A stretch of 64,000 bases of DNA, taken from the NCBI GenBank assembly GCA_029268515.1, contig JAQWNP010000010.1, forward strand, positions 1-64,000. The letters run 5' to 3'. Position numbers and translations under genes: made by a program. This DNA is from Phycisphaerales bacterium. GTDB taxonomy: Bacteria > Planctomycetota > Phycisphaerae > Phycisphaerales > SM1A02. The notes under the pieces were generated by a model that was not told the origin of the DNA, ran no database searches, and saw nothing but the letters and a program-made list of their open reading frames with translations. This document shows, piece by piece, positions 1 to 64,000 of this stretch (position 1 is the stretch's first letter; each line of letters starts with the position of its first letter).

Positions 1-1
1 T

Positions 2-142
2 GGACTCAGCGACTTCTCAAGCTTCTTGGTGGCCTTTGGTACAACGTGCTCAGGCTGCGTTGAAGATATCGATGGCAGTGGTACCGTTGATCTTGCTGAC
101 TTCTCAGCATTCTTAGTTGTGTTTGGTACAGACTGCCCATAA
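2..142 (+). CDS. C-terminal tail of a dockerin-tailed secreted protein (partial)
   Basis: Only the last 46 codons lie in the window; the gene begins upstream. The visible protein contains the second half of one dockerin-like repeat (SDFSSFLVAFG) and one full repeat (EDIDGSGTVDLADFSAFLVVFG) and ends TDCP followed by TAA. Paired repeats of this kind are known at the C-termini of secreted Phycisphaerae proteins and resemble calcium-binding dockerin loops. The DNA from position 11 on matches the end of the next gene (2680-2811) with about ten differences in 132 nt, so the two proteins are tail paralogues. The rest of the protein cannot be judged. A strong terminator follows at 177-211. Confidence 0.8.
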   Translation, partial: GLSDFSSFLVAFGTTCSGCVEDIDGSGTVDLADFSAFLVVFGTDCP

Positions 143-176
143 CGCTCACTTTTGTGAGTCGTAGTAGATCTTGATC

Positions 177-211
177 GTGACCGGCTCCACCTGGAGCCGG
201 TCACTCTTTTT
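177..211 (+). terminator. Rho-independent terminator
   Basis: A perfect 12-bp stem (GTGACCGGCTCC, 177-188, pairing with 193-204) closes a 4-nt ACCT loop and is followed by a T-rich run at 205-211. It lies 35 nt after the stop codon of the partial gene at 2-142, so it should end that transcript. It is the clearest intrinsic terminator in the window. Confidence 0.9.
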
Positions 212-516
212 GGAGCCAATGCCGATTATTCGAACAAATTGATGCTATTGAATGGCTTAGATATGGCTAAAACGGTTGTTTTCTGGGTTTTAAGTCCGTT
301 TCTGGGGTATTTTTAAAAGGTTGATAGGTGTACATCTTCGATGCTCAATGGTTGTTTTCTGAGCAACCGATAGCGATCCTGGGCCGAATAATCAAACAGA
401 GAAGGTGCGCGCGGTCATGAGCTGGCGGTTCCTTACCCAAAGGGACTCGCCACATCGGTTGGGCGACATTATTTAGAGAAGTGATTTAAGACAGAGAAAA
501 CGGAGTCAGATTCCAA
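212..516. other. Intergenic region with direct and inverted repeats
   Basis: No gene is visible between the terminator and the next CDS. The 12-mer GGTTGTTTTCTG occurs at 274-285 and again at 350-361. GATTATTCG at 224-232 is the exact reverse complement of CGAATAATC at 385-393. The stretch is AT-rich around 265-330. These could be promoter or operator elements for the secreted protein downstream; no convincing -35/-10 pair was found. CGGAG at 501-505 is the probable ribosome binding site of that gene. Confidence 0.5.
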
Positions 517-2811
517 ATGCAACTTTCATGTATGCAAAAAGCTTGTGGCATTGTCTTGCTAGCAACAACAGTCATCACCACAGCAAACTTGGTGACGGGG
601 CACCAGGACGACCCAAAAGTTCGAGACTTCAAAGGGCGCTATGAAGGCAAGGGATATAAGGCCGGAGAAAGTGCACGTGCGCTGGGTTCATTTGATAGTG
701 AGAACGTCACGCTAAAATCGTGGATCACATTAGCAGACATTCAAGCTGCAGGTTTCGGAACACATAGCTCAGCGAATGATTGTTGGGGTTACACATCTCC
801 AAGCGAAAACAAATATGCAATCATGGGTCTCTCTGATGGCACACTCTTTGTCAATATCACGAATCCGACGAGCCCTCAGATCATCGAAATGATCCCAAGT
901 TGTAATAGCCTTTGGCGAGATATCAAGGTTTACCAAGATCATGCGTACATGGTCAGTGAATGTGGCAACGGCATTCAGGTTGTTGATATGAGTTCAATTG
1001 ATAGTGGCATTGTAAACCTCGTTGGCACCACAACGACAGGTGGCACAACAGCGACTCATAACGTGGCAATTTGTGTCGAAACGGGTTTTCTTTATCGCTG
1101 TGGCGGCTCAAGTAATGGCCTGCGAATTTATAGTCTTGCGAATCCGTCTTCGCCAGCCTATATCGGTGACTGGACAACACGTTATGTTCATGATGCGCAG
1201 ATTAAGGTGATGGAAACAGGTCCTTATGCTGGACGCGAAATGGCATTCCTTTGTGGTGGGATGAATGGTGGGTTTGCCCAAACCGGTCTCACAGTGCTTG
1301 ATGTCACCGATAAGGCCAATCTCGTTGAACTGGCACACTACGAGTATCCAACAGCTGCTTATTCTCACCAGGGCTGGCTCAGCGTTGATGAACAGTATTT
1401 CTACTTAGGTGATGAGCTGGATGAAAGTGACTTTGGAATCGCGACCGCCACACATATTATTGATGTTAGTGATTTGACGAATCCGTTTCAGGCAGGTCTG
1501 ATTCCAAACTCAAGTAGCGCAATTGATCACAATTTGTACACCAAAGATAACCTGATTTACGAGGCTAACTATCGAAGTGGTCTCCGGGTGTTTGATGCAA
1601 CTGATCCACTGTCACCAGTTGAGGTCGCATACTTTGATACCTATCCAGGTAGTGACTCGGCGCAATTCAATGGACTATGGAGTAGCTATCCCTACTTCGA
1701 CAATGGCCTCGTTATTGGTAGCGATTTGGAGCGAGGACTCTTCGTATGGGATATTTCATTTGATCGTCTTGACTTCGGTGGTGTACTGCCAGACCAGATT
1801 GATCCAAGTGGCGAATCGGTGGCCATCGAAATCACAGAGTTAGGTGGTGCTCAACTAGACACTTCATCTGGAAAGCTTTTCTACAACGATGGTAGTGGTT
1901 GGGAAGTTTCAGCTTTGTCACCATCTCGATCGACTGGTGTATTCCTGCTTTCGGGTGCCTTCGGAGCTACTGAATGTGGCTCTCTTGTTAGCTATTACTT
2001 TGAGGCCGATTCAACATCTGGTACGACCTATCGGTGGCCCTCAGCAGCACCCAGCTCGACCTATGACGCGATTAGTGCAAAAGACAGTACAACGACACTT
2101 GATTGTTTTGAAGTCGATTTGGGTTGGAGTGTTGAAAACACAAGTGGCCTGGTCGATGGCGGATGGGAACGCGCTATTCCAGCTGGAGGTGGTGATCGCG
2201 GTGACCCAGCCAGTGCTCATTGCGGTTCCTTCTGTTTCGTGACAGATAATGCTGATGGAAACTCTGATGTCGATGGTTCCTACACGATTGCAACGTCACC
2301 TGCGATGGATTCAAGCGGGGCTCAAGTGGTGCTGTCGTACTATCACTGGCTCTCTAATACTGTGGGTGATTCGGCTGGTGAGGATCCAATGACAGTTGAG
2401 ATCTCGGACGACGATGGCGTGAGTTGGCAGGTTCTGGAAGTCATTGGCCCAGATGGTCCAGAGGCGAGTGGCGGCTGGTTAAATTCGAGCTTCAATCTTC
2501 ATGAGATTCCAGGCTTTGCGCTCAATGATGTTTTCCGCATTCGCTTTGAAGTTGGTGATATTGGTGCAGGGTCGGTTGTTGAAGCTGGCTTTGATGACAT
2601 CAAAATCGACGTCTTGATCTGTGATGATGGACCTGTGTGTGTCGGAGATTTCAATGGTGACAATCAGGTGAATATCTCTGACTTCTCAAGCTTCTTGGTG
2701 GTCTTTGGTACAACGTGCTCAGGCTGCGTTGAAGATATCGATGGCAGTGGCGTCATTGATATTGCTGACTTCTCAGCATTCTTAGTTGTGTTTGGGACAA
2801 GCTGCCCATAG
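517..2811 (+). CDS. Choice-of-anchor B family secreted protein with C-terminal dockerin-like repeats
   Basis: A 764-residue exported protein of unknown substrate. Residues 1-29 form a signal peptide with a hydrophobic core (GIVLLATTVITTA). Residues of about 60-420 match the choice-of-anchor B/LVIVD-type beta-propeller: repeated units such as DGTLFVNITNP, GIQVVDMSS and GLRVFDATDP. About 535-700 look like a jelly-roll/MAM-like beta domain (SYYHWLSNT, GFDDIKID). Residues 708-764 are two dockerin-like repeats (GDFNGDNQVNISDF and EDIDGSGVIDIADF). The ATG is preceded by CGGAG at 501-505. The family is known from marine bacteria; in Phycisphaerae such tails are thought to act in surface attachment or protein contact, but no cohesin or scaffold gene is visible here. 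The partial gene upstream has nearly the same tail, which points to recent duplication or gene conversion. Confidence 0.85.
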   Translation: MQLSCMQKACGIVLLATTVITTANLVTGHQDDPKVRDFKGRYEGKGYKAGESARALGSFDSENVTLKSWITLADIQAAGFGTHSSANDCWGYTSPSENKYAIMGLSDGTLFVNITNPTSPQIIEMIPSCNSLWRDIKVYQDHAYMVSECGNGIQVVDMSSIDSGIVNLVGTTTTGGTTATHNVAICVETGFLYRCGGSSNGLRIYSLANPSSPAYIGDWTTRYVHDAQIKVMETGPYAGREMAFLCGGMNGGFAQTGLTVLDVTDKANLVELAHYEYPTAAYSHQGWLSVDEQYFYLGDELDESDFGIATATHIIDVSDLTNPFQAGLIPNSSSAIDHNLYTKDNLIYEANYRSGLRVFDATDPLSPVEVAYFDTYPGSDSAQFNGLWSSYPYFDNGLVIGSDLERGLFVWDISFDRLDFGGVLPDQIDPSGESVAIEITELGGAQLDTSSGKLFYNDGSGWEVSALSPSRSTGVFLLSGAFGATECGSLVSYYFEADSTSGTTYRWPSAAPSSTYDAISAKDSTTTLDCFEVDLGWSVENTSGLVDGGWERAIPAGGGDRGDPASAHCGSFCFVTDNADGNSDVDGSYTIATSPAMDSSGAQVVLSYYHWLSNTVGDSAGEDPMTVEISDDDGVSWQVLEVIGPDGPEASGGWLNSSFNLHEIPGFALNDVFRIRFEVGDIGAGSVVEAGFDDIKIDVLICDDGPVCVGDFNGDNQVNISDFSSFLVVFGTTCSGCVEDIDGSGVIDIADFSAFLVVFGTSCP

Positions 2812-2857
2812 CGCTGTAAGCACTGAGTCATCTGAATTTACGATGTGCGTTTCAGTA

Positions 2858-4240
2858 TTAAACCGACTGCGTGTCAGCTTTATGAGCTGAGGTAGGCCCA
2901 TCGGGTTTTAAAGGTGGTGCCTTTGGGGTCACCTTGAGGACGCGATCGCCAATATCACGACGGAAAAAAGCGCCCTCGAATTCAATCTTTTCACAAGCGC
3001 TATTAGCCTTGTCCCGTGCGTCTTCTAACGAGTCTGACAGTGCAGTGACTCCGAGGACTCTTCCCCCATTTGTGACCAATCGTTTTTGATCGGAGTGGGT
3101 GGTGCCTGCATGAAAGACATGAATATCATCAGCATCAGTAAACTGCTCGACACCAGTGATCACATTCCCCTTGGCGTAGCTGTCAGGGTATCCCTGTGCA
3201 CACATCACCACACAACATGCAGTACGTGGATCAAAGGAAAAATCAACGGCATCGAGTTGGCCAGTCGAACAGGCCCAAAGAACTTCAACCAAGTCGCCTC
3301 GAAAACGTGACATGAGTGGCTGGCACTCAGGATCTCCAAATCGGCAGTTGAACTCTAGTACCTTCGGGCCCGCAGGTGTCAGCATGAGACCTGCGTAGAG
3401 GACGCCTCGATAGGTCACTCCCTCACGGCGCAGGGCGTCGACAGTGGGGACCAGGACCTCACGCTCAATCTCAGAGAGCATCTCTTCAGTTAAGAGTGGT
3501 GTGGGACAATAAGCACCCATGCCGCCAGTGTTAGGGCCGGTGTCACCTTCTCCAACTTGCTTATGGTCTTGGCACGGATCGAGTACCCAGATGGTACGAC
3601 CATCAACGAGTGCGAGAATGCTCACTTCTTGGCCTTCAAGGAATTCTTCGATCAGAATCTTTGCGCCAGCTTCTCCAAAGGAACGCTGGCCCATGATCTT
3701 CTCAACAGCAGCAAGTGCCTCATGCTCATCTTTACAGACGATGACACCTTTACCAGCAGCGAGGCCGGATGCTTTGACAACACACGGTCCCTCACGAACT
3801 TCTAGATAGTGACGGGCATCTTCAAGTCGCTCAAAGATGCGAGCATCTCCAGTTGGAACGGCAGCTTGACGCATGATCTGTTTGGCAAATATTTTGTCAG
3901 CTTCTAGTTGGGCGCCTGCTCGCGTTGGTCCAAAGACACGACGCTTATCCGTCTCTAGTGCATCGGTGATTCCTTCGGCTAAAGGCACCTCCGGACCCAC
4001 CACAATCAGATTGATTCCAGCCTCATCGCACCATCGTCCAAATCGGAACGATTCTTTCAGGTTCAATTCGAGTGGGCATTTTTCGCCCAAGTCGCTCAGT
4101 GCCGCATTGTTGTTATCAGTGAGGTAGAGCTTGCCCAACCGCTTCGATTGCTTGAGCTGCCAGGCGAGGGCATGTTCACGGCCACCGCCACCGATGAGCA
4201 GCACATTACATGGATTAGGGCATGGCATAGGTGCAGGCAT
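2858..4240 (-). CDS. purD: Phosphoribosylamine-glycine ligase (GAR synthetase)
   Basis: Second step of de novo purine synthesis: ATP, glycine and phosphoribosylamine give GAR. The N-terminal NVLLIGGGGREHALAW signature is followed by an ATP-grasp domain (VVKASGLAAGKGV, then GPNTGGMGAYCP and LEFNCRFGDPE), as in the whole family. The reading frame continues upstream to a GTG at 4294 that overlaps the uvrB stop as GTGA. That would add 18 residues with no family counterpart, so ATG 4240 (MPAPMPCP) is preferred; ATG 4228 is also possible. The gene is last in the run gcvH-ABC-uvrB-purD and probably shares transcripts with uvrB. Its C-terminal tail (about 20 residues after LKVTPK) is non-conserved. 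Confidence 0.95.
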   Translation of the reverse strand: MPAPMPCPNPCNVLLIGGGGREHALAWQLKQSKRLGKLYLTDNNNAALSDLGEKCPLELNLKESFRFGRWCDEAGINLIVVGPEVPLAEGITDALETDKRRVFGPTRAGAQLEADKIFAKQIMRQAAVPTGDARIFERLEDARHYLEVREGPCVVKASGLAAGKGVIVCKDEHEALAAVEKIMGQRSFGEAGAKILIEEFLEGQEVSILALVDGRTIWVLDPCQDHKQVGEGDTGPNTGGMGAYCPTPLLTEEMLSEIEREVLVPTVDALRREGVTYRGVLYAGLMLTPAGPKVLEFNCRFGDPECQPLMSRFRGDLVEVLWACSTGQLDAVDFSFDPRTACCVVMCAQGYPDSYAKGNVITGVEQFTDADDIHVFHAGTTHSDQKRLVTNGGRVLGVTALSDSLEDARDKANSACEKIEFEGAFFRRDIGDRVLKVTPKAPPLKPDGPTSAHKADTQSV

Positions 4241-4290
4241 AGTCTGACAAGTGTAGCGGGAAAAGTGATGCGGCGTTCGGTTGAATCTCT

Positions 4291-6393
4291 TCACCGGCCG
4301 GTGTTTTTTCGCTTACCTTTTCTCGTAATGCCGGCGCGGGAACGGGCCTGGCCGGGACGTTTTTGGCGCCCACGATCGTCAGGTGGGTGATCACCACCAG
4401 CGCGAAGAGCTTCCATCTCGTCTCGGATTGACGCTGCTTTTTCAAATTCTAACTTGTCGGCAGCGGCCAACATATCTTGTTCGAGTACCTCAAGGAGTTC
4501 ATCTCGAGCCTCTGAAGTGGCACCCCGACTACCACTCATTGCAGTTCGGGCTGTGCGGCGAGCCTGAAGTTCCATCTCAATTCCGCGTCGAATAGCCTTC
4601 TGGACAGTCTTGGGTTGGATCCCATGCTCCTGGTTGTACTGATCTTGCAAAGTGCGTCGACGGGAGGTTTCATCCATCGCGGCTTGCATTTGAGGTGTCA
4701 TCTTGTCTGCATAAAGAATGACTCGAGCTCCAACATGTCTTGCTGCGCGACCAATGGTTTGCACCAGACTCGTCTCACTGCGTAGAAATCCGGTCTTGTC
4801 GGCATCAAGGATGCAAACCAGGGCAACCTCCGGAAGATCCAGCCCTTCACGTAAGAGATTGACACCAATCAGCACATCGAATTGGCCTTCTCTCAATTCA
4901 CGTAGGATTTCAAGTCGATCGAGTGTGTCGATATCACTATGTAAAAATCGCACACGCAGCTGGCATTCATCTAGATGGTGGGTGAGCTGTTCAGCTAATC
5001 GTTTTGTAAGCACTGTCACGAGCACGCGATTTCCAGCTGCAGCGCATCGTTGGCATTCTTCAACTAAGTCAGGAACTTGGTTGGTTGCAGCCTTCACCTC
5101 AACCTGTGGATCAAGAATTCCTGTTGGTCGAATGACCTGCTCCACAATCGCACCGCCGCTCAGTTCTAATTCATAGGGCGCTGGCGTAGCAGATACGTGG
5201 ATAATCTGAGGGACGATTTCAGAGAACTCATCAAAAGTAAGTGGGCGATTATCTAAAGCGCTTGGAAGCCGAAAGCCGTGATCGACCAGCACTTGTTTTC
5301 GGGCACGATCGCCGTTGTACATCGCTCGGATCTGTGGAATCGTGACATGTGACTCATCAATGAAGACCAACCAGTCCTTGGGATCACATTCGGGTACATG
5401 ATTAAAATAATCTAGGAGGCATGAAGGGCGATCTCCAGGTGAACGATCTTCAAGCGGCGCTGAGTAATTCTCAATCCCAGAGCAGAAGCCGATTTCTTCA
5501 AGCATCTCTAAGTCATAACGAGTTCGCGCTGCCAGTCGCTGAGCCTCCAAGAGCTTCCCTTGCTTTTTTAATTTTTCGAGTCGGCCTTCTAGCTCTGAAC
5601 GAATGCGATCAATGCCGGGCTTTAGACTCTCATCAGGAAGTACATAGTGTTGTGCTGGAAACAGAAAGTATTGACTCTCAGTTGCGAGTAGTTCACCAGT
5701 GACTGGATTGACTAAGTCAATTCGCTCAATTTCGTCACCGAAGAGTTCAATGCGCACAGAATATTGTTCATATGCAGGAAAGACCTCGATGACATCTCCT
5801 CGAACACGAAAATTGCCTCTCTGAAATTCAATGTCATTTCGTTTGTATTGCATGGCCAGCAGCTTCATGAAGATCTCACGCCGATTTATGGAGGCGCCTT
5901 TTGTGATCGCTAGCATGCGCTGCCCGTATGCTGTTGGCGAACCGAGTCCAAAGATGCAGCTGACTGATGCAACAATGATGACATCGCGCCTTGAGAGTAG
6001 TTGGCTCGTAGCAGCGAGTCGAAGACGGTCAAGATCTTGGTTGCGAGAAGCATCTTTCTCGATGTAAATATCTCTTTGTGGAATGTATGCCTCTGGTTGG
6101 TAGTAATCGTAATAGCTCACGAAATAGCTGACCGCATTATTTGGAAACAGATCTCGCATTTCTTCGTAGAGCTGCGCAGCCAGCGTCTTGTTATGACTCA
6201 TAATGAGCGTTGGTCGCTGGACCTCTTCAATGACATTCGCCATGGTGAAGGTCTTGCCTGTTCCGGTCGCGCCAAGAAGCGTTTGAGCATTGGAGCCGGC
6301 TTGCAGTCCAGCTGTCAGCGCCGCAATAGCGCTGGGCTGATCGCCCATCGGTATAAAGGGGCTCTTGATTTCAAAGCGTTGGTCATCAGCCAT
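4291..6393 (-). CDS. uvrB: UvrABC system protein B, excision nuclease subunit
   Basis: DNA-damage recognition helicase-like subunit of nucleotide excision repair; acts with UvrA and UvrC. From ATG 6393 the protein has 700 residues, close to the usual 670. It shows Walker A GATGTGKT (about 41-48), the tyrosine-rich beta-hairpin YYDYYQPEAYIP, a DESH box, helicase motif VI (QTIGRAARH) and a C-terminal UVR motif (AADKLEFEKAASIRDEM). After the UVR motif comes a tail of about 35 residues rich in Arg and Lys, longer than in most UvrB. The frame is open to 6474, but that start would overlap the permease gene; TACAAT at 6400-6405 lies just 6 nt before ATG 6393 and supports that start. Confidence 0.97.
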   Translation of the reverse strand: MADDQRFEIKSPFIPMGDQPSAIAALTAGLQAGSNAQTLLGATGTGKTFTMANVIEEVQRPTLIMSHNKTLAAQLYEEMRDLFPNNAVSYFVSYYDYYQPEAYIPQRDIYIEKDASRNQDLDRLRLAATSQLLSRRDVIIVASVSCIFGLGSPTAYGQRMLAITKGASINRREIFMKLLAMQYKRNDIEFQRGNFRVRGDVIEVFPAYEQYSVRIELFGDEIERIDLVNPVTGELLATESQYFLFPAQHYVLPDESLKPGIDRIRSELEGRLEKLKKQGKLLEAQRLAARTRYDLEMLEEIGFCSGIENYSAPLEDRSPGDRPSCLLDYFNHVPECDPKDWLVFIDESHVTIPQIRAMYNGDRARKQVLVDHGFRLPSALDNRPLTFDEFSEIVPQIIHVSATPAPYELELSGGAIVEQVIRPTGILDPQVEVKAATNQVPDLVEECQRCAAAGNRVLVTVLTKRLAEQLTHHLDECQLRVRFLHSDIDTLDRLEILRELREGQFDVLIGVNLLREGLDLPEVALVCILDADKTGFLRSETSLVQTIGRAARHVGARVILYADKMTPQMQAAMDETSRRRTLQDQYNQEHGIQPKTVQKAIRRGIEMELQARRTARTAMSGSRGATSEARDELLEVLEQDMLAAADKLEFEKAASIRDEMEALRAGGDHPPDDRGRQKRPGQARSRAGITRKGKRKNTGR

Positions 6394-6399
6394 GCTTGT

Positions 6400-6405
6400 A
6401 TTGTA
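6400..6405 (-). promoter_or_regulatory. Candidate -10 element of a leaderless uvrB transcript
   Basis: On the minus strand TACAAT is followed by six bases (ACAAGC) and then the ATG at 6393. A start about 7 nt after the -10 box would put transcription at or next to the A of the ATG. No good -35 was found. The same arrangement precedes prmC, mnmA, the prenyl synthase and ispG in this window. Confidence 0.5.
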
Positions 6406-6418
6406 GTTTGCTTGCAGA

Positions 6419-9019
6419 TCAGCCAGTGCGTCCCAGAGAAATAAGCTGGCCTGCGGTGGGGCGAACGGTGGCAATCAAGCCGGGCACGGTCACTAAGCAG
6501 GTGACCAGCAGTAGGGCCGCCCAGGCGATGGCCGTTGCAGCCAGGGGGAAGTGAAGGCGAACGGAGAGGCCCGCTAGTTCTTGATAATGGTAGGTATCGA
6601 CCCATGCCAGGTGCATGCCGAGCGCGGTGCCAATAATGGCTCCGATCAGCGCCAAGAAAATGGACTCTCCGAGGATCATTCGAACCAAGACGGTGCGTTG
6701 CGTGCCAATACTGCGCAGGACACCATACTCATACCGCCGTGCATGAATAGAGGCCAGCAAGATATTGCCAAGGCCGAGACTGGCCACAAGAAGCGCGCCT
6801 GCGGCAATAGCGCTTTGCAGCAGAAGTACATCTTGCCCAACACCATTGATGGTATCCAGAATCCACCGACCACTTCGCCATGTTGCTCCTGGCGCTGCAT
6901 TGGAGATGGCAAGCGCTAGGGCCTCATCATCAACCTCAGGATTTGCATCGACTTCCAATATCTGTGGTTGGCCAAGAACAAAGTGCTGTCGAAATTGTGT
7001 TTCGTCGAAAACAGCGCAGCTAATGGCACGCTCTGTGTAAGCGTTTTGAATTCCAATCAGTTGTGTTGCAAGCTCAAGTCCACCAGTTTGAATCAGGCCA
7101 ACCACGGTGTATTCTCGGTTTAGTGTCCCTGCTCCAAGCTTGATTGTGTCTCCGATATCAATGCCGCGAGCGGTGAGGAAACGATCTGAGAGGATCACCC
7201 CAGTGCCATCTTTAAGCGGTTGAATAGCCTCTTCTACAGATCCTCTCACCCAGACCGGTCGGTTCATTTCAAAGAAGCAGTCAGGATCGACACCTAAACC
7301 AATGACGTTGGGTGGTGTGAAGCGAGCTAAGCCAAAGATCTGCTCTCCTTCCACACGCATCGGCGCATAGGTTAGGCTGCAGGCACCATCAATTCCATCG
7401 ACATCAGCAATCTTTTTTTGTTCTTCAGGTGATAAACCACTTGGCGCAAAGACAAAGCCATCGGCAAAAGTGAGTTGACCGACCCAGTCATTTAGGAGTG
7501 CATGGCCGTTTGCCCAGGTCGTAACAAGAATAGCAACGCCGACCATGAGTGTGCCGGCGGTTAGTCCTTGTCGCATTGGTGTGGCCAGAATAGTGTTTGA
7601 AAGCACACCACTTGGAAGGCGCATGATCAAGCTTATTAATGTGCCAAGTGGCCGAGCAGCAATATATGCAATTGGGATCGCTAACAAGAAATAGCCAACG
7701 TAGACCGCCGGCAGACCTGCCCATGCAAAGGCCATAAATCTCGCTTCTCGATCGGAAATGAGTAGTAGTAGCAGTTGCAGTAAAATGAGGCAGCAGCCGA
7801 CCATTGCGGCAATGATGAGCGAACCTCGCCATGTGGGCTTTGCGCGACGTGCGATGGCTCGCATTGGATCAGTTCGGCAGGCCAGCCAAGCGGGGTACAC
7901 AGCTCCGATGACGCCAGCCGCTAATGAGCCAATGATTGCCAGCAGAATACCCAATGGCGAGACGGTAAGAACCACAGGGAGATCGCCACCGAAAATACTC
8001 AGGATCATCCAGCTGACAAGGATGCCAATTGGAATGCCGAGTAAGCCACCGACAGAACTTATGATGACACCAACAATGACTTGGGCAAGAAATAGCTGAC
8101 TTCGCCAAGCGCCAATGCAGCGTGTAATGGCCATCTCACGCTGCTGTTCGGTGACCGAAGTGGTCAGTCCTGTCACGATGATAAATGTGCAACTGAGAAA
8201 GCCCATGATTGTGGCAATAAGCAGACTAAATTCTACGGCCCCAAGGCGGCGATCAAAGCCAATACGCAGGAGTTCTGAGGGCTCCAAAATAAGCGGAGGT
8301 TTGACGCGGCCAGCTTCCTCATTGCAGAAGGTGCGCGGATCCTGATCTGGATCTAACACGATCATGACCTCGTTGATTTCCTCGGGTCGCCCTGAAAGCT
8401 CCCTGACAAGATCAAGTGAGGCCATGAGGTAGGGAGAGGGTGTCAAGCGAGGCCGCTGAAGTTCGTAGAAGCCTACGATCGTCACTGCGGTTTTGCCTCC
8501 GCGCTGACGCAACATGAGTCGCTGTCCCAAAGACACCGGCAGCATCTCTGCAGAGACAGTATCAATCATGACTTCATGTTTTCGTTCCGGACGTCGGCCA
8601 TCAGTGACAATGGCCTTTGCTACAGCCGAATCTTTGTTTAATTCAAAGCCATCAAGCATGGCATAGGTGCGCCCCAGTTTTTCTGCATCCGGAGCAAAAT
8701 GGAATCCATCAGTAGCGGCCAATTCAATAGCCAGTCGTGAACGAGCGTATGAGGTTGCAACTCCAGGCCAATCTTCAATTTCTTCACGTACAGACCAAGG
8801 CACACCACCAGTGAGTTGATGAATGACGCGCGCGTCAGCTGATCCGATCATGCGCGCAAGTCCATCAGTGAGGCTGGTCTGCACCGACGCAACGCCACAT
8901 GAAATACCGACGACCAAGCTAGCCGCCAGCAGGACAACTAATGTCAGTAGTAGGCTACGTACCCACCGTGCCCGGATGATGTTGAGTCCGAGCCAGAAGC
9001 TCGGCAGAATCCATTTCAT
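6419..9019 (-). CDS. ABC transporter permease with two FtsX domains
   Basis: An 866-residue inner-membrane permease of the MacB/LolCE superfamily. The first membrane helix (about 20-43, SLLLTLVVLLAASLVVGIS) leads into a periplasmic-type domain of about 200 residues. Three helices of the first FtsX domain follow (about 255-375), two or more linker helices (about 400-460), a second N-terminal-type helix (about 490-510), a second soluble domain and a final FtsX domain (about 735-855). This is a fusion of two half-permeases, as in YbbP-like and some Lol-type exporters. It overlaps the upstream ATPase gene by 65 nt, so the two are surely co-translated. Substrate unknown; lipoprotein, lipid or cell-wall-linked export are all possible. 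Confidence 0.85.
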   Translation of the reverse strand: MKWILPSFWLGLNIIRARWVRSLLLTLVVLLAASLVVGISCGVASVQTSLTDGLARMIGSADARVIHQLTGGVPWSVREEIEDWPGVATSYARSRLAIELAATDGFHFAPDAEKLGRTYAMLDGFELNKDSAVAKAIVTDGRRPERKHEVMIDTVSAEMLPVSLGQRLMLRQRGGKTAVTIVGFYELQRPRLTPSPYLMASLDLVRELSGRPEEINEVMIVLDPDQDPRTFCNEEAGRVKPPLILEPSELLRIGFDRRLGAVEFSLLIATIMGFLSCTFIIVTGLTTSVTEQQREMAITRCIGAWRSQLFLAQVIVGVIISSVGGLLGIPIGILVSWMILSIFGGDLPVVLTVSPLGILLAIIGSLAAGVIGAVYPAWLACRTDPMRAIARRAKPTWRGSLIIAAMVGCCLILLQLLLLLISDREARFMAFAWAGLPAVYVGYFLLAIPIAYIAARPLGTLISLIMRLPSGVLSNTILATPMRQGLTAGTLMVGVAILVTTWANGHALLNDWVGQLTFADGFVFAPSGLSPEEQKKIADVDGIDGACSLTYAPMRVEGEQIFGLARFTPPNVIGLGVDPDCFFEMNRPVWVRGSVEEAIQPLKDGTGVILSDRFLTARGIDIGDTIKLGAGTLNREYTVVGLIQTGGLELATQLIGIQNAYTERAISCAVFDETQFRQHFVLGQPQILEVDANPEVDDEALALAISNAAPGATWRSGRWILDTINGVGQDVLLLQSAIAAGALLVASLGLGNILLASIHARRYEYGVLRSIGTQRTVLVRMILGESIFLALIGAIIGTALGMHLAWVDTYHYQELAGLSVRLHFPLAATAIAWAALLLVTCLVTVPGLIATVRPTAGQLISLGRTG

Positions 9020-9743
9020 CAGTGTTTATTTTCGATTCAAAGACGCCGTCACGGAGAAGAAAAAGTTGACGGCAGTGCGAAGCAGCTTCAGGTTCATGGG
9101 TCACCATCAATACGGTGAGGTTGCGCGTTTCAGCCAAGTGGCCAAGCAGAGACCAAAGCTGTGCGCTTGAGGCAGAGTCAAGATTTCCAGTTGGCTCGTC
9201 AGCGTAAAGGACTGAGGGATTGAACAGCAGTGAACGAGCAATAGCAACCCGCTGCTGCTGACCGCCAGAGAGCGCATCAGGCCTGTGATTCGCCCGGTCC
9301 AGTAGATCAAGTTGATCAAGCAGCTCATGCCCACGTGCAAGGCGATCTCGTTTCTTGATGCCAGCGAGCATTGCTGGAAGGGTGACGTTTTCAATGGCTG
9401 TTAGTGTTGCAATCAGATTGAACTGTTGGAAGATGATTCCAATTTGCTTGCGGCGAAAAAGCGTGAGCTGAGACTCAGACATCTGATCGAGCTGAAATCC
9501 ATTGATGCTAATTTGGCCACGATCGGGGCGATCTAGCGCAGCCATCAAATGGAGTAGCGTCGACTTTCCACTGCCGGAAGGACCCATGATTCCGTAGAAA
9601 CCAGGTTCTTGAATCGTGAGATTGAGTCCGCGCAGGGCGTGCACGTCAAGCTGGCCTGTACGGTAGCGTTTATGGATATCGGTTAACGTGATGCTGCAAG
9701 ACGTATCCGACTTCTGACGGTCTATTTCGATTTGGTCATTCAA
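8955..9743 (-). CDS. ABC transporter ATP-binding protein, LolD/MacB type
   Basis: ATPase partner of the double-FtsX permease that overlaps its 3' end. Walker A GPSGSGKST (about 54-62), Q-loop FQQFNL, signature LSGGQQQRVA (about 158-167) and Walker B SVLYADEPTGNLDS (about 177-190) are all present; the order and the TGNLDS ending are typical of the LolD/MacB class. The only sensible start in frame is TTG at 9743, 8 nt inside the end of gcvH; the next ATG is within the Walker A region. The 65-nt overlap with the permease is unusually long and makes the C-terminal 20 residues non-conserved. Confidence 0.9.
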   Translation of the reverse strand: MNDQIEIDRQKSDTSCSITLTDIHKRYRTGQLDVHALRGLNLTIQEPGFYGIMGPSGSGKSTLLHLMAALDRPDRGQISINGFQLDQMSESQLTLFRRKQIGIIFQQFNLIATLTAIENVTLPAMLAGIKKRDRLARGHELLDQLDLLDRANHRPDALSGGQQQRVAIARSLLFNPSVLYADEPTGNLDSASSAQLWSLLGHLAETRNLTVLMVTHEPEAASHCRQLFLLRDGVFESKINTDEMDSAELLARTQHHPGTVGT

Positions 9744-10119
9744 CCGGATATTTCTCAGCGTACTCTGCTTCGCTCATCAGCTCATCGAGTGAACTTGTGT
9801 TGTCTGACTTAATTCGAATGAGCCAGCCTTGGCCATACGGATCACTATTGATGAGTGATGGATCTTCATTCAAAGCTTCATTAACTTGTGCGATTTCACC
9901 CGTCACAGCGGAATAGATATCGCTGGTGGTCTTGACGGACTCAACCTCTCCAACAACATCGCCGGCGGCAATTGCTGTGCCCTGGTCCCGCATCTCGACA
10001 TAAGTAATGTCAGTCAGCTCATTGACGGCATAGGCCGTCAGGCCAACAGTGACACCATCGTCGGTGACTTGAAACCACTCGTGGGTAGCGGTGTATCGGC
10101 GTTGATTAGATTCGGTCAT
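9736..10119 (-). CDS. gcvH: Glycine cleavage system H protein (lipoyl carrier)
   Basis: Small lipoyl-bearing protein that shuttles the aminomethyl group between the P and T proteins. The 127-residue product has THEWFQV near the N-terminus and the lipoylation motif GEVESVKTTSDIYSAV, with Lys63 as the likely attachment site, and ends DPYGQGWLIRIK plus a short helix, as in the family. ATG 10119 is preceded by GGAG nine bases upstream; the frame is open to 10182 but without family support. No gcvT, gcvP or lipoate ligase gene lies nearby, so this carrier is separate from its partners. It heads the tight gcvH-ABC-permease run. Confidence 0.95.
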   Translation of the reverse strand: MTESNQRRYTATHEWFQVTDDGVTVGLTAYAVNELTDITYVEMRDQGTAIAAGDVVGEVESVKTTSDIYSAVTGEIAQVNEALNEDPSLINSDPYGQGWLIRIKSDNTSSLDELMSEAEYAEKYPVE

Positions 10120-10774
10120 TTCTACAAGCTCCGGGTGAGATCTTCGGGAAGGTTCTTGAATCCACATATTGGCATTGAACATGCAAGATGGGGCATCATA
10201 CCGCTGTCAGCGGCAGGGTCCATTTTGGAATCAATGCAACCTGGATTCCGTGTAATTAAATGGGTGGGGTTGGTCTCGATGGCGACAAAAAAAGCGATCT
10301 GGATTTGATCTCAAGATGGCTGCTTAGGTCTTTTTTATTGAAGACGGAATGGTCGACTATCCTCCCCACGAGCCAGTAGAAGGGGTGGCTTCATCCATGT
10401 TTTATCTAGACTGGTGCCTTCCGACTCGCATTGGACAAGGCTGAGCCGCTCAGAGAGAGCAATTCAATCCGAGACGGTGATATTTTTGGGCCTCACGAGA
10501 GAACAGGCTTTCTGGTCTGTGCAGTCTGGGTTTTCCACGATTGGAGCTTGAAAGGTGGCCAAACGGCGATGTTGCCGAGCCAACCTCATAGAGGTGATGT
10601 CGGGGTCAGATCTCCGTTGGACTTGCTGCAGCTCTCTTCTGCGATAGACTCGTGACTGCAAGAAACTGGGGGTCATTGAATTGGACTCCTATTCTCAAAA
10701 TGCTGTTGACCTTAGCTACATCTTCCCTGCGATCATTATTGGCAAAGCCTGGAGATACCCAGGATCAGAATTCA
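10120..10774. other. Gene-free divergent region between gcvH and a TIM-barrel gene
   Basis: Both flanking genes point away from this 655-nt stretch, so it should hold promoters for both. The open frames inside (for example plus-strand 10431-10655) have no recognisable composition or similarity. The right-hand part, 10451-10641, folds on paper into nested stems and is listed separately as a possible RNA. I saw no glycine-riboswitch core near gcvH. Confidence 0.5.
10451..10641 (+). ncRNA. Candidate structured RNA, family unknown
   Basis: Distant segments can pair in nested order: CAGAGAGAGC (10451-10460) with GCTCTCT-T-CTG (10631-10641, one bulged T); CAATCC (10465-10470) with GGACTTG (10619-10625, one bulged C); ACGG (10474-10477) with CCGT (10614-10617). 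Inside lie small hairpins: ACAGGC/GTCTGT (10503-10520, one G-U pair), CGGC/GCCG (10564-10577) and ACCTC-ATA-GAGGT (10583-10595). The G-U pair favours the plus strand. The size of about 190 nt would suit a 6S-like RNA, but I see none of the diagnostic bases of 6S, SRP, tmRNA or RNase P RNA. It could also be a long leader of the next gene, or chance. Confidence 0.3.
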
Positions 10775-11509
10775 ATGTCGCTCTTGGCAGTCCCTGCCTT
10801 CACTATGAATGAGCTTGATCTCCGCGGTCTCAATGTCTCGGCCAGCATGCTCGCTGGCTGGTCTCTCTCAGATATGGACAATCTACGTGATGAGGCTGAT
10901 AAGGCTGCCTGTCCATGCCTCGTGCTTGAAGATGAATCTGAACTAAAGCTTTCGGCTACGAAGGCCTCGATTAATGATGCAGCTGAAGAGCGGATAAAGC
11001 GACTGGCCACGGCAGCCAATCGACTTGGCTGTAATGCCATTGCAGTTCGGTGTGTTGCACCTGAAAGTGATGCGGGGCTTGAGCAGACCGCTCAGATGTT
11101 CAAGAGAATCATGCCAACGATTGAGCGCCTAGAGCTCACAATGTTGATCGTTCCTTACGCAGGCTTGACTGATCAGAGAGATCGTCTTGTCGATCTCATT
11201 AAACGCATTGGTGGCTTCCGTATTGGAGCGATGCCAACCTTTGGTCATGCAGCTGAGTCTGGAGCCCCAGTTGACGAGCTGCGTATGCTGGCACCCTATG
11301 CGGGCGCAATTCATGCAACGGTGACAGATTTTACGCGTAACGGTAAACACAAGGGTGTTGATATAAAAAGCTGCATTGAAGCGATTATTAGTGTCAGCTT
11401 TGTGAATACACTGGCCATTGAGTATGTTGGTCAATCCGATCCAGTTAAGAACATTATTAAAGCGCGGGAGTCGCTTGTCGCTGCAATAGAAGCTTGTACC
11501 TCGACCTAG
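10775..11509 (+). CDS. Xylose isomerase-like TIM-barrel protein (sugar phosphate isomerase/epimerase family)
   Basis: About 244 residues. The second half resembles the AP-endonuclease-2/xylose-isomerase barrel fold: a GAMPTFGH segment, IHATVTDF in the place of the usual metal-binding H-x-K-D strand, and LAIEYVGQSDPVKNI near the end like the family's IEYVG. The N-terminal part (LAGWSLSDMDNLRDEADKA) is less typical. Substrate unknown; some of the usual metal ligands are hard to place, so catalysis is uncertain. The start is ambiguous: ATG 10775 (preceded by AGGA at 10761-10764), ATG 10700 and GTG 10652 are in frame; 10775 gives the best family length. cmk follows 20 nt after the stop. Confidence 0.6.
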   Translation: MSLLAVPAFTMNELDLRGLNVSASMLAGWSLSDMDNLRDEADKAACPCLVLEDESELKLSATKASINDAAEERIKRLATAANRLGCNAIAVRCVAPESDAGLEQTAQMFKRIMPTIERLELTMLIVPYAGLTDQRDRLVDLIKRIGGFRIGAMPTFGHAAESGAPVDELRMLAPYAGAIHATVTDFTRNGKHKGVDIKSCIEAIISVSFVNTLAIEYVGQSDPVKNIIKARESLVAAIEACTST

Positions 11510-11529
11510 CGCCGAGAAGCGATCAAGAT

Positions 11530-12222
11530 ATGGCACAGTTGAAACGGGTCATTATCACCATCGATGGGCCTGCAGGCACGGGTAAATCAAGTGCTGCTGC
11601 TGAGCTGGCTGAACGCCTCGGCTTGGAAGTCCTCGATACAGGTTCCATGTACCGAGCGGCCACCCTAGTTGCTATTGAGAATGGCATCGATATTCATAAT
11701 GGAGAAGGTTTGGCTCAGGCTGTCGAAGAAGCCCATATTGGCTTCGATTGGCAGCGGCAGCCACCGCTTATTCGTATCGGTGAGCGTGATGTGAGTGAGC
11801 GTATTCGAGAACTTGATATCAGTTCTGCTGTTTCAATCGTATCAGCACATAAAGCAATTCGTGATGTCATGGTTCATCGCCAGCGAGAAATCGCGGCGGC
11901 CCATCCTGGTCTGGTAACGGAAGGCCGGGATCAAGGTTCAGTCGTATTCCCGAATGCCACAGCACGATTTTTTCTGGCGGCCGATGTCGGTGTCAGGGTG
12001 AAACGCCGAGCCCATCAAATGGAAGAAGCGGGCAAGTCAGTTGCTGAATCAGCTATTCGTGAAAATATTGAATCACGTGATCAAATTGATACATCGCGCG
12101 CGGAAGCGCCGCTGCGATGTCCACCAGGTGCGATCATTGTTGATACAAGTAAGCTTTCTTTGGCCGAGGTTGTCGATGTGCTAGAGAAGGAATCTCGAGC
12201 GGTGTTGTTGTCGAAGAAATAG
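11530..12222 (+). CDS. cmk: Cytidylate kinase
   Basis: Phosphorylates CMP and dCMP with ATP in the cytosol. The 230-residue protein starts MAQLKRVIITIDGPAGTGKSS with the P-loop at residues 13-20, followed by LDTGSMYRAATL, the NMP-binding signature of the family, and VTEGRDQGSVVFPNA and a Lid-type KRRAHQM segment. ATG 11530 is chosen because the upstream extension to 11494 runs into the previous gene and lacks conservation. The plsC-like gene follows 9 nt downstream; cmk next to an acyltransferase is a common pairing in bacteria. Confidence 0.96.
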   Translation: MAQLKRVIITIDGPAGTGKSSAAAELAERLGLEVLDTGSMYRAATLVAIENGIDIHNGEGLAQAVEEAHIGFDWQRQPPLIRIGERDVSERIRELDISSAVSIVSAHKAIRDVMVHRQREIAAAHPGLVTEGRDQGSVVFPNATARFFLAADVGVRVKRRAHQMEEAGKSVAESAIRENIESRDQIDTSRAEAPLRCPPGAIIVDTSKLSLAEVVDVLEKESRAVLLSKK

Positions 12223-12231
12223 GAGATCCTT

Positions 12232-13083
12232 GTGGTCTTTCATACTTTTCAATTTAAGCGTCGAGGCCCGACAAGAACAAGATGGAATGTGTTCTGGAAC
12301 TGGACTATTTGCCCACGTATTGTGCTTTATATTTACATGGTGCTCTATCGACTTCGACGTACGGAGCGTTCACGTGTACCTCGAAAAGGGCCACTAATAT
12401 TTGTTGCAAACCACCAATCATTTTTGGACGTGCCAGCTGTCGGCATGACAGTTTGGGATCGTCCAGTGCTATTTCTGACCCGCAAGAGTCTCTTCGCAAA
12501 CAAATTTTTAGCTTTTGGCATGAAGATCTTTGGCGTTATTCCAATTTCGGGCAAAGGTGGCGATAGGCAGACGATGCGTATATCGCTTGACGAACTTAAA
12601 GGTGGTGGGTGTGTGTTGCTTTATCCAGAGGGTGGCCGCTCGGTCGATGGACGTCTAGGGCCTTTTATGCGTGGTGCCTTGATGTTAGCAAAGAAGTCGA
12701 AAGCACCTATTCAACTCGTAGCGGTAGAGGGCGCTGCTGATGTTTGGCCGCGTGTCCGGAAGAAGCCTTATCTTCGCGGTCGCATCATGACACGGGTTGG
12801 TAGGATTATTGAATGGTCCGAACTTGAATCAATGGATCGTGATGAGGCGATGGATATGATCCGGCGTGAGCTCGAGGTCATGCGATTAGAATTACGTGCT
12901 GAGCTGAGGCAGCGTAGTCGTGGACGATACCCTCGACCAGGTCCCGCTGACATACCTTACTGGGATGCGCCTCAAGAAGAGCAGCAGTTCAAACCAGTTG
13001 GCAATATGGATGACGGGGAAGCCTCCCTGGCTGCTGAAGCAGCTGCTGGAATCAAGGAGCCGTCCTCTTCGGCGACATCTTGA
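12232..13083 (+). CDS. 1-acyl-sn-glycerol-3-phosphate acyltransferase family protein (PlsC-like)
   Basis: Probably transfers an acyl chain to lysophosphatidate or a related lipid at the inner membrane. The HX4D catalytic motif is NHQSFLD (His61, Asp66) and the substrate-binding motif is YPEGGRS (131-137). A membrane-associated helix (CPRIVLYIYMVLY) lies at about 27-39. Translation starts at GTG 12232, with AGGAG overlapping the cmk stop, so coupling with cmk is likely. The last 50 residues are proline- and glutamate-rich and not part of the enzyme fold. Exact acyl acceptor not determinable. Confidence 0.9.
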   Translation: MVFHTFQFKRRGPTRTRWNVFWNWTICPRIVLYIYMVLYRLRRTERSRVPRKGPLIFVANHQSFLDVPAVGMTVWDRPVLFLTRKSLFANKFLAFGMKIFGVIPISGKGGDRQTMRISLDELKGGGCVLLYPEGGRSVDGRLGPFMRGALMLAKKSKAPIQLVAVEGAADVWPRVRKKPYLRGRIMTRVGRIIEWSELESMDRDEAMDMIRRELEVMRLELRAELRQRSRGRYPRPGPADIPYWDAPQEEQQFKPVGNMDDGEASLAAEAAAGIKEPSSSATS

Positions 13084-13159
13084 TCCACTGACACGTCCTC
13101 CATACTTCGAGTAGGCTTGCAAGTGGAACGTTGTGACCTACGAATGAAGGGCCCGCGTA

Positions 13160-14854
13160 ATGGGTATGTGGCATGTACTTGGGGACGTTGTTCTACTGCT
13201 TGGTGCAGCGTTGCTGGCTGGGCTTGTTTTTGAGCGTATTGGCCTAAGCGCTATTGTTGGATATTTGGTAGCGGGCATTATTCTTGGCCCGAGCGTGACC
13301 GGTCTTATTGATGGACATGGTAGTGAGATTAGTCATACCGCTGAGCTTGGTGTGGCATTGTTGTTATTTACAATTGGTTTGGAAGTGACTGTTGATCGCT
13401 TGCGAGCGTTTGGTTGGTTGACGGCCATGATTGGTAGCTTCCAGGTAGTGGGAACACTGGCAGTCGCAGGTCTCATTGCGTGGTTCATTGGTGTGCCGGC
13501 TGGTGGTGCGCTGGCTATTGGTGCTGTTGCTGCGTTGAGTTCCACAGCGACAGTAGCTCGTATACTTGAAAGCCGATCTGAACTCGATTCAGCGCATGGG
13601 CGCACTGTCTTCGGTGTCTTATTGATTCAAGATATTGCGACGGTGCCGTTACTGTTGTTGATCTCTTTGTTGGGTATGGGTGGGAGTTTTGGTGAAACGG
13701 CCGGGTCAATAGCGAAACTGTTCGGTAATGGTGTGGCGCTAGTGGCTGTTGCGGCCTTGCTCTTTGTATTTCTGATGCCTCGACTATTGAGTATGACGGT
13801 GCTCACACGAAGTCGTGAATCAGCCATTCTCTTAGCTGTTGTCGCCTGTTTTACGGCTACTTGGCTTGCTAACTACTTGGGCTTGTCACCAGCGCTTGGT
13901 GCATTTATTGCGGGCCTGCTCCTGGCGGGTTCCCCATTTGCGCATCAAATCAGAGCCGATGTTGCGCCTCTAAAGGCTATTTTACTCACACTCTTTTTTG
14001 CCTCAGTTGGCATGCTCATCAACATCTCACAGCTTGGTACGCCAACAACAATTGGACTCGTGATCGTCTGCGCAATTGCCATTATTTTTGGCAAGACAGT
14101 CATCATGTATATCATTTTACGTTTACTGGGTCGGCCCGATCAGGTGTCATGGGCATCCGGTCTATGCTTGGCCCAAATCGGTGAGTTTTCATTTGTTCTT
14201 GGTGGAGCAGCGGTGACCTCAGGTCTCCTCAACGATGAGATCGGTCGGCAGATCATTGTGGTCACCTTCTTGACCCTCTTGGTAGCGCCGGTCTTAGTCA
14301 GTCATGCTCGGCCGATTGGAAGTAGGCTCACCAAGGGCTTGGCAGCTCTTGGTTTTGCCGCCGACGTGACACCCTCTACGGATCGTGCTGATCATCGATG
14401 GTCAGATCACGTGGTTGTTGTGGGTTATGGCCCGGCTGGCCGAGCAGTTGTACATGCTGTACGGGAGGCTGGAAGAACACCAGTCGTTATTGAGATGAAC
14501 GCTGTAACGGTGGCAGCGATTCAACATGATGGGATTGATGCGGTCGTTGGTGTTGCTCAGCATCGTGAGATCTTGGAGTATGTTGAAATTGAAAGCGCAG
14601 CGGCGCTGGTGGTCACTGTGCCCGACTATCGTATTGCTACCCAAGTGGTTGCCCAAGCTCGCTCGATGGTGCCAGATTTGCATATCCTCAGTCGATCACG
14701 ACATGCCAAATATGTACAAGTGCTTCGTTCTGCTGGTGCGGATGACATCGCCGATGAAGAAGTAGAGGTGGGGGAACGATTGGTGGAGCGACTCCAGCTG
14801 TGGAGTGCCGAAGATGCCCGATTAGATACCGACAAATTAGAAGGCGACACCTAG
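13160..14854 (+). CDS. CPA2-family cation:proton antiporter with TrkA-N domain (KefB/YbaL-like)
   Basis: A 564-residue membrane antiporter that probably exchanges K+ or Na+ for protons. About 12 hydrophobic segments fill residues 1-385, including the family's GYLVAGIILGP motif and LFTIGLEV near TM3. Residues 410-530 form an RCK/TrkA-N Rossmann domain with VVVVGYGPAGRAV and an acidic residue after strand 2 (VIEMN), suggesting nucleotide control of the channel. Length and domain order match YbaL/KefB. No KefF-type partner is present. The ATG at 13160 is followed by a second ATG two codons later. Confidence 0.92.
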   Translation: MGMWHVLGDVVLLLGAALLAGLVFERIGLSAIVGYLVAGIILGPSVTGLIDGHGSEISHTAELGVALLLFTIGLEVTVDRLRAFGWLTAMIGSFQVVGTLAVAGLIAWFIGVPAGGALAIGAVAALSSTATVARILESRSELDSAHGRTVFGVLLIQDIATVPLLLLISLLGMGGSFGETAGSIAKLFGNGVALVAVAALLFVFLMPRLLSMTVLTRSRESAILLAVVACFTATWLANYLGLSPALGAFIAGLLLAGSPFAHQIRADVAPLKAILLTLFFASVGMLINISQLGTPTTIGLVIVCAIAIIFGKTVIMYIILRLLGRPDQVSWASGLCLAQIGEFSFVLGGAAVTSGLLNDEIGRQIIVVTFLTLLVAPVLVSHARPIGSRLTKGLAALGFAADVTPSTDRADHRWSDHVVVVGYGPAGRAVVHAVREAGRTPVVIEMNAVTVAAIQHDGIDAVVGVAQHREILEYVEIESAAALVVTVPDYRIATQVVAQARSMVPDLHILSRSRHAKYVQVLRSAGADDIADEEVEVGERLVERLQLWSAEDARLDTDKLEGDT

Positions 14855-14989
14855 CAATTGGGTTTTTTTCAAAGTGTGATCGGCGCTTTCACCAGGGATA
14901 AGTGATTTCTCGATCTTCTGTGAAATTGAAATGTTACCTCTTTGTGTTGAATGTTCTATGGACTGATCAGGTGTGTCTAAGCTTGAGGT

Positions 14990-16552
14990 GTGATCAGCCG
15001 TGTGCATAGTTTCGTACTTCAAGGCATCGAACCAACGCTTTGTGAGATTGAAATCGATCTCAGTAATCAAGGTCTGCCTCGGACTACTATTGTTGGTTTG
15101 CCTGACGCTGCTGTGCGCGAAGCAACAGAACGAGTTCGCACCGCCATTCTCAACAGTGGCTACCGATATCCTGCCAATCGTGTCACGATTAATTTAGCGC
15201 CTGCAGATCTACGTAAGGAAGGACCGGTTTATGATCTCGCTATTGCGACGGCGCTGCTGATTGCTGATGGCACCATTACGAAGAAAGCAGTGCCGCTTGC
15301 GAGTAATGAAACGACTTGTATCGCTCCTGAGATCCAACCAGTACCAGATCAGTATCTCTTTGCCGGTGAGTTGGCATTGGATGGGCGGGTTCGATCTATT
15401 AATGGCGCTGTCGGGCTCTCTCTATTGGCTCGGCAGCAGGGTTTTCGTGGTGTCATCGTGCCACATATCAATGCGAACGAAGCAGCATTGGTTCATGACA
15501 TTGATGTGATTCCAGTCGAGCATTTGGAGGATGTTGTTGCGATATTCAACGAAACAGTATCACTGAACTGCCATCCCAAGATCGACCTGCAATCGGTCTT
15601 GTCTCAAGAGCAACCTGAGGTGGACTTTGCTCAGATTCGCGGACAGGAGCCAGCCAAGCGAGCAATGACAATTGCTGCGGCTGGTGGGCATAACATTCTG
15701 ATGCTCGGGCCACCTGGTACTGGTAAGACCTTGATGGCTAAAGCGCTGCCCGGTATTTTGCCGCCTCTCACATCCGATGAGGCGCTTGAGGTGACACGCA
15801 TCTATTCCTCCACTGGGTCTCTCACACACGACCGCCCGGTCATTCTCAAACGCCCAGTACGGGCGCCCCATCACACCGCCTCTGCTCCAGCGATTGTCGG
15901 AGGGGGACCAATACCACGGCCAGGTGATGTGAGCCTTGCTCATCATGGAGTGCTCTTTCTTGATGAGATGCCAGAGTTTAGTCGCGATGTACTAGAGACA
16001 CTTCGGCAACCGCTTGAAGATGGCTATGTCACCATTGCGAGAGCTCAGGGTACGATTCGTTTTCCTGCTCGTTTTATGCTTGTCGCAGCGATCAATCCAA
16101 CCATAGATGGTTATCACACTGCTGGAGGTCTTTCGACGGTAACACGTCGAAAGATTTCTGGTCCGATTGTTGACCGTATCGATGTGCATGTGGAAGTACC
16201 GGAGGTGCCGATTAGTGATCTTATCTCCACGCGTACGGGTACCAGCTCTCAGCAGCTAAAAAAACAAGTGCAGCAAGCATGGGTGTTTCAGCACAAAAGG
16301 CAGGGGCAGGTTCGCAATAGTTATCTCAGTGGGCCGCAGCTGGACAAGATGGCTGTGATTGATGGTGACGGTCAAGAACTCTTGCATCAGTCGGTGACCT
16401 CACTGGGCCTCAGTGCGCGCGGCTATGACAAACTAAGGCGTCTGGGGCGCACGATTGCAGACATGGAATCATCATCAGTCGTTCGAGCACATCACATTGC
16501 CGAGGCAGTGCAATACCGGTTGCTTGATCGTGGTGCGGCATCAGTCAGGTGA
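14990..16552 (+). CDS. YifB/ComM-family Mg-chelatase-like AAA+ ATPase
   Basis: ComM-type proteins are AAA+ helicases that aid branch migration during natural transformation; outside competent species the role is unclear. The 520 residues show the N-terminal LonC-like domain (IVGLPDAAVREATERVR, INLAPADLRKEG), Walker A GPPGTGKT (240-247), Walker B VLFLDEMPEF and the C-terminal Mg-chelatase domain (LSARGYDKLRRLGRTIAD). The start codon is GTG at 14990; ISRVHSF aligns with the usual family N-terminus. GAGG lies only one base before it. No other competence gene is in the window. Confidence 0.93.
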   Translation: MISRVHSFVLQGIEPTLCEIEIDLSNQGLPRTTIVGLPDAAVREATERVRTAILNSGYRYPANRVTINLAPADLRKEGPVYDLAIATALLIADGTITKKAVPLASNETTCIAPEIQPVPDQYLFAGELALDGRVRSINGAVGLSLLARQQGFRGVIVPHINANEAALVHDIDVIPVEHLEDVVAIFNETVSLNCHPKIDLQSVLSQEQPEVDFAQIRGQEPAKRAMTIAAAGGHNILMLGPPGTGKTLMAKALPGILPPLTSDEALEVTRIYSSTGSLTHDRPVILKRPVRAPHHTASAPAIVGGGPIPRPGDVSLAHHGVLFLDEMPEFSRDVLETLRQPLEDGYVTIARAQGTIRFPARFMLVAAINPTIDGYHTAGGLSTVTRRKISGPIVDRIDVHVEVPEVPISDLISTRTGTSSQQLKKQVQQAWVFQHKRQGQVRNSYLSGPQLDKMAVIDGDGQELLHQSVTSLGLSARGYDKLRRLGRTIADMESSSVVRAHHIAEAVQYRLLDRGAASVR

Positions 16553-16609
16553 TAGGGAGCAGCTACTGGGCTCATGCAGTACCCGCTATGGTGTTTTTTT
16601 GCACTTCTG

Positions 16610-16640
16610 TTGACACTCAAGGACCAAATGAGACAATAAT
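16610..16640 (+). promoter_or_regulatory. Sigma70-like promoter of the TetR gene
   Basis: A perfect -35 TTGACA at 16610-16615 is followed after 16 nt by GACAAT (16632-16637); AATAAT at 16635-16640 is an alternative -10 with 19-nt spacing. The ATG is at 16646, so transcription would begin within a few bases of it and the message would be nearly leaderless. A run of seven T at 16594-16600 lies just upstream. Confidence 0.6.
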
Positions 16641-16645
16641 GTATC

Positions 16646-17200
16646 ATGCCAGTCCCAGCCCAATCAACCAGAAATAGTCTCATCAATGCAGCCATTCGTG
16701 TCTTTTCGGCGAGTCCCAGTGCAACGCTGTCTGATGTTGCAACGGAGGCGGGTGTCAAGCGGGTCACCTTGCACCGGTTGTTTGGGACTAAGGATGCTTT
16801 GATGAAGGAAGTCGCGGCTCAGTCGCTGCGCGAGATAGACAAGGTCTTTGCAGAGGAAAGTCAGGACAAGGGATCAGCGATTGCGGTGATCAAGGCAATC
16901 GTCGAAGCCATTGTGCCAATGGGTGATCGATGGCATTTCATCTGGAGGCAGTATGACATCTGGCATGAACCAGAGCTTCTCAAGGAACTTGGCCGCCAGT
17001 ATGAGATCATGGCTGCAATAGTCGATCGGGCGAAGTCAGAAGGTTCGATCGAAGCTGATATTCCAACGCGATGGATTACTGCCTCCATTGATGCTGTTGT
17101 GTTTGCTGCATTCAGTGCATCGCAGGAAGGTAATATTGCGGTCAATGACGCAAGTCAGCTTGCACTCAGAACATTGCTGAGGGGAATAGAAACAAAGTGA
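16646..17200 (+). CDS. TetR/AcrR family transcriptional regulator
   Basis: A 184-residue one-component repressor. The N-terminal 50 residues form the TetR helix-turn-helix: INAAIRVFSASPSATLSDVA, then EAGVKRVTLHRLFGTKDAL. The C-terminal ligand domain is short and not recognisable by eye. A near-consensus promoter lies directly before the ATG, with no room for a ribosome binding site. The 128-residue membrane protein 37 nt downstream is on the same strand and could be its target, but this is only inferred from position. Confidence 0.88.
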   Translation: MPVPAQSTRNSLINAAIRVFSASPSATLSDVATEAGVKRVTLHRLFGTKDALMKEVAAQSLREIDKVFAEESQDKGSAIAVIKAIVEAIVPMGDRWHFIWRQYDIWHEPELLKELGRQYEIMAAIVDRAKSEGSIEADIPTRWITASIDAVVFAAFSASQEGNIAVNDASQLALRTLLRGIETK

Positions 17201-17237
17201 TCACGGAAATAGTAGGAAGAGATGCGGTAGCGCACTG

Positions 17238-17624
17238 ATGAAAATACCTTTGCTTCATGTCCCTGAGCTTGATTTGTTGCCTGATCAAAAGGCACGTAAA
17301 GCGATCGAACAAAGGTGTATGTGGCGATTGCTTCAAGCGCTGCTGCAAATTTTTATTGCGCCACTCATGCTTCTCGTGTGTGTGCTCTTATTCATTGTGA
17401 GTGATCCCACGCCAACATTCGACACAAGTATTTTTGTCGTCTTTGGCTTGGCATTTTTAGCAGTGCCATTTGGTTTTTTAGCGTTGTTGAGATATCGCAA
17501 ATTCATCAGAGCACGCATTCGTGAATTTGATATACCGATTTGTGTGCACTGTGGTTATCAAGCACTCACCATGGAAACAGAAATCTGTACTGAGTGCGGT
17601 AAGAACGTGAAACTGCCTCGCTAA
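17238..17624 (+). CDS. Small two-helix membrane protein with C-terminal zinc ribbon
   Basis: Unknown function, 128 residues. Two membrane helices (about 33-55, LQIFIAPLMLLVCVLLFIV, and about 63-85, IFVVFGLAFLAVPFGFLALL) form a hairpin. The C-terminus carries CVHCGY and, 13 residues later, CTECGK, a CxxC...CxxC zinc-ribbon pattern frequent in small Phycisphaerae membrane proteins. The start ATG has only a weak GGTAG upstream. It follows the TetR gene and converges on tag. Confidence 0.7.
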   Translation: MKIPLLHVPELDLLPDQKARKAIEQRCMWRLLQALLQIFIAPLMLLVCVLLFIVSDPTPTFDTSIFVVFGLAFLAVPFGFLALLRYRKFIRARIREFDIPICVHCGYQALTMETEICTECGKNVKLPR

Positions 17625-17663
17625 TTCCAAAATCTGATTGTTTCACCGGACCATTTGTGGCAA

Positions 17664-18242
17664 TTATTTATCGTAAAGCAGTTGCACCTGCTTATGCCGT
17701 GGGCAGTCAATGGCATGGTCGTTGACCATGCCCACAGCTTGCATGAATGCATAACAAATGGTTGGTCCGACAAACTTAAAGCCATGTTTTTTAAGTTCCT
17801 TTGCCATCTCTCGGCTCTGTCTGGTTTGAGTGGCGCACGACTGCGTTGGCTTTCTGTGGTTGACAATTGGCGCTCCATCGACATGCTTCCAAAGAAATTC
17901 GTTGAAGGAACCACGTCCTGATTCCATAATGGTGAGCCAGGCTTGGGCGTTACCAATCGTCGCCGTAATCTTGGCACGACTTCGAATAATGCGAGCATCC
18001 TTCAGAAGCCTATTGATTTGACGGGTGCCAAACCGCGCGACCTTTTCAGGATCGAAGTTGTCGAAAGCCAGTCGTAAACTCTTGCGTTTCTTCAGGACAA
18101 TGATCCATGATAAACCTGCTTGAAAACCATCGAGACATAGCTTTTCATAGAGCTGGCGATCTCGGTGCTCAGGCACACCCCATTCTTTGTCGTGGTAGTC
18201 GACATAGATCGGATCATCACCACACCATTCGCATCGGGGCAT
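17664..18242 (-). CDS. tag: DNA-3-methyladenine glycosylase I
   Basis: Base-excision repair enzyme that removes 3-methyladenine from alkylated DNA. The 192 residues match the Tag family almost end to end: RCEWCGDDPIYVDYHDKEWG at the start, FQAGLSWIIVLKKR, KFVGPTICYAFMQAVGMVNDH near the end. The zinc ligands of the family are in place: Cys4, His17, and the His and Cys of DHAIDCPRH. Length is standard. It converges on the zinc-ribbon gene with a 39-nt gap. Confidence 0.96.
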   Translation of the reverse strand: MPRCEWCGDDPIYVDYHDKEWGVPEHRDRQLYEKLCLDGFQAGLSWIIVLKKRKSLRLAFDNFDPEKVARFGTRQINRLLKDARIIRSRAKITATIGNAQAWLTIMESGRGSFNEFLWKHVDGAPIVNHRKPTQSCATQTRQSREMAKELKKHGFKFVGPTICYAFMQAVGMVNDHAIDCPRHKQVQLLYDK

Positions 18243-18276
18243 TCATAATTCCCTTGGCAGACGCTCTGTTTATTGC

Positions 18277-19719
18277 TTAACGAGATGGATGGGGTTCGAT
18301 TCGCTCAAACTTTAGCCCATGTAGATCATCTTGATCAAGAAGAAATCCTGTGATCTCGCCTTCATGTTTTTGGAAGGTAAGTTGGGTATTGAACGCGCCA
18401 CGAAATCGATCGGGGCTTATGGCGCGAAGATCGTATACATCACCGCTTACACGAAGCGCCAAGGCACCATCGTTCATTTCGATATGACAGAGCATTCCTA
18501 ATTCTTCACTGTAATAGCGTCCCAGGCAATGACGCAGTTGCGCTGGAGTGAGATCCACGTTTTTCTTTTGTTTAGTTTTTTTGCCTTCACGATCTTCGTT
18601 GCTTGGGGGTTCTTGTGCTTGTGGCTCTTTTGCTTCTTCTTTTGGATAGATGTCTTCTAGACAGATATCAGCAACCTCATAGCAGAGTTTCGTTGGTGAA
18701 CAGTTGGCAGCATTTGAAAAACAAATCACAGAGAAGTGCTGCTCTGGGAAACGGATCATCTCAGCGCGATAGCCAACCCAAGCGCCCCCATGAGAAACGA
18801 CCGGCAGGCCTCGGTGTTCATTAATGTCGAGGCCAAAGGCGTAGCCTTGAGGCTGCCCAGCATTCATGCCACCAGGGGTTTGAATCGTTTTTAGGAAGTT
18901 GGGGCCACCAACTTGCCCGGTATAAAAGTTTTCATCCCAAAGGGCATAATCTTCGACTGTTGTGAAAATGCCACCGTCGCCACACATTTCCATGCGCGTT
19001 GTTGAGATCTTCCAGTCTCGATCATCATCGCGTTCGTATCCAATTGCTCGATTCGGTATCACCTCTCTGTAGTCGTCCTGAAAATGAGTATGCGTCATTT
19101 TTAAGGGTTCGAAAATATAGTCTTCTGCAGATTCTCGAATGGTTTGCCCAGTCGCTCGCTCACAAATCACGGAAAGTAAAAAGTAGCCGGTATTGCAGTA
19201 ACTGAATCGAGTTCCAGGGTCGAAATTAACCCCTTTCTGCCGGGAGATGATCGCCAAGGCTTCTTCATCGCTGCAATGATCATCAAGCGTGTCATTCAAA
19301 TACATGATGCTGGTGTAATCGCGTAAGCCACTGACGTGATAAATCAAATCTTTTATGGTGATGGTCTTGCCGTAATCGGGTATCTCAGGAATCCATTTTC
19401 GGATGTCATCGTCCAGTGACAAAACGCCTTCTTGAGCAAGTAGGGCCATGAGTGCTGCAGTAATTTGCTTTGAAGTCGAAGCAATGCGGAAGACAGTGTT
19501 GGGTTGGTTTGGCACCAGGTAATCAAGATTCGCCATACCAAACCCTTTGGCGTAGACGATGTTTCCATCCTTTAGGATGGCAACGGTGCAACCTGGTGAA
19601 TCAGGCTTATCCCATTTGGAGAAGACCTGATCAATCGCATTGGTATCAATTGGGGCCTGAGCACCTGCGGTTGAAGTGATAAGGCCAACCAATAGCGCGA
19701 TTACAATCTTTGTTTTCAT
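18277..19719 (-). CDS. Secreted serine hydrolase, beta-lactamase class C-like
   Basis: An exported penicillin-binding-protein-type esterase or peptidase. The first 20 residues are a signal peptide (IVIALLVGLITSTAGA). The catalytic set is present: SxxK as STSK (Ser81, Lys84), YxN as YCN, and HGG (VSHGGAWVG) in the place of the KTG box. After residue 370 comes a lysine/glutamate-rich linker and a lipocalin-like beta domain (LGRYYSEELGM to GLKFERIEP), common in this family. Substrate unknown; not evidence of antibiotic resistance. Confidence 0.9.
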   Translation of the reverse strand: MKTKIVIALLVGLITSTAGAQAPIDTNAIDQVFSKWDKPDSPGCTVAILKDGNIVYAKGFGMANLDYLVPNQPNTVFRIASTSKQITAALMALLAQEGVLSLDDDIRKWIPEIPDYGKTITIKDLIYHVSGLRDYTSIMYLNDTLDDHCSDEEALAIISRQKGVNFDPGTRFSYCNTGYFLLSVICERATGQTIRESAEDYIFEPLKMTHTHFQDDYREVIPNRAIGYERDDDRDWKISTTRMEMCGDGGIFTTVEDYALWDENFYTGQVGGPNFLKTIQTPGGMNAGQPQGYAFGLDINEHRGLPVVSHGGAWVGYRAEMIRFPEQHFSVICFSNAANCSPTKLCYEVADICLEDIYPKEEAKEPQAQEPPSNEDREGKKTKQKKNVDLTPAQLRHCLGRYYSEELGMLCHIEMNDGALALRVSGDVYDLRAISPDRFRGAFNTQLTFQKHEGEITGFLLDQDDLHGLKFERIEPHPSR

Positions 19720-19815
19720 GTCATTTCTCTAAAGGCGATGGAAACGGTCAGAGATCGAGTTCGTGTTTCTCTGAAGCAGGTCTAATTGCTTGTGTCAGAC
19801 CTCAATTGATGTGAT

Positions 19816-22812
19816 CTACAGCCCTGGCGCAAACCCACGTCGCATGGTGTTTTCACTGACGCAACGCGGCTCAACAAATTGAAGGAGGTAGTCTGAGCCA
19901 CCAGCTTTAGAACCAATGCCGGAGAGGCCAAACCCACCAAACGGTTGTCGGCCAACCAGGGCGCCTGTGCAAGTGCGGTTGAGATACAGATTGCCGACAC
20001 GAAATTGATCGCGGGCCATGTCCAGGTGAGCGGGCTTGCGACTAAAGACGCCTCCAGTCAGCTTGTACTGTGTGTTATTCGCAATACGCAGTGCGTCCTC
20101 AAAGTCTGTCGCTTGAATGACGGCCAGAACTGGGCCGAAGATTTCTTCCTGGGCCAAGCGGTCTTCAGGACCAACATTTGTAAAGATGTGAGGCGTGACA
20201 TATGGCATTCCAACTTCATTTTCGAGGCCAGCAGGCACTTCGGATCCCAGTGCAAGTGTCGCCTCTTGTTTGCCAAGCTCGACATAGCTGCGAATTTTGT
20301 TGGCAGCCTCTTGGTCGATGACGGGTCCAATGTCTGTTCCAGGCGACACAGGCTTACCGACAACCAAGGTGCGTGTTGATTCGACGAGACGCTCAACAAA
20401 TTGTTTGTGTACATCACCAACCGTAATCACTCGGCTACATGCAGAGCACTTTTGGCCTTGGAAACCAAAGGCACTGGCACGCACACCCAACACTGCTTCA
20501 TCAAGATCGGCCGAAGTATCGATGATGATCGAGTTCTTACCGCCCATCTCACAGATAACTTTCTTCACAAAGTTCTGGTCGTTGGGGGTGTTGGCTGCAG
20601 CAGAGATAATGTCAAGGCCCACTGCTTTGGAACCTGTGAATGCGATCAACGAAACACGTGGGTCTCTGACGAGTGCAGCGCCGACCGTCTCGCCTGGCCC
20701 TGATATAAACTGCAGCACCTGTTTCGGAGCTCCAGCTTGCCAGAGAATATCGCACATGATTTTTGCAATCGCCGGTGTCTGCTCAGCGGGCTTGACGACA
20801 ACAGTATTGCCCGTCACTAATGCGGCGCTGGTCATGCCGGTACAGATTGCGAGTGGGAAGTTCCACGGGCTGATGACCACTGCGACGCCACGCGGTTGGT
20901 GCCACTGTTGATCCAGCTCGCCAATAAAGGCGCCGAGTCGATGCAATTCAAAGAGGCTGATCGCCTCGCGAGCGTAATATTCAAGGAAGTCAATGGCCTC
21001 ACAGACGTCAGCGTCGGCCTCGCGCCAAGTCTTACCAGACTCTTTCAGCACAATCGCCGACAGTTCATCGCGGCGCTCACGCATCAACTGAGCCGCGTTG
21101 ACAAGCACCTTGGATCTTTCACGGGGTGCTGTGTCACGCCATGCGGGGAAGGCTTCAGCGCAGGTTGTCACTACCTTGTTGGCATCATCGACCGTGGCAT
21201 CAATAGCAACACGAGGGACCGCGTATTTGTCGATCGCCTTGCTGTAAGCAGTGTGCTGCTTGGCATCGGCAAAGTCGCGCATTGGTTCGCTGAAGAAGGG
21301 GCGGTCATCACCTACGCCCTCGGCAGCAACTGATAAATGGTGGCGTTCGGCAGCTTGATCCAGACGACCTAAAGGTGACTCTTCCTTCTCATCACGATGA
21401 GGGCTGGCAAGAAGGGAATCGATATCGCTTTCTGAACCAGCTTCGGAGAGAAGCCATGATTCGTTAGACGTATTCTCAAGAAGTCGACGAACAAGGTAGG
21501 CCATGCCTGGAATCATTTCGCCGACAGGAACGTATTCTCGCAGTCGAAAGCCCATGGCAATAGCAGCGTCTTTAATTCGATCAGCCATGCCATGAAGCAT
21601 CTGGAGTTCAATAGCATTGTGCGGCAGACCTCGCTGTTCGATCATCGCGATCGCAGCAGCAATTGAACGTACGTTGTGTGATCCCAAAGCAAGTTTTACA
21701 CCACCTTGGTCGCGGCTCGTTGGAATTGCATCAACAAAGATCTGTGTCATACGCTCAAAGCAGGCATCGGTATCTGATTTGGTGGTCCAAACTGGCACCG
21801 GCCAGCCCATTTGCTCAGCATGGATGACTTCGTAATCCCAGTATGCACCCTTGACCAGGCGTACAGTGACCTGACGGCCAGATTCAGCGGCCCACTTAAC
21901 AATTCGCCGAGCATCATCATCACCAGTCCGTAAGTAGGCTTGCATGGCGATGCCTGCTTCAAAGTCATACGTTTCGCAGCACCGCATGAATAGATCAAGG
22001 GTGAGATCCTTCAGCTCAAACTGCTCCATATCAAAGTTGATAAGCGCATTATGCTCTTTCGCAGATTGGAGGATGGGGCCCAGTTGTTTTACGAGTGCCG
22101 AGATAGAACCTTCAGCATCAATCGGATCAGTATTTGAAAAGAGGGAACTGATCTTGATTGAGAGATTGGTGCGAGGAATTGGTCCAAGGTGGTCCGTTTC
22201 GAGGAGTGGATTGGCCGGCCATGCAGCGGCAAGCTCAGGAATCTCTTGGGTGAGTTTGAGGTAACGGTTCTGGTAAACCTTTGCTTCTGCATGGCTCACA
22301 CACGCTTCACCGAGCAGGTCGACTGAAAAAGCAACATTTTTAAGCCAGCGTTTTTCCAGATAGGGGACCGCTGAGCGAGCATCTTCGCCAGCAATAAATC
22401 GCTGGGCCATCGCCTTGATGCGACCGGTGACCAGATTAGTCATTTGTCCTTTAAAGAGACCCCCGCCCTTAAGACCAATACCTAACCCCGATGGCAACGT
22501 GACACCCGGTTGGGAGAGATAGTCGGTCAAGTGGTCATGGACCTGCTCAGGCGTCTTAAGCATCGGGAATGTATCGACGAATCGAAACAACTGAACTTTG
22601 AAGGCTTCATCTTGCATGGCCCAGTTCATGAGTTTGTCTGACCAAAAAGCAGTTGAAAGCAAGCTTTGCTTCTGCTCGTCAGAAAGCTTAAGAAGCTTCT
22701 TGCCTACCTCATGAATATGAGGCTCGAGTTCACCGTCAATATGAACGGTTTGATCATTGCTACTTGCTTGCGATGCTTTGGCGCGACGCGATTTCAATAG
22801 ACCGAATACCAC
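19816..22812 (-). CDS. putA: Bifunctional proline dehydrogenase / L-glutamate gamma-semialdehyde dehydrogenase
   Basis: Oxidises proline to glutamate in two steps. Residues of about 215-450 are the FAD-dependent PRODH barrel (RLVKGAYWDYEVIHAE, REYVPVGEMIPGMAYLVRRL). Residues 530-990 are the aldehyde dehydrogenase, with general base Glu755 (CEMGGKN) and catalytic Cys789 (GFQGQKCSACSR). At 998 residues it lacks the N-terminal ribbon-helix-helix DNA-binding domain of E. coli PutA, so it should not be autoregulatory. An N-terminal arm of about 110 residues precedes the barrel. The start is GTG at 22812 with GGGAG seven bases upstream. Confidence 0.95.
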   Translation of the reverse strand: MVFGLLKSRRAKASQASSNDQTVHIDGELEPHIHEVGKKLLKLSDEQKQSLLSTAFWSDKLMNWAMQDEAFKVQLFRFVDTFPMLKTPEQVHDHLTDYLSQPGVTLPSGLGIGLKGGGLFKGQMTNLVTGRIKAMAQRFIAGEDARSAVPYLEKRWLKNVAFSVDLLGEACVSHAEAKVYQNRYLKLTQEIPELAAAWPANPLLETDHLGPIPRTNLSIKISSLFSNTDPIDAEGSISALVKQLGPILQSAKEHNALINFDMEQFELKDLTLDLFMRCCETYDFEAGIAMQAYLRTGDDDARRIVKWAAESGRQVTVRLVKGAYWDYEVIHAEQMGWPVPVWTTKSDTDACFERMTQIFVDAIPTSRDQGGVKLALGSHNVRSIAAAIAMIEQRGLPHNAIELQMLHGMADRIKDAAIAMGFRLREYVPVGEMIPGMAYLVRRLLENTSNESWLLSEAGSESDIDSLLASPHRDEKEESPLGRLDQAAERHHLSVAAEGVGDDRPFFSEPMRDFADAKQHTAYSKAIDKYAVPRVAIDATVDDANKVVTTCAEAFPAWRDTAPRERSKVLVNAAQLMRERRDELSAIVLKESGKTWREADADVCEAIDFLEYYAREAISLFELHRLGAFIGELDQQWHQPRGVAVVISPWNFPLAICTGMTSAALVTGNTVVVKPAEQTPAIAKIMCDILWQAGAPKQVLQFISGPGETVGAALVRDPRVSLIAFTGSKAVGLDIISAAANTPNDQNFVKKVICEMGGKNSIIIDTSADLDEAVLGVRASAFGFQGQKCSACSRVITVGDVHKQFVERLVESTRTLVVGKPVSPGTDIGPVIDQEAANKIRSYVELGKQEATLALGSEVPAGLENEVGMPYVTPHIFTNVGPEDRLAQEEIFGPVLAVIQATDFEDALRIANNTQYKLTGGVFSRKPAHLDMARDQFRVGNLYLNRTCTGALVGRQPFGGFGLSGIGSKAGGSDYLLQFVEPRCVSENTMRRGFAPGL

Positions 22813-22834
22813 GCTTTAACTCCCTGTCATTACA

Positions 22835-24223
22835 TCAATGAGCGGTGACGCTATTTGCTTTCATTGCATCTACCACTTGGTTATAAACCCGATCGACCCG
22901 TTCTGCAGCGCCTTCCCAGTTCAGACCACGTACTTCAAAGGCACCTTGCTTGCGAAGTGTATTACCAAGAGGTGGATGCCTTAGTACTGCGACAATCTTA
23001 TTTGCCATCGCATCAGTATCCCAGAAGTCTACTTTAAGTGCATGAGTGAGTACTTCACTCACACCAGATGACTTACTAATCAGAACTGGAACATCTCTAA
23101 TCATGGCTTCCAGTGGGGCAATTCCGAACGGTTCAGAAACAGACGGCATCACATACAGATCGGCCATTTGAAAAACCCGTTCAATGTCCTTGCCACGCAA
23201 GAAACCAGTAAAGAGCACCTTGTGGCCAATGCCAAGTTTTGCAGCCATTTCAATCATGCTACGTGCCATGTCACCGTCGCCTGCTACCACGAACTTAACG
23301 TTTTTCATGACCTCTAGGACACGAGCAGCGGCCTGAATAAAATACTCCGGGCCTTTCTGCATCGTGATTCGCCCTAAGTAAAGGACGATTTTGTCATCTC
23401 CCTTGATTCCATATTTAGGATCATTTTGTGTTGGCTCAAGATCGACCCCGTTGTAAACCACTGAGATTCTATTTCGATCCATGCCATATCGGTACACAAG
23501 TAGATCCTGCGTCAGGCGACTCACTGCAATGACACGCATTGCCCCATGAGCACCACGGCGTTCGATGTCATAGATCATCTGGTTGGGATGTTCGCCAGAT
23601 CGGTCAAACTCTGTTGAATGCACATGACATACAAGTGGTCGCCCCGTCGCTCGAGCCAACAGGAGTCCAGCAGGGAAGGTCATCCAATCATGTGCATGGA
23701 TGACGTCAAATTCCAAACCCTTGGCAGCCTTAAGACAAAACGAGGCGTACTGTCTGATCTTGCTAAGTAGGTCGCCGCCATAGTCAGAATCGCTTTCTTC
23801 CATTGAAGCGTCTTCCGGCTCGATGGCATTGCCGGTGATTGGATCGATGAGTACCTCACGCGAGATCTTTTTGCCCGGTGTGACTGACTGGCGTTCAACA
23901 AATTCATGCTGAGCTGGACGTGCATAAGGATTCGCAAAACCAGCTTCGATTTCAATAAATTCTGTATTCGTGAGGTCATCTGAGATCTCACTGATTGTTC
24001 GGCTTCCAGCAGGATCCGCTGCGGTAGCAGTCATCGGTTGCCGCGGCGTATCGGTACCAATCAGGTTGATATGTGATGGTGCTTCGGTACCGATCGCTTT
24101 TGGTAGCAAAAAGGTAATTTTGACATCACGCTGATCAAGCGCTTTGGTCAATCCTTGACAGGCTGTCCCAAGGCCACCTGTGATATATGGAGGAAATTCC
24201 CAACCAAGCATGAGCACGTGCAT
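22835..24223 (-). CDS. Glycosyltransferase family 4 (glycogen/starch synthase-like N-terminus)
   Basis: GT-B fold transferase, probably for a cell-surface or storage polysaccharide. The N-terminal MLGWEFPPYITGGLGTAC is typical of the glycogen-synthase-like GT4/GT5 branch. VIHAHDWMTFPAG follows, then the second Rossmann domain with VVYNGVD, YLGRITMQKGPEYF and the EX7E region PSVSEPFGIAPLEAM. Residues of about 75-155 form a non-conserved, acidic insertion relative to short GT4 enzymes. ATG 24223 has AGGAG eight bases upstream; the ATG at 24241 is less likely. PutA follows 22 nt downstream on the same strand. Confidence 0.9.
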   Translation of the reverse strand: MHVLMLGWEFPPYITGGLGTACQGLTKALDQRDVKITFLLPKAIGTEAPSHINLIGTDTPRQPMTATAADPAGSRTISEISDDLTNTEFIEIEAGFANPYARPAQHEFVERQSVTPGKKISREVLIDPITGNAIEPEDASMEESDSDYGGDLLSKIRQYASFCLKAAKGLEFDVIHAHDWMTFPAGLLLARATGRPLVCHVHSTEFDRSGEHPNQMIYDIERRGAHGAMRVIAVSRLTQDLLVYRYGMDRNRISVVYNGVDLEPTQNDPKYGIKGDDKIVLYLGRITMQKGPEYFIQAAARVLEVMKNVKFVVAGDGDMARSMIEMAAKLGIGHKVLFTGFLRGKDIERVFQMADLYVMPSVSEPFGIAPLEAMIRDVPVLISKSSGVSEVLTHALKVDFWDTDAMANKIVAVLRHPPLGNTLRKQGAFEVRGLNWEGAAERVDRVYNQVVDAMKANSVTAH

Positions 24224-24375
24224 CGTGCGTCTCCTGAACATAGCAGGCTCGAAGAGCTCTGCCTCCGCAGTACGTCACTGTCTTGAGGTGGGCTCCTTTT
24301 GGCCTGAGAGAGGGAATCCTATCCGAGGTTCTACCGGCTCGCTGTCTAACTGGGCAACAGGCCAGAAATCGAACG

Positions 24376-24381
24376 TACAAT
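24376..24381 (+). promoter_or_regulatory. Candidate -10 element of a leaderless prmC transcript
   Basis: TACAAT is followed by seven bases (CATACAT) and the ATG at 24389, so transcription should start at or beside the start codon. TGGGCA at 24351-24356 is a weak -35 with 19-nt spacing. No ribosome binding site is present. Confidence 0.5.
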
Positions 24382-24388
24382 CATACAT

Positions 24389-25309
24389 ATGGCAAAATCA
24401 ACCTCCTCAATTCAAGGTGAATCGACAGGTCCTTGGACCAGCGGGCGACTAATCAGCTGGATGACTAGCTTCTTCGAAGCCAAGCAGGTCGATGCGCCTC
24501 GGCATGTGGCGCAGATGCTTCTGGCCCATGTGCTCGACTGCCCCCGCATCGAGCTGTATACCCAGCTGGATCGCCCTGCGTCACCCAGTGAGCTTACTGA
24601 ACTGAGAGCGCTGACGCAGAGAGCAGGGGCTGGAGAGCCCGTTCACCTCTTAGTTGGTCAGGCCGCCTTTTTCATGCGTGACTTCTGGGTGGGGGGCTGC
24701 ACGCTGATCCCACAGCCTGCGACAGAGACGCTGATTCAACGCGTTCTCGATTGGGCCAAGGAGGCCGAGCAGGAAGACCCCCTGATCGCGGATATTGGGA
24801 CTGGCACTGGATGCATTGCTGTCACCCTTGCCAAGGAGCTGCCATCGAGTCAGATTCTGGCAACCGACCTCAACCAGGAGATCATTGATCTGGCCGAGCG
24901 CAATGCGCACCGGCATAGCGTTCAATCGCAAGTAGATTTCCTACTTGGTACTGGGTTAGAGCCGTTGCCGGCTTGGTTATCAGGTCGAAAATTCGATGTG
25001 CTGAGCTCCAACCCGCCTTACATTCCTCCGAGCGAGGTACCTGAAATGCAGGTGGCAGTGAGAGATTTCATTGCTTCTACTGCTTGGGATGGCGGTGTTG
25101 ATGGCCTAGCGGTCATCAAAGAGCTGCTGACCAAGAGTCAAGAATTGATTCGCATTGGGGGGCTGTTGGTTGTGGAGATTGCCAGTGTGCAAGCGGAAGC
25201 TGCCCAGGCGCTCGTCGTGGAGGCGGGCAGTTTTGACAATATTGAGGTTTTAGATGATCACGAGGGCTTACCTCGTATTCTTTCGGCAATCCGCTGTGAG
25301 CGGTCATGA
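24389..25309 (+). CDS. prmC: Peptide chain release factor N5-glutamine methyltransferase
   Basis: Methylates the GGQ glutamine of release factors RF1 and RF2. The 306-residue protein has the N-terminal helical domain with the family's GEPVHLLVGQAAFF, the SAM-binding DIGTGTGCIAVTLA (135-146), an acidic strand-2 end (ATDLN) and the catalytic NPPY at 208-211. Length is standard. The adjacent prfA usually seen is absent. The stop codon at 25307-25309 abuts the stop of the convergent PAS-GAF-receiver gene with no intervening base. Confidence 0.95.
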   Translation: MAKSTSSIQGESTGPWTSGRLISWMTSFFEAKQVDAPRHVAQMLLAHVLDCPRIELYTQLDRPASPSELTELRALTQRAGAGEPVHLLVGQAAFFMRDFWVGGCTLIPQPATETLIQRVLDWAKEAEQEDPLIADIGTGTGCIAVTLAKELPSSQILATDLNQEIIDLAERNAHRHSVQSQVDFLLGTGLEPLPAWLSGRKFDVLSSNPPYIPPSEVPEMQVAVRDFIASTAWDGGVDGLAVIKELLTKSQELIRIGGLLVVEIASVQAEAAQALVVEAGSFDNIEVLDDHEGLPRILSAIRCERS

Positions 25310-26989
25310 TTACTGCGTGGGGTCAGAATCACTCTGAGCCAGAGCGCGCGATACTGCCTCAAGTAATTGGCTTCGGTTAAATGGCTTGAATAGGAACCCT
25401 TCGAGGCCTTCTTGACTCGCCCGCACAATTGAGTGATCAGGGTCATAGCCAAAGCCCGTCATAAGAATGACTGGTGTATCAGCACACACTTGATGGGTTG
25501 CTTGAAAGACATCGTAGCCACTGCAGTCAGGCATCTTGATATCACTAATCACTAAATCAAAGAATGCATCCGCATTGCTGGCGATCTCTAGAGCTTTAAG
25601 TGTTTCGCTTCCATCGCCACATACGGTCACTTGGCAACCCTGTTGTTCAAGTACCTTGCACACAGCAATTCGAATAGCAGGTTCATCATCAGCGATCAAA
25701 ATACGCTTATCTTGAATGATGGGATCAATTTCTAAACGCTGCCTTTCATCCTCTGCATCAAGCACTGTCCGAGGACCATGCTCGGCCGCTTCCAAGCGAC
25801 TCCTCATTAATGCAGTCGCTTTTATGATGCCATTAATCGCGTCTCTGGCTTTCTGATTCTCGATGGTCAGACCTGTCAGTATTTCGGTATGCGTATTCAG
25901 CTCATCAATCGGTGCTTCCAATTGGCTTAGCACGCGCTGAGCGGTCTGTTCATTTGTCGTAAATCGCTCGATCAGTAAAAGGTCAAGTACATGCATTGCA
26001 CTGGCGATATGTCGGCAGAACATTTCAGCCATCTGCCGGTCGTTCTCATTAAAAGCGTCCGGTTTATAAGACTCGGCATTAAAGACACCAATCACTGTGT
26101 CCAGCAGTTTAAGTGGGATAGTGAGAGAGCTCTTTGCACTATCCAGGCCCTCTCGATAAAGAGGGTCTTTCTGTACATTTGGACAAATATAACTCTCTCC
26201 GTTCGCGGCCACATAGCCTGAAATGCCATTGCCTTCATCTTTGGCATAGATGACTTCACCAACTTTGAGCGGTGTGATGTTGATAGCAATAACTAACTCA
26301 AGCTGTTTTGTTTCTTGATTTAGCAAGCGAATCTCAAAATTATCAAAGTCAAGAAGATCGTGCACCGATTTTACGATGCGATCTTCTAAGAGTTTGAGCC
26401 GTTCTGTAACATGCAAATTAACGATGGCTTTCGAATCAATTTGCATGAGTGCACTGCCAGCGGCATTGATAGAGTCCAATCGCCTTTGCAAGTTCTCTTT
26501 CTCAGTCATATCCCAAAGTATGCCAACAGCGCCACCATCTTGGAGCGGCGCAAGCGTCATGGCCCAGTGGCGATCGTTTAACGTAAAGCGAGTTGATCGA
26601 CGGCGCGGTATCTCAGGATTATCCGCGTGAGCGTCTTTGGAAAAATAGATGGCAGCGAGCCCACACTCGTGGGTGGCGCGGGTTTTTAGTGACTCATCGA
26701 GTTGATCAAAGTGCCGATTTGTCCATTTTCGATCGCCCGCAGCAGTGACTGAGACAACGCCTTCGCCAATGGACTCCAGGGCGATATGGCTATTGGTGTC
26801 CGTCGCATTTGTAATAAGACCGACCAGATCTTCTGGGCGGGCTTCTTTGAGGTGTTCAAAAAGATCAGGATTTGAGTGAATCTCAATGACATCAAATATT
26901 GCATTGAGGTGCTTGGACGCCATCGTTAGGGCATCCGCACCCGCTGGCTCGGATTGAAGGAGAATCAGCCTGGGTTTTTTTTCACCCAT
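25310..26989 (-). CDS. PAS-GAF-receiver protein with degenerate histidine-kinase dimerisation region
   Basis: Cytosolic signalling protein, 559 residues. About 65-165 look like a PAS domain ending VGILWDMTE; 205-345 a GAF domain (LLDFDNFEIRLLN, IPLKLLDTVIGVFNAES); 345-405 a helical hairpin that reads like a HisKA domain with SQLEAPIDELN where a kinase would have S-H-E-x-R-T-P-L, so the phosphoacceptor His is missing. No ATPase domain follows. Residues 428-555 form an intact receiver: Asp434/435, phosphoacceptor Asp483 (SDIKMPD), Thr511 and Lys535 (FLFKPF). It probably receives phosphate from another kinase. ATG 26989 has AGGAG six bases upstream. Confidence 0.85.
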   Translation of the reverse strand: MGEKKPRLILLQSEPAGADALTMASKHLNAIFDVIEIHSNPDLFEHLKEARPEDLVGLITNATDTNSHIALESIGEGVVSVTAAGDRKWTNRHFDQLDESLKTRATHECGLAAIYFSKDAHADNPEIPRRRSTRFTLNDRHWAMTLAPLQDGGAVGILWDMTEKENLQRRLDSINAAGSALMQIDSKAIVNLHVTERLKLLEDRIVKSVHDLLDFDNFEIRLLNQETKQLELVIAINITPLKVGEVIYAKDEGNGISGYVAANGESYICPNVQKDPLYREGLDSAKSSLTIPLKLLDTVIGVFNAESYKPDAFNENDRQMAEMFCRHIASAMHVLDLLLIERFTTNEQTAQRVLSQLEAPIDELNTHTEILTGLTIENQKARDAINGIIKATALMRSRLEAAEHGPRTVLDAEDERQRLEIDPIIQDKRILIADDEPAIRIAVCKVLEQQGCQVTVCGDGSETLKALEIASNADAFFDLVISDIKMPDCSGYDVFQATHQVCADTPVILMTGFGYDPDHSIVRASQEGLEGFLFKPFNRSQLLEAVSRALAQSDSDPTQ

Positions 26990-27305
26990 AAGAGCTCCTG
27001 GTGTCCATGGACTGCATCGAGAATGATGAGACGGCGCTGGGGATCATATCCAAGGAAACACCTGTCCCATAATCACTGGACCGGTTCTCATCGACCAAAG
27101 GTGATCGAAATATGCTGTTTGGATGTAAGAATTCTGCCAGGCAACCCCACCAGTTCGGACCAACGAACCTCAACAGCCCCCGCATCCAACTGGTAGATTG
27201 TTCGTGCAGACAGGCCAGCGGATGCATAGGATTCGAATATTCGTTGGGGTCTCGGGACATTTTTGGTATCCAAATCAAGAGTCAAATAAGGCAAAGCAAG
27301 CCGTA
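26990..27305. other. Divergent intergenic region, PAS-GAF-receiver / ABC cluster
   Basis: About 316 nt between two genes that point apart. The frame of the ABC ATPase is open back to 27198, but the extra residues are not conserved. A perfect 10-bp palindrome CGAATATTCG lies at 27234-27243, inside the overlapping palindrome ATTCGAAT; it may be a binding site. No convincing promoter pair was found on either strand. Confidence 0.4.
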
Positions 27306-28295
27306 GTGCCCCAAAGCGAAAGCCAATCACTCATCATCGATACCGCCCAACTGGGCCGACGGTTCGGTTCTGTCGAGGCAGTTCAGGAATTGAATCTCCA
27401 AATTCCCCAGGGCCAAGTGGTGGGGTTTCTTGGCCCCAATGGTGCGGGCAAGACGACCACGATTCGTATGCTCTGTGGCTCGCTAATGCCCACGACGGGC
27501 CAAGCATTCATTGCGGGGCATCATGTCGTTCGGGAGCGGCTTGAGGCACAGCGGCAGATTGGATATCTACCGGAATCAGCGCCTTTGTACCCCGAGATGC
27601 GGGTCATCGAATTGCTCAAGTTTCGTGCCCAGCTACAGGGGCTCAGAGGCCTTCGAGCCAACCATCTCGTAGCGAAGGCCATTCGGCGTTGTTGGCTGGA
27701 TGCCGTGCAGCGTCGTCCCATTGGGCAATTATCGAAAGGCTATCGTCAGCGAGTGGGTCTTGCCGCAGCCTTGCTACATGAACCTCAACTCATCGTTCTA
27801 GATGAGCCTACATCAGGATTAGACCCCGTTCAGATTCGAGAGTTCAGAGGGCTTATTCGTGAATTGGCGGGTGCCCATACGATCCTGCTTTCAACACATA
27901 TTCTCTCTGAGGTTGAAATGACCTGCGACCGTGTGGTCATTATTGCTCAGGGCAGGGTTCGAGCTGACGGAACACTGGCTGAACTGCGTGAAGCTGCCAG
28001 TAAGACAAGACGCTATGTCATTGAGACCACGCTTGGATCAGCCCCTCAAGCTCTTCTGGCACTTCCTGGAGTTAATGCCGTAGACGGTGTGGCATTGGAT
28101 GATCGTTGGCGCCGATTGACTGTCGAGGCGAAGCCTGATGCGCCTGATTTACGAGAGATGCTGGGTGCTTGCATCGTAGAGGGTGGCGGCGCTGTTCGGG
28201 AGCTCCGGTTGATGGCACCATCGTTAGAGCAGTTATTCGTGCAAGCGACAGCAACATCAACCGAAGGATTAGCATTGAGTGAGGGCCTACAGTGA
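27306..28295 (+). CDS. ABC transporter ATP-binding protein, GldA/ABC-2 type
   Basis: ATPase of an ABC-2 exporter that forms a unit with the next three genes. Walker A GPNGAGKTT, the signature LSKGYRQRVGLA and Walker B LIVLDEPTSGLDP are present, followed by the H-loop LLSTHILSE; a C-terminal domain of about 90 residues is typical of GldA-like ATPases. GTG 27306 is chosen because the sequence from LIIDTAQLGRRFG on is conserved; the frame is open to 27198. The stop overlaps the permease start as GTGA. Confidence 0.9.
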   Translation: MPQSESQSLIIDTAQLGRRFGSVEAVQELNLQIPQGQVVGFLGPNGAGKTTTIRMLCGSLMPTTGQAFIAGHHVVRERLEAQRQIGYLPESAPLYPEMRVIELLKFRAQLQGLRGLRANHLVAKAIRRCWLDAVQRRPIGQLSKGYRQRVGLAAALLHEPQLIVLDEPTSGLDPVQIREFRGLIRELAGAHTILLSTHILSEVEMTCDRVVIIAQGRVRADGTLAELREAASKTRRYVIETTLGSAPQALLALPGVNAVDGVALDDRWRRLTVEAKPDAPDLREMLGACIVEGGGAVRELRLMAPSLEQLFVQATATSTEGLALSEGLQ

Positions 28296-29008
28296 CCGGC
28301 ATTGTTGCAATTTCAAGCCGTGAATTGCGTGCGTTCTTTTTGAGCCCGGGCGCCTATATCATTGCGGCGCTTTTTCTTTTGGTTTGTAGCGTCGTTTTTG
28401 TTTCTCAGGTCTTTATTCCGGGTCAAGTTAGTTCTCTGCGAAATGTATTTCAATTCGCAACGTGGGTGTTAATGTTCGTTTGTCCTGCGATCAGCATGCG
28501 TTTGATTAGCGAGGAACTTCGAGGTGGCACCTATGAGGTGTTGATGACGTTGCCAGTTTCTTCTGGTCAGATCATCATTGGGAAGTTCTTAGGCGCTCTT
28601 GGATTCTTGATTGCATTGCTCATTCCAACAATTCTCTATGTGATCTTGCTTGAGGTGTATGGGCGCCCCGACTATGGCGCCATCGTCAGTGGCTATGTCG
28701 GACTTATTTTGATTGGCGCGGCTTTTCTCTCAACAGGTCTTTTGACGTCTTGTCTCACTCCAAGCCAGCCAGTTGCTTTTTTGGTCGCCATCTTCTTTTG
28801 GTTGGCTTATCGACTTGGCACAAAATCAATACCAGCCTATCTGCCATCGCCATGGTCCAATGGCGTTTTTGCAGCGGATCCAGATCCGAGAGCCCAGGAC
28901 TTTATTGTCGGTCTTGTTGACTCATCAAACATCGTCTTCTTTATCACTCTGATTGCACTGATGTTGATTGCTGCGATCCAGGCTATGGAGCTACGAAGAT
29001 GGCGATAG
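28292..29008 (+). CDS. ABC-2 type transporter permease, GldF-like
   Basis: Inner-membrane permease of 238 residues with six predicted helices, beginning IVAISSRELRAFFLSPGAYIIAALFLLV and including RLISEELRGGTYEVLMTLPVSS, a cytoplasmic segment shared by GldF and other ABC-2 permeases. GTG start overlapping the ATPase stop by 4 nt. In Bacteroidetes GldF works with GldA and GldG in gliding motility and secretion; planctomycetes carry similar sets whose role is not settled. Confidence 0.88.
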   Translation: MTGIVAISSRELRAFFLSPGAYIIAALFLLVCSVVFVSQVFIPGQVSSLRNVFQFATWVLMFVCPAISMRLISEELRGGTYEVLMTLPVSSGQIIIGKFLGALGFLIALLIPTILYVILLEVYGRPDYGAIVSGYVGLILIGAAFLSTGLLTSCLTPSQPVAFLVAIFFWLAYRLGTKSIPAYLPSPWSNGVFAADPDPRAQDFIVGLVDSSNIVFFITLIALMLIAAIQAMELRRWR

Positions 29009-31074
29009 ATCGCTCCAATCAGGGTCATGGTCAGAGTCGAAAGATGGCGGGCAACTGGGTGCAGTTGGGGGTGTTTTTTGTCGCATTGCTGGTCATAGCA
29101 ATCGTCATCAATATCTTTGCAGTGCAAGACATGTTTCGCTTAAGAGTGGATGCAACCAAGACGCGCGCTTATTCACTAAGCCCGCGGACAGAGCTGCTTC
29201 TTAACCAACTTGAGGGAGATTGGACAGTCGTATTGGCCACGCTCGGTGTCAATGCTGACCCTGCAATGCAGCGTCAAATTACTGAGGTATTAAATCGTTA
29301 CCAGGAATATAGCGACAACATCAATATTGTTAATGTGGATTTGACCGATCCCAGCACGCTTCCTGAATACGATCTGCTGATGCTTGAGATACAAGCTCGC
29401 TACCAAACCAGCATCGATCAATATAACACTGCTATTGACGAGGCCTTTGGTGTCTATGAGAAGTTTCTGTCTTTTGCACAGAGCGAATCATTGAGGCTTA
29501 CATCTTTATTGAGTAAAGCGGGTGGTAGCTCTGCAGCGGTATCAGATATAGAGGAAGTTCGCAGGAACCTGTCTTTGCTTGTTGAGAAGTCACCAGAGAT
29601 ATTAGCCCCCATCGTGGAAGCAAGAGCGACGGGCGTAGATCAGCCAATTCCAGACTATGAACTGGCGAGAAGTATCATGGCAGCGGCGGCTCAGGACGCA
29701 GCCTTAAAACTATTGGCAGCGGTACGGACTTTTGACGTTCTTGTGATCGATGCACAGGTGGCCCAATCGCTTCGATCTGGACTCTTAAGTGAACGCGGGC
29801 GATTTGAACGACTTGGTGATGAACTCACGGCCGTGAGTGACCGATTGCGGAGGCTTCCTTATCTTGATCTGACGGAGATCGGCCGCGCCTTAAAAACCAG
29901 TGAGGTGGCGGTCATTGTGGGGCCAGATCGGGCCACTGTTATTCCTGCGGACCAACTCTTTCCGGCGGTCAGTAGTCGTCTCGATGACCGGGGCGAAATC
30001 TCCTTTGACATGCGATTTCGCGGTGAACAGTTAGTCTCTGCAGCAATTGGCTCTCTTCTCGAAGAAAAAATGCCATTGGTTGTATTTGTGCATGGGATGG
30101 AAGCATCTGTCTGGCGACGAACAGCTGACGGCTTGGATTTGGCTGGGGCAGCAGCCCAGTTAAGAAGTGGTCGTTTTGAGGTCGAGCAATGGAATGTCAA
30201 TACTGGAACTCGACCTGACCCAGATCCGGGACAACCAGTTGTCTGGATTGTTGTGCCCGATCCACATCGTAGTGGTGATATTCCTGATCTTCAGATTGAG
30301 AAACCACTTGTCGACGCTACGGAGTTGCTCGTTGCGCAGGGGCAACCAATCTTGTTGACATTATTTCCAAGCCGATTGCATCAATATGATGTCACCGATC
30401 CCTGGGCCAGTATTGCAAAACAACTCGGTATCGATGCGATTATTGAGTCAATTGTGATTGAATCTCTTCCGACTGCTGAGGGTGACCAAGAGCTTCGCGA
30501 GCTCACGCTCATGGATTACCAACCTGGGCACCCTGTGGCCGCAGCTGTACATGGTTTGCCAACACACTTTGCATTCCCAGTGCCACTTCGCCGCGCACCA
30601 GAGTTATCAGAGGAATCATTTAAAGTGCTTGCTCAGATTGAGCCAAATGATCGTCTGGCCATAGCAGATGTGAGTGAGGTCATTGATTTTGAGACGGCAG
30701 ACTCTTTGAGCCAAGCACAGCCATTGGTGGTAGCAATTGAGCGAACAAATCCAGTATCTTCGGGACAACAGCGAGCAGTGTTAGTGGGTTCAGGTTTCTG
30801 GCTCGTGAGCGCTATACTTGATCAAACTGTTGGAGAGGGTGGTCAGAAGGTTCGCTTGCGTTACCCTGGAAACCTTGAGCTTCTCATCGCATCTGTGACG
30901 TGGCTTGCTGGGCTTGATGATCTGATAGCTCAAGGTCCAACAAGCCAAGAGGTCGCTCGTCTTCGGGATATCACTCCGAACGTCCAACGCATTTGGAGTT
31001 GGCTTACGCTGCTGGCGCTTCCAGGACTTTGTGTTTTGATGGGTATCATCATTTGGTTTGTGAGGCGGACATAA
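28999..31074 (+). CDS. GldG-like ABC-type transport auxiliary protein
   Basis: A 691-residue membrane-anchored protein. One N-terminal helix (about 18-42, GVFFVALLVIAIVINIFAV) and one C-terminal helix (about 667-688, WLTLLALPGLCVLMGIIIWFV) bracket a large extracytoplasmic region of the ABC_transp_aux type; KTRAYSLSPRTELLLNQLEGDW is the usual start of such domains, and the later VVWIVVPDP and LLVAQGQPILLTLFPSRL strands fit a DUF4350/GldG-type Rossmann domain. A helical insert lies at about 120-215. It overlaps the permease gene by 10 nt. Confidence 0.85.
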   Translation: MAIDRSNQGHGQSRKMAGNWVQLGVFFVALLVIAIVINIFAVQDMFRLRVDATKTRAYSLSPRTELLLNQLEGDWTVVLATLGVNADPAMQRQITEVLNRYQEYSDNINIVNVDLTDPSTLPEYDLLMLEIQARYQTSIDQYNTAIDEAFGVYEKFLSFAQSESLRLTSLLSKAGGSSAAVSDIEEVRRNLSLLVEKSPEILAPIVEARATGVDQPIPDYELARSIMAAAAQDAALKLLAAVRTFDVLVIDAQVAQSLRSGLLSERGRFERLGDELTAVSDRLRRLPYLDLTEIGRALKTSEVAVIVGPDRATVIPADQLFPAVSSRLDDRGEISFDMRFRGEQLVSAAIGSLLEEKMPLVVFVHGMEASVWRRTADGLDLAGAAAQLRSGRFEVEQWNVNTGTRPDPDPGQPVVWIVVPDPHRSGDIPDLQIEKPLVDATELLVAQGQPILLTLFPSRLHQYDVTDPWASIAKQLGIDAIIESIVIESLPTAEGDQELRELTLMDYQPGHPVAAAVHGLPTHFAFPVPLRRAPELSEESFKVLAQIEPNDRLAIADVSEVIDFETADSLSQAQPLVVAIERTNPVSSGQQRAVLVGSGFWLVSAILDQTVGEGGQKVRLRYPGNLELLIASVTWLAGLDDLIAQGPTSQEVARLRDITPNVQRIWSWLTLLALPGLCVLMGIIIWFVRRT

Positions 31075-31078
31075 TCCC

Positions 31079-32494
31079 ATGCAATGGCGTATCACCATCT
31101 TGTTTGTTGTTATTGCTGTGCTTGGTGTGCTAGCAGTGGTTTTTCTCGTGCAGCCAGGGCAACTAAAAACAAACAGGAATCAAGTGCGATCGCTACTTGG
31201 AGATCGTGTTCTGATTAATGAAGTTGATCGTATTCGTGTTGTCTTTGATGAGGACCAACAATTCACTTTTGAGCGTGATGAGGGCCAGTGGATACAGGTT
31301 GATCCGTTTCGCTATCCCATGAAACCTGATTCAATGCGGCGATTTGCTCAATTGGCCGCTGAACTTGAGGTGCTTTATGAGTTGCCTGCCAAGACAGTGA
31401 CGGATGAAGAGCGGCAGCAGATGGGATTGCAACCGCCGCGGGCGACACTATCTCTGGGTTCAGGTGATCGTGATCTCACTCTGCTGTTGGGAGAAAATCC
31501 ATTTGCAGGTCGTGCCTATGTTCAATTGGCTGGTGACGACAAAGTGCATGTTGTCAATCAGGACCTACATCAGCATATCTTTGATCGACATCCAAATGAC
31601 TGGCGAACTCGTAATATCTTTGACCGAGTAGATATTGATGTGGATTACATCGATCGTATTGATGAGGGCCAACGCACAAGGTTGGAACGAAGTGATCGTG
31701 GTTGGCAAATAGCTTTGCCAGTACAAAGCCAGATTGATCGTTCAACGCTAGAGAGCTTCGTACAGTCGCTTGCAGAAATGCGCGCGGCAGGATTTGCACT
31801 GGATCAGCCGACTGAAAAAGACTTATCTCTTTTTGGGCTTAATGCGCCATTAACTCAGCTTGAAATTTCGTGGTCTGAGACACAAGAAGAGAATGGTCAG
31901 ATCATTCGCGTTCCTCACTCCCAGGTATTGCTAATTGGCGCTGGTGTTGGCGATGGTTCTCTTGATCGTTATGGCATGATCCTTGGTCGGCCAGTCGTTC
32001 TTCGTCTCTCGGAGTCATCACTGCGTGGCCTTCGACTACCCGCGCCATACTTTGCTCGGCGAACTGGTACTGGAATTCCTGGACCAGATATTACAGCCAT
32101 AGAAATCGATACACAGGATGCGAAATTTCGAATTGACCGCCGCATCAATCTCACCACTGGTGCCGTGGAGTGGTTTGATGTTGATCAGCCGGATCATCGT
32201 GCTTCATTAGACCTTGTCAATGAGCTGATTAATCAGTTATCCCAGGTGAAGGCAAGCGACATTCATATAGTTGCAGCCGACGGTGTTTCAGAATTTGTGG
32301 TTGGCAATGTGATCTTGTACAGCATCGGTGCAAGACCCGTTGATACGGTGCGACTTCTGAGTCTGCCAGATAATAATGGTGATATCCACTGGGCGATGGA
32401 GAACTACGATGGTGTTCTACGGATATTGCCTTCGTCAGTGAATTTGCTTGTTTCACCAGAATCACTGGGGCTGCCAAAGCCATTGAGTCCGTAG
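31079..32494 (+). CDS. DUF4340 domain-containing membrane-anchored protein
   Basis: 471 residues with one N-terminal helix (ITILFVVIAVLGVLAVVFLV) and an extracytoplasmic region of two DUF4340-like repeats: FERDEGQWIQVDPFRYPMK and LERSDRGWQIALPVQSQIDR, each followed by a segment ending in a phrase such as LGLQPPRATL or FGLNAPLTQLEIS. DUF4340 proteins commonly follow GldG-like genes and are presumed part of the exporter. Start is 4 nt after the GldG-like stop. Its last 91 nt overlap the 3' end of ribD on the other strand. Confidence 0.88.
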   Translation: MQWRITILFVVIAVLGVLAVVFLVQPGQLKTNRNQVRSLLGDRVLINEVDRIRVVFDEDQQFTFERDEGQWIQVDPFRYPMKPDSMRRFAQLAAELEVLYELPAKTVTDEERQQMGLQPPRATLSLGSGDRDLTLLLGENPFAGRAYVQLAGDDKVHVVNQDLHQHIFDRHPNDWRTRNIFDRVDIDVDYIDRIDEGQRTRLERSDRGWQIALPVQSQIDRSTLESFVQSLAEMRAAGFALDQPTEKDLSLFGLNAPLTQLEISWSETQEENGQIIRVPHSQVLLIGAGVGDGSLDRYGMILGRPVVLRLSESSLRGLRLPAPYFARRTGTGIPGPDITAIEIDTQDAKFRIDRRINLTTGAVEWFDVDQPDHRASLDLVNELINQLSQVKASDIHIVAADGVSEFVVGNVILYSIGARPVDTVRLLSLPDNNGDIHWAMENYDGVLRILPSSVNLLVSPESLGLPKPLSP

Positions 32495-33591
32495 CGAAGT
32501 TCAATGTCATCGTCGCGCTGATGGGTGCTGATCAGTCTTAACCGCCACGCATCTGAAATATTTGCAATGGCAGGTCCTGAGAGTCCAATGGCTTTTGGAT
32601 CAGCTAATAACATTGGAGCAAGGAAAACCCATACTTCGTTGGCGAGGTTTTGAGAGATGAGACTTGCAAGTAGTCGGCCACCTGCCTCAACCAGAATATT
32701 GGTGATATCAAATGTTTTTGCTAAATGACGCAGCCCGTCAGACAGTGAGCCATGGACTCCGTTCAGCTCGGTGCCAACAATGTTGACGCCAGCTCGCTCA
32801 AGTGTATTGCATCTTGCATGAGCGGCGTGCATTGCACTTTTTGATGTCCAGACGACGGTGGGAAATTCCTTAGCCGTGCGGACGAGCTTGCTGTCAGTTG
32901 GAATATCAAGATTGGGATCAAGGACAATTCTTCTTGCGACGCGACGAACTCGTACATTTCGGGCTGTGAGCAGTGGATCATCATGAAGTACGGTGCCCAC
33001 ACCCGTGAGGATGGCATCGACTCGTGCTCTACATCGATGGACTGCTTGGCGACTCTTGTTGCTGCTAATCCACTTTGAGTCACCAGTGCTTGTGGCTAAT
33101 CTGCCATCCACGGTCTGGGCCCACTTTGCAATCACCCAGGGCAGACCGGTCTTGACTCTGTATACAAATGGACTGCTTACGTTGGTTGCAACTGGGCACG
33201 CATCAGTCACGGTGATGGCAATACCAGCACGCTCTAGCGCATCAAAGCCTCCGGAAGCAATTGGATTAGGATCGCGCTGGGCAATAACAACGCGATCAAT
33301 TCCCGCATCAATCAGCGCTTGGGTACAGGGGCCGGTTCTTCCCGTATGGTTGCAGGGCTCGAGGGTGATGTAAGCGGTTGCGCCATGGGCAGCCTCGCCT
33401 GCACGGCGTAGCGCTTCAATTTCAGCATGGGGTCCACCGCAGTAGGCATGGTATCCCCAACCAATGACATTGTTATGTTTTGTGATGACGCATCCAACCA
33501 GCGGGTTCGGTTCAGCTCGGCCCCGACCACGAGCTGCCAGCCGTGCCGCAGCACCAAGATATTGGACATCTTCACTTACGTTGTCTGTCAT
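32404..33591 (-). CDS. ribD: Bifunctional riboflavin deaminase-reductase
   Basis: Riboflavin synthesis, second and third steps. The deaminase domain has the zinc motifs PHAEIEAL and EPCNHTGRTGPC; the reductase domain has VIAKWAQTVDGRLATSTGDS and LVEAGGRLLASLI. At 395 residues it is about 30 longer than usual: the C-terminal tail after IELRYGLNGFG is encoded by DNA that is also the antisense of the DUF4340 gene end, so the tail has probably arisen by loss of an earlier stop. It overlaps the SpoIIE-like gene at its start as ATGA. No other rib gene is present. Confidence 0.94.
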   Translation of the reverse strand: MTDNVSEDVQYLGAAARLAARGRGRAEPNPLVGCVITKHNNVIGWGYHAYCGGPHAEIEALRRAGEAAHGATAYITLEPCNHTGRTGPCTQALIDAGIDRVVIAQRDPNPIASGGFDALERAGIAITVTDACPVATNVSSPFVYRVKTGLPWVIAKWAQTVDGRLATSTGDSKWISSNKSRQAVHRCRARVDAILTGVGTVLHDDPLLTARNVRVRRVARRIVLDPNLDIPTDSKLVRTAKEFPTVVWTSKSAMHAAHARCNTLERAGVNIVGTELNGVHGSLSDGLRHLAKTFDITNILVEAGGRLLASLISQNLANEVWVFLAPMLLADPKAIGLSGPAIANISDAWRLRLISTHQRDDDIELRYGLNGFGSPSDSGETSKFTDEGNIRRTPS

Positions 33592-35045
33592 GGCGTTGGT
33601 ATGGCTACATCTACAGAAGTGCCAATCTCTAAGATTGCTGGCTGGGCTTGTGTCGGGCTCAGATGTAGAGTTCCGAGATTCTTGAGCATGAGAGTCGCTA
33701 CCAAAATGTCATCTTCAGTCTGCCCCTCGTGATGTCGACGTACGGCGCTCGAGAGAAAAGTCGACCAATTCCGCGGTGGTGGGGTGAAGGCTGAGGCTTC
33801 TCGAAGTTGCTTAAGGCCGAACTGTTCACCTTGCGGATTTCTCGCTTCCATGGCTCCGTCTGTGTATGAGATCACGATGTCGCCAGGATTCAAGCTGCGC
33901 GATTCTGTCTTTGAGTCAAAAGCATCGTCTTCCATGACACCGAGCAGCATGACTGTTGATTCCAAATCTTCAACCGAACCATCTTCACGACGTAGAAATG
34001 CTGGGGGGTGCCCGGCGCTGGCCCAACTGAGTTGGCCATCCTTTGAACATATCTGATAACAGGCACCTGTCGCGTAGAGATCATATCGAGACATGGTCAG
34101 TCGGACATAGCGGTTCAAAAGCGCAATCAGCTGACCTGCAGTGCAATGAGGATGTTCAGCCCAGATTCGCTCAAGTTCTCCATACATTCGATTCACGGTG
34201 AGTGCGGCCACGACTCCATGTCCCACCACATCAAGTATGGTCATAGAGACGGTGCCACTTTGTTCATTAATAGAGACATGGACAAAGTCACCCCCGATTT
34301 CGCTCATTGGTTCATAAGCATAGTTGAAGCAAATATCGCCATCGAATCGCCGTGGAAAAAGCGACTCGTGTACATCTCTGGCACGCGAGAGTTCATCTCC
34401 CAAATTCTTAACGTGCTCGTCGAGTTCGATTCGTTCAGCTGCCTGTGCGCGCTGCTTTGTACGCCAGCGGATCATGAGTAATCCGGGTAAGGCAGTCCAG
34501 GGTAAGCTCACCACTGGTACAAGTTGATCAGCGAGTATTTGGGAAGGGGTTGTCATGAGTAAGACAAACCACAGAATGAATGGACCCAGAAGGGCCACCA
34601 GTGATTGTGTATAACTCAACGGCATCATAAAACTTGGTGTCATATGCGCAATCGTGAGGCCGATCAGAATGATGACAGTCGCTCGACGTCCAATAGGTGA
34701 GCCAAGCGTCTCAACGGGATACATCACGCACAGCACCAACACACAGCCCAATATGCACACCAGACCGGCCGCTAGATAGGCCATGTTCTGCGATGTTGCA
34801 GGCGGAAAAACACTTGCTATCCAGAATACTATGAGCACAAAGAGGCCAATGACCACGCCAGTAAAGTGAGGATCTATTGCTTGTGATATTGATTCTGTTG
34901 AATTGTTTAGTGGGCTTGTTAGTAACCAAACGAGGACAGCCAAAAGTACAACCAGATAGGTCATACAAACCCGACCGAACAGGCGCCTGTACAAATGACC
35001 AGTGCCTTCGGTACTTGGTTCGAAATTGGAGCTAGTCAAGGCCAT
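33588..35045 (-). CDS. Membrane PP2C/SpoIIE-type serine phosphatase (RsbU-like)
   Basis: 485 residues. Six or so N-terminal helices (about 28-190) anchor it in the membrane; a short coiled coil (about 200-225) leads to an RsbU/SpoIIE phosphatase domain. Metal-binding motifs are visible: SEIGGDFVHV, ILDVVGHGVVAAL and ISYTDGAMEARN. Such proteins usually dephosphorylate an anti-sigma-factor antagonist, but none is encoded nearby. The membrane part has no recognisable sensor fold. The stop overlaps ribD as ATGA, so the two are co-transcribed. Confidence 0.88.
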   Translation of the reverse strand: MALTSSNFEPSTEGTGHLYRRLFGRVCMTYLVVLLAVLVWLLTSPLNNSTESISQAIDPHFTGVVIGLFVLIVFWIASVFPPATSQNMAYLAAGLVCILGCVLVLCVMYPVETLGSPIGRRATVIILIGLTIAHMTPSFMMPLSYTQSLVALLGPFILWFVLLMTTPSQILADQLVPVVSLPWTALPGLLMIRWRTKQRAQAAERIELDEHVKNLGDELSRARDVHESLFPRRFDGDICFNYAYEPMSEIGGDFVHVSINEQSGTVSMTILDVVGHGVVAALTVNRMYGELERIWAEHPHCTAGQLIALLNRYVRLTMSRYDLYATGACYQICSKDGQLSWASAGHPPAFLRREDGSVEDLESTVMLLGVMEDDAFDSKTESRSLNPGDIVISYTDGAMEARNPQGEQFGLKQLREASAFTPPPRNWSTFLSSAVRRHHEGQTEDDILVATLMLKNLGTLHLSPTQAQPAILEIGTSVDVAIPTP

Positions 35046-35150
35046 GTCGACGTGCCTTCGTCAGGCGATGGTTGAGCATACCAGACGGTCTCAACTGTTA
35101 GGCTGACATATCAGTACCAAATCACGATCGAGACGGCCATGGCACGTTTT

Positions 35151-37262
35151 TTATGCCTTAGCAAGCACTTCATCTTTCAAGCGATCTGGCATCACACGAT
35201 ATTCTGATGGCTCCATGGAATTGCTGGCGCGGCCTTGGGAGAGCCCGCGAAGCACCGTCGTATAGCCAAATAGCTCAGCGAGTGGGACTTCAGCAGTGAT
35301 AATCCTCAGCAGTCCTCGCAGTTCAGATTCAAGGATCTGTCCTCGCCGGCTTGCAAGATCGCCACTGATTGAACCAAAGAACTCATCAGGCGTTGAAATG
35401 GTACATCTCATAATCGGCTCAAGCAGCGCAAGGCCTGCTCGCGTTGCAGCATCGCGTAATGCCAGGGCGCCAGCTTGTTCAAAGGCAATTGGACTCGAGT
35501 CGACGTCATGGTAAGAGCCAAAGACCAGCTCAACTTTGAGGTTCTGCAAGGGGAATCCACCCAATACGCCAGATAAGGCAGCGGAACGCACGCCCGACTC
35601 GACGGATGGGATGTAATCTCGTGGAATGACACCTTGCTTGATTGAATCGACAAAGGCAACGCCGTTGACCATTTTGATTTCTTCGGCTTCGGCCTCTTCT
35701 GCGGTGCAGGGACTGACATTGATGACGACATCACCAAACTGACCGCGTCCACCACTCTGCTTGATGAATTTGCCACGGACACCCTCAGCGACGCCAGTGA
35801 TCGTCTCGCGATAGCTCACGCGAGGTCGCCCGACGTTGACGCCGATTTTCATATCACGAATCAGTTTATTCTTCACGATCTCAAGATGCAGTTCGCCCAT
35901 GCCTTCAATAATGGTCTCGCCAGTATCGTCGTTGAACTTTGTGCGGAAGGAGGGGTCTTCACGTTTGATTGTGACGAGTGCCTCGGAGAGCTTTTGTTTG
36001 TCGTCATTCGTAATGGGTTCAATTGACATTGAGATGACGGGCTCTGGGAAGATCATTCGTTCCAGCGTGATGGGATCTTCAGTGCTACAGAGTGTGTCTC
36101 CAGTCACAGAGTTCTTGAGGCCGATCAAGGCAACAATTTGGCCAGCAATGGCTTCTTCAAGTGGCTGGCGATCCTTCGCATGCATTTCAAAGATGCGAGA
36201 AACATTTTCCTTGCGATTATTCGCGGCATTAAGAACGCGTGTGCCTTTTTTCAGCGTGCCAGAATAGATACGTGCGTAGGTTAGATCGCCATGGGTATCG
36301 GAAACGACCTTAAAGACCAGTGCCGAGAATGAATCATCAGTTTTGTGAGATCGTGTTACAGGTTCATTGGTACGTGGATGAACACCTTCAATATCAGCGA
36401 CCTCAGTTGGATTGGGCAAGAACTCAATCACACCGTTGAGAAGTCGCTGGATACCGATATTTCGTAAAGCAGCGCCGCAGAAGGTTGGATAGCAGCGGTG
36501 CTCCAGCGTACCTTTTCGCAGTGTTTCTCTAATTTTGTCGATGCTGATCGAATCTTCATCTTCAAGATAGGCCTCAGCAAAATCATCATCTAATTCAGCA
36601 GTTTGCTCAAGCAGACGGTGACGCCATTCCTGAGCAACGTCCATCATGGACTCTGGAATTTCTCGTTCTTCAACGAGGGCACCAAGCTCACTGCTGTCAA
36701 AGTAGAAGGCCCGCATTTCAATAAGATCAATAAGGCCTTCGAGTTCGTTTCCGGCACCAATTGGATACTGAACAGCAATTGGGTTTGCGCCGAGACGATT
36801 AATGATTGAGTTGTAGCTGAATTCGAAGTTAGCACCAACTTTATCCATCTTATTGATGAAGCAGAGGCGTGGCACGTTGTAACGATCAGCCTGCCTCCAA
36901 ACTGTTTCGGACTGAGCTTCGACACCTTCTTTACCGTCGAAAACAGCAACTGCTCCGTCAAGGACACGCATGGAGCGTTCCACTTCAATAGTGAAATCTA
37001 CGTGCCCAGGTGTATCAATCAGGTTGACGGTGTAGTCGCTACCTTTGTAGTTCCAAGGACAAGTTGTGGCAGCAGATTGAATTGTGATGCCACGCTCTTG
37101 CTCTTCTACAAGGAAGTCCATCGTTGCCGTGCCTTCATGAACCTCGCCCATCTTGTAGTTTTGCCCGGTATAGTAGAGCACCCGTTCAGTGACGGTGGTC
37201 TTACCTGCGTCAATATGGGCACAAATACCAATGTTGCGAAATCGTTCTAATTCAACAGTCAT
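35151..37262 (-). CDS. fusA: Elongation factor G
   Basis: GTPase that drives ribosome translocation. ATG 37262 gives 703 residues, the normal length. G1 AHIDAGKTT, switch I ERGITIQSAATT, G3 DTPGHVDF and G4 NKMD are intact; domains II-V follow, with the conserved GMGELHLEI and YRETI segments. Planctomycetes carry several EF-G types, and this one could be of the spd type; only a tree would tell. The frame extends to 37403 without conservation. A strong promoter at 37671-37698 implies a leader of about 400 nt. Confidence 0.96.
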   Translation of the reverse strand: MTVELERFRNIGICAHIDAGKTTVTERVLYYTGQNYKMGEVHEGTATMDFLVEEQERGITIQSAATTCPWNYKGSDYTVNLIDTPGHVDFTIEVERSMRVLDGAVAVFDGKEGVEAQSETVWRQADRYNVPRLCFINKMDKVGANFEFSYNSIINRLGANPIAVQYPIGAGNELEGLIDLIEMRAFYFDSSELGALVEEREIPESMMDVAQEWRHRLLEQTAELDDDFAEAYLEDEDSISIDKIRETLRKGTLEHRCYPTFCGAALRNIGIQRLLNGVIEFLPNPTEVADIEGVHPRTNEPVTRSHKTDDSFSALVFKVVSDTHGDLTYARIYSGTLKKGTRVLNAANNRKENVSRIFEMHAKDRQPLEEAIAGQIVALIGLKNSVTGDTLCSTEDPITLERMIFPEPVISMSIEPITNDDKQKLSEALVTIKREDPSFRTKFNDDTGETIIEGMGELHLEIVKNKLIRDMKIGVNVGRPRVSYRETITGVAEGVRGKFIKQSGGRGQFGDVVINVSPCTAEEAEAEEIKMVNGVAFVDSIKQGVIPRDYIPSVESGVRSAALSGVLGGFPLQNLKVELVFGSYHDVDSSPIAFEQAGALALRDAATRAGLALLEPIMRCTISTPDEFFGSISGDLASRRGQILESELRGLLRIITAEVPLAELFGYTTVLRGLSQGRASNSMEPSEYRVMPDRLKDEVLAKA

Positions 37263-37426
37263 CGTGAATACTCGCTTAACATGAGACGGAGCGTCTCTAC
37301 TTGGGCAACCAATCCTTGATGCACTGACTCGCTGACGGTGCCAATCGAGGTTGGGTAAAAGATACTTTTCAAGAAAACCCGCGGAGGCTGGAGCAGCCAC
37401 CACACACGGCCTTCATCATCAGAAAT

Positions 37427-37453
37427 GATCGATTAACGTTTCGTTGATCGATC
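37427..37453 (-). promoter_or_regulatory. Hairpin in the fusA leader
   Basis: GATCGATTAACG (37427-37438) faces CGTTGATCGATC (37442-37453) across a 3-nt loop; 11 of 12 positions pair as Watson-Crick. No T-run follows on the minus strand, so it is not a standard terminator; it could be a protein-binding or attenuation element, or a DNA palindrome for a regulator. Confidence 0.45.
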
Positions 37454-37670
37454 GCGCTTTAGCTCACCCGGCTAGCGCCAGGCCTCGTCTTTTCGAAAAA
37501 GACCGGCTTAGCGCAATCGGGCGTTTATTTCATCGTCTCGCAACGGTCATCTCCTCACTTTTGGAGTCATATGCGAAACCCAGGGACGCCAGGGCCCTCC
37601 CTTGAATAAGGAGGCTTGTCATTCAATCCGACCAACTTCTTTCGATAGGGGTGCGGACGAATCAAGGCGG

Positions 37671-37698
37671 ATTGTAGCGCTAGGCGGGGTTCTGTCAA
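37671..37698 (-). promoter_or_regulatory. Sigma70-type promoter of fusA
   Basis: On the minus strand TTGACA (37698-37693), a 16-nt spacer and TACAAT (37676-37671). The -35 is perfect and the -10 has five of six consensus bases, the best promoter in the window. Transcription would begin near 37664, about 400 nt before the fusA ATG. Confidence 0.75.
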
Positions 37699-37765
37699 TG
37701 GGCAAAGGCCCAAGATCGACGCAATGCCCTCACTTAGTAACCGGATATGGGCACAGTTGTTGTGT

Positions 37766-38746
37766 TTAACAGGATCGGACCAGTTGAGAGCGGTCAATAT
37801 GGCGTTCTTGGATGATTGGATCGATGTCTTGGAGATAGCGTCGAGCATCTTGCACATATCCAGCGGTGGGCCTTAAATCTGGCAAATGCTGGCCAAAATA
37901 GCCATTGAGTCGCTCCATCAGCAGCTCCCGTGTGTATTTGGCTGTCATGGAGGCCAGTGCTACTGGAAGATGCTGATCTTCTGCGCTCACCTGGAACGAG
38001 AGCCAGAGCTGATGTTGCCCACGGCAAAGCTGATAGGAACTGCATTTAGGACTCTCGTCACAAACAGTGACTTGGGCTTCAGGCCAACATTGTTGCAGAT
38101 CGGCCCGGTAGCGCATCTTGCCACCCTGGCGATCCAGGACGATATGTGCTGCATCCCAGGTGCGCCAAATACGATCCACCAGTCGCATGGCGGCGGATAA
38201 ATTGACCGATGACTTGCGTCCGGTTCTTTCCACTTGTTTGTTGAAAGAAGCCGCATCAATAATTTCACATACTGTGCCTAAGTAATCTACGCCGGCTGAT
38301 TCGAGTGCTCGATTGAGCTTGCCTCCGCTGATTTTGAGTAGGCCAGCATCTTGGCTGATAGGTAGTGAAAGTTCATTGTCATACCACGGTTGTTGCTGGA
38401 CATCAGCGCCGAGCTGCTTGAATAGAGAGCTGTCGGTTTTTGGTAGTTCTTTTCTGACGGCTGCAAAGCTGAGGACGCCCCGTTCTAGATGAGTCAGTGG
38501 GTGCATCTTGGCGGTTCTTGCACCCTTGAGTTTCTTGGAATCATCGATTGCAATACGCCGTTGTGGATCGCGCCGCGTGCGGCAGACGGCGTTGCCAAGA
38601 ATGTCCCATAGATTTGGTAGGGATGGCTGTGTAAGAGTGGTATTGGGATCATGGTCTATATCCAGACTGAAGCCCGCTGCAGCAACGCAAAGCGGTCCCA
38701 ACATGGGTCCATATCCTGCTTCATCAATACCAAAGTAATGCATCAT
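37766..38746 (-). CDS. Divergent ribonuclease HII-like protein
   Basis: 326 residues, far longer than the usual 200. The N-terminal GIDEAGYGPMLGPL (Asp8, Glu9) matches the RNase HII/HIII catalytic opening DEAGxGP, DDSKKLKG (69-74) the substrate-binding DSKKL, LDRQGGK (Asp205) the central metal-binding strand, and ASMTAKYTRE (266-274) the family's SxxAKxxRD helix. Inserts at about 75-195 enlarge the fold. RNase HII removes ribonucleotides from DNA; whether this variant keeps that activity is unknown, although the acidic set appears intact. A canonical rnhB is not in the window. Two ATGs (38746, 38743) begin the frame. Confidence 0.7.
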   Translation of the reverse strand: MMHYFGIDEAGYGPMLGPLCVAAAGFSLDIDHDPNTTLTQPSLPNLWDILGNAVCRTRRDPQRRIAIDDSKKLKGARTAKMHPLTHLERGVLSFAAVRKELPKTDSSLFKQLGADVQQQPWYDNELSLPISQDAGLLKISGGKLNRALESAGVDYLGTVCEIIDAASFNKQVERTGRKSSVNLSAAMRLVDRIWRTWDAAHIVLDRQGGKMRYRADLQQCWPEAQVTVCDESPKCSSYQLCRGQHQLWLSFQVSAEDQHLPVALASMTAKYTRELLMERLNGYFGQHLPDLRPTAGYVQDARRYLQDIDPIIQERHIDRSQLVRSC

Positions 38747-38878
38747 TTGAGCCGCAATTTAGCACGTTCAGCCTAGGGCTCGAATTTCAGGCCGATTCTG
38801 AGAACAATGGTCCACAAGTTTTGGTCTGGAGCCCCTAATAAGCATGGAGATTGGATGACCTTTGGCCTGCAGGCCGGA

Positions 38879-38884
38879 TACAAT
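38879..38884 (+). promoter_or_regulatory. Candidate -10 element of a leaderless mnmA transcript
   Basis: TACAAT, six bases (CGTCGA), then the ATG at 38891. ATGACC at 38855-38860 is a four-of-six -35 with 18-nt spacing. No ribosome binding site precedes the ATG. Confidence 0.55.
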
Positions 38885-38890
38885 CGTCGA

Positions 38891-40123
38891 ATGGCAAGGA
38901 AACCAGAAAAAGTGGTGGTGGCAATGTCTGGGGGTGTCGACTCTTCAGTAGCGGCATCATTACTGGTCGAGCAAGGCTATGACGTTGTTGGCTGCTTCAT
39001 GCGTTTGGGTTCGCCTGGTGAGGAGCTCCCTTCCGGTAGCGATCAGTCCACAGGCAGCACCTGTTCCAACAGTGCCAATGAGACGCAGTCAGGGAGCGCG
39101 GGTAAGCCTATCAAGTTAGGTCATCAGGGTTGTTGCTCAGTTGCCGATGCTCATGATGCACGTCACGTTGCCGCGAAGCTAGGCATTCCACTGTACGTTC
39201 TTAATTTTAAGAATGACTTTGACCGTATCATTGGTCACTTCGTGTCAGAATACAATGCTGGGCGCACCCCCAATCCTTGTATTCGCTGTAACAATTGGTT
39301 GAAGTTTGGAAAACTCTTTGATTATGCGGTCAGCATCGGTGCATCGCATGTTGCCTCAGGCCACTATGCGCAACTCCTTGATGTAGACGGTGATCTTCGT
39401 TTGCGCAGAGCCGTGGACGATGATAAAGATCAGAGTTATGTGTTGTTCGGTACCCCGACACAACGTTTAAATTCGATGTTGTTGCCGATCGGAGGGTTTG
39501 CAAAGTCGAAGGTTCGGGAGATGGCTCGTCAACGCGATCTGCCTGTCTTCGACAAACCAGATTCGTACGAGATTTGTTTTGTGCCCGACAATGACTATGC
39601 AGGGCTGGTGACGCGACGCTCTCCAGATGAGGTGCAAAGTGGTGATATTGTTGATACCCAAGGGAAGAAGGTGGGGGAGCATCCTGGTCATCAGCACTTC
39701 ACAATTGGCCAACGTCGCAAGATAGGCGTGGCACTTGGGCATCCACTTTATGTCTTAGAGAAAGATCCTCAATCGAATCAGATCACTGTTGGTGGAAAGA
39801 ATGATTTGCAGGCAACTGCTGTCCAGGCAGCTGAAGCCAACTGGCATATTGAGCCACCGCGCACTTGGCGACGCTGCCAGGTTGCCATTCGAGCACATGG
39901 TGATCTGCTTGATGCAGAAGTTCGTGCCACCGGCGAAGAAACGCTGGAAATTCGATTCCGTGAACCACAGGCTGCCGTTGCAGCGGGGCAAGCAGCAGTG
40001 GCTTACGACGGTGATCTGTTGATGGGTGGTGGTTGGATACATCAAGTCAGCACCATCTGGTCTGATGAAAAACAAAAATTGAAAGACCCGGTCAGTGCCA
40101 AGCTGAGCAACGGTGATTCGTAA
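38891..40123 (+). CDS. mnmA: tRNA-specific 2-thiouridylase
   Basis: Makes 2-thiouridine at the wobble position of Lys, Glu and Gln tRNAs. The 410-residue protein opens KVVVAMSGGVDSSVAA, the PP-loop. The catalytic cysteines lie in TPNPCIRCN and SYEICFVPD. The C-terminal domains follow (HFTIGQRRKIGVALGHPLYV). Between GCFMRLG and GCCSVADAHDARHVA is a Ser/Gly-rich insertion of about 40 residues not seen in E. coli. ATG 38891 is preferred over the open frame to 38807 because it begins the conserved region and sits just after a -10 hexamer. Its stop overlaps the next start as TAATG. Confidence 0.95.
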   Translation: MARKPEKVVVAMSGGVDSSVAASLLVEQGYDVVGCFMRLGSPGEELPSGSDQSTGSTCSNSANETQSGSAGKPIKLGHQGCCSVADAHDARHVAAKLGIPLYVLNFKNDFDRIIGHFVSEYNAGRTPNPCIRCNNWLKFGKLFDYAVSIGASHVASGHYAQLLDVDGDLRLRRAVDDDKDQSYVLFGTPTQRLNSMLLPIGGFAKSKVREMARQRDLPVFDKPDSYEICFVPDNDYAGLVTRRSPDEVQSGDIVDTQGKKVGEHPGHQHFTIGQRRKIGVALGHPLYVLEKDPQSNQITVGGKNDLQATAVQAAEANWHIEPPRTWRRCQVAIRAHGDLLDAEVRATGEETLEIRFREPQAAVAAGQAAVAYDGDLLMGGGWIHQVSTIWSDEKQKLKDPVSAKLSNGDS

Positions 40124-41751
40124 TGCACAGATCGTTGTTTGACCTTAATGGTGCATCTCGCTTTCCTGGGCGTGCGGCCATCTTTGCTGATGAAATGGTG
40201 GTTTCAAGTCAACCACTTGCTGCGCAGATTGGGCTCGAGCAGTTGGCGCGCGGAGGTAATGCTGTTGATGCCGCATTGGCCGCAGCCATTTCGTTAACAG
40301 TGCTTGAGCCAACATCCAACGGAATTGGAAGTGATCTATACGCAATTGTTTGGCATGCCGATGAACTTCATGGACTCAACGCTTCTGGGCGGTCGCCGCA
40401 AGCATTGAGTCTGAACCAATTCGAAGGACAAACAGCGCCGCCTATTGAGGGTTGGGATGCAGTTGTTGTGCCTGGCGCTGTTTCAGGCTGGCAGCAGCTA
40501 TCGCAGCGATTTAGTAAATTTGACCTCGGTGTACTTTGCGAACCAGCAGTGAGATTGGCAGCCAAAGGCTTTCCTGTCACACCTGGAGTCGCCGCGGCAT
40601 GGGCTCGAGGTGCAGAGCGTTTTCAGAAATACGAGGGTTTTTCCGAGACATTTCTGTTTGATGGCCATGCACCCCATCCCGGTCAGCGGGTGCAATTGCC
40701 AGATCATGCTGCCACGCTTGCAAGCATTGGTTCAGAAGGGGCGGATGCTTTTTATCAGGGCAACATTGCTGAAGAGATTGTGGCGCAAGCTCGAGGCGCG
40801 GGCAGTGTTCTTTGTATGGAAGATTTAGCGAACCACACGCCGATTTGGGTTGATCCACTAAGCACCAAGATTTGGGGTGGAGCAACTTTGCATGAACTAC
40901 CGCCCAATGGTCAAGGTATTGCAGCGCTCATTGGCTGTGGTGTTTTAGCACAAGGGCCCGATCAGAATCAGATGAGCATTGTGCAGAATCTTCACTATCA
41001 GATTGAAGCGGTCAAGATGGGACTGGCAACAGCCCAACGCGTTGTTGCAGATCCAGATCACGTTCGTGAAGATATGAACGCTTTGATATCGAATGATGCA
41101 CTGACAAGTAAAGCCAATGAAATTGATCCAACAGTAGCCGGTGACTATGGGCCACTGGTGCAGCCACACGGTGGCACGGTGTATGTGACTGCCGCTGATT
41201 CGCAAGGCATGATGGTTTCACTCATTCAATCGAACTTTATGGGATTCGGTAGCGGCATCGTTGTTCGGGGTACGGGTGTTGCCATGAACAACCGAGTGGC
41301 TGGATTCATGTTAGATCCGAGCCATCCCAATGCCCTGGCAGGCGGCAAGCGCCCGCTCCATACGATCCTTCCAGGGCTGGTCACAAGAAATGACGAGCAT
41401 GGCAATCGTCAGCCCTTAATTACTTTTGGTGTCGTTGGCGGCCATATGCAGCCCCAGGGGCATGTACAGCTGCTCGACCATCTCTTACGCCAGCGTCAGG
41501 ATCCCCAGAGCTCGCTTGATGCACCTCGATTCCGAGTGCTGCGTGATCGAATCGTGGAAATGGAGCCAGGCTTTGATGCCAAGACGTATGAGGGGCTCAA
41601 AGACCTTGGCCATGATGTTAAGATGGCATCTGAGCCCAGCCCGTATTTTGGCGGTGGGCAGATCATTGCTGTTGATCAGTCAGGCTATATCGCTGGTAGT
41701 GATGCCCGGCAAGATGGGCAGGCGGCAGGTAGATCATCCAGTGGGGTATGA
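40123..41751 (+). CDS. Gamma-glutamyltransferase family protein
   Basis: Ntn-hydrolase that cleaves gamma-glutamyl bonds, maybe of glutathione-like compounds. 542 residues: the large subunit has RGGNAVDAALAAAISLTVLEP and GIGSDLYAI; the autoprocessing site is HGGT followed by VYVTAADSQGMMVS, with Thr as nucleophile; then NFMGFGSGIVVRGTGVAMNN and GGKRPLHTILPGLV. It lacks a signal peptide, so it is cytosolic, like the YwrD subgroup and unlike the periplasmic E. coli enzyme. It overlaps mnmA by one base. Confidence 0.9.
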   Translation: MHRSLFDLNGASRFPGRAAIFADEMVVSSQPLAAQIGLEQLARGGNAVDAALAAAISLTVLEPTSNGIGSDLYAIVWHADELHGLNASGRSPQALSLNQFEGQTAPPIEGWDAVVVPGAVSGWQQLSQRFSKFDLGVLCEPAVRLAAKGFPVTPGVAAAWARGAERFQKYEGFSETFLFDGHAPHPGQRVQLPDHAATLASIGSEGADAFYQGNIAEEIVAQARGAGSVLCMEDLANHTPIWVDPLSTKIWGGATLHELPPNGQGIAALIGCGVLAQGPDQNQMSIVQNLHYQIEAVKMGLATAQRVVADPDHVREDMNALISNDALTSKANEIDPTVAGDYGPLVQPHGGTVYVTAADSQGMMVSLIQSNFMGFGSGIVVRGTGVAMNNRVAGFMLDPSHPNALAGGKRPLHTILPGLVTRNDEHGNRQPLITFGVVGGHMQPQGHVQLLDHLLRQRQDPQSSLDAPRFRVLRDRIVEMEPGFDAKTYEGLKDLGHDVKMASEPSPYFGGGQIIAVDQSGYIAGSDARQDGQAAGRSSSGV

Positions 41752-41791
41752 TAGAAACTTCAGAAATCTAGATATAACAAGGGTGCCCACG

Positions 41792-41810
41792 AGCCATACC
41801 ACTATGGGCT
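41792..41810 (+). promoter_or_regulatory. Hairpin abutting the aldolase ribosome binding site
   Basis: AGCCATA (41792-41798) pairs with TATGGGCT (41803-41810, one bulged G) around a CCAC loop and ends exactly where GAGGAG (41811-41816), the ribosome binding site of the aldolase, begins. It may influence access to the site. TATAAC at 41773-41778 could be a -10 box, without a good -35. Confidence 0.35.
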
Positions 41811-41823
41811 GAGGAGTGATTCA

Positions 41824-42903
41824 ATGAGTGTTGTGAGTGAGAATACCAGTATTGAGGGTTATCTAGGAAGTGAAGCGGAGACTCTTCTTAACTATTCAGC
41901 CAAAGTCGATAAGGGCCTGTTGAATCTACCTGGCCCAGACTTCATGGACCGTGTTTTTAAGTCCACTGATCGAAACCCACAGGTACTGCGTTCACTGGCA
42001 TCCATGTACAACCATGGTCGCTTAGGGGGCACTGGCTACATGTCCATGCTGCCAGTTGATCAAGGTATTGAGCATTCCGCCGCGGCTTCGTTTGCCAAAA
42101 ATCCACTGTACTTCGATGGTGACAACATTGTGAAACTTGCGATTGAAGGTGGCTGTAATGCAGTAGCGACAACCTTTGGTGTGCTCGGATCAATTTCACG
42201 TAAGTACATCGATAAGATTCCTTTTCTTGTGAAACTCAATCACAATGAGTTGCTCACACTGCCTAATGAATTCGATCAGATCATGTTCGGTAGCGTGCAT
42301 GAGGCATGGAACCTGGGCGCGACTGCAGTTGGTGCAACGATCTACTTTGGTTCAGATGGATCACGAAGACAGATCATTGAAGTGGCCCAGGCCTTTTCAG
42401 AAGCACATGAGTTGGGCATGGCTACGGTACTTTGGTGTTATCTTCGTAATCCAGATTTTGTAGTTGATGGCAAGGACTACCACGTCTCTGCTGACCTTAC
42501 AGCACAAGCAAATCATTTGGGTGTCACCATTGAGGCAGACATCATCAAACAGAAACTGCCGACATGTAATGGTGGTTACAAAGCCATCAATGACAAAATG
42601 GGCAGCTATGGGAAGTATGACGAGCGAATCTATACCGAGCTTTGCAGCGATCACCCCATTGATTTGTGCCGTTACCAGGTCATGAATTGTTATATGGGTC
42701 GTGCCGGACTTATTAACTCTGGTGGGGCGTCGGGAGACAATGACTTTGGCCAGGCAGTGCGAACAGCGGTCATCAATAAACGAGCTGGTGGTACAGGGTT
42801 GATCAGTGGGCGCAAGGCTTTTCAGCGACCAATGGATGAAGGCGTAAAGCTCCTCAATGCCATTCAGGATGTTTACCTGTCACCCGACGTTACCGTCGCC
42901 TAA
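41824..42903 (+). CDS. fbaB: Class I fructose-bisphosphate aldolase, DhnA/FbaB type
   Basis: Cleaves fructose-1,6-bisphosphate in glycolysis or condenses trioses in gluconeogenesis through a Schiff base. 359 residues: [11 protein letters not shown] is the family phosphate-binding start, [12 protein letters not shown] and [11 protein letters not shown] follow, and the lysine of ADIIKQKLP (about Lys242) is the probable Schiff-base residue. The C-terminus has INSGGASG and [14 protein letters not shown]. This archaeal-type class I aldolase is known in many planctomycetes. GAGGAG precedes the ATG. Confidence 0.94.
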
Positions 42904-42919
42904 TGCATAGCGAGAAGAG

Positions 42920-44956
42920 TTAAGCCACAGACCGACTGGGTTTCGCAATGCGCGAAGCTTCAATGCGTCGACGGGCGCCCTCGTGCTCTGCATACTCCTC
43001 GCCGTAGCGGACGAGTCGCAATGAGTTCAGTATGACGAAGATATATCCCAGCGCGTAGTAAAACGGCGTGATGTAGATACCACCGAAGAACTGGAAAATT
43101 CCAGTTGCTGCGAGCGCGAGGCCCACGACTGCCATCACGAGGGCAGCGGCAATATTCTGGCCGACAATTGACCGGGTCTTCCGAGCCAGTGCGATGAGGA
43201 AGGGGATATGTCGCAGGTCATCATTCATAAGGGCAACACCTGCTGAGTTCGTGGCGATATCAGAACCAGAGAGGCCCATGGCCACACCAACATCCGCTGA
43301 TGCGAGGATTGGTCCATCATTGATGCCATCGCCAACGACCAATGTGCGATGGCCTTTGTCGATCAAGTAACGTAACTCCTGGTGTTTTTCTTCAGGCAGG
43401 CATTGGGCTTCAATCGAGTCGACCCCAACGGCCTTACCAACACGCTTCGCAACAGCAAGTCTGTCACCAGTAAAGATGCATACGCGTCGGACGCCATGCT
43501 TGCGTAGATCAGCAACGACCTCAGGTGCACTGCGGCGAAGTCTATCTTCTAGCCCAACGGCACCGAGATAGCGTCCACCTTTGAGTACGTGCACACCTGA
43601 CATGCCTTCGATTTTCGATTCAATCGCAGTCACTTCACTACTGGCTGTTGGAGCCATTTCGCTAATCCAATCGGGTCGGCCAGCATGGATATCTCCATCA
43701 CTGGCATGTGCAATGACGCCTCGCCCATGGACTTCCTCGTACTGCTCAATGACGCGCGGTGTCATTCGTGCTTTTTCGGCTGTTTCAAGTATCGATCTTG
43801 CTAATGGGTGGTTTGAGTGTTGCTCGCTATCTGCAGCTGCTTGGAGAAGCTCGCCACCTTCAATACCTTCAGCAGGTGCGAGTCTGCTTACAGCAAATTT
43901 TCCTGTGGTGAGCGTGCCGGTTTTGTCTAGTACGACAGTGTCGATGACGCCAGCGGCCTCAAGTGTACGAGTTTGTTTAATCATGATGCCAAGCCGAGCA
44001 GCTGCAGCGAAGGCAGCAACCATGGCCGTAGGATATGCAATGAGCAAGGCGCCCGGGCAGGTGACGACTAAGACTGTAATAGCACGTACAGCTGCTTGAT
44101 CTTTCACGACTGGATCTGAGCTTTGCATCGTGAACCACCAGACAAGTCCCGCAACCATTAACACGATTGGCGCGTAGTAGCTCGAGAGTTGTTCGATGAG
44201 TTCCTGGCGTTGTGTCTTGGAAGACTCTGCTTCACGTATCAGCGCTTCAACCTTGCCGATCGTGGTATCGCCAGCAACGGCTGTCACCTTGATATCGATT
44301 TGTCCCGTCATATTCGCTGTGCCGGCATAGACCTCGGTACCCACCTCTGCTTGGATCGGTACCGCTTCTCCGGTCAGTGAAGCTTGGTTAATGTTGCTTA
44401 ATCCATTGGTGATCACACCATCGACGGGAAGGTTTTCACCAGGCCGCACACGCACAATGTTTCCAACTTGGATTTCTGACAAAGAAACTTCTTGTTCGAC
44501 AGAATCACTGACGCGACGCGCAATATCAGGTGTGAGATCCAGCAAGTCTCGAATAGCGCGCTGGGCGCCCCAGGCAGTACGGCTCAGAATAAGGTTTGCC
44601 ATCCAAAGAAACAGTGCGATGAAACCTGCTGCGAGGTACAAGCCACTTGCGAAAGCCGCCAGTACAGCGAGTGATGCTAATGCATCACTGGATGGTCTTG
44701 AGGTGGTAATTTCCCGCCATGCCCCAATCAGAAGGGGAATCATCAGAATGATGGACCCAATAATGGCTGGGATCTGTGAAATTTGCTGATTGTCGCCCAG
44801 TAGTGAGGCGATCCAGCTGACCGCCAGTAGCACGCCGCCAGCGAGTGCAATAAGCAGACGTCTTTCAACGCCCTCAGCTCCACTTCCTAATAGGTTTGGA
44901 TCGTCCAGCCCATCTGGTTTCTCTTGACGTTCGCCCGCTATCGTGACATCAGACAT
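42920..44956 (-). CDS. Heavy-metal-transporting P1B-type ATPase with CPG motif
   Basis: 678 residues, about eight membrane helices. The actuator loop has SLTGEAVP, the phosphorylation site is DKTGTLT (Asp344), the P1B-specific HP dipeptide is SNHP (His383, Pro384) and the hinge is VGDGINDGP. In the sixth helix the metal-selecting triplet reads Cys300-Pro-Gly (VVTCPGALLIAYP) where Cu+ and Zn2+ pumps have CPC and other subclasses CPH, SPC or TPC. No N-terminal HMA domain or CxxC is present. Metal specificity is therefore open. GGAG precedes the ATG; an inverted repeat lies upstream at 45015-45039. Confidence 0.9.
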   Translation of the reverse strand: MSDVTIAGERQEKPDGLDDPNLLGSGAEGVERRLLIALAGGVLLAVSWIASLLGDNQQISQIPAIIGSIILMIPLLIGAWREITTSRPSSDALASLAVLAAFASGLYLAAGFIALFLWMANLILSRTAWGAQRAIRDLLDLTPDIARRVSDSVEQEVSLSEIQVGNIVRVRPGENLPVDGVITNGLSNINQASLTGEAVPIQAEVGTEVYAGTANMTGQIDIKVTAVAGDTTIGKVEALIREAESSKTQRQELIEQLSSYYAPIVLMVAGLVWWFTMQSSDPVVKDQAAVRAITVLVVTCPGALLIAYPTAMVAAFAAAARLGIMIKQTRTLEAAGVIDTVVLDKTGTLTTGKFAVSRLAPAEGIEGGELLQAAADSEQHSNHPLARSILETAEKARMTPRVIEQYEEVHGRGVIAHASDGDIHAGRPDWISEMAPTASSEVTAIESKIEGMSGVHVLKGGRYLGAVGLEDRLRRSAPEVVADLRKHGVRRVCIFTGDRLAVAKRVGKAVGVDSIEAQCLPEEKHQELRYLIDKGHRTLVVGDGINDGPILASADVGVAMGLSGSDIATNSAGVALMNDDLRHIPFLIALARKTRSIVGQNIAAALVMAVVGLALAATGIFQFFGGIYITPFYYALGYIFVILNSLRLVRYGEEYAEHEGARRRIEASRIAKPSRSVA

Positions 44957-45014
44957 CTTTGGCTCCAGGTGTTAAATCATGCCCGATTAGAACGTGGCCA
45001 CATTCCAGGGAGAG

Positions 45015-45039
45015 ATTACCGATTCTTTGGTACGGTAAT
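45015..45039. promoter_or_regulatory. Inverted repeat between the P1B ATPase and gpsA
   Basis: ATTACCG (45015-45021) and CGGTAAT (45033-45039) are exact inverted copies separated by 11 nt. The site lies 59 nt before the ATPase start and 111 nt before gpsA, a plausible operator position for a metal-responsive repressor, although no regulator gene is adjacent. Confidence 0.45.
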
Positions 45040-45150
45040 ATGGCAAGGGAGGTTCGTAAACGGCATAGCAGCCTATCAAATATGAGCTCCTGGGTATTCA
45101 TCAGCGTAGCCTACATCGGCTAACAGGGGTTTTTGGAATACGAAACAACT

Positions 45151-46164
45151 ATGGCTCAGCAAGCAACGATTCTCGGTGATGGTCAGATGGCACTCGTTCT
45201 CAGTGATGTCCTTATCGAAAACGGCATGCATGTGCGAATGTGGTGTCCCGTCAAGAAAACAGCGGAAGTTCTTTCTCAGTCTCGGGTTAGCGATCGACTG
45301 CCCAATTTTACGCTCGACAAGAAGGTCGAGGTGGTCGACGATGATGCATCAGCGCTTCAAGGCGCTGAATTGGTGGTCAATGCTATTCCGACCCAATTTG
45401 TACGCTCGGTCTGGGAGCGTGTGGGTGGCAACTGCCCGCTTGGTGTGCCGGTGGCTTGCGTTTCTAAGGGAATTGAGATCCAGACGCTCCTGCGACCGTC
45501 AGAGATTATTGAGCAGGCAGTCGACAGTGCTGGTGGAGGCCGCCCCCGGGTCTGCGCTCTGTCGGGCCCGACCATTGCTTCAGAGCTCGCTGAGCATAAG
45601 CCAGCCACCTTGGTCGCAGCATCAGCAGATGCTGATGTGGCTGCTTTTGTCCAGGCTTCATTCCTTGTCAAATGGCTTCGGGTTTACAAGCAAGCTGATC
45701 TTATTGGAGTCGAACTGGCTGGCGCGACAAAGAACATCATTGCACTTGCTGCGGGCATGATCGATGGTTTACAGCTGGGTGATAACGCCAAGTCGGCGCT
45801 GCTTGCTCGTGGACTTGCTGAAATCGCTCGACTTGGCGTTGCAATGGGCGCTCGTGTCGAGACGTTCTTTGGAATTGCTGGAGTCGGTGATCTGGCCACA
45901 ACATGTTTCAGCCCATTTGGACGCAACAGAACTTGTGGCGAGCGTCTGGGCCGTGGCGAATCTCTTGAATCGATTCATGCCTCCACCAATTCAGTTATCG
46001 AAGGTGTTTCAACAACAGAGTCAGTATCTCAGTTGGCTTCTCAAATATCGGTAGAGATGCCGATTACAGAAGCTGTTCATCAGGTTCTCTTTGGTGGCGT
46101 TGACCCACTCGAAGGGGCGCGAGCACTGATGTTACGTGAAGTTGATTCCGAAGAGATTGGGTAA
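45151..46164 (+). CDS. gpsA: NAD(P)H-dependent glycerol-3-phosphate dehydrogenase
   Basis: Makes sn-glycerol-3-phosphate for phospholipids. 337 residues from ATG 45151: a Rossmann start ATILGDGQMALVLSDVL, slightly unusual in having GxGxxA, then VSKGIE, LSGPTIASE, the catalytic lysine in ELAGATKNIIALAAG and GIAGVGDLATTCFSPFGRNR. TTG 45133 is in frame but unneeded. The stop abuts that of the HPr gene on the other strand. Confidence 0.94.
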   Translation: MAQQATILGDGQMALVLSDVLIENGMHVRMWCPVKKTAEVLSQSRVSDRLPNFTLDKKVEVVDDDASALQGAELVVNAIPTQFVRSVWERVGGNCPLGVPVACVSKGIEIQTLLRPSEIIEQAVDSAGGGRPRVCALSGPTIASELAEHKPATLVAASADADVAAFVQASFLVKWLRVYKQADLIGVELAGATKNIIALAAGMIDGLQLGDNAKSALLARGLAEIARLGVAMGARVETFFGIAGVGDLATTCFSPFGRNRTCGERLGRGESLESIHASTNSVIEGVSTTESVSQLASQISVEMPITEAVHQVLFGGVDPLEGARALMLREVDSEEIG

Positions 46165-46446
46165 TTACTCCTCACCAAATTTTGATTCGATGAGTTCAGT
46201 AATTGCATCGATGGCTTTGGAAGAATCTGGACCATCCGCAAGAACTTCCAACTTTGTTCCTCGAGTTGCGGCAAGCATGAGCAGTTGCATAATTGACTTT
46301 GCATCTACTTGGTGATCAGTATCCGTCCGTCGCAATTTGATTTCGGCAGTAAAACCACCGGCTAATTCTGCTAATGCTGTCGCGGGACGGGCATGCAGTC
46401 CAAGCCGGTTGGAAATGGTCAGGAAACGTTTTTCGGTATCAGACAC
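46165..46446 (-). CDS. Phosphocarrier protein HPr
   Basis: Small phosphotransfer protein, 93 residues. GLHARPA contains the phosphorylatable His18, and AKSIMQLLML contains Ser51 at the place of the regulatory Ser46. With no sugar EIIBC genes nearby and ptsN just upstream, it may serve a regulatory, nitrogen-type phosphotransfer chain. No enzyme I or HPr kinase gene is in the window. Start codon is GTG at 46446. Confidence 0.93.
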   Translation of the reverse strand: MSDTEKRFLTISNRLGLHARPATALAELAGGFTAEIKLRRTDTDHQVDAKSIMQLLMLAATRGTKLEVLADGPDSSKAIDAITELIESKFGEE

Positions 46447-46550
46447 GCTGGTCGGAATCCTACAAATACATTGCGATTACAAGTGTTTACGGAATGATGC
46501 TTGAGCGAAATGATGATTTCTAAATGTTGATCTGCTACTGCTATCAAGAA

Positions 46551-47036
46551 TCATGGTGCCGACGTTTGTGAGTCGGCCTCATCGATCAACATGAGAATAT
46601 CTGCCGTGGTATGAGCCTGCTGCAAAAAGCTACGGAAGGTGTCCTGGCTCAGATGCCCGAAAATAGCTTCCATGGCATCAAGGTGATCTTCAGGTCGTTC
46701 TTCGGGGCTGAGCAGAAGAAAAACAGAATGTACGGGTTGTCGGTCGAGCGAATTAAAGTCAATACCTTTATGACTCACGCCAATTGCCACCGCCATTTTC
46801 TCAATAGCCTTGTGTTTGACGTGGGGTACCGCGACGCCGTGACCGAATCCAGTCGATCCACGGTTCTCTCGCTTAATGACCGCCTTGATAAAGTCATCAC
46901 GCAGGCTGGGATCTACGGCGTCCGCAGCGACGAAGGCATCAATCATCGTGCTGATGACGACGTCTCTCTCAGTTGATTCAATGTTCGGGATGATGGCATC
47001 TTCGATGACGATTTCTCGGAGCTTCATATTCTGCAT
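46551..47036 (-). CDS. ptsN: PTS IIA-like nitrogen-regulatory protein
   Basis: 161 residues of the fructose/mannitol EIIA fold. The active-site histidine lies in GFGHGVAVPHVKH (His72) and the fold-typical FLLLSPEERPEDHLDAMEAIF follows. The gene lies 8 nt after hpf and 104 nt before HPr; the hpf-ptsN order is widely conserved, usually with rpoN and hprK, neither of which is present here. Probably a regulator rather than a sugar transporter part. Confidence 0.9.
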   Translation of the reverse strand: MQNMKLREIVIEDAIIPNIESTERDVVISTMIDAFVAADAVDPSLRDDFIKAVIKRENRGSTGFGHGVAVPHVKHKAIEKMAVAIGVSHKGIDFNSLDRQPVHSVFLLLSPEERPEDHLDAMEAIFGHLSQDTFRSFLQQAHTTADILMLIDEADSQTSAP

Positions 47037-47044
47037 TCGTCCTA

Positions 47045-47341
47045 TTAGTGCTTGTTGTCTCTGAGTCGACTTTTGTGATCTGTTAGTTGTCGTTGCGAGC
47101 GGTCAATTCCTTGGTCGATCGATGCATAGAGGTCTAGATTATCTCCATGGGCAACGATCGGATCATGGTGTTCTATTTCGGTAATGATCTCTGTATAGTA
47201 GCCATTCCGCGTTCGGTCGATAACTACTTCGATTTGCTGGATGCGATCAAAAAAACGGTCTAGTTTCGAGGCTTTTCTCCGGGCGTAGTCTTGGATCGCT
47301 TCCGTCAGTTCCATGTGCTTGCTGCTCAGCTTTATTTGCAT
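47045..47341 (-). CDS. hpf: Ribosome hibernation-promoting factor, short form
   Basis: 98-residue protein that binds the small ribosomal subunit in stationary phase. MQIKLSSKHMELTEAIQDYARRK and the following KLDRFFDRIQQIEVVID give the typical beta-alpha start; the C-terminal extension that makes long-form HPF dimerise ribosomes is absent. ATG 47341 is preceded by AGGA; the frame extends to 47377 into the DUF502 gene. Confidence 0.93.
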   Translation of the reverse strand: MQIKLSSKHMELTEAIQDYARRKASKLDRFFDRIQQIEVVIDRTRNGYYTEIITEIEHHDPIVAHGDNLDLYASIDQGIDRSQRQLTDHKSRLRDNKH

Positions 47342-47357
47342 AGTGCTCTTTCCTTGA

Positions 47358-48356
47358 TCATGACTCGAACAAGTCACCAGTTTGAGATTTTGGTGAAACC
47401 TGCGGCCCTACTGAGGACGAGGGGGCCTTGGGCTTTGCATCCGGATTGCTGTCCGGTATTGGTAACGAGTTTGAGCTGTCTGTGGCCATCTTGGCCAGTT
47501 CTTCTGCTTGGGGTGGGGGGGCGGCATCTCCATCTTGATTAACTGGGGTTGAACTCACCTCTCGGCCTGGGATTAATACCCCTCCGCTCACGGTAAAGCG
47601 GATCGCCTCCTCGACAGTCAATGGCATTTCAATGATCTCATTGGCAGGGACCGTAATGGTGTATCCCGTAAAGGGCGTTGGTGAGCTTGGAATGAAGACA
47701 GTGACTGCTTCGCCTGAATGTGCACTAATGGTGTGAAGTGTATTTCCAGTGAGAAAGCCAACTGCCCAGATACCTTTGCGCGGGTATTCAACAGCAACCA
47801 CTCGGTTGAACTTGATCGGTTGGTCTTCGCCGAAGAGAAAGTCAACCACTTGTTTAATGTAGGGGTAGACCAGCTTAATGATTGGTACCGATTCAATCAG
47901 CTTTTCGAGCTGTCGGTAGAGCCGCCGACCAAAGAATCCACCCAGGAGCCGGCCTGCAAAGTAGACCGCCAAAATGGCGATCACAATGCCAATGAAATTC
48001 AAATACCAATGGCTTTTCCACCAAGCGTTGACGGCCTTTTCACGATATTCCTTACGGATCAACGGATCTTGTGATTTGTCAGTGGAATCCAGCCCTTTTT
48101 CCTTCCTCCCATCTGACATTTGCTGCTGATTCGGTTCAAACGCCCATGACTCTGTGACAGACGGCCAAACGGTGGGCGTATTCACAATGCCCATCCGCAC
48201 CCCGCTATTAATTGGTTGCGCAATCGAAGAATCGATGAAGCGATAGGCAGTCACCAGTAGCCAAAGTGTGAGGACTGAGGGGAGTAGAATGACGAGTCCG
48301 CGAACAAAGAACCTTTTGAAGTGCGAACTTGATCGACGGTCGTGGGCTGGAGTCAT
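47358..48356 (-). CDS. DUF502 family membrane protein
   Basis: 332 residues. Two membrane helices (about 19-42, VLTLWLLVTAYRF region, and about 120-140, FIGIVIAILAVYFAGRLLGG) precede the conserved DUF502 block: LIESVPIIKLVYPYIKQVVDFL, then VVAVEYPRKGIWAVGFLTG and VFIPSSPTPFTGYTITVP. The loop between helices is about 70 residues longer than usual and the C-terminal 70 residues are Pro/Ser-rich. Function unknown. It heads the hpf-ptsN-HPr block, 16 nt before hpf. Confidence 0.9.
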   Translation of the reverse strand: MTPAHDRRSSSHFKRFFVRGLVILLPSVLTLWLLVTAYRFIDSSIAQPINSGVRMGIVNTPTVWPSVTESWAFEPNQQQMSDGRKEKGLDSTDKSQDPLIRKEYREKAVNAWWKSHWYLNFIGIVIAILAVYFAGRLLGGFFGRRLYRQLEKLIESVPIIKLVYPYIKQVVDFLFGEDQPIKFNRVVAVEYPRKGIWAVGFLTGNTLHTISAHSGEAVTVFIPSSPTPFTGYTITVPANEIIEMPLTVEEAIRFTVSGGVLIPGREVSSTPVNQDGDAAPPPQAEELAKMATDSSNSLPIPDSNPDAKPKAPSSSVGPQVSPKSQTGDLFES

Positions 48357-48465
48357 AGAGATTTCCGGGCGCCTAGGGGCGGCGAACCTAGGTCGTCATT
48401 GATTAGAGTATAGCCCACAGCTGGCATGCTCCATAGCATCCGCTGAGAATTACTCTTGTAGGGCA

Positions 48466-49938
48466 TTAGGGCCTCTCCGAGGATGATTTGAGAGGCATGA
48501 GCTCTAGTATTTGATTGACATATGTATTTCCTCGTCGAATGACCAGGGTGATCTCATCGCCAATCCGGCAATCAGCAATAAATCTTGTTAATTCATCCGT
48601 ACTTCGTATCGGCTGATCATTTGCAGACATGATCACATCTCCCGGTCGTAGTCCAGCTCGAGCTGCTGCGGAGCGTCGCAGCACTTTGGAGATCTTTACC
48701 CCATCGTTGGTGGTGTGTTGACCGAAGCGGATGCCGAGGGCTGCTTGTCCCTCAATGATGGTATCTGGAATCAGAGGACGATTGACGAGCCATAGTCTCC
48801 AGGCACGTTCGGTGCTTGCCATTGGTTGTCCAAAGACCTGCTCAAAGGCGAGGCGTCCAGTGGGATCGACTTTGAAGCCACTGACATAAGCCTTATACCA
48901 CTGATCAAGCTTGCCTTGATCAGTGATGAATTCAAAGATCGAGCGGACCTGTGGATAAAGATGTGGTGCCTGGTTGGAAGTCATAAACTCATTCATGTCC
49001 ATCGCAAACAATTTTTTCCATGGCATGAGGGTTCCGGAACGCATTCGCCGCACGGCAATATTGTTGCGCTTATTTGGGATGAATGTCAGAAGGCCCTCAT
49101 CGGAGATTTCATAGTCTTCATAGAGACAGGCGAGACCTTCTTGAATCCAGATAGGATGACGTTGCCTCAGGCGATCCATGTGACCCCAATGAAAAGCATG
49201 GATCACTTCATGCCGCAGGTTTGATCCAACCGTGCGCGCGACAAGGCGTCGACGGCCATGTTCGTAGATTCCACCAACATGATCTTGGCCGTTAAAGAAA
49301 AGTTTGGAATCTTCCGGTGTCGGAATTGCAATGAGAAAGTAGTCATCAGGTGGCGCATCGAATAGATGTTGAATGGAGTGGTCAGAAAGCTCGTCAACCA
49401 TCTCTCGCATGCGGCTTTGCGAATACGCATCAAGCGCGGTGGCGTAGTGAATACGCCGATCCTCATCTTGTTCAAATAGGTAACCAGCTTCTCCAAAACG
49501 TTGTCGCCATCCTTCCTGCGCGGATCGTGCAGCATCCTTCGCGAAGCGGCGAGCTGCCTCAAAGATAGACTCGAAGGTTCTTCGATTATGCAAATTGATA
49601 AGATCTGGATCTGATCGCAGGTATGTGAAGTCATTGAACCCAGCGTTTAGAGCATCGATCAGAGATGCCTCTGCTTCGTCCAGTCTTTCAAGGTGAGCAA
49701 GAGCACAAGCTCTGTTGTAGTACAGCTGATATGCAGTACCACCGTCAGCAATCTGCTGGTCGAGCATGACTAATGCACCCTGATAGTCACCTCGAGCAAA
49801 AGCATCGATCACCGGTTGTTGAGAGACTTCTTCATCAGCGGTTTGCGCCATCAAGGTAGCTGTTGGGCAGAGCATGCCCAAGAACAAGCCGATCATCAGC
49901 ACAATCACGGCGCTGCTAGACGATTTGTGGTGGGTCAT
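48466..49938 (-). CDS. Exported TPR-gluzincin-PDZ protein
   Basis: 490 residues with an N-terminal signal or anchor helix (SAVIVLMIGLFLGMLCPTATLMA). About 40-120 are TPR-like (GDYQGALVMLDQQI, YYNRACALAHLERLDEAEASL). The centre has HEVIH (243-247) followed 20 residues later by EGLACLYE, the HExxH...E layout of gluzincin metallopeptidases. About 395-480 form a PDZ domain (LGIRFGQ, RAGLRPGDVIMSANDQPI). A proteolytic envelope role is likely, substrate unknown. ATG 49938 has AAGG upstream; ATG 49956 is an alternative. It overlaps purN by 23 nt. Confidence 0.82.
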   Translation of the reverse strand: MTHHKSSSSAVIVLMIGLFLGMLCPTATLMAQTADEEVSQQPVIDAFARGDYQGALVMLDQQIADGGTAYQLYYNRACALAHLERLDEAEASLIDALNAGFNDFTYLRSDPDLINLHNRRTFESIFEAARRFAKDAARSAQEGWRQRFGEAGYLFEQDEDRRIHYATALDAYSQSRMREMVDELSDHSIQHLFDAPPDDYFLIAIPTPEDSKLFFNGQDHVGGIYEHGRRRLVARTVGSNLRHEVIHAFHWGHMDRLRQRHPIWIQEGLACLYEDYEISDEGLLTFIPNKRNNIAVRRMRSGTLMPWKKLFAMDMNEFMTSNQAPHLYPQVRSIFEFITDQGKLDQWYKAYVSGFKVDPTGRLAFEQVFGQPMASTERAWRLWLVNRPLIPDTIIEGQAALGIRFGQHTTNDGVKISKVLRRSAAARAGLRPGDVIMSANDQPIRSTDELTRFIADCRIGDEITLVIRRGNTYVNQILELMPLKSSSERP

Positions 49939-50545
49939 GCTCAACCTTTTTGTCATTCAAACGAATTTTTTTCATGGCAATCAATTGTATTGCTTCCGGA
50001 TAGGCTTCGCATTCAAGGGCGAATACCCGCGCGGCCAGTGTTGCAGGCGTGTCATTTTCTTGAACTGAGCAGCGCCGCTGCAAGATGATTGGTCCGGTGT
50101 CATACTCATTATTCACAAAGTGAATGGTGCAACCCGATACATCCTTGCCCGCAGCGAGTACAGCTTCATGGACACGAGAACCATACATGCCTTGGCCACC
50201 AAAGTCCGGTAGGAGTGCGGGATGAATATTGATCACACGGCCTTCCCATGGATCTATAAGTGGGAAGGGTCTTAGGTACCCACACAAGCACACGAGATCA
50301 ATGACGTCTGGGTCCAGTACATCGCGTACCCAGCAGTCACGTTCTGTTGCATTGAGATTTGCTGGTGGGCTGTGTACGAGCAGGCCACGTTGTCGCGCGA
50401 GGGCGATACCTGGCGCATCTTCGCGTGAGGCGACAACACATGTAATTTTGATCGAAAGCTGATCAGACTCGATTCGATCAGCGAGATTCAACACAGTGCG
50501 ACCTGTACCACTGATCAGTGTGGCAATATTGAATGTCGCAGTCAT
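49916..50545 (-). CDS. purN: Phosphoribosylglycinamide formyltransferase
   Basis: Transfers formyl from 10-formyl-THF to GAR, the step after PurD. 209 residues: IATLISGTGRTVLNLAD, VCLCGYLRPF, INIHPALLPDFGGQGMYG with the catalytic Asn and His, and GCTIHFVNNEYDTGPIILQ with the catalytic Asp. ATGA overlap with the upstream thioesterase gene. Sits in an envelope-protein operon away from other pur genes. Confidence 0.95.
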   Translation of the reverse strand: MTATFNIATLISGTGRTVLNLADRIESDQLSIKITCVVASREDAPGIALARQRGLLVHSPPANLNATERDCWVRDVLDPDVIDLVCLCGYLRPFPLIDPWEGRVINIHPALLPDFGGQGMYGSRVHEAVLAAGKDVSGCTIHFVNNEYDTGPIILQRRCSVQENDTPATLAARVFALECEAYPEAIQLIAMKKIRLNDKKVEHDPPQIV

Positions 50546-50955
50546 GAACCCGTCTCTGAAGGAGATTGTGCATTGAGGAAAGGCGTTGGGCGCCCATCGT
50601 TATCGACAGCGACCATCGTCAGTTCAGCCTCAGTCACACGTGCGATGCCGCTGCCATCTCCTCTTTCAGCATCAACTTTGACTTTCACGCAGACCGAAGA
50701 GGTGCCTGTACGAAGGGTCGATGTTAAATAGTTGACAGCATCGCCAACATGGACGGGCGCCACGAACTCAACGCGATCCATGGCGACGGTTACCCAGCGC
50801 ACCGAGGCATGCTTTCGTGCTTGCACAAGGGCCGCAAGGTCCATCTGTCCCATGATGACACCACCGAAGATCGTGCCATAGGCGTTGACATCGCGCGGCA
50901 TCATCAAGGTCCGTAGGGCCAAGGCGTCTTCATCGAATGGTTGATTCTTTGTCAT
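50542..50955 (-). CDS. Acyl-CoA thioesterase, YciA-like hotdog protein
   Basis: About 137 residues. LRTLMMPRDVNAYGTIFGGVIMGQMDLAA is close to the YciA-type start with the catalytic Asp; VTVAMDRVEFVAPVHVGD follows. It hydrolyses acyl-CoA, exact chain length unknown. ATG 50955 gives the usual N-terminus; ATG 50970 is also in frame. It overlaps its upstream neighbour by 26 nt and purN by 4 nt. Confidence 0.9.
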   Translation of the reverse strand: MTKNQPFDEDALALRTLMMPRDVNAYGTIFGGVIMGQMDLAALVQARKHASVRWVTVAMDRVEFVAPVHVGDAVNYLTSTLRTGTSSVCVKVKVDAERGDGSGIARVTEAELTMVAVDNDGRPTPFLNAQSPSETGS

Positions 50956-52150
50956 TGCCTGGACAATCATAGCTGAGCTGCTGGAACTTTGATGGATTAT
51001 CCGGATCTGGCTTGATCGGGTCGATCAGCTCAAATTGAAGGGTTTCTTGGTTAAAGACCAGTTGCTTGAGGCAAAGCTCAAACAGTGCGACTAACGATGC
51101 TTGGTAGCGACGAACGCGGGCTTTGGATGTGGTTGGTGGTGGACTTATGCGGCGAGCCATTGATGGCGTAAACCGTTGAAGCAGTTGTATCCGTTCACTT
51201 AGCTCTGTTAAGGAACCAGTTTTGGTCTTCACGAGGGCTTCAAGGAAGCTGGATTCACCGAGCGCGAGTCCGATCGCTAGCATATTGAGATCAAGGGTGT
51301 CCTCTGAGTGTTGATGCATACTGCGCCAAGCAAGTTCATCTGCTGGTGGTAGTGGTGGGTTTGCTTCGACATCAATACCTGCGATCGCCAAAGCGAGATA
51401 CTGAATAGCGAGCACACTGGGATTATTCTCACGGTGAAAAGCTTCCTGGAGTTGTTCTAGGTTATTGTTAGTGAGCGCTGCTAATAACGCCCCCGTTTTT
51501 TTCTTGTGATCACTGAGGTCAACCAACCACGCCTTGCTCAAGGATTCATTTTGCTCGGGCGTATTGAGCCGTTCTGCTTCTAATGCGATCAAGATATTTG
51601 GTGATCTAGATGTGGCACTAATATTTATTGGCAGGTCATTTGAAGTATTCGGTTGGGGTGGATCAAGAAGTTGACCAGTAGTTATGTCAACAAGATCGAT
51701 TAATTGCTGAGGTACGGATTGGCTTTCTGGCCAGTGCAGTTTTGCTTCTGTCCAGTACATAGCCAGGATGAGCCGTCTTGCTAAAGTTGCATCATCAGCG
51801 ACCCATGCCAATGGCGGTAGTTCAGTTGTATTGGGTCCATGTTGTGCAAGAAGTGCAGTCAGCGCTTGGTGCCGCACTTCATTGTTCTGTGATTGCAAGA
51901 GATGGGAAGCAATCAGGCAGCGTTGCTGACTATCGAGCTGCCGCCATTGCTCAATGAGTCCCGTGATTGCCTGTAGTTGTAATTGAGGATCTTGAGAGTT
52001 TGCTAGTTCGAGTGTGTCCACATCAACGATACGGACTTTTTGTTGATCATTATTGATGTCTGAATAGCTGACAATGAGAGCAATTACGGTACCGATGATG
52101 ACTGCAACTAATGCGGTCCACCATGCGAGGTATGAGGTAAGTGGTTTCAT
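50930..52150 (-). CDS. Membrane-anchored protein of unknown function
   Basis: 406 residues with one N-terminal helix (WWTALVAVIIGTVIALIVSY) and a mostly alpha-helical remainder. Stretches such as QLQLQAITGLIEQWRQL and EVRHQALTALLAQHG look like HEAT-type helical pairs. I recognise no family. It is 12 nt downstream of the DUF4159 gene and overlaps the thioesterase gene, so it belongs to the same transcript and may work with the DUF4159 protein. Confidence 0.75.
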   Translation of the reverse strand: MKPLTSYLAWWTALVAVIIGTVIALIVSYSDINNDQQKVRIVDVDTLELANSQDPQLQLQAITGLIEQWRQLDSQQRCLIASHLLQSQNNEVRHQALTALLAQHGPNTTELPPLAWVADDATLARRLILAMYWTEAKLHWPESQSVPQQLIDLVDITTGQLLDPPQPNTSNDLPINISATSRSPNILIALEAERLNTPEQNESLSKAWLVDLSDHKKKTGALLAALTNNNLEQLQEAFHRENNPSVLAIQYLALAIAGIDVEANPPLPPADELAWRSMHQHSEDTLDLNMLAIGLALGESSFLEALVKTKTGSLTELSERIQLLQRFTPSMARRISPPPTTSKARVRRYQASLVALFELCLKQLVFNQETLQFELIDPIKPDPDNPSKFQQLSYDCPGNDKESTIR

Positions 52151-52162
52151 TTCGCAGTCATA

Positions 52163-54481
52163 CTACTTTTTCATGTATGCATAGGCAAAAAGGGTTTCAA
52201 GAATGGCGCGGGCGGTATTGTGTGTATAGCCATGGATACCACTTCGATTCTGGTCAAGTAATGCAAAAGAGAGATCTTCGTTCGAAAAGAAAACCCGTTC
52301 TTGTTCGCCCACTTTGAAACAACGAAGTGAGCAGGTGGCGCTGCGGGTTCCAAAGCCCGCGTTGAGTGAAGATGGTCGGTAAAGGTGTTGGAGATGCCCG
52401 GTCTCTTTGAGCGTGCGATTGATGAAATGATTTCTTGGCAGAACGGTTGCTCTCTTATTCCAGGCATGTTCGAGCATTGTTTCAGTAGCACGAGCAAAAC
52501 TGCCTTGCCCCCCGACTGTCTCGAATAGCACCGTCCCACCGCGTTGCGTAAAGAGCGACAGAGCGGTCAACTCTGCGGTGTTTAATGGACGTGGCTGGAT
52601 GCCTCGCACGACCACGAGAGATGTTGTGTCAGAATCTGCAAGTTCTTCGAGCATCATTTCTTTGATGATGATCGTATGGCCAAAATGTTGTTTAGATAAA
52701 TGTGCGTGGTATTCCATTGCCAGTGGTTCAGAGTTCGATTCGGCATCATGATGGTTGACTGTGAGCACGTGTACCAGGCGCGGGAGTTTGACGCCCGTTG
52801 CATCTGGCTTTTTATGTAAACGGCTTTTCGTTTGATGCATCTCTGATGCATATAGATAGAGATTTCGAACCAGGTATCTTGCACGAATGCCGGCTTTACC
52901 GCCGATGTCACAATTAAGGTCGTCGTCGCGGGCAACAATGATCAAAGTGCGGACGCCACTTTCCAGGGCCGAGCAGCGCAGTGCGCTGCCGCTGATTTTA
53001 TGCCGCTGTGTATATAGCCAGTGCTTGGTGCTGGGAGTGGACCATGCACTGCCAGGATAAAGTCCATCAAGACTTTCCAAAAGGGCTTTGCGGATCTCAC
53101 CTGACTGGCTCTGGTCAATGACAAGAAGCAATCCTCCGCGCTGCAAAAAGTATTGAATTTTCTTTCGCTGCTCTTCCATGTGTGGATCGACTGGCATGGA
53201 CTTGCCGACTGCTTGGGCAGCGCGAATCCAATGGCTTGGTTTATCCATTGATGCAACCAGAAGTGATGATTCAAGCCAGGCCTCAGTATCTGATTTGATG
53301 TCCACTGTCTGCCAATGCATGGGATCCTCAAGGGTGCTTGATAGATCGCTGGTCATACGTCGTACATCGCCTGGATTGAGATTCCATGCCACCGACTCAT
53401 CTTGAAGTTTGGCGATGGCTATCGGCGCACTGCCGCGGCTCAAGAACAAGAGTGCAAAGGCGTACTCTCGCAGCCGCGTCTTGTGGCCCCATTGGGCGTG
53501 TTTATCCGTCGAAAATGCGAGGCCATCATTTGAAAATGAGCCAAGGTTATTGAGTAATGCACTGGCGCCTTGGCGAAACCAATCTTGTAAGCCAATCGTC
53601 CTTCTTCCCGACAGTAAGGCCACGCGTTCCAAGGCATAGAGATAGTAGGATCGGTAGGTTCCCTTGTTGGGATTGGTGTCAACAGTGTAGTGTTGATCAA
53701 GCCATGTAAGACCACGGTCAATTGAGTTGTTGAGGCGCTGTGAGAAAAAATGTTTCTGTTGACGTATTGCCTTGTCACTTAGCACGTCGCGGATGACCAA
53801 CAAGATAGTGCAACCTGCGGCTGTCATCGATCCAGTTCCAGGCCCATTCTTCTTGTAATTCCATGACCCATCGTTAAGCTGCCACTGCAATGTTCCTTCT
53901 GCCAGCGATTCCCAAAGCCAAATTGGAATCTTGGCGCCACGGCGAGATGCTTCCCATAATGCGAGAGCACCGAAGTGACGCAATGACATGTCGACGTAGC
54001 CCGACCTCTGCTCACGCGTGTAGGCCCAACCATTATTCTTGCGATCATAAGTTTTGATTAGCCAGTGGACATCTTGTTGCATTTGTTTTTGATATGAATT
54101 TGGAAGCTGAGCAAGTAATTGGCATCGAGCTGCAATGGCATAGGTCCCTCGGAGACTTCTTGATAAGAGTGCATCAAGTGCTGGTTTCAATGCTTGGTGT
54201 TGATGGCTCTGTCCAGAAAAGCAAAGCGCCAAAAGTGCAAAGGCACTATCGCCACCGGCTTGTGTTCCTGTGTCTTGCGAATTCTCCCAGGTGTTATTGT
54301 TGAGACGCAGCTCAAGAAGGCTATTGACCAAGGCTTCGATAGCGATCTTCAACTTCTGGTCATCAAGCTCGGTGGGCAAAGTAATATCGGCATGAGATCG
54401 AATCCCCAGCGAGAGCAGGATTGCGACAAGGCTGGCCGTCAGGCAGTTCGGTGATCTACTGGGTCTTCTTAATCGATGCAT
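52163..54481 (-). CDS. Exported DUF4159 protein with N-terminal alpha-toroid domain
   Basis: About 772 residues. A signal peptide (LTASLVAILLSLGIRSHA) precedes a helical region at about 35-330 with repeats such as GGDSAFALLAL and GYVDMSLRHFGALAL, resembling terpene-cyclase/prenyltransferase-like toroids. From about 430 the DUF4159 part begins (YFLQRGGLLLVIDQ), and a second Rossmann-like unit (FTQRGGTVLFETVGGQG) lies near the C-terminus. Function unknown; such proteins occur in planctomycete genomes. The frame is open to 54559, but ATG 54481 places the signal peptide at the end and has TACGAT six bases upstream, echoing the leaderless pattern. Confidence 0.8.
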   Translation of the reverse strand: MHRLRRPSRSPNCLTASLVAILLSLGIRSHADITLPTELDDQKLKIAIEALVNSLLELRLNNNTWENSQDTGTQAGGDSAFALLALCFSGQSHQHQALKPALDALLSRSLRGTYAIAARCQLLAQLPNSYQKQMQQDVHWLIKTYDRKNNGWAYTREQRSGYVDMSLRHFGALALWEASRRGAKIPIWLWESLAEGTLQWQLNDGSWNYKKNGPGTGSMTAAGCTILLVIRDVLSDKAIRQQKHFFSQRLNNSIDRGLTWLDQHYTVDTNPNKGTYRSYYLYALERVALLSGRRTIGLQDWFRQGASALLNNLGSFSNDGLAFSTDKHAQWGHKTRLREYAFALLFLSRGSAPIAIAKLQDESVAWNLNPGDVRRMTSDLSSTLEDPMHWQTVDIKSDTEAWLESSLLVASMDKPSHWIRAAQAVGKSMPVDPHMEEQRKKIQYFLQRGGLLLVIDQSQSGEIRKALLESLDGLYPGSAWSTPSTKHWLYTQRHKISGSALRCSALESGVRTLIIVARDDDLNCDIGGKAGIRARYLVRNLYLYASEMHQTKSRLHKKPDATGVKLPRLVHVLTVNHHDAESNSEPLAMEYHAHLSKQHFGHTIIIKEMMLEELADSDTTSLVVVRGIQPRPLNTAELTALSLFTQRGGTVLFETVGGQGSFARATETMLEHAWNKRATVLPRNHFINRTLKETGHLQHLYRPSSLNAGFGTRSATCSLRCFKVGEQERVFFSNEDLSFALLDQNRSGIHGYTHNTARAILETLFAYAYMKK

Positions 54482-54668
54482 TTGCTCATCGTATGGAGCA
54501 TCGGTGGAGGGCTCGATTTTTAGATTCAAAGCCTTCTTGAAGCGAAAAGCTGGTGCCATTGTGTTTTTGTAAGAGGGCGGTCATTGCGAATCTGCCCCAA
54601 AATGTAAAGAAGGGCCCTGTTTGCACACACAGCCGGAAATGGAGAGGATGGAGCCAGGAGTCCAATGC

Positions 54669-55304
54669 ATGGCCACGAAAGGTGCCTCACAAACACTTAA
54701 GCCCTATCAAGAAGCGATCGCTGAATTTGGGCCGGGCTTTGAAGCAACGCTGTGGACCTCACCGCAGGCACAGATCAAACGCTTTGACATCATGATGGAG
54801 CTGGTCGATTTTACGGATCAGATTGTGATCGATGCCGGGTGTGGTATTGGCGACTTCGCCGCTCGTTTGATTCACTGTGCAGTGGACTTTCGCGGTTACA
54901 TTGGGCTCGACGGCCTCGAGGGTATGGTGCAAACAGCCACTGAACGGAATTTGCGGCAGAGCAAGTTCGTCGTCGCTGATTTTGAACGCGAACCACAAGT
55001 CTTCGCAGCGCATCAGCCTGACTGGATCTGTTTCTCAGGGTCACTGAACACCTTTACGCCACGCCAGCTACGGGTCGTTGTCGGCAAGGCATTTGAAAAT
55101 GCTCGATGTGGTGTGGTCTTCAATGTTCTGTCCAATCGAGCCCATCCTCGATATCCGGTGAAGGTCAGTCCAGCTCGGCGTATGAATGTCGTCAAGTTGC
55201 TTGACTGGGCCTTGGGCCTTTCTAGCCGGGTGCAGTTTCGCCAGGAGTATCTTGATGGGCATGATGGGACCTTCGTGATCGAGAAGGATGCATCGGTGGG
55301 TTGA
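54669..55304 (+). CDS. Class I SAM-dependent methyltransferase
   Basis: 211 residues. Motif I is VIDAGCGIGDFAARLI, the acidic end of strand 2 is GLDGLEGM and motif II/III is WICFSGSLNTF; a TPRQL segment follows. The substrate is unknown. AGGAG eight bases before ATG 54669 fixes the start; upstream in-frame ATG and TTG codons lack such a site. Confidence 0.85.
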   Translation: MATKGASQTLKPYQEAIAEFGPGFEATLWTSPQAQIKRFDIMMELVDFTDQIVIDAGCGIGDFAARLIHCAVDFRGYIGLDGLEGMVQTATERNLRQSKFVVADFEREPQVFAAHQPDWICFSGSLNTFTPRQLRVVVGKAFENARCGVVFNVLSNRAHPRYPVKVSPARRMNVVKLLDWALGLSSRVQFRQEYLDGHDGTFVIEKDASVG

Positions 55305-55349
55305 TCATCGCTTGCTGTCTGACGCAGCGGGTTCTACCCTGGGCACACT

Positions 55350-56093
55350 ATGGCAATTCTCGTAATCGAACACAGCGCAGAAACAGGTATCCAACGGCTT
55401 GGCCAAGTGCTTATTGGCTATGGTCATAAACTCCGGATTGTTCGTGGTGATCACGATCAATCTCTACCAAGCACGATTGATGGAATTGATGGAATCGTGA
55501 CTTGTGGCGGACCACATTCGGTGACCACACCAAATGATTGGCTTGAGCCTCAGATGGACCTATTACGACAGGCGCATGCGGCGCAGCTGCCCATCATCGG
55601 TCTTTGCTTAGGGGCGCAAATAGTGGCCACCGCACTGGGGGGGCAAGTTTCCAGGATGCCTGGTGGTTATGAACTCGGTTGGCATGACTTGAAACTAACG
55701 CCTCAGGGGCGAACAGACCCTGTCTTTGCTGGAATTGGTTGGACGACCAGTCAACTACAGTGGCATCGCGATGAAGTGAGCGAGCTTCCAGCAGACGCGC
55801 AGTTGTTGGCTTCAAGCGAGCGTTGTAAGAATCAGGCTTTTGTTGTGGGTATGCGCACCTACTGTTTTCAATTTCATCCGGAAGTAACCACTGAATCGAT
55901 TGAAGCGTGGGCCGTCTCAGAACCAGAAGCGTTAGATGAGTCAGGCATGACACATGATCAGCTTATGAAAGAAACCGCGGAACTTTATCCCGGTTTTCAG
56001 CGCATCTCTGATCGGCTGTTTGAGGCAATCTCACTCTTGGTCATGCCGGTTGATCGCCGCTATCAAGGTGCAATCAAAGACCTGCATCACTAA
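55350..56093 (+). CDS. Class I glutamine amidotransferase-like protein
   Basis: 247 residues resembling the glutaminase half of GMP synthase (GMP synthase-like GATase). The nucleophile is in GLCLGAQ (Cys86), and the catalytic His176 and Glu178 are in FQFHPEV. No ATP-pyrophosphatase domain or synthetase partner is adjacent, so the acceptor is unknown; related single-domain proteins hydrolyse gamma-glutamyl compounds. Its last 20 nt overlap the 3' end of the convergent glycosyltransferase. Confidence 0.88.
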   Translation: MAILVIEHSAETGIQRLGQVLIGYGHKLRIVRGDHDQSLPSTIDGIDGIVTCGGPHSVTTPNDWLEPQMDLLRQAHAAQLPIIGLCLGAQIVATALGGQVSRMPGGYELGWHDLKLTPQGRTDPVFAGIGWTTSQLQWHRDEVSELPADAQLLASSERCKNQAFVVGMRTYCFQFHPEVTTESIEAWAVSEPEALDESGMTHDQLMKETAELYPGFQRISDRLFEAISLLVMPVDRRYQGAIKDLHH

Positions 56094-57423
56094 GTTCGCT
56101 TCGCATTGGAATACCGAAGTCTGGTTTATCATTGCGATGACCGAGAATCCATCGGTACACTTCATAGACCTGTTGAGCCTTCTTGTCCCAGGTAAAAACC
56201 TGTTGCACGCGATGGGCCGCGGCCTGGCCCATCGCGGTTAAGCTTTGGGGATTCGCTAGAACGGACTCAAGCGTTGATCTCATGTTTTGCACAATTGCAG
56301 CACGGTTGTCCATCGGTATTCTGAAACCAGTCTCTTCAGTCACCAGTTCGCTAGGGCCACCATAGTCAATCACAAGTGGAACGATCCCTAAGGCCATTGC
56401 TTCAAGTGCCACGCCGCCGCCAAATTCACGAATGCTGGGAAAGCCGAGAAGGTCGGCTTGGCAGAGACGTTGATTGACCTGGTCATGTTCTATCCAGCCA
56501 GCGAAGGTAACGAAGTCGGCCACCCCATTGTCCTGGGCTATTTTTTCGAGATGCGCTCGTTCCGGACCATCACCAATAATGTCTAAGGTCAAAGCCCCTT
56601 TCTGCATCAACGAAGTGCATGCCTCAAGCAACATGTCAGTCCCTTTGAGTGGTACGAGACGCCCAAGAGAAGCAATCCTGAGTGGTTGTCCAATGGAATG
56701 GTTTGAGCGGGGGGGGAAGACCTTTGGATCAATAGCATTCTCAGGAATGTAGACAGCTTTTGATCGGTACTTCTGGGGCAGCTGATTCAATGTGATGCGA
56801 GAGCCAATGATGATGCCAGAGGCACTGCGACGTGTCTTGTGATATCCAGGCATCCACTTCAGAGAACCTCTTAAATAGGAAAGCCACTCCTTCTCTTTAC
56901 GCCTTGTTCCCCCAAAGCCTTTTGGCCATGGCACGCCTCCGTTGAGTGGTCCAATCACAAAAGGAACCCCCGCTTTTTGACATCGCCTAGCGAGCGTACT
57001 GGGCAGCGCTGGAGACAAGGGGGTGATGCGATGGACAACGTCGTATGCACCTTGCTTAATGCGGTCGCGGAACTTTTTCCAGACCAAACGTTCGAAGTAC
57101 AAGTAGGGCAAGACTTGCATGGCGGTAACAAGTGTCCAGCCTTTGCCGGGCCCGCCACGCAACTTCTCGGCAATCTTCCAACAAGGTCGAGCAATGCGTT
57201 CAGAGTCAATACTCGTAAACTCTTGGCCATCAATCCAGCCAGTCTCTTCAATTGCTTTTTTATTACGGACCTGTGTTACCAGGTGGACGTCAGCAATCCG
57301 TGCCAGGGCCTGAGCATGTGACCATCCGACGAGGGGCACACTTGCCATCGAAGGGTTGGCTGCTTCGGCAATGACCAACACGCGTATTGACGAGTTCTCG
57401 GCCTCACTAGAAACTGGTGCCAT
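56074..57423 (-). CDS. Glycosyltransferase family 4
   Basis: 449 residues, GT-B fold. The first domain has VPFVIGPLNGGVPWP; the second has RIASLGRLVPLKGTDMLLEA, LDIIGDGPERAHLEKIA and the EX7E block PSIREFGGGVALEAMALG. Probably acts in surface polysaccharide synthesis. The adjacent gene on the strand is dxs, 18 nt upstream, perhaps in one transcript. Confidence 0.9.
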   Translation of the reverse strand: MAPVSSEAENSSIRVLVIAEAANPSMASVPLVGWSHAQALARIADVHLVTQVRNKKAIEETGWIDGQEFTSIDSERIARPCWKIAEKLRGGPGKGWTLVTAMQVLPYLYFERLVWKKFRDRIKQGAYDVVHRITPLSPALPSTLARRCQKAGVPFVIGPLNGGVPWPKGFGGTRRKEKEWLSYLRGSLKWMPGYHKTRRSASGIIIGSRITLNQLPQKYRSKAVYIPENAIDPKVFPPRSNHSIGQPLRIASLGRLVPLKGTDMLLEACTSLMQKGALTLDIIGDGPERAHLEKIAQDNGVADFVTFAGWIEHDQVNQRLCQADLLGFPSIREFGGGVALEAMALGIVPLVIDYGGPSELVTEETGFRIPMDNRAAIVQNMRSTLESVLANPQSLTAMGQAAAHRVQQVFTWDKKAQQVYEVYRWILGHRNDKPDFGIPMRSELSDAGL

Positions 57424-57441
57424 GGTTTGTGGCCGGAGGGA

Positions 57442-59406
57442 TCAGCGGTGAAGTACGCGTGCCACTGTGGCTGTTTGTACGTCTACCTTGGGCTGTTTCT
57501 TGGTATTCGCAACGATCTGACGGATTGTGCGAGCGATACCAGGAACATCAATGCCTGCTTCCGCTACTTGCTCACTACGAGCACCCTGGTAGATCCAGGT
57601 CTCAGGAAGTCCGAGGCGGGTAATGTTGCTGGAATCGAGGCCTCGCCGATTGGCTGCTTCGAGCACACAGGTGCCAAAACCACCGACGACAGAATGATCC
57701 TCAACGGTGATGATCGGAATGCCACGGCTGATGAGATTCTCAATGAGATCCTCATCGACTGGCTTCGCAAAGCGTGCATCGTAAACATCGATGAGATAGT
57801 CGTCAGATAGTTCATCAAGTGCGTCAAGCGCCGAAATCGCCATTGTTCCATAAGCGAGAACTGCAGCATTGGGCATTTCATGTTGCACCAGAGCTCGGGC
57901 TCTTCCTAATTCAAACGGTGGGCAGTCCGTTCCTAGCATACGATCACTTACATCGTCACGAGGATAGCGGACGGCTGAAAGGCCAGCGTCATACAAACGC
58001 ATGAAGTCCAGTGCCGCATTCAAGCTTGGCTCATCCATTGCAGCCAGAATGGCGGCGTCTGGGAAAACACGAAGAATGCTCACATCACAGAAGCCATGGT
58101 GTACCGCGCCGTCGCCTCCAACCAGGCCCGCACGGTCGAGGCACAAACGCACTGCAAGTCCCTGGAGTGCGACTTCTTGGAATACCTGATCGAATGCACG
58201 TTGAACAAATGTTGAGTACACCGCGAAAAATGGACGGGCACCAGTCTTCGCCATCCCAGCCATCATGTCCATGGCATGAGATTCACAGATGCCTGTATCC
58301 CAAGTTCGATCTGGGAATTGTTCAAGTACCTGTGAAATACCAGTACCGGTCGGCATCGCAGCCGTCGCAGCAACAACACGTTTGTCTTCTGTCATTAAGC
58401 GGGTCATGCCATCGGCAAATGCTGTTGTAAAGCTACGTCCTGATGACTTAAGTTCCACTCGGCACCCATTCACTGAGAAGGGCTTTGGTGCGTGGAACGT
58501 TGTGGCATCGACCTCAGAGAAGTCAAAGCCTTTGCCCTTAATGGTGTGTGCATGCAGCACCAATGGTTTGTTGTAGTTCTTGACAATGAGCAGGGTGTCG
58601 ATCAGGGATGGTAAGTCGTGGCCGTCAATGGGTCCGACGGTTAATAATCCAAACTTCTCGAACCACGAATCAGATGCGACCAGATCTTTGACGACCTCGC
58701 CAGCACGGTGATACATCTCGCCGATCCATTCGCCGCCAGGAACCTTCGCTACGAGGTCTTTGGCTGACTCTTTCATGCCTCGATACGTGCGATTAACACG
58801 CATTCGGTCAAAGTAGCCCGCCACAGCACCTTGTGGCTTTGCAATACTCATGCCGTTGTCGTTCAACACGACGAGAAGCTGACGATTGAGTGTGCCAGCA
58901 TTGTTTAGGCCTTCCATTGCGATGCCATTGACAATACTCGCATCTCCGACCATCGCGACGACACGTCGGCCGCCGGGATTATCTTCTGCAATCGCTTCAC
59001 CACTGACGACATCGCCTCGGGCCATACCAACAGCAGTGGAGATTGCCGTGCCTGCATGTCCAACCATAAACAAGTCATAATCAGATTCGCGTGGATCAGG
59101 GAATCCACCCATACCATCACGCTGTCTTAATCTTGGTAGTAAGTCATAACGGCCGGTGATCAGTTTGTGTGGGTAGCACTGGTGCCCCACATCAAACAAG
59201 AGGCGGTCATGGGAAAAGTCGAAAACGTAGTGCAGTGCCAAGGTCAGCTCAACCACACCCAAGTTGGGTGCAAAGTGACCGCCGCTCTTCATGATCTGTT
59301 CACAAATCACATGACGAATTTCAGCAGCGAGCGTTGGTAATTCATCAACGCTAAGAGCGCGTACGTCCGCAGGTGATTTAATGGATGGGAGATACTTCAA
59401 ATCCAT
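57442..59406 (-). CDS. dxs: 1-deoxy-D-xylulose-5-phosphate synthase
   Basis: First enzyme of the MEP isoprenoid pathway, TPP-dependent. 654 residues: HFAPNLGVVELTLALHYVFD, GHQCYPHKLITGR, TPP-binding GDASIVNGIAMEGLNNAG, AMPTGTG and RAFDQVFQEVALQ, and the C-terminal VEDHSVVGGFGTCV. ATG 59406 lies nine bases after AGG; ATG 59415 is three codons upstream. About 235 nt separate it from the prenyl synthase gene. Confidence 0.96.
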   Translation of the reverse strand: MDLKYLPSIKSPADVRALSVDELPTLAAEIRHVICEQIMKSGGHFAPNLGVVELTLALHYVFDFSHDRLLFDVGHQCYPHKLITGRYDLLPRLRQRDGMGGFPDPRESDYDLFMVGHAGTAISTAVGMARGDVVSGEAIAEDNPGGRRVVAMVGDASIVNGIAMEGLNNAGTLNRQLLVVLNDNGMSIAKPQGAVAGYFDRMRVNRTYRGMKESAKDLVAKVPGGEWIGEMYHRAGEVVKDLVASDSWFEKFGLLTVGPIDGHDLPSLIDTLLIVKNYNKPLVLHAHTIKGKGFDFSEVDATTFHAPKPFSVNGCRVELKSSGRSFTTAFADGMTRLMTEDKRVVAATAAMPTGTGISQVLEQFPDRTWDTGICESHAMDMMAGMAKTGARPFFAVYSTFVQRAFDQVFQEVALQGLAVRLCLDRAGLVGGDGAVHHGFCDVSILRVFPDAAILAAMDEPSLNAALDFMRLYDAGLSAVRYPRDDVSDRMLGTDCPPFELGRARALVQHEMPNAAVLAYGTMAISALDALDELSDDYLIDVYDARFAKPVDEDLIENLISRGIPIITVEDHSVVGGFGTCVLEAANRRGLDSSNITRLGLPETWIYQGARSEQVAEAGIDVPGIARTIRQIVANTKKQPKVDVQTATVARVLHR

Positions 59407-59641
59407 GCGTTGCATCCTGCGTCGTTATCGATGATCATTCGGCAAGCAGCCTTTTTATCTACCCGGCAAACGTAAGGGCGACTGGCTTGTTGTACGAGTG
59501 ATCTGGTTGATTGCGCCCTGGTTTAGCAGAGTTCAGTGTTCTTTTTAGATAGGTCTGCACGAGTGATTCTAGCCCCCATCACGTTAGCCAGACCCACCTC
59601 AGCGGTTCTCAAGGCCCGCCGAAACGATCCATAGGGTACCG

Positions 59642-60535
59642 TCAGTGGCTTCGGATAGCCATAAAGCGACAAAAATCGCGGAGGCCCTCTGCCTCTGGTC
59701 CAAACTGATTGAGTGCCCCTAGGGCCTCCTGACGCAGCTTTTCGATCGTCTGGCGGGTTGCATCGATACCCAAAATACCTGGGTAGGTCATTTTGCCTGC
59801 CGTCTCATCTTTGCCGGTCGCTTTTCCCATGACCTCGGTGGATTGGGTCACATCAAGTAAGTCATCAACAACCTGGAACATCAGGCCCATGGCCTGTCCA
59901 TACTGGGTGATGGCCATCAATTGTGCGTCATCGGCATCACCACAAATGGCGCCCATGCGGCAGGCACACCGAATCAAAGCGCCCGTTTTATTGCGATGGA
60001 TCTCCTCCAGCTGATGTAATTTATCGAGCGATTCATCAACGCCGCCAAGGGTGTCATACACCTGCCCGACAATCATGGCAGTTGTCGCTGCCGCCAGTTC
60101 ATTGCTCAAGAGAGAGCGTGTGCGATCTTCTGCCTCATCCTCAGTGAGCCACGTCAGGGCTAAAGACATCATCACATCACCAGCAAGGATTGCCATTGCT
60201 TCGCCCGAACGAATATGAAGTGTTGGTTGGCCGCGTCGAAGTTCATCATTGTCTAGTGCAGGCAGATCGTCATGAATCAGGCTAAAACAATGGATGAGCT
60301 CGACAGCGGCGGCAGCGCAGCGGGCTTTTTCAATGTCACCGCCCACAGCTTCACAGCTCATGAGTGCCAGCACTGGCCGCACGCGTTTTCCGCCTCCGCA
60401 GACACCGTAGTGGACTGCTTCTGCAAGCTTGGGTGGCAGAGGCTGACGTGATACACGAGCCTGTAGATCTGCATCCACAGCTTCGATCATGGCGTGCATT
60501 GCTGCTGGCGGCTGTGCTTTCGTGGTTGATTTCAT
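59642..60535 (-). CDS. ispA: Polyprenyl synthetase (farnesyl/geranylgeranyl diphosphate synthase)
   Basis: Elongates IPP and DMAPP into C15 or C20 chains. 297 residues from ATG 60535. The first aspartate-rich motif is IHDDLPALDND (DDxxxxD, bacterial FPP type), the second is VVDDLLDV (DDxxD); GGGKRVRP is the usual diphosphate-binding loop. The residue before the first motif is Leu/Ile rather than a bulky aromatic at every position, so product length is uncertain. The frame is open to 60676, but TACAAT at 60543-60548 lies seven bases before ATG 60535. Confidence 0.92.
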   Translation of the reverse strand: MKSTTKAQPPAAMHAMIEAVDADLQARVSRQPLPPKLAEAVHYGVCGGGKRVRPVLALMSCEAVGGDIEKARCAAAAVELIHCFSLIHDDLPALDNDELRRGQPTLHIRSGEAMAILAGDVMMSLALTWLTEDEAEDRTRSLLSNELAAATTAMIVGQVYDTLGGVDESLDKLHQLEEIHRNKTGALIRCACRMGAICGDADDAQLMAITQYGQAMGLMFQVVDDLLDVTQSTEVMGKATGKDETAGKMTYPGILGIDATRQTIEKLRQEALGALNQFGPEAEGLRDFCRFMAIRSH

Positions 60536-60542
60536 GATTGGG

Positions 60543-60548
60543 ATTGTA
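60543..60548 (-). promoter_or_regulatory. Candidate -10 element of a leaderless prenyl synthase transcript
   Basis: Minus-strand TACAAT, seven bases (CCCAATC), then the ATG at 60535. A -35 is not obvious. The geometry is the same as for uvrB, prmC, mnmA and ispG. Confidence 0.45.
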
Positions 60549-60614
60549 GTACTAGGCGGTTCAGTTAGTGGCATTGGACCAATCTGGGCCTGAGCAGGGC
60601 TCCATTTCCTACCA

Positions 60615-60646
60615 ATAACCAACCAATAGAACAGGCTGTTGGTTAT
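60615..60646. promoter_or_regulatory. 9-bp inverted repeat before the ExbB/TolQ-like gene
   Basis: ATAACCAAC (60615-60623) and GTTGGTTAT (60638-60646) are exact inverted copies with a 14-nt spacer, ending 8 nt before the ATG at 60655. TATCAT at 60644-60649 could be the -10 box of that gene, so the repeat would overlap its promoter: an operator layout. An RNA hairpin in the leader is the other reading. Confidence 0.5.
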
Positions 60647-60654
60647 CATGACAG

Positions 60655-61347
60655 ATGATGATTGCCCTGACCACACCTGCCAGTGACGTCTCCTTGCTGA
60701 TCGAGCGCGGTGGGTACGTCATGATACCGCTGCTCATTCTTAGCGCGATTAGCCTTGCATTGATTTTTGAGCGGGCTGTTTTCTGGCTCATCGTTTCAGC
60801 TCGCAGTCGCCCATCGCGACTGGCTCGTCTCTCTGGCGACTTAAGAGTAGGTGATTCTGCAAGTGCCGCCAGAAGCGTTGAAGGTGATCGTTCTGTTTAT
60901 GGTGACTTGGTAAAGAGTCTGCATCAAAATGGCGCAAGTGATGCCGTTGCACTTGAAGTCATCGAGTTATCGCGACCTCGCCTTGATCGTTTTATGGTGG
61001 TCTTATCAACCATCATTACAGCCGCACCATTGTTGGGCATTTTGGGAACGGTGATTGGAATTATCCAGTCCTTTGAGTTACTCGGAGAGCAGTCAACACT
61101 TCAAGATCCTGCGGACGTGGCGGGCGGTATTGCAGCAGCTTTGTTAACCACTGCATTAGGTCTCATCATTGCTCTTATTACACTTTTTCCATACATGCTT
61201 TATCGCTCATGTTCCAATCGCGCCTTGGGCCGTATGGAGATGTTGATTGCAGCAGCGCAACAAGGTGAAGCAATTGGTGGGCGTGAGGTTACGATTGAAC
61301 GGGACAAGCCAAGGCAACCGCATGAACCGGAATTGGCAAAGAAATAG
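60655..61347 (+). CDS. MotA/TolQ/ExbB proton channel family protein
   Basis: 230 residues, three membrane helices (about 20-45, 115-138 and 155-185). The conserved block TAAPLLGILGTVIGIIQSFELL and the third-helix GGIAAALLTTALGLIIALITLFPY identify the family, closest to ExbB/TolQ. These channels need an ExbD/TolR-type partner, yet the next gene is a TraB-family protein and not an ExbD. The C-terminal 35 residues are charged. Energy-coupling target unknown. Confidence 0.9.
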   Translation: MMIALTTPASDVSLLIERGGYVMIPLLILSAISLALIFERAVFWLIVSARSRPSRLARLSGDLRVGDSASAARSVEGDRSVYGDLVKSLHQNGASDAVALEVIELSRPRLDRFMVVLSTIITAAPLLGILGTVIGIIQSFELLGEQSTLQDPADVAGGIAAALLTTALGLIIALITLFPYMLYRSCSNRALGRMEMLIAAAQQGEAIGGREVTIERDKPRQPHEPELAKK

Positions 61348-61388
61348 GCCAAGCAATCGTTTGTTTTTTTCGTCTTCCGAAGGGAGAT

Positions 61389-62669
61389 ATGATGATCTTC
61401 AAAAATATTGTGGGCGTTCTCACGCTCTGTAGTGTTGTTTCCATTGGCTGGGCAGGTGACGAGCAAAACGCAGCGGACGATTCTGCATTCCTTCGCATGA
61501 AGTCAGAGAAAGGCTTGATTGCTTTAGAGGTGGCTGTTCAAACGCTGACCAGTTGTCAGCCTGATGCCCCTGAAGTGCTCCTTGTTGGCGTTGCACACAT
61601 TGCCGAAGCATCTTTTTACGAGGGAATCGATGACATCCTGTCATCTGCGGAGGTCGTGCTTTACGAATCCGTGCTGCCAGCAGGCGCAGATCGCCCCAGT
61701 GGCGAGACGGAAGAACAGCGCATTGAAACAACCCAAGCTTCAATGGCCTTTGTTGGCTCGCTTTTGGCGTGGTCTGAGCAAGTGGAAGGTGCGTCACCGA
61801 AGACACTGGCTGAGCTTGGCGTGAGCATTAAAAAGCTTGATGCTCGGATGGAACGCTGGCTGCAAGAAGCAAGTGTGGATGCCTGGGGGCAGCCGTTGAT
61901 CTATGTGCCGGCTACCCAGGACAGTCCATGGGAGCTCATCAGCCTTGGTAGTGATGGTGTCAGTGGTGGTGATGCTTCAGCCGCAGATCTGCAGCTCAAA
62001 AACAGTTCAGACATTCAGGCGCCAGCAACATCGGGTGATCATGGGTTGCAAGGTCGTCTTGCTGATGCACTGGGACTGGCCTTCCAGCTTGAATCGCTGC
62101 CCTACGACAACCTTTCATGGCGTTGCAGTGATCTGACCTTTGATCGATTGGCCCGTCGAGCGAAAGAGCGTGGCTTTGAGCTCGACTCTTTGGCAGACAC
62201 GTTGGCAGGTTCATCACTACCGGCAAAGTTTGTGAAGACAATTTTGGCGGCCATACCAATGCTTGATGCCATGGCCGGTGGGCGCGTGACTGATGCGCTA
62301 AAGGTCATGATGATTGAGGTACTTAGTGATGAGACGATGATTGAGGCCAGCATGAACTATTTGGGCGAGGGCTTTGCAGAAGTGATTATCAATGATCGCA
62401 ATGAGGCAGTGATGGATGATCTGGCTGAGATCATTCGTGAAGAGCCTGATGTTAAATCGGTGGCCATTTTATATGGAGCCGGACACATGCAAGATTTTCT
62501 TGTGCGACTCAAAGAGCGGTTTTGTTACCAGCCCATCAAGAAACAATGGTTGATTGCGATGGAAGTGGATCTGAATAAGAGTGCTCTATCTCGTATGGAG
62601 TTGGCACAGATTCGAGTAGCGATGAAACGCATGCTTGACATGACGAAGTCGCAGATGGAGTCGCAGTAG
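61389..62669 (+). CDS. TraB-family protein with a GspG-like insert
   Basis: 426 residues with a signal peptide (IVGVLTLCSVVSIGWA). TraB/PrgY/GumN motifs are visible: VGVAHIAEASFYEGI (His70), YESVLP, NDRNEAVMDDLAEII and ILYGAGHMQDFL, the GxxH pair framing the proposed metallopeptidase or maturation site. Between residues of about 112 and 205 is a segment foreign to the family: DAWGQPLIYVPATQDSPWEL, then SLGSDGVSGGDASAADL, which reads like the C-terminal calcium loop of type II pseudopilin GspG. AGGGAG precedes the ATG. TraB function in bacteria is poorly known. Confidence 0.8.
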   Translation: MMIFKNIVGVLTLCSVVSIGWAGDEQNAADDSAFLRMKSEKGLIALEVAVQTLTSCQPDAPEVLLVGVAHIAEASFYEGIDDILSSAEVVLYESVLPAGADRPSGETEEQRIETTQASMAFVGSLLAWSEQVEGASPKTLAELGVSIKKLDARMERWLQEASVDAWGQPLIYVPATQDSPWELISLGSDGVSGGDASAADLQLKNSSDIQAPATSGDHGLQGRLADALGLAFQLESLPYDNLSWRCSDLTFDRLARRAKERGFELDSLADTLAGSSLPAKFVKTILAAIPMLDAMAGGRVTDALKVMMIEVLSDETMIEASMNYLGEGFAEVIINDRNEAVMDDLAEIIREEPDVKSVAILYGAGHMQDFLVRLKERFCYQPIKKQWLIAMEVDLNKSALSRMELAQIRVAMKRMLDMTKSQMESQ

Positions 62670-62675
62670 TACGGT

Positions 62676-62716
62676 GTGCATAAGATACAGGCGCTGTTTG
62701 AGGGTCTCTTATGCGC
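62676..62716. terminator. Possible bidirectional terminator hairpin
   Basis: GCATAAGA (62678-62685) and TCTTATGC (62707-62714) pair exactly and extend by a wobble and a G-C pair; inside lies ACAG-GCG-CTGT. It spans the gap between the convergent TraB and ispG genes and overlaps the ispG stop. There is no T-run, so it is a weak call. Confidence 0.4.
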
Positions 62717-63974
62717 TTGGGTTCGATTGACCGATGGTGATCTTTTCGACTTTGCCGCCGGCAATCTTCTCCAGGCCACTTCCCAGCTCGCCAATTGGAT
62801 CGGGAGGCACAATTTCAACGGACTTGTCGCCAATGTGGGCTTTGCCGTCGATGACGGCCTGTTGGAATCGGACCGTTTCTTCCTTGAGACGTACCAGGAT
62901 TTCCTCTTCTGGAACGTTCGCGACCCGTTCGCCTTGCACATAGATGATGCCGCGGCGATCACCAGCGAAAACAGCCACGTCCGCGCCCTCTGCTTCGCCA
63001 GGCCCATTCACGATGCAACCCATGACAGCAACTTTGATGGGTAAGTGAATTTCGTCAGCGAGCACTTTGCGTACATCTTGGACGAGTGTGAATAAATCAA
63101 CCTGGATTCGACCACAAGTCGGACATGCAATCAGCTCAGCGCCGACGCGCGTTCGCAATCCAAGGCAGTAGAGCATCTCCAGGCCATCTTCAACTTCGTA
63201 GACAGGATCATTTGCATAGCTAATGCGAATGGTGTCTCCGATTCCATTGGCCAGCAGTGAGCCCAGAGCAACGACACTACGAATGGTCCCCGTTTCTTTC
63301 GGGCCGGCATGTGTGACGCCGAGATGCAGTGGATAGTCAAAGCGTTCTGATATTTCGGTATAGGCATCAATAACCAGTTGCGGATCCATCGACTTCGCAC
63401 TGATGCATACATCGTGGAAGTCCCGTTCTTTAAAAATGTCGAGGTACTCTTCGAGTTTAGCAATCATGAGTCCAAGTAAATGTCCTTGGCGGCGGTCGGC
63501 AAAGAACTTGCCAAGCTCTTGCGCTCGCTGTTGCTTGTCCTTGCGTTCGATAATCGATCCTTCGTTGACTCCGATGCGAATCGGCAAGCCTCGCTCTTTA
63601 CAGGCATCGATGACGGCATTGACTTGATCACGATCATAAATATTGCCCGGATTGAGCCGGATCTTATGTACGCCTGCATCAATGGCTTCAAGCGCACGTT
63701 TAAAATGAAAGTGAACATCAGCAACAATTGGTACCGAGACTTGAGGCAGGATCTTTGCGAGTGCCTCGGTGTCTTTCCGTTGTGGCACCGCGACGCGGAC
63801 AATATCTGCACCTGCGGCAGCCATGCGGTTGATCTCTGCCACGCACTTATCAATTTCGTAGGTGTATCCAGCGGTCATGGTCTGGACTGAGACCGGTGCA
63901 TCACCACCGATACGAACAATCCCTGTTCGCTCATCACCAATCGATATCTGTCTCGTTACTCGTCGCGGTTTCAT
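62709..63974 (-). CDS. ispG: (E)-4-hydroxy-3-methylbut-2-enyl-diphosphate synthase
   Basis: Penultimate MEP pathway enzyme, a 4Fe-4S reductase. 421 residues: VSVQTMTAGYT (TIM-barrel start), IVRVAVPQRKD, RLNPGNI, RIGVNEGS and the C-terminal cluster ligands in IACPTCGR and VMGCIVNGPGEA. It is of the shorter bacterial type without the plant/chlamydial insert. ATG 63974 is chosen over TTG 63995. TACAAT at 63981-63986 lies six bases before the ATG. Confidence 0.96.
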   Translation of the reverse strand: MKPRRVTRQISIGDERTGIVRIGGDAPVSVQTMTAGYTYEIDKCVAEINRMAAAGADIVRVAVPQRKDTEALAKILPQVSVPIVADVHFHFKRALEAIDAGVHKIRLNPGNIYDRDQVNAVIDACKERGLPIRIGVNEGSIIERKDKQQRAQELGKFFADRRQGHLLGLMIAKLEEYLDIFKERDFHDVCISAKSMDPQLVIDAYTEISERFDYPLHLGVTHAGPKETGTIRSVVALGSLLANGIGDTIRISYANDPVYEVEDGLEMLYCLGLRTRVGAELIACPTCGRIQVDLFTLVQDVRKVLADEIHLPIKVAVMGCIVNGPGEAEGADVAVFAGDRRGIIYVQGERVANVPEEEILVRLKEETVRFQQAVIDGKAHIGDKSVEIVPPDPIGELGSGLEKIAGGKVEKITIGQSNPSA

Positions 63975-63980
63975 ATTTTT

Positions 63981-63986
63981 ATTGTA
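63981..63986 (-). promoter_or_regulatory. Candidate -10 element of a leaderless ispG transcript
   Basis: Minus-strand TACAAT, six bases (AAAAAT), then the ATG at 63974. The -35 region would lie at or beyond the edge of the window and cannot be judged. Confidence 0.5.
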
Positions 63987-64000
63987 TGGACCCAATGATT

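Follow-up and report, generated by a model that had tools for sequence, protein, structure and literature searches.

A GspG-like pseudopilin domain inserted in a TraB/PrgY/GumN-family protein of Planctomycetota

Proteins of the TraB/PrgY/GumN (TIKI-like) family carry a motif set of two GxxH motifs, a Glu and a basic residue. PMC6254334 proposes that a His-Glu pair, near which a conserved basic residue lies, carries out catalysis in the TIKI family; it describes the Vibrio enzyme as metal-independent and reports no such activity for a Pasteurella toxin of the same superfamily, which is without the catalytic set. The GspG/PulG/EpsG/XcpT proteins are the major pseudopilins of type II secretion systems, and PMC6692295 states that calcium at the corresponding site is important to how PulG folds and assembles and to its stability.

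The window analyzed here is a stretch of 64,000 nucleotides from a Phycisphaerales bacterium (contig JAQWNP010000010.1, positions 1 to 64,000), in which a single gene, named TraB-T2SSG in this study, brings the two families together. We computed its two domains, their insertion point, the conserved residues, the single branch that carries the insert and a recurrent gene pair. The features of the gene are as follows.

61389 to 62669, plus strand: TraB-T2SSG protein, an open frame of 426 aa and a stop codon (Pfam T2SSG and TraB_PrgY_gumN; AlphaFold2)
61389 to 61455, plus strand: N-terminal hydrophobic segment, signal-peptide-like on reading of the sequence, residues ~1-22
61491 to 61697, plus strand: N-terminal half of TraB, residues ~35-103, with GxxH (His70) and the YES motif (Glu93) (conservation; strands and helix in the model)
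61698 to 62039, plus strand: insert region, residues ~104-217, T2SSG/GspG soluble domain and linker (Pfam, relatives without the insert, fold)
61878 to 61898, plus strand: DAWGQPL, residues 164-170, counterpart of the GspG DPWGxP motif (Asp164 and Trp166 conserved)
61938 to 61991, plus strand: counterpart of the calcium loop, ISLGSDGVSGGDASAADL, residues 184-201 (conserved Asp189 and Asp200; aligned to the GspG loop)
62040 to 62573, plus strand: C-terminal half of TraB, residues ~218-395, with Gln233, Asp248, Arg337-Asn338 and the second GxxH (His366) (conservation; Pfam)

A sequence-only reading had placed a GspG-like segment at residues 164 to 200, and its coordinates are exact: counted from the start of the frame at 61389, these residues span 61878 to 61988, and the residues quoted are present. 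At least 491 stretches in genome contigs encode a relative of the protein, and the best 80 of them were analyzed. A frameshift or an assembly fusion was rejected as the source of the frame by a stop-free match in all of these 80 loci.

The host and its insert

The open reading frame holds both halves of a TraB/PrgY/GumN (TIKI-like) domain. Pfam TraB_PrgY_gumN (PF01963) matches residues 270-368 with an E value of 3.5e-6 and 27.5 bits, just above the cut-off of 26.8, and the first half, showing GxxH (His70) and YES (Glu93), lies outside this match. A family alignment (A2) was built from the window protein and 72 of the best 80 of at least 491 loci, with eight near copies left out by eye (L075, L078, L099, L107, L109, L110, L111 and L120). 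The TraB match is found at E 0.01 in 61 of these 73 members, and His70, Glu93, Gln233, Asp248, Arg337, Asn338 and His366 are each present in 73/73. His70, Glu93, Arg337 and His366 would fit the catalytic set proposed for TIKI proteins in PMC6254334; the first Glu of the 2His/2Glu set given there has no counterpart, the residue two positions ahead of His70 being Val68. From these motifs the TraB domain is presumed to be a hydrolase. The protein is probably exported, presumably via Sec, as suggested by a hydrophobic stretch within the first 60 residues in 70/73 members, found by a pattern test and not by a signal-peptide predictor; a lipobox-like pattern was found by the same kind of test in 4/73.

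The insert is a nearly complete GspG soluble domain, located between the Glu93 motif and the helical block from about residue 218. Pfam T2SSG (PF08334) matches residues 109-202 of the window protein over profile positions 8-106 of 108 (E 9.7e-7, 29.3 bits, gathering cut-off 21), and the T2SSG match is seen at E 0.01 in 66 of the 73 family members. The four matches found by phmmer at E ≤10 among PDB sequences are all GspG proteins, the best being XcpT (2kep, E 1e-4, residues 155-201) and the other three having E values of 0.03-0.21. A profile of 66 family inserts reached 2kep at E 2.1e-13, and the eight PDB sequences below E 0.1 with this profile are all major pseudopilins. The underlying alignment (A4) holds 66 of the 73 rows, with L066, L081, L096 and L098 omitted for a changed loop and L127, L130 and L134 for long extra stretches; A4, the insert model and the PDB search are therefore biased towards the standard loop. 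A chance motif is ruled out by the Pfam score above its cut-off together with PDB sequence matches to GspG only. The NCBIfam GspG equivalog TIGR01710 gave E 1e-6, but its 28.8 bits fall far short of the cut-off of 88.85, and the insert should thus be regarded as a homologous domain and not as a GspG pilin. It is without the leader peptide and without the polymerizing N-terminal membrane helix of pilins, and the prepilin cleavage motif was found in 0/73 family members, as against 32/32 pilins with the identical pattern.

Structure prediction was performed with AlphaFold2 on 73 sequences, with Ca2+ outside the prediction. The full window protein was modeled with a pLDDT of 91.3 and a pTM of 0.88; the blocks of the insert reach pLDDT 95-98 up to residue 200, and the linker 91 and then 76. 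The insert by itself (residues 103-210) also folds, with a pLDDT of 92.6 and a pTM of 0.85. When the Foldseek candidates for the full model were re-compared, Vibrio vulnificus GspG (3gn9) came first with Z 10.2 and an rmsd of 2.9 over 95 residues, covering residues 106-204 of the model; the Foldseek search itself gave no match for the full model at E 0.001 or better, with 3gn9 first at 3.1e-3. For the insert alone two matches were obtained at E 0.001 or better, both GspG, and the comparison with 3gn9 gave a TM-score of 0.69, with Z 10.8 and an rmsd of 2.6 over 94 residues. The top eight rows in its Z ranking are major-pseudopilin entries (Z 7.7-10.8), one of them the XcpGHIJK filament model, followed by other pilins at Z 4.7-5.4 and all else at 3.2 or lower. 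A GspG fold is thus predicted both in the full protein and in the isolated insert, and together with the Pfam match it bears out the earlier proposal of a GspG-like domain with a calcium-loop sequence inside a TraB protein. The helical region at about 112-160, suspected to be the rest of the insert, does belong to it: it lies inside the Pfam match and comprises helices at 108-133, 140-148 and 154-161 in the model.

The TraB part of the model gave Z 8.8 to a Tetrahymena complex IV subunit, a weak Z 4.5 to erythromycin esterase EreC and Z 4.1 to RRSP, while a profile of its C-terminal half found nothing at E ≤1 among PDB sequences. The TraB core (model residues ~40-382) is closer to the Tetrahymena mitochondrial subunit (8b6h_DQ) than to EreC.

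Conservation within the insert is concentrated in the DAWG and calcium-loop positions, which are its best-kept part. With segment limits of our own choice, the mean frequency of the majority residue is 0.72 for residues 164-170 and 0.64 for 184-201, compared to 0.39 for 106-163, 0.31 for 171-183 and 0.40-0.54 for the TraB segments. Asp164 is present in 73/73 members and Trp166 in 72/73. Asp189 and Asp200, acidic positions to which we presumably can assign the Ca2+ ligand residues of the GspG loop, are each kept in 69/73 and both in 67/73. The six exceptions are L066, L081, L096, L098 and, with Asn in place of Asp189, L131 and L139; the loop is shorter in others that keep both Asp, e.g. L080, L083 and L097. 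Binding of Ca2+ at residues 184-201 is suggested by the loop sequence, and calcium dependence of the protein is plausible in view of the 67/73 members that keep both acidic positions. The loop is lost or changed in the six members above and in three more distant relatives, which implies that Ca2+ is not indispensable everywhere. In the latter (L161-L163, from genomes G096, G198 and G135), helix and DAWG are kept and the calcium loop is lost by our reading, so that they constitute a natural test of the purpose of the loop.

Distribution and origin of the insert

Matches to the window protein were found in 47 of 61 genomes (its own and relatives). They cover the TraB parts in 40 and, by reading of the match ranges, the T2SSG segment alone in seven (G006, G037, G040, G041, G045, G046 and G053), which are therefore probably pilins. 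The nearest named relative among the matches listed is an uncultured Phycisphaerae bacterium with 75 percent identity, and insert-bearing relatives were found down to 28 percent. Record titles name a planctomycete in 75 of the best 80 of at least 491 loci and a member of the Acidobacteriota in one. The latter (L140, WYBR01000112.1) is titled Vicinamibacteraceae, yet its TraB protein falls inside the planctomycete branch, and it is probably a mislabeled bin.

A profile of the C-terminal half of TraB matched in 83 of 294 genomes of the phylum. We read the 29 best-scoring relatives besides the window's own; the insert is present, intact or worn, in eight and absent from 21, counts that represent the best-scoring matches and not a census. 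The interval from the Glu motif to the FQ motif is 28-37 residues long in relatives without the insert (18 of the 21 could be measured by patterns) and 125-159 in the insert-bearers measured, for which slightly different patterns were used. The sequence-only reading had allowed that the segment might be ordinary in all TraB homologues; its absence from 21 of 29 relatives, which have a short link instead, rules this out, and the search for further TraB proteins with the insert was answered by the family of 73 and by the eight phylum loci.

Phylogenetic trees were constructed for the TraB parts and for the domain itself, both by "quick" searches with SH-aLRT support only; both are unrooted, and long rows were flagged and kept. 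In the TraB-only tree, with the insert columns excluded, 81 rows with the insert and 21 without it are parted by one branch with SH-aLRT 99 and one change. It comprises 73 + 29 rows; the 29 were labeled from a reading of their translations, and two rows (L133 and L159) come from the same contig. No row without the insert was found inside the insert side of this sampled tree. In the domain tree, 33 inserts (every second of the 66 rows) and 32 GspG pilins of the same order are likewise separated by one branch with SH-aLRT 99. One capture followed by vertical descent within Planctomycetota is apparently the simplest account, with one loss formally possible in an unrooted tree; capture is favored over loss because the rows without the insert resemble ordinary TraB proteins and the insert resembles a pilin domain. 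A wider theme of T2SSG fusions was also considered and rejected: each of 11 long frames read among the matches listed ends in a normal pilin, whose own leader motif immediately precedes the T2SSG match, and these frames are long because they run through high-G+C DNA ahead of the pilin.

The insert could be purely structural filler, a stable fold dependent on Ca2+ whose capture was accidental and which is kept only because TraB packs against it. The conservation of its structural motifs while the remainder drifts would suit such filler, and so would the loss of the loop tolerated in a few lineages. However, relatives as distant as 28 percent identity keep the insert, with no exception on its side of the sampled tree, a persistence that is long for filler; we consider this explanation rather unlikely, although it is the strongest of the alternatives.

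Gene neighborhood and the question of type II secretion

One further feature lies directly upstream of the TraB-T2SSG gene.

60655 to 61347, plus strand: gene of the MotA/TolQ/ExbB proton-channel family, 230 aa (Pfam MotA_ExbB, E 1e-24)

In the window 41 bp separate its stop from the TraB start. With scores well under the curated thresholds for the tolQ (62 vs 221 bits) and exbB equivalogs, this gene is a divergent member of its family. The sequence-only reading had proposed to look at the neighbors of insert-bearing TraB genes, and this gene turned out to be the recurrent partner: among the best 80 of at least 491 loci, of which 75 have at least 700 bases upstream and 77 downstream, tblastn found an ExbB-like gene immediately upstream of TraB, in the same orientation, in 61. 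The distance from its stop to the chosen TraB start ranges from -13 to 144 bases in these 61 loci and is -4 in 27 of them, a value that is a usual sign of translational coupling. The two genes probably form an operon and for this reason probably serve one envelope process; co-expression and joint action of their products would follow from such an arrangement. The pairing is absent in 19 of the same best 80 loci, four of them with fewer than 1600 bases upstream, and in seven of the eight distant insert-bearers (164-891 bases upstream), the exception L159 being on the same contig as L133. It is thus younger or less general than the insert. In the 21 loci without the insert (218-1194 bases upstream) no ExbB-like gene was found upstream.

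Genes of the isoprenoid pathway surround the pair. Within 57442-63995 of the window, dxs and farnesyl diphosphate synthase lie beyond the ExbB-like gene and ispG follows TraB, all on the opposite strand and each above an NCBIfam cut-off; dxs is present in 51, ispA in 54 and ispG in 49 of the best 80 of at least 491 loci.

ExbB-type channels normally act through ExbD/TolR. No match to ExbD was found on the contig of the TraB-T2SSG gene, and no exbD stands beside the ExbB-like gene; the seven ExbD and six ExbB matches of its own genome adjoin one another at three other sites. These data also bear on an auto-inhibitory or pseudo-substrate role, by which the insert would keep the active site of TraB blocked as long as Ca2+ has not fallen and no partner has drawn the insert away. 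The position between Glu93 and Gln233, the invariant active-site residues with a conserved loop, and a neighboring channel gene that could supply force would agree with this role, but the force would have to come from a channel whose customary ExbD is missing from the contig. We regard auto-inhibition as improbable.

A tie to a type II secretion system had also been put forward from the sequence alone. In a tie of this kind, the GspG domain would be a docking tag for the pseudopilus or secretin, and the TraB protein would be a substrate of the system, its regulator or a protease for processing. The likeness of the domain to GspG is real, and the own genome encodes two GspG-GspF pairs (contigs C6 and C17), away from which these contigs also carry a secretin; the TraB-T2SSG gene is on C10. 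Moreover, a pilin-like gene was found downstream on the other strand in 55 of the best 80 of at least 491 loci, within 300 bases in 51, and the one such neighbor tested has an N-methylation motif (E 1.1e-4). It is a large gene, e.g. 5231-6271 on the minus strand of L067, and is absent from the window, where ispG directly follows TraB.

Seven queries were used to search the neighborhoods for secretion genes. The working ones, a GspF-family protein from contig C2 and GspG from C6, each found 27 of 30 control loci and no gene outside TraB in the best 80 of at least 491 neighborhoods. The GspF query from C6 and both secretin queries found 0/30 controls; the control loci span about 1.5 kb beside GspG, and these were longest-frame queries, maybe in wrong frames. 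The single match outside TraB (L123) came from that GspF query and is set aside. Of 61 relatives, 60 have T2SSG proteins, with the TraB-T2SSG protein or without it, and co-occurrence is thus uninformative on the link. What the insert conserves is mainly DAWG and the calcium-loop residues, and the leader and membrane helix of pilins are absent. The proposed tie is therefore not supported, with no pilin leader or membrane helix, no neighboring GspF or GspG found in the 80 loci, and the GspG-GspF pairs on other contigs. Beyond homology, which by itself leaves room for the tie, and a pilin-like neighbor missing in the window, nothing here favors a role in type II secretion, and we judge such a role quite unlikely.

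Possible roles and comparison with known systems

The reading that we consider best, and hold with middling confidence, is an exported TraB hydrolase with a calcium-stabilized accessory domain close to its active site. A GspG soluble domain would have been inserted into a TraB/PrgY/GumN (TIKI-like) protein, apparently once, within Planctomycetota, and kept since. It would have brought along the calcium loop and left behind the leader peptide and the membrane helix that enable pilins to polymerize. The domain is expected to fold around one Ca2+ outside the cytoplasm. It starts about ten residues past Glu93 and ends just before the Gln233 block and is hence flanked in sequence by active-site motifs; judging from this insertion point, it may stand next to the active site of TraB as a rigid wall or lid. 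In that position it could set which substrate or partner is accepted by the presumed hydrolase, and the products of the ExbB/TolQ-type gene and the TraB-T2SSG gene probably serve one process of the envelope. In a bolder form of this idea, the pilin domain would be the lid of a TIKI-type protease in the periplasm, sensing Ca2+, responding to force or to a partner, and driven or gated by an ExbB-type proton channel without ExbD; this is highly speculative, and we give it little credence. If true, it would represent a new kind of energized envelope protease made from parts of the secretion and TonB systems.

The TraB and GspG parts are known separately; their combination, its conservation and its ExbB-like neighbor were not found described in the open-licence full texts searched. 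The protein offers a first testable handle on a TraB protein of Planctomycetota, through Ca2+, removal of the insert and the ExbB-like partner. As the insertion point can be identified, relatives without the insert exist and the origin lies on a single branch, the states before and after can be made and compared. Annotation by T2SSG only can mislabel proteins of this kind as parts of a secretion system.

Compared with TraB/PrgY/GumN (TIKI) proteins of PF01963, the window protein has the same two GxxH motifs, Glu, Arg-Asn and order of elements, and differs in an insert of about 100 residues in place of the short link of relatives without it. To GspG/PulG/EpsG/XcpT (PF08334) it is alike in the fold, the DxWG motif and the calcium-loop sequence over residues ~106-204, whereas here the domain sits inside another protein, has no leader or membrane helix, falls below the GspG equivalog cut-off and is encoded outside a gsp cluster. 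The modular pilins, among them PilB of Streptococcus sanguinis (PMC8179133), also combine the pilin fold with a foreign domain. There, the extra domain is attached to a pilin that has kept its role in building pili; here, the pilin domain has no membrane helix and lies inside an enzyme-type fold, a clear case of a filament-building domain reused in such a fold.
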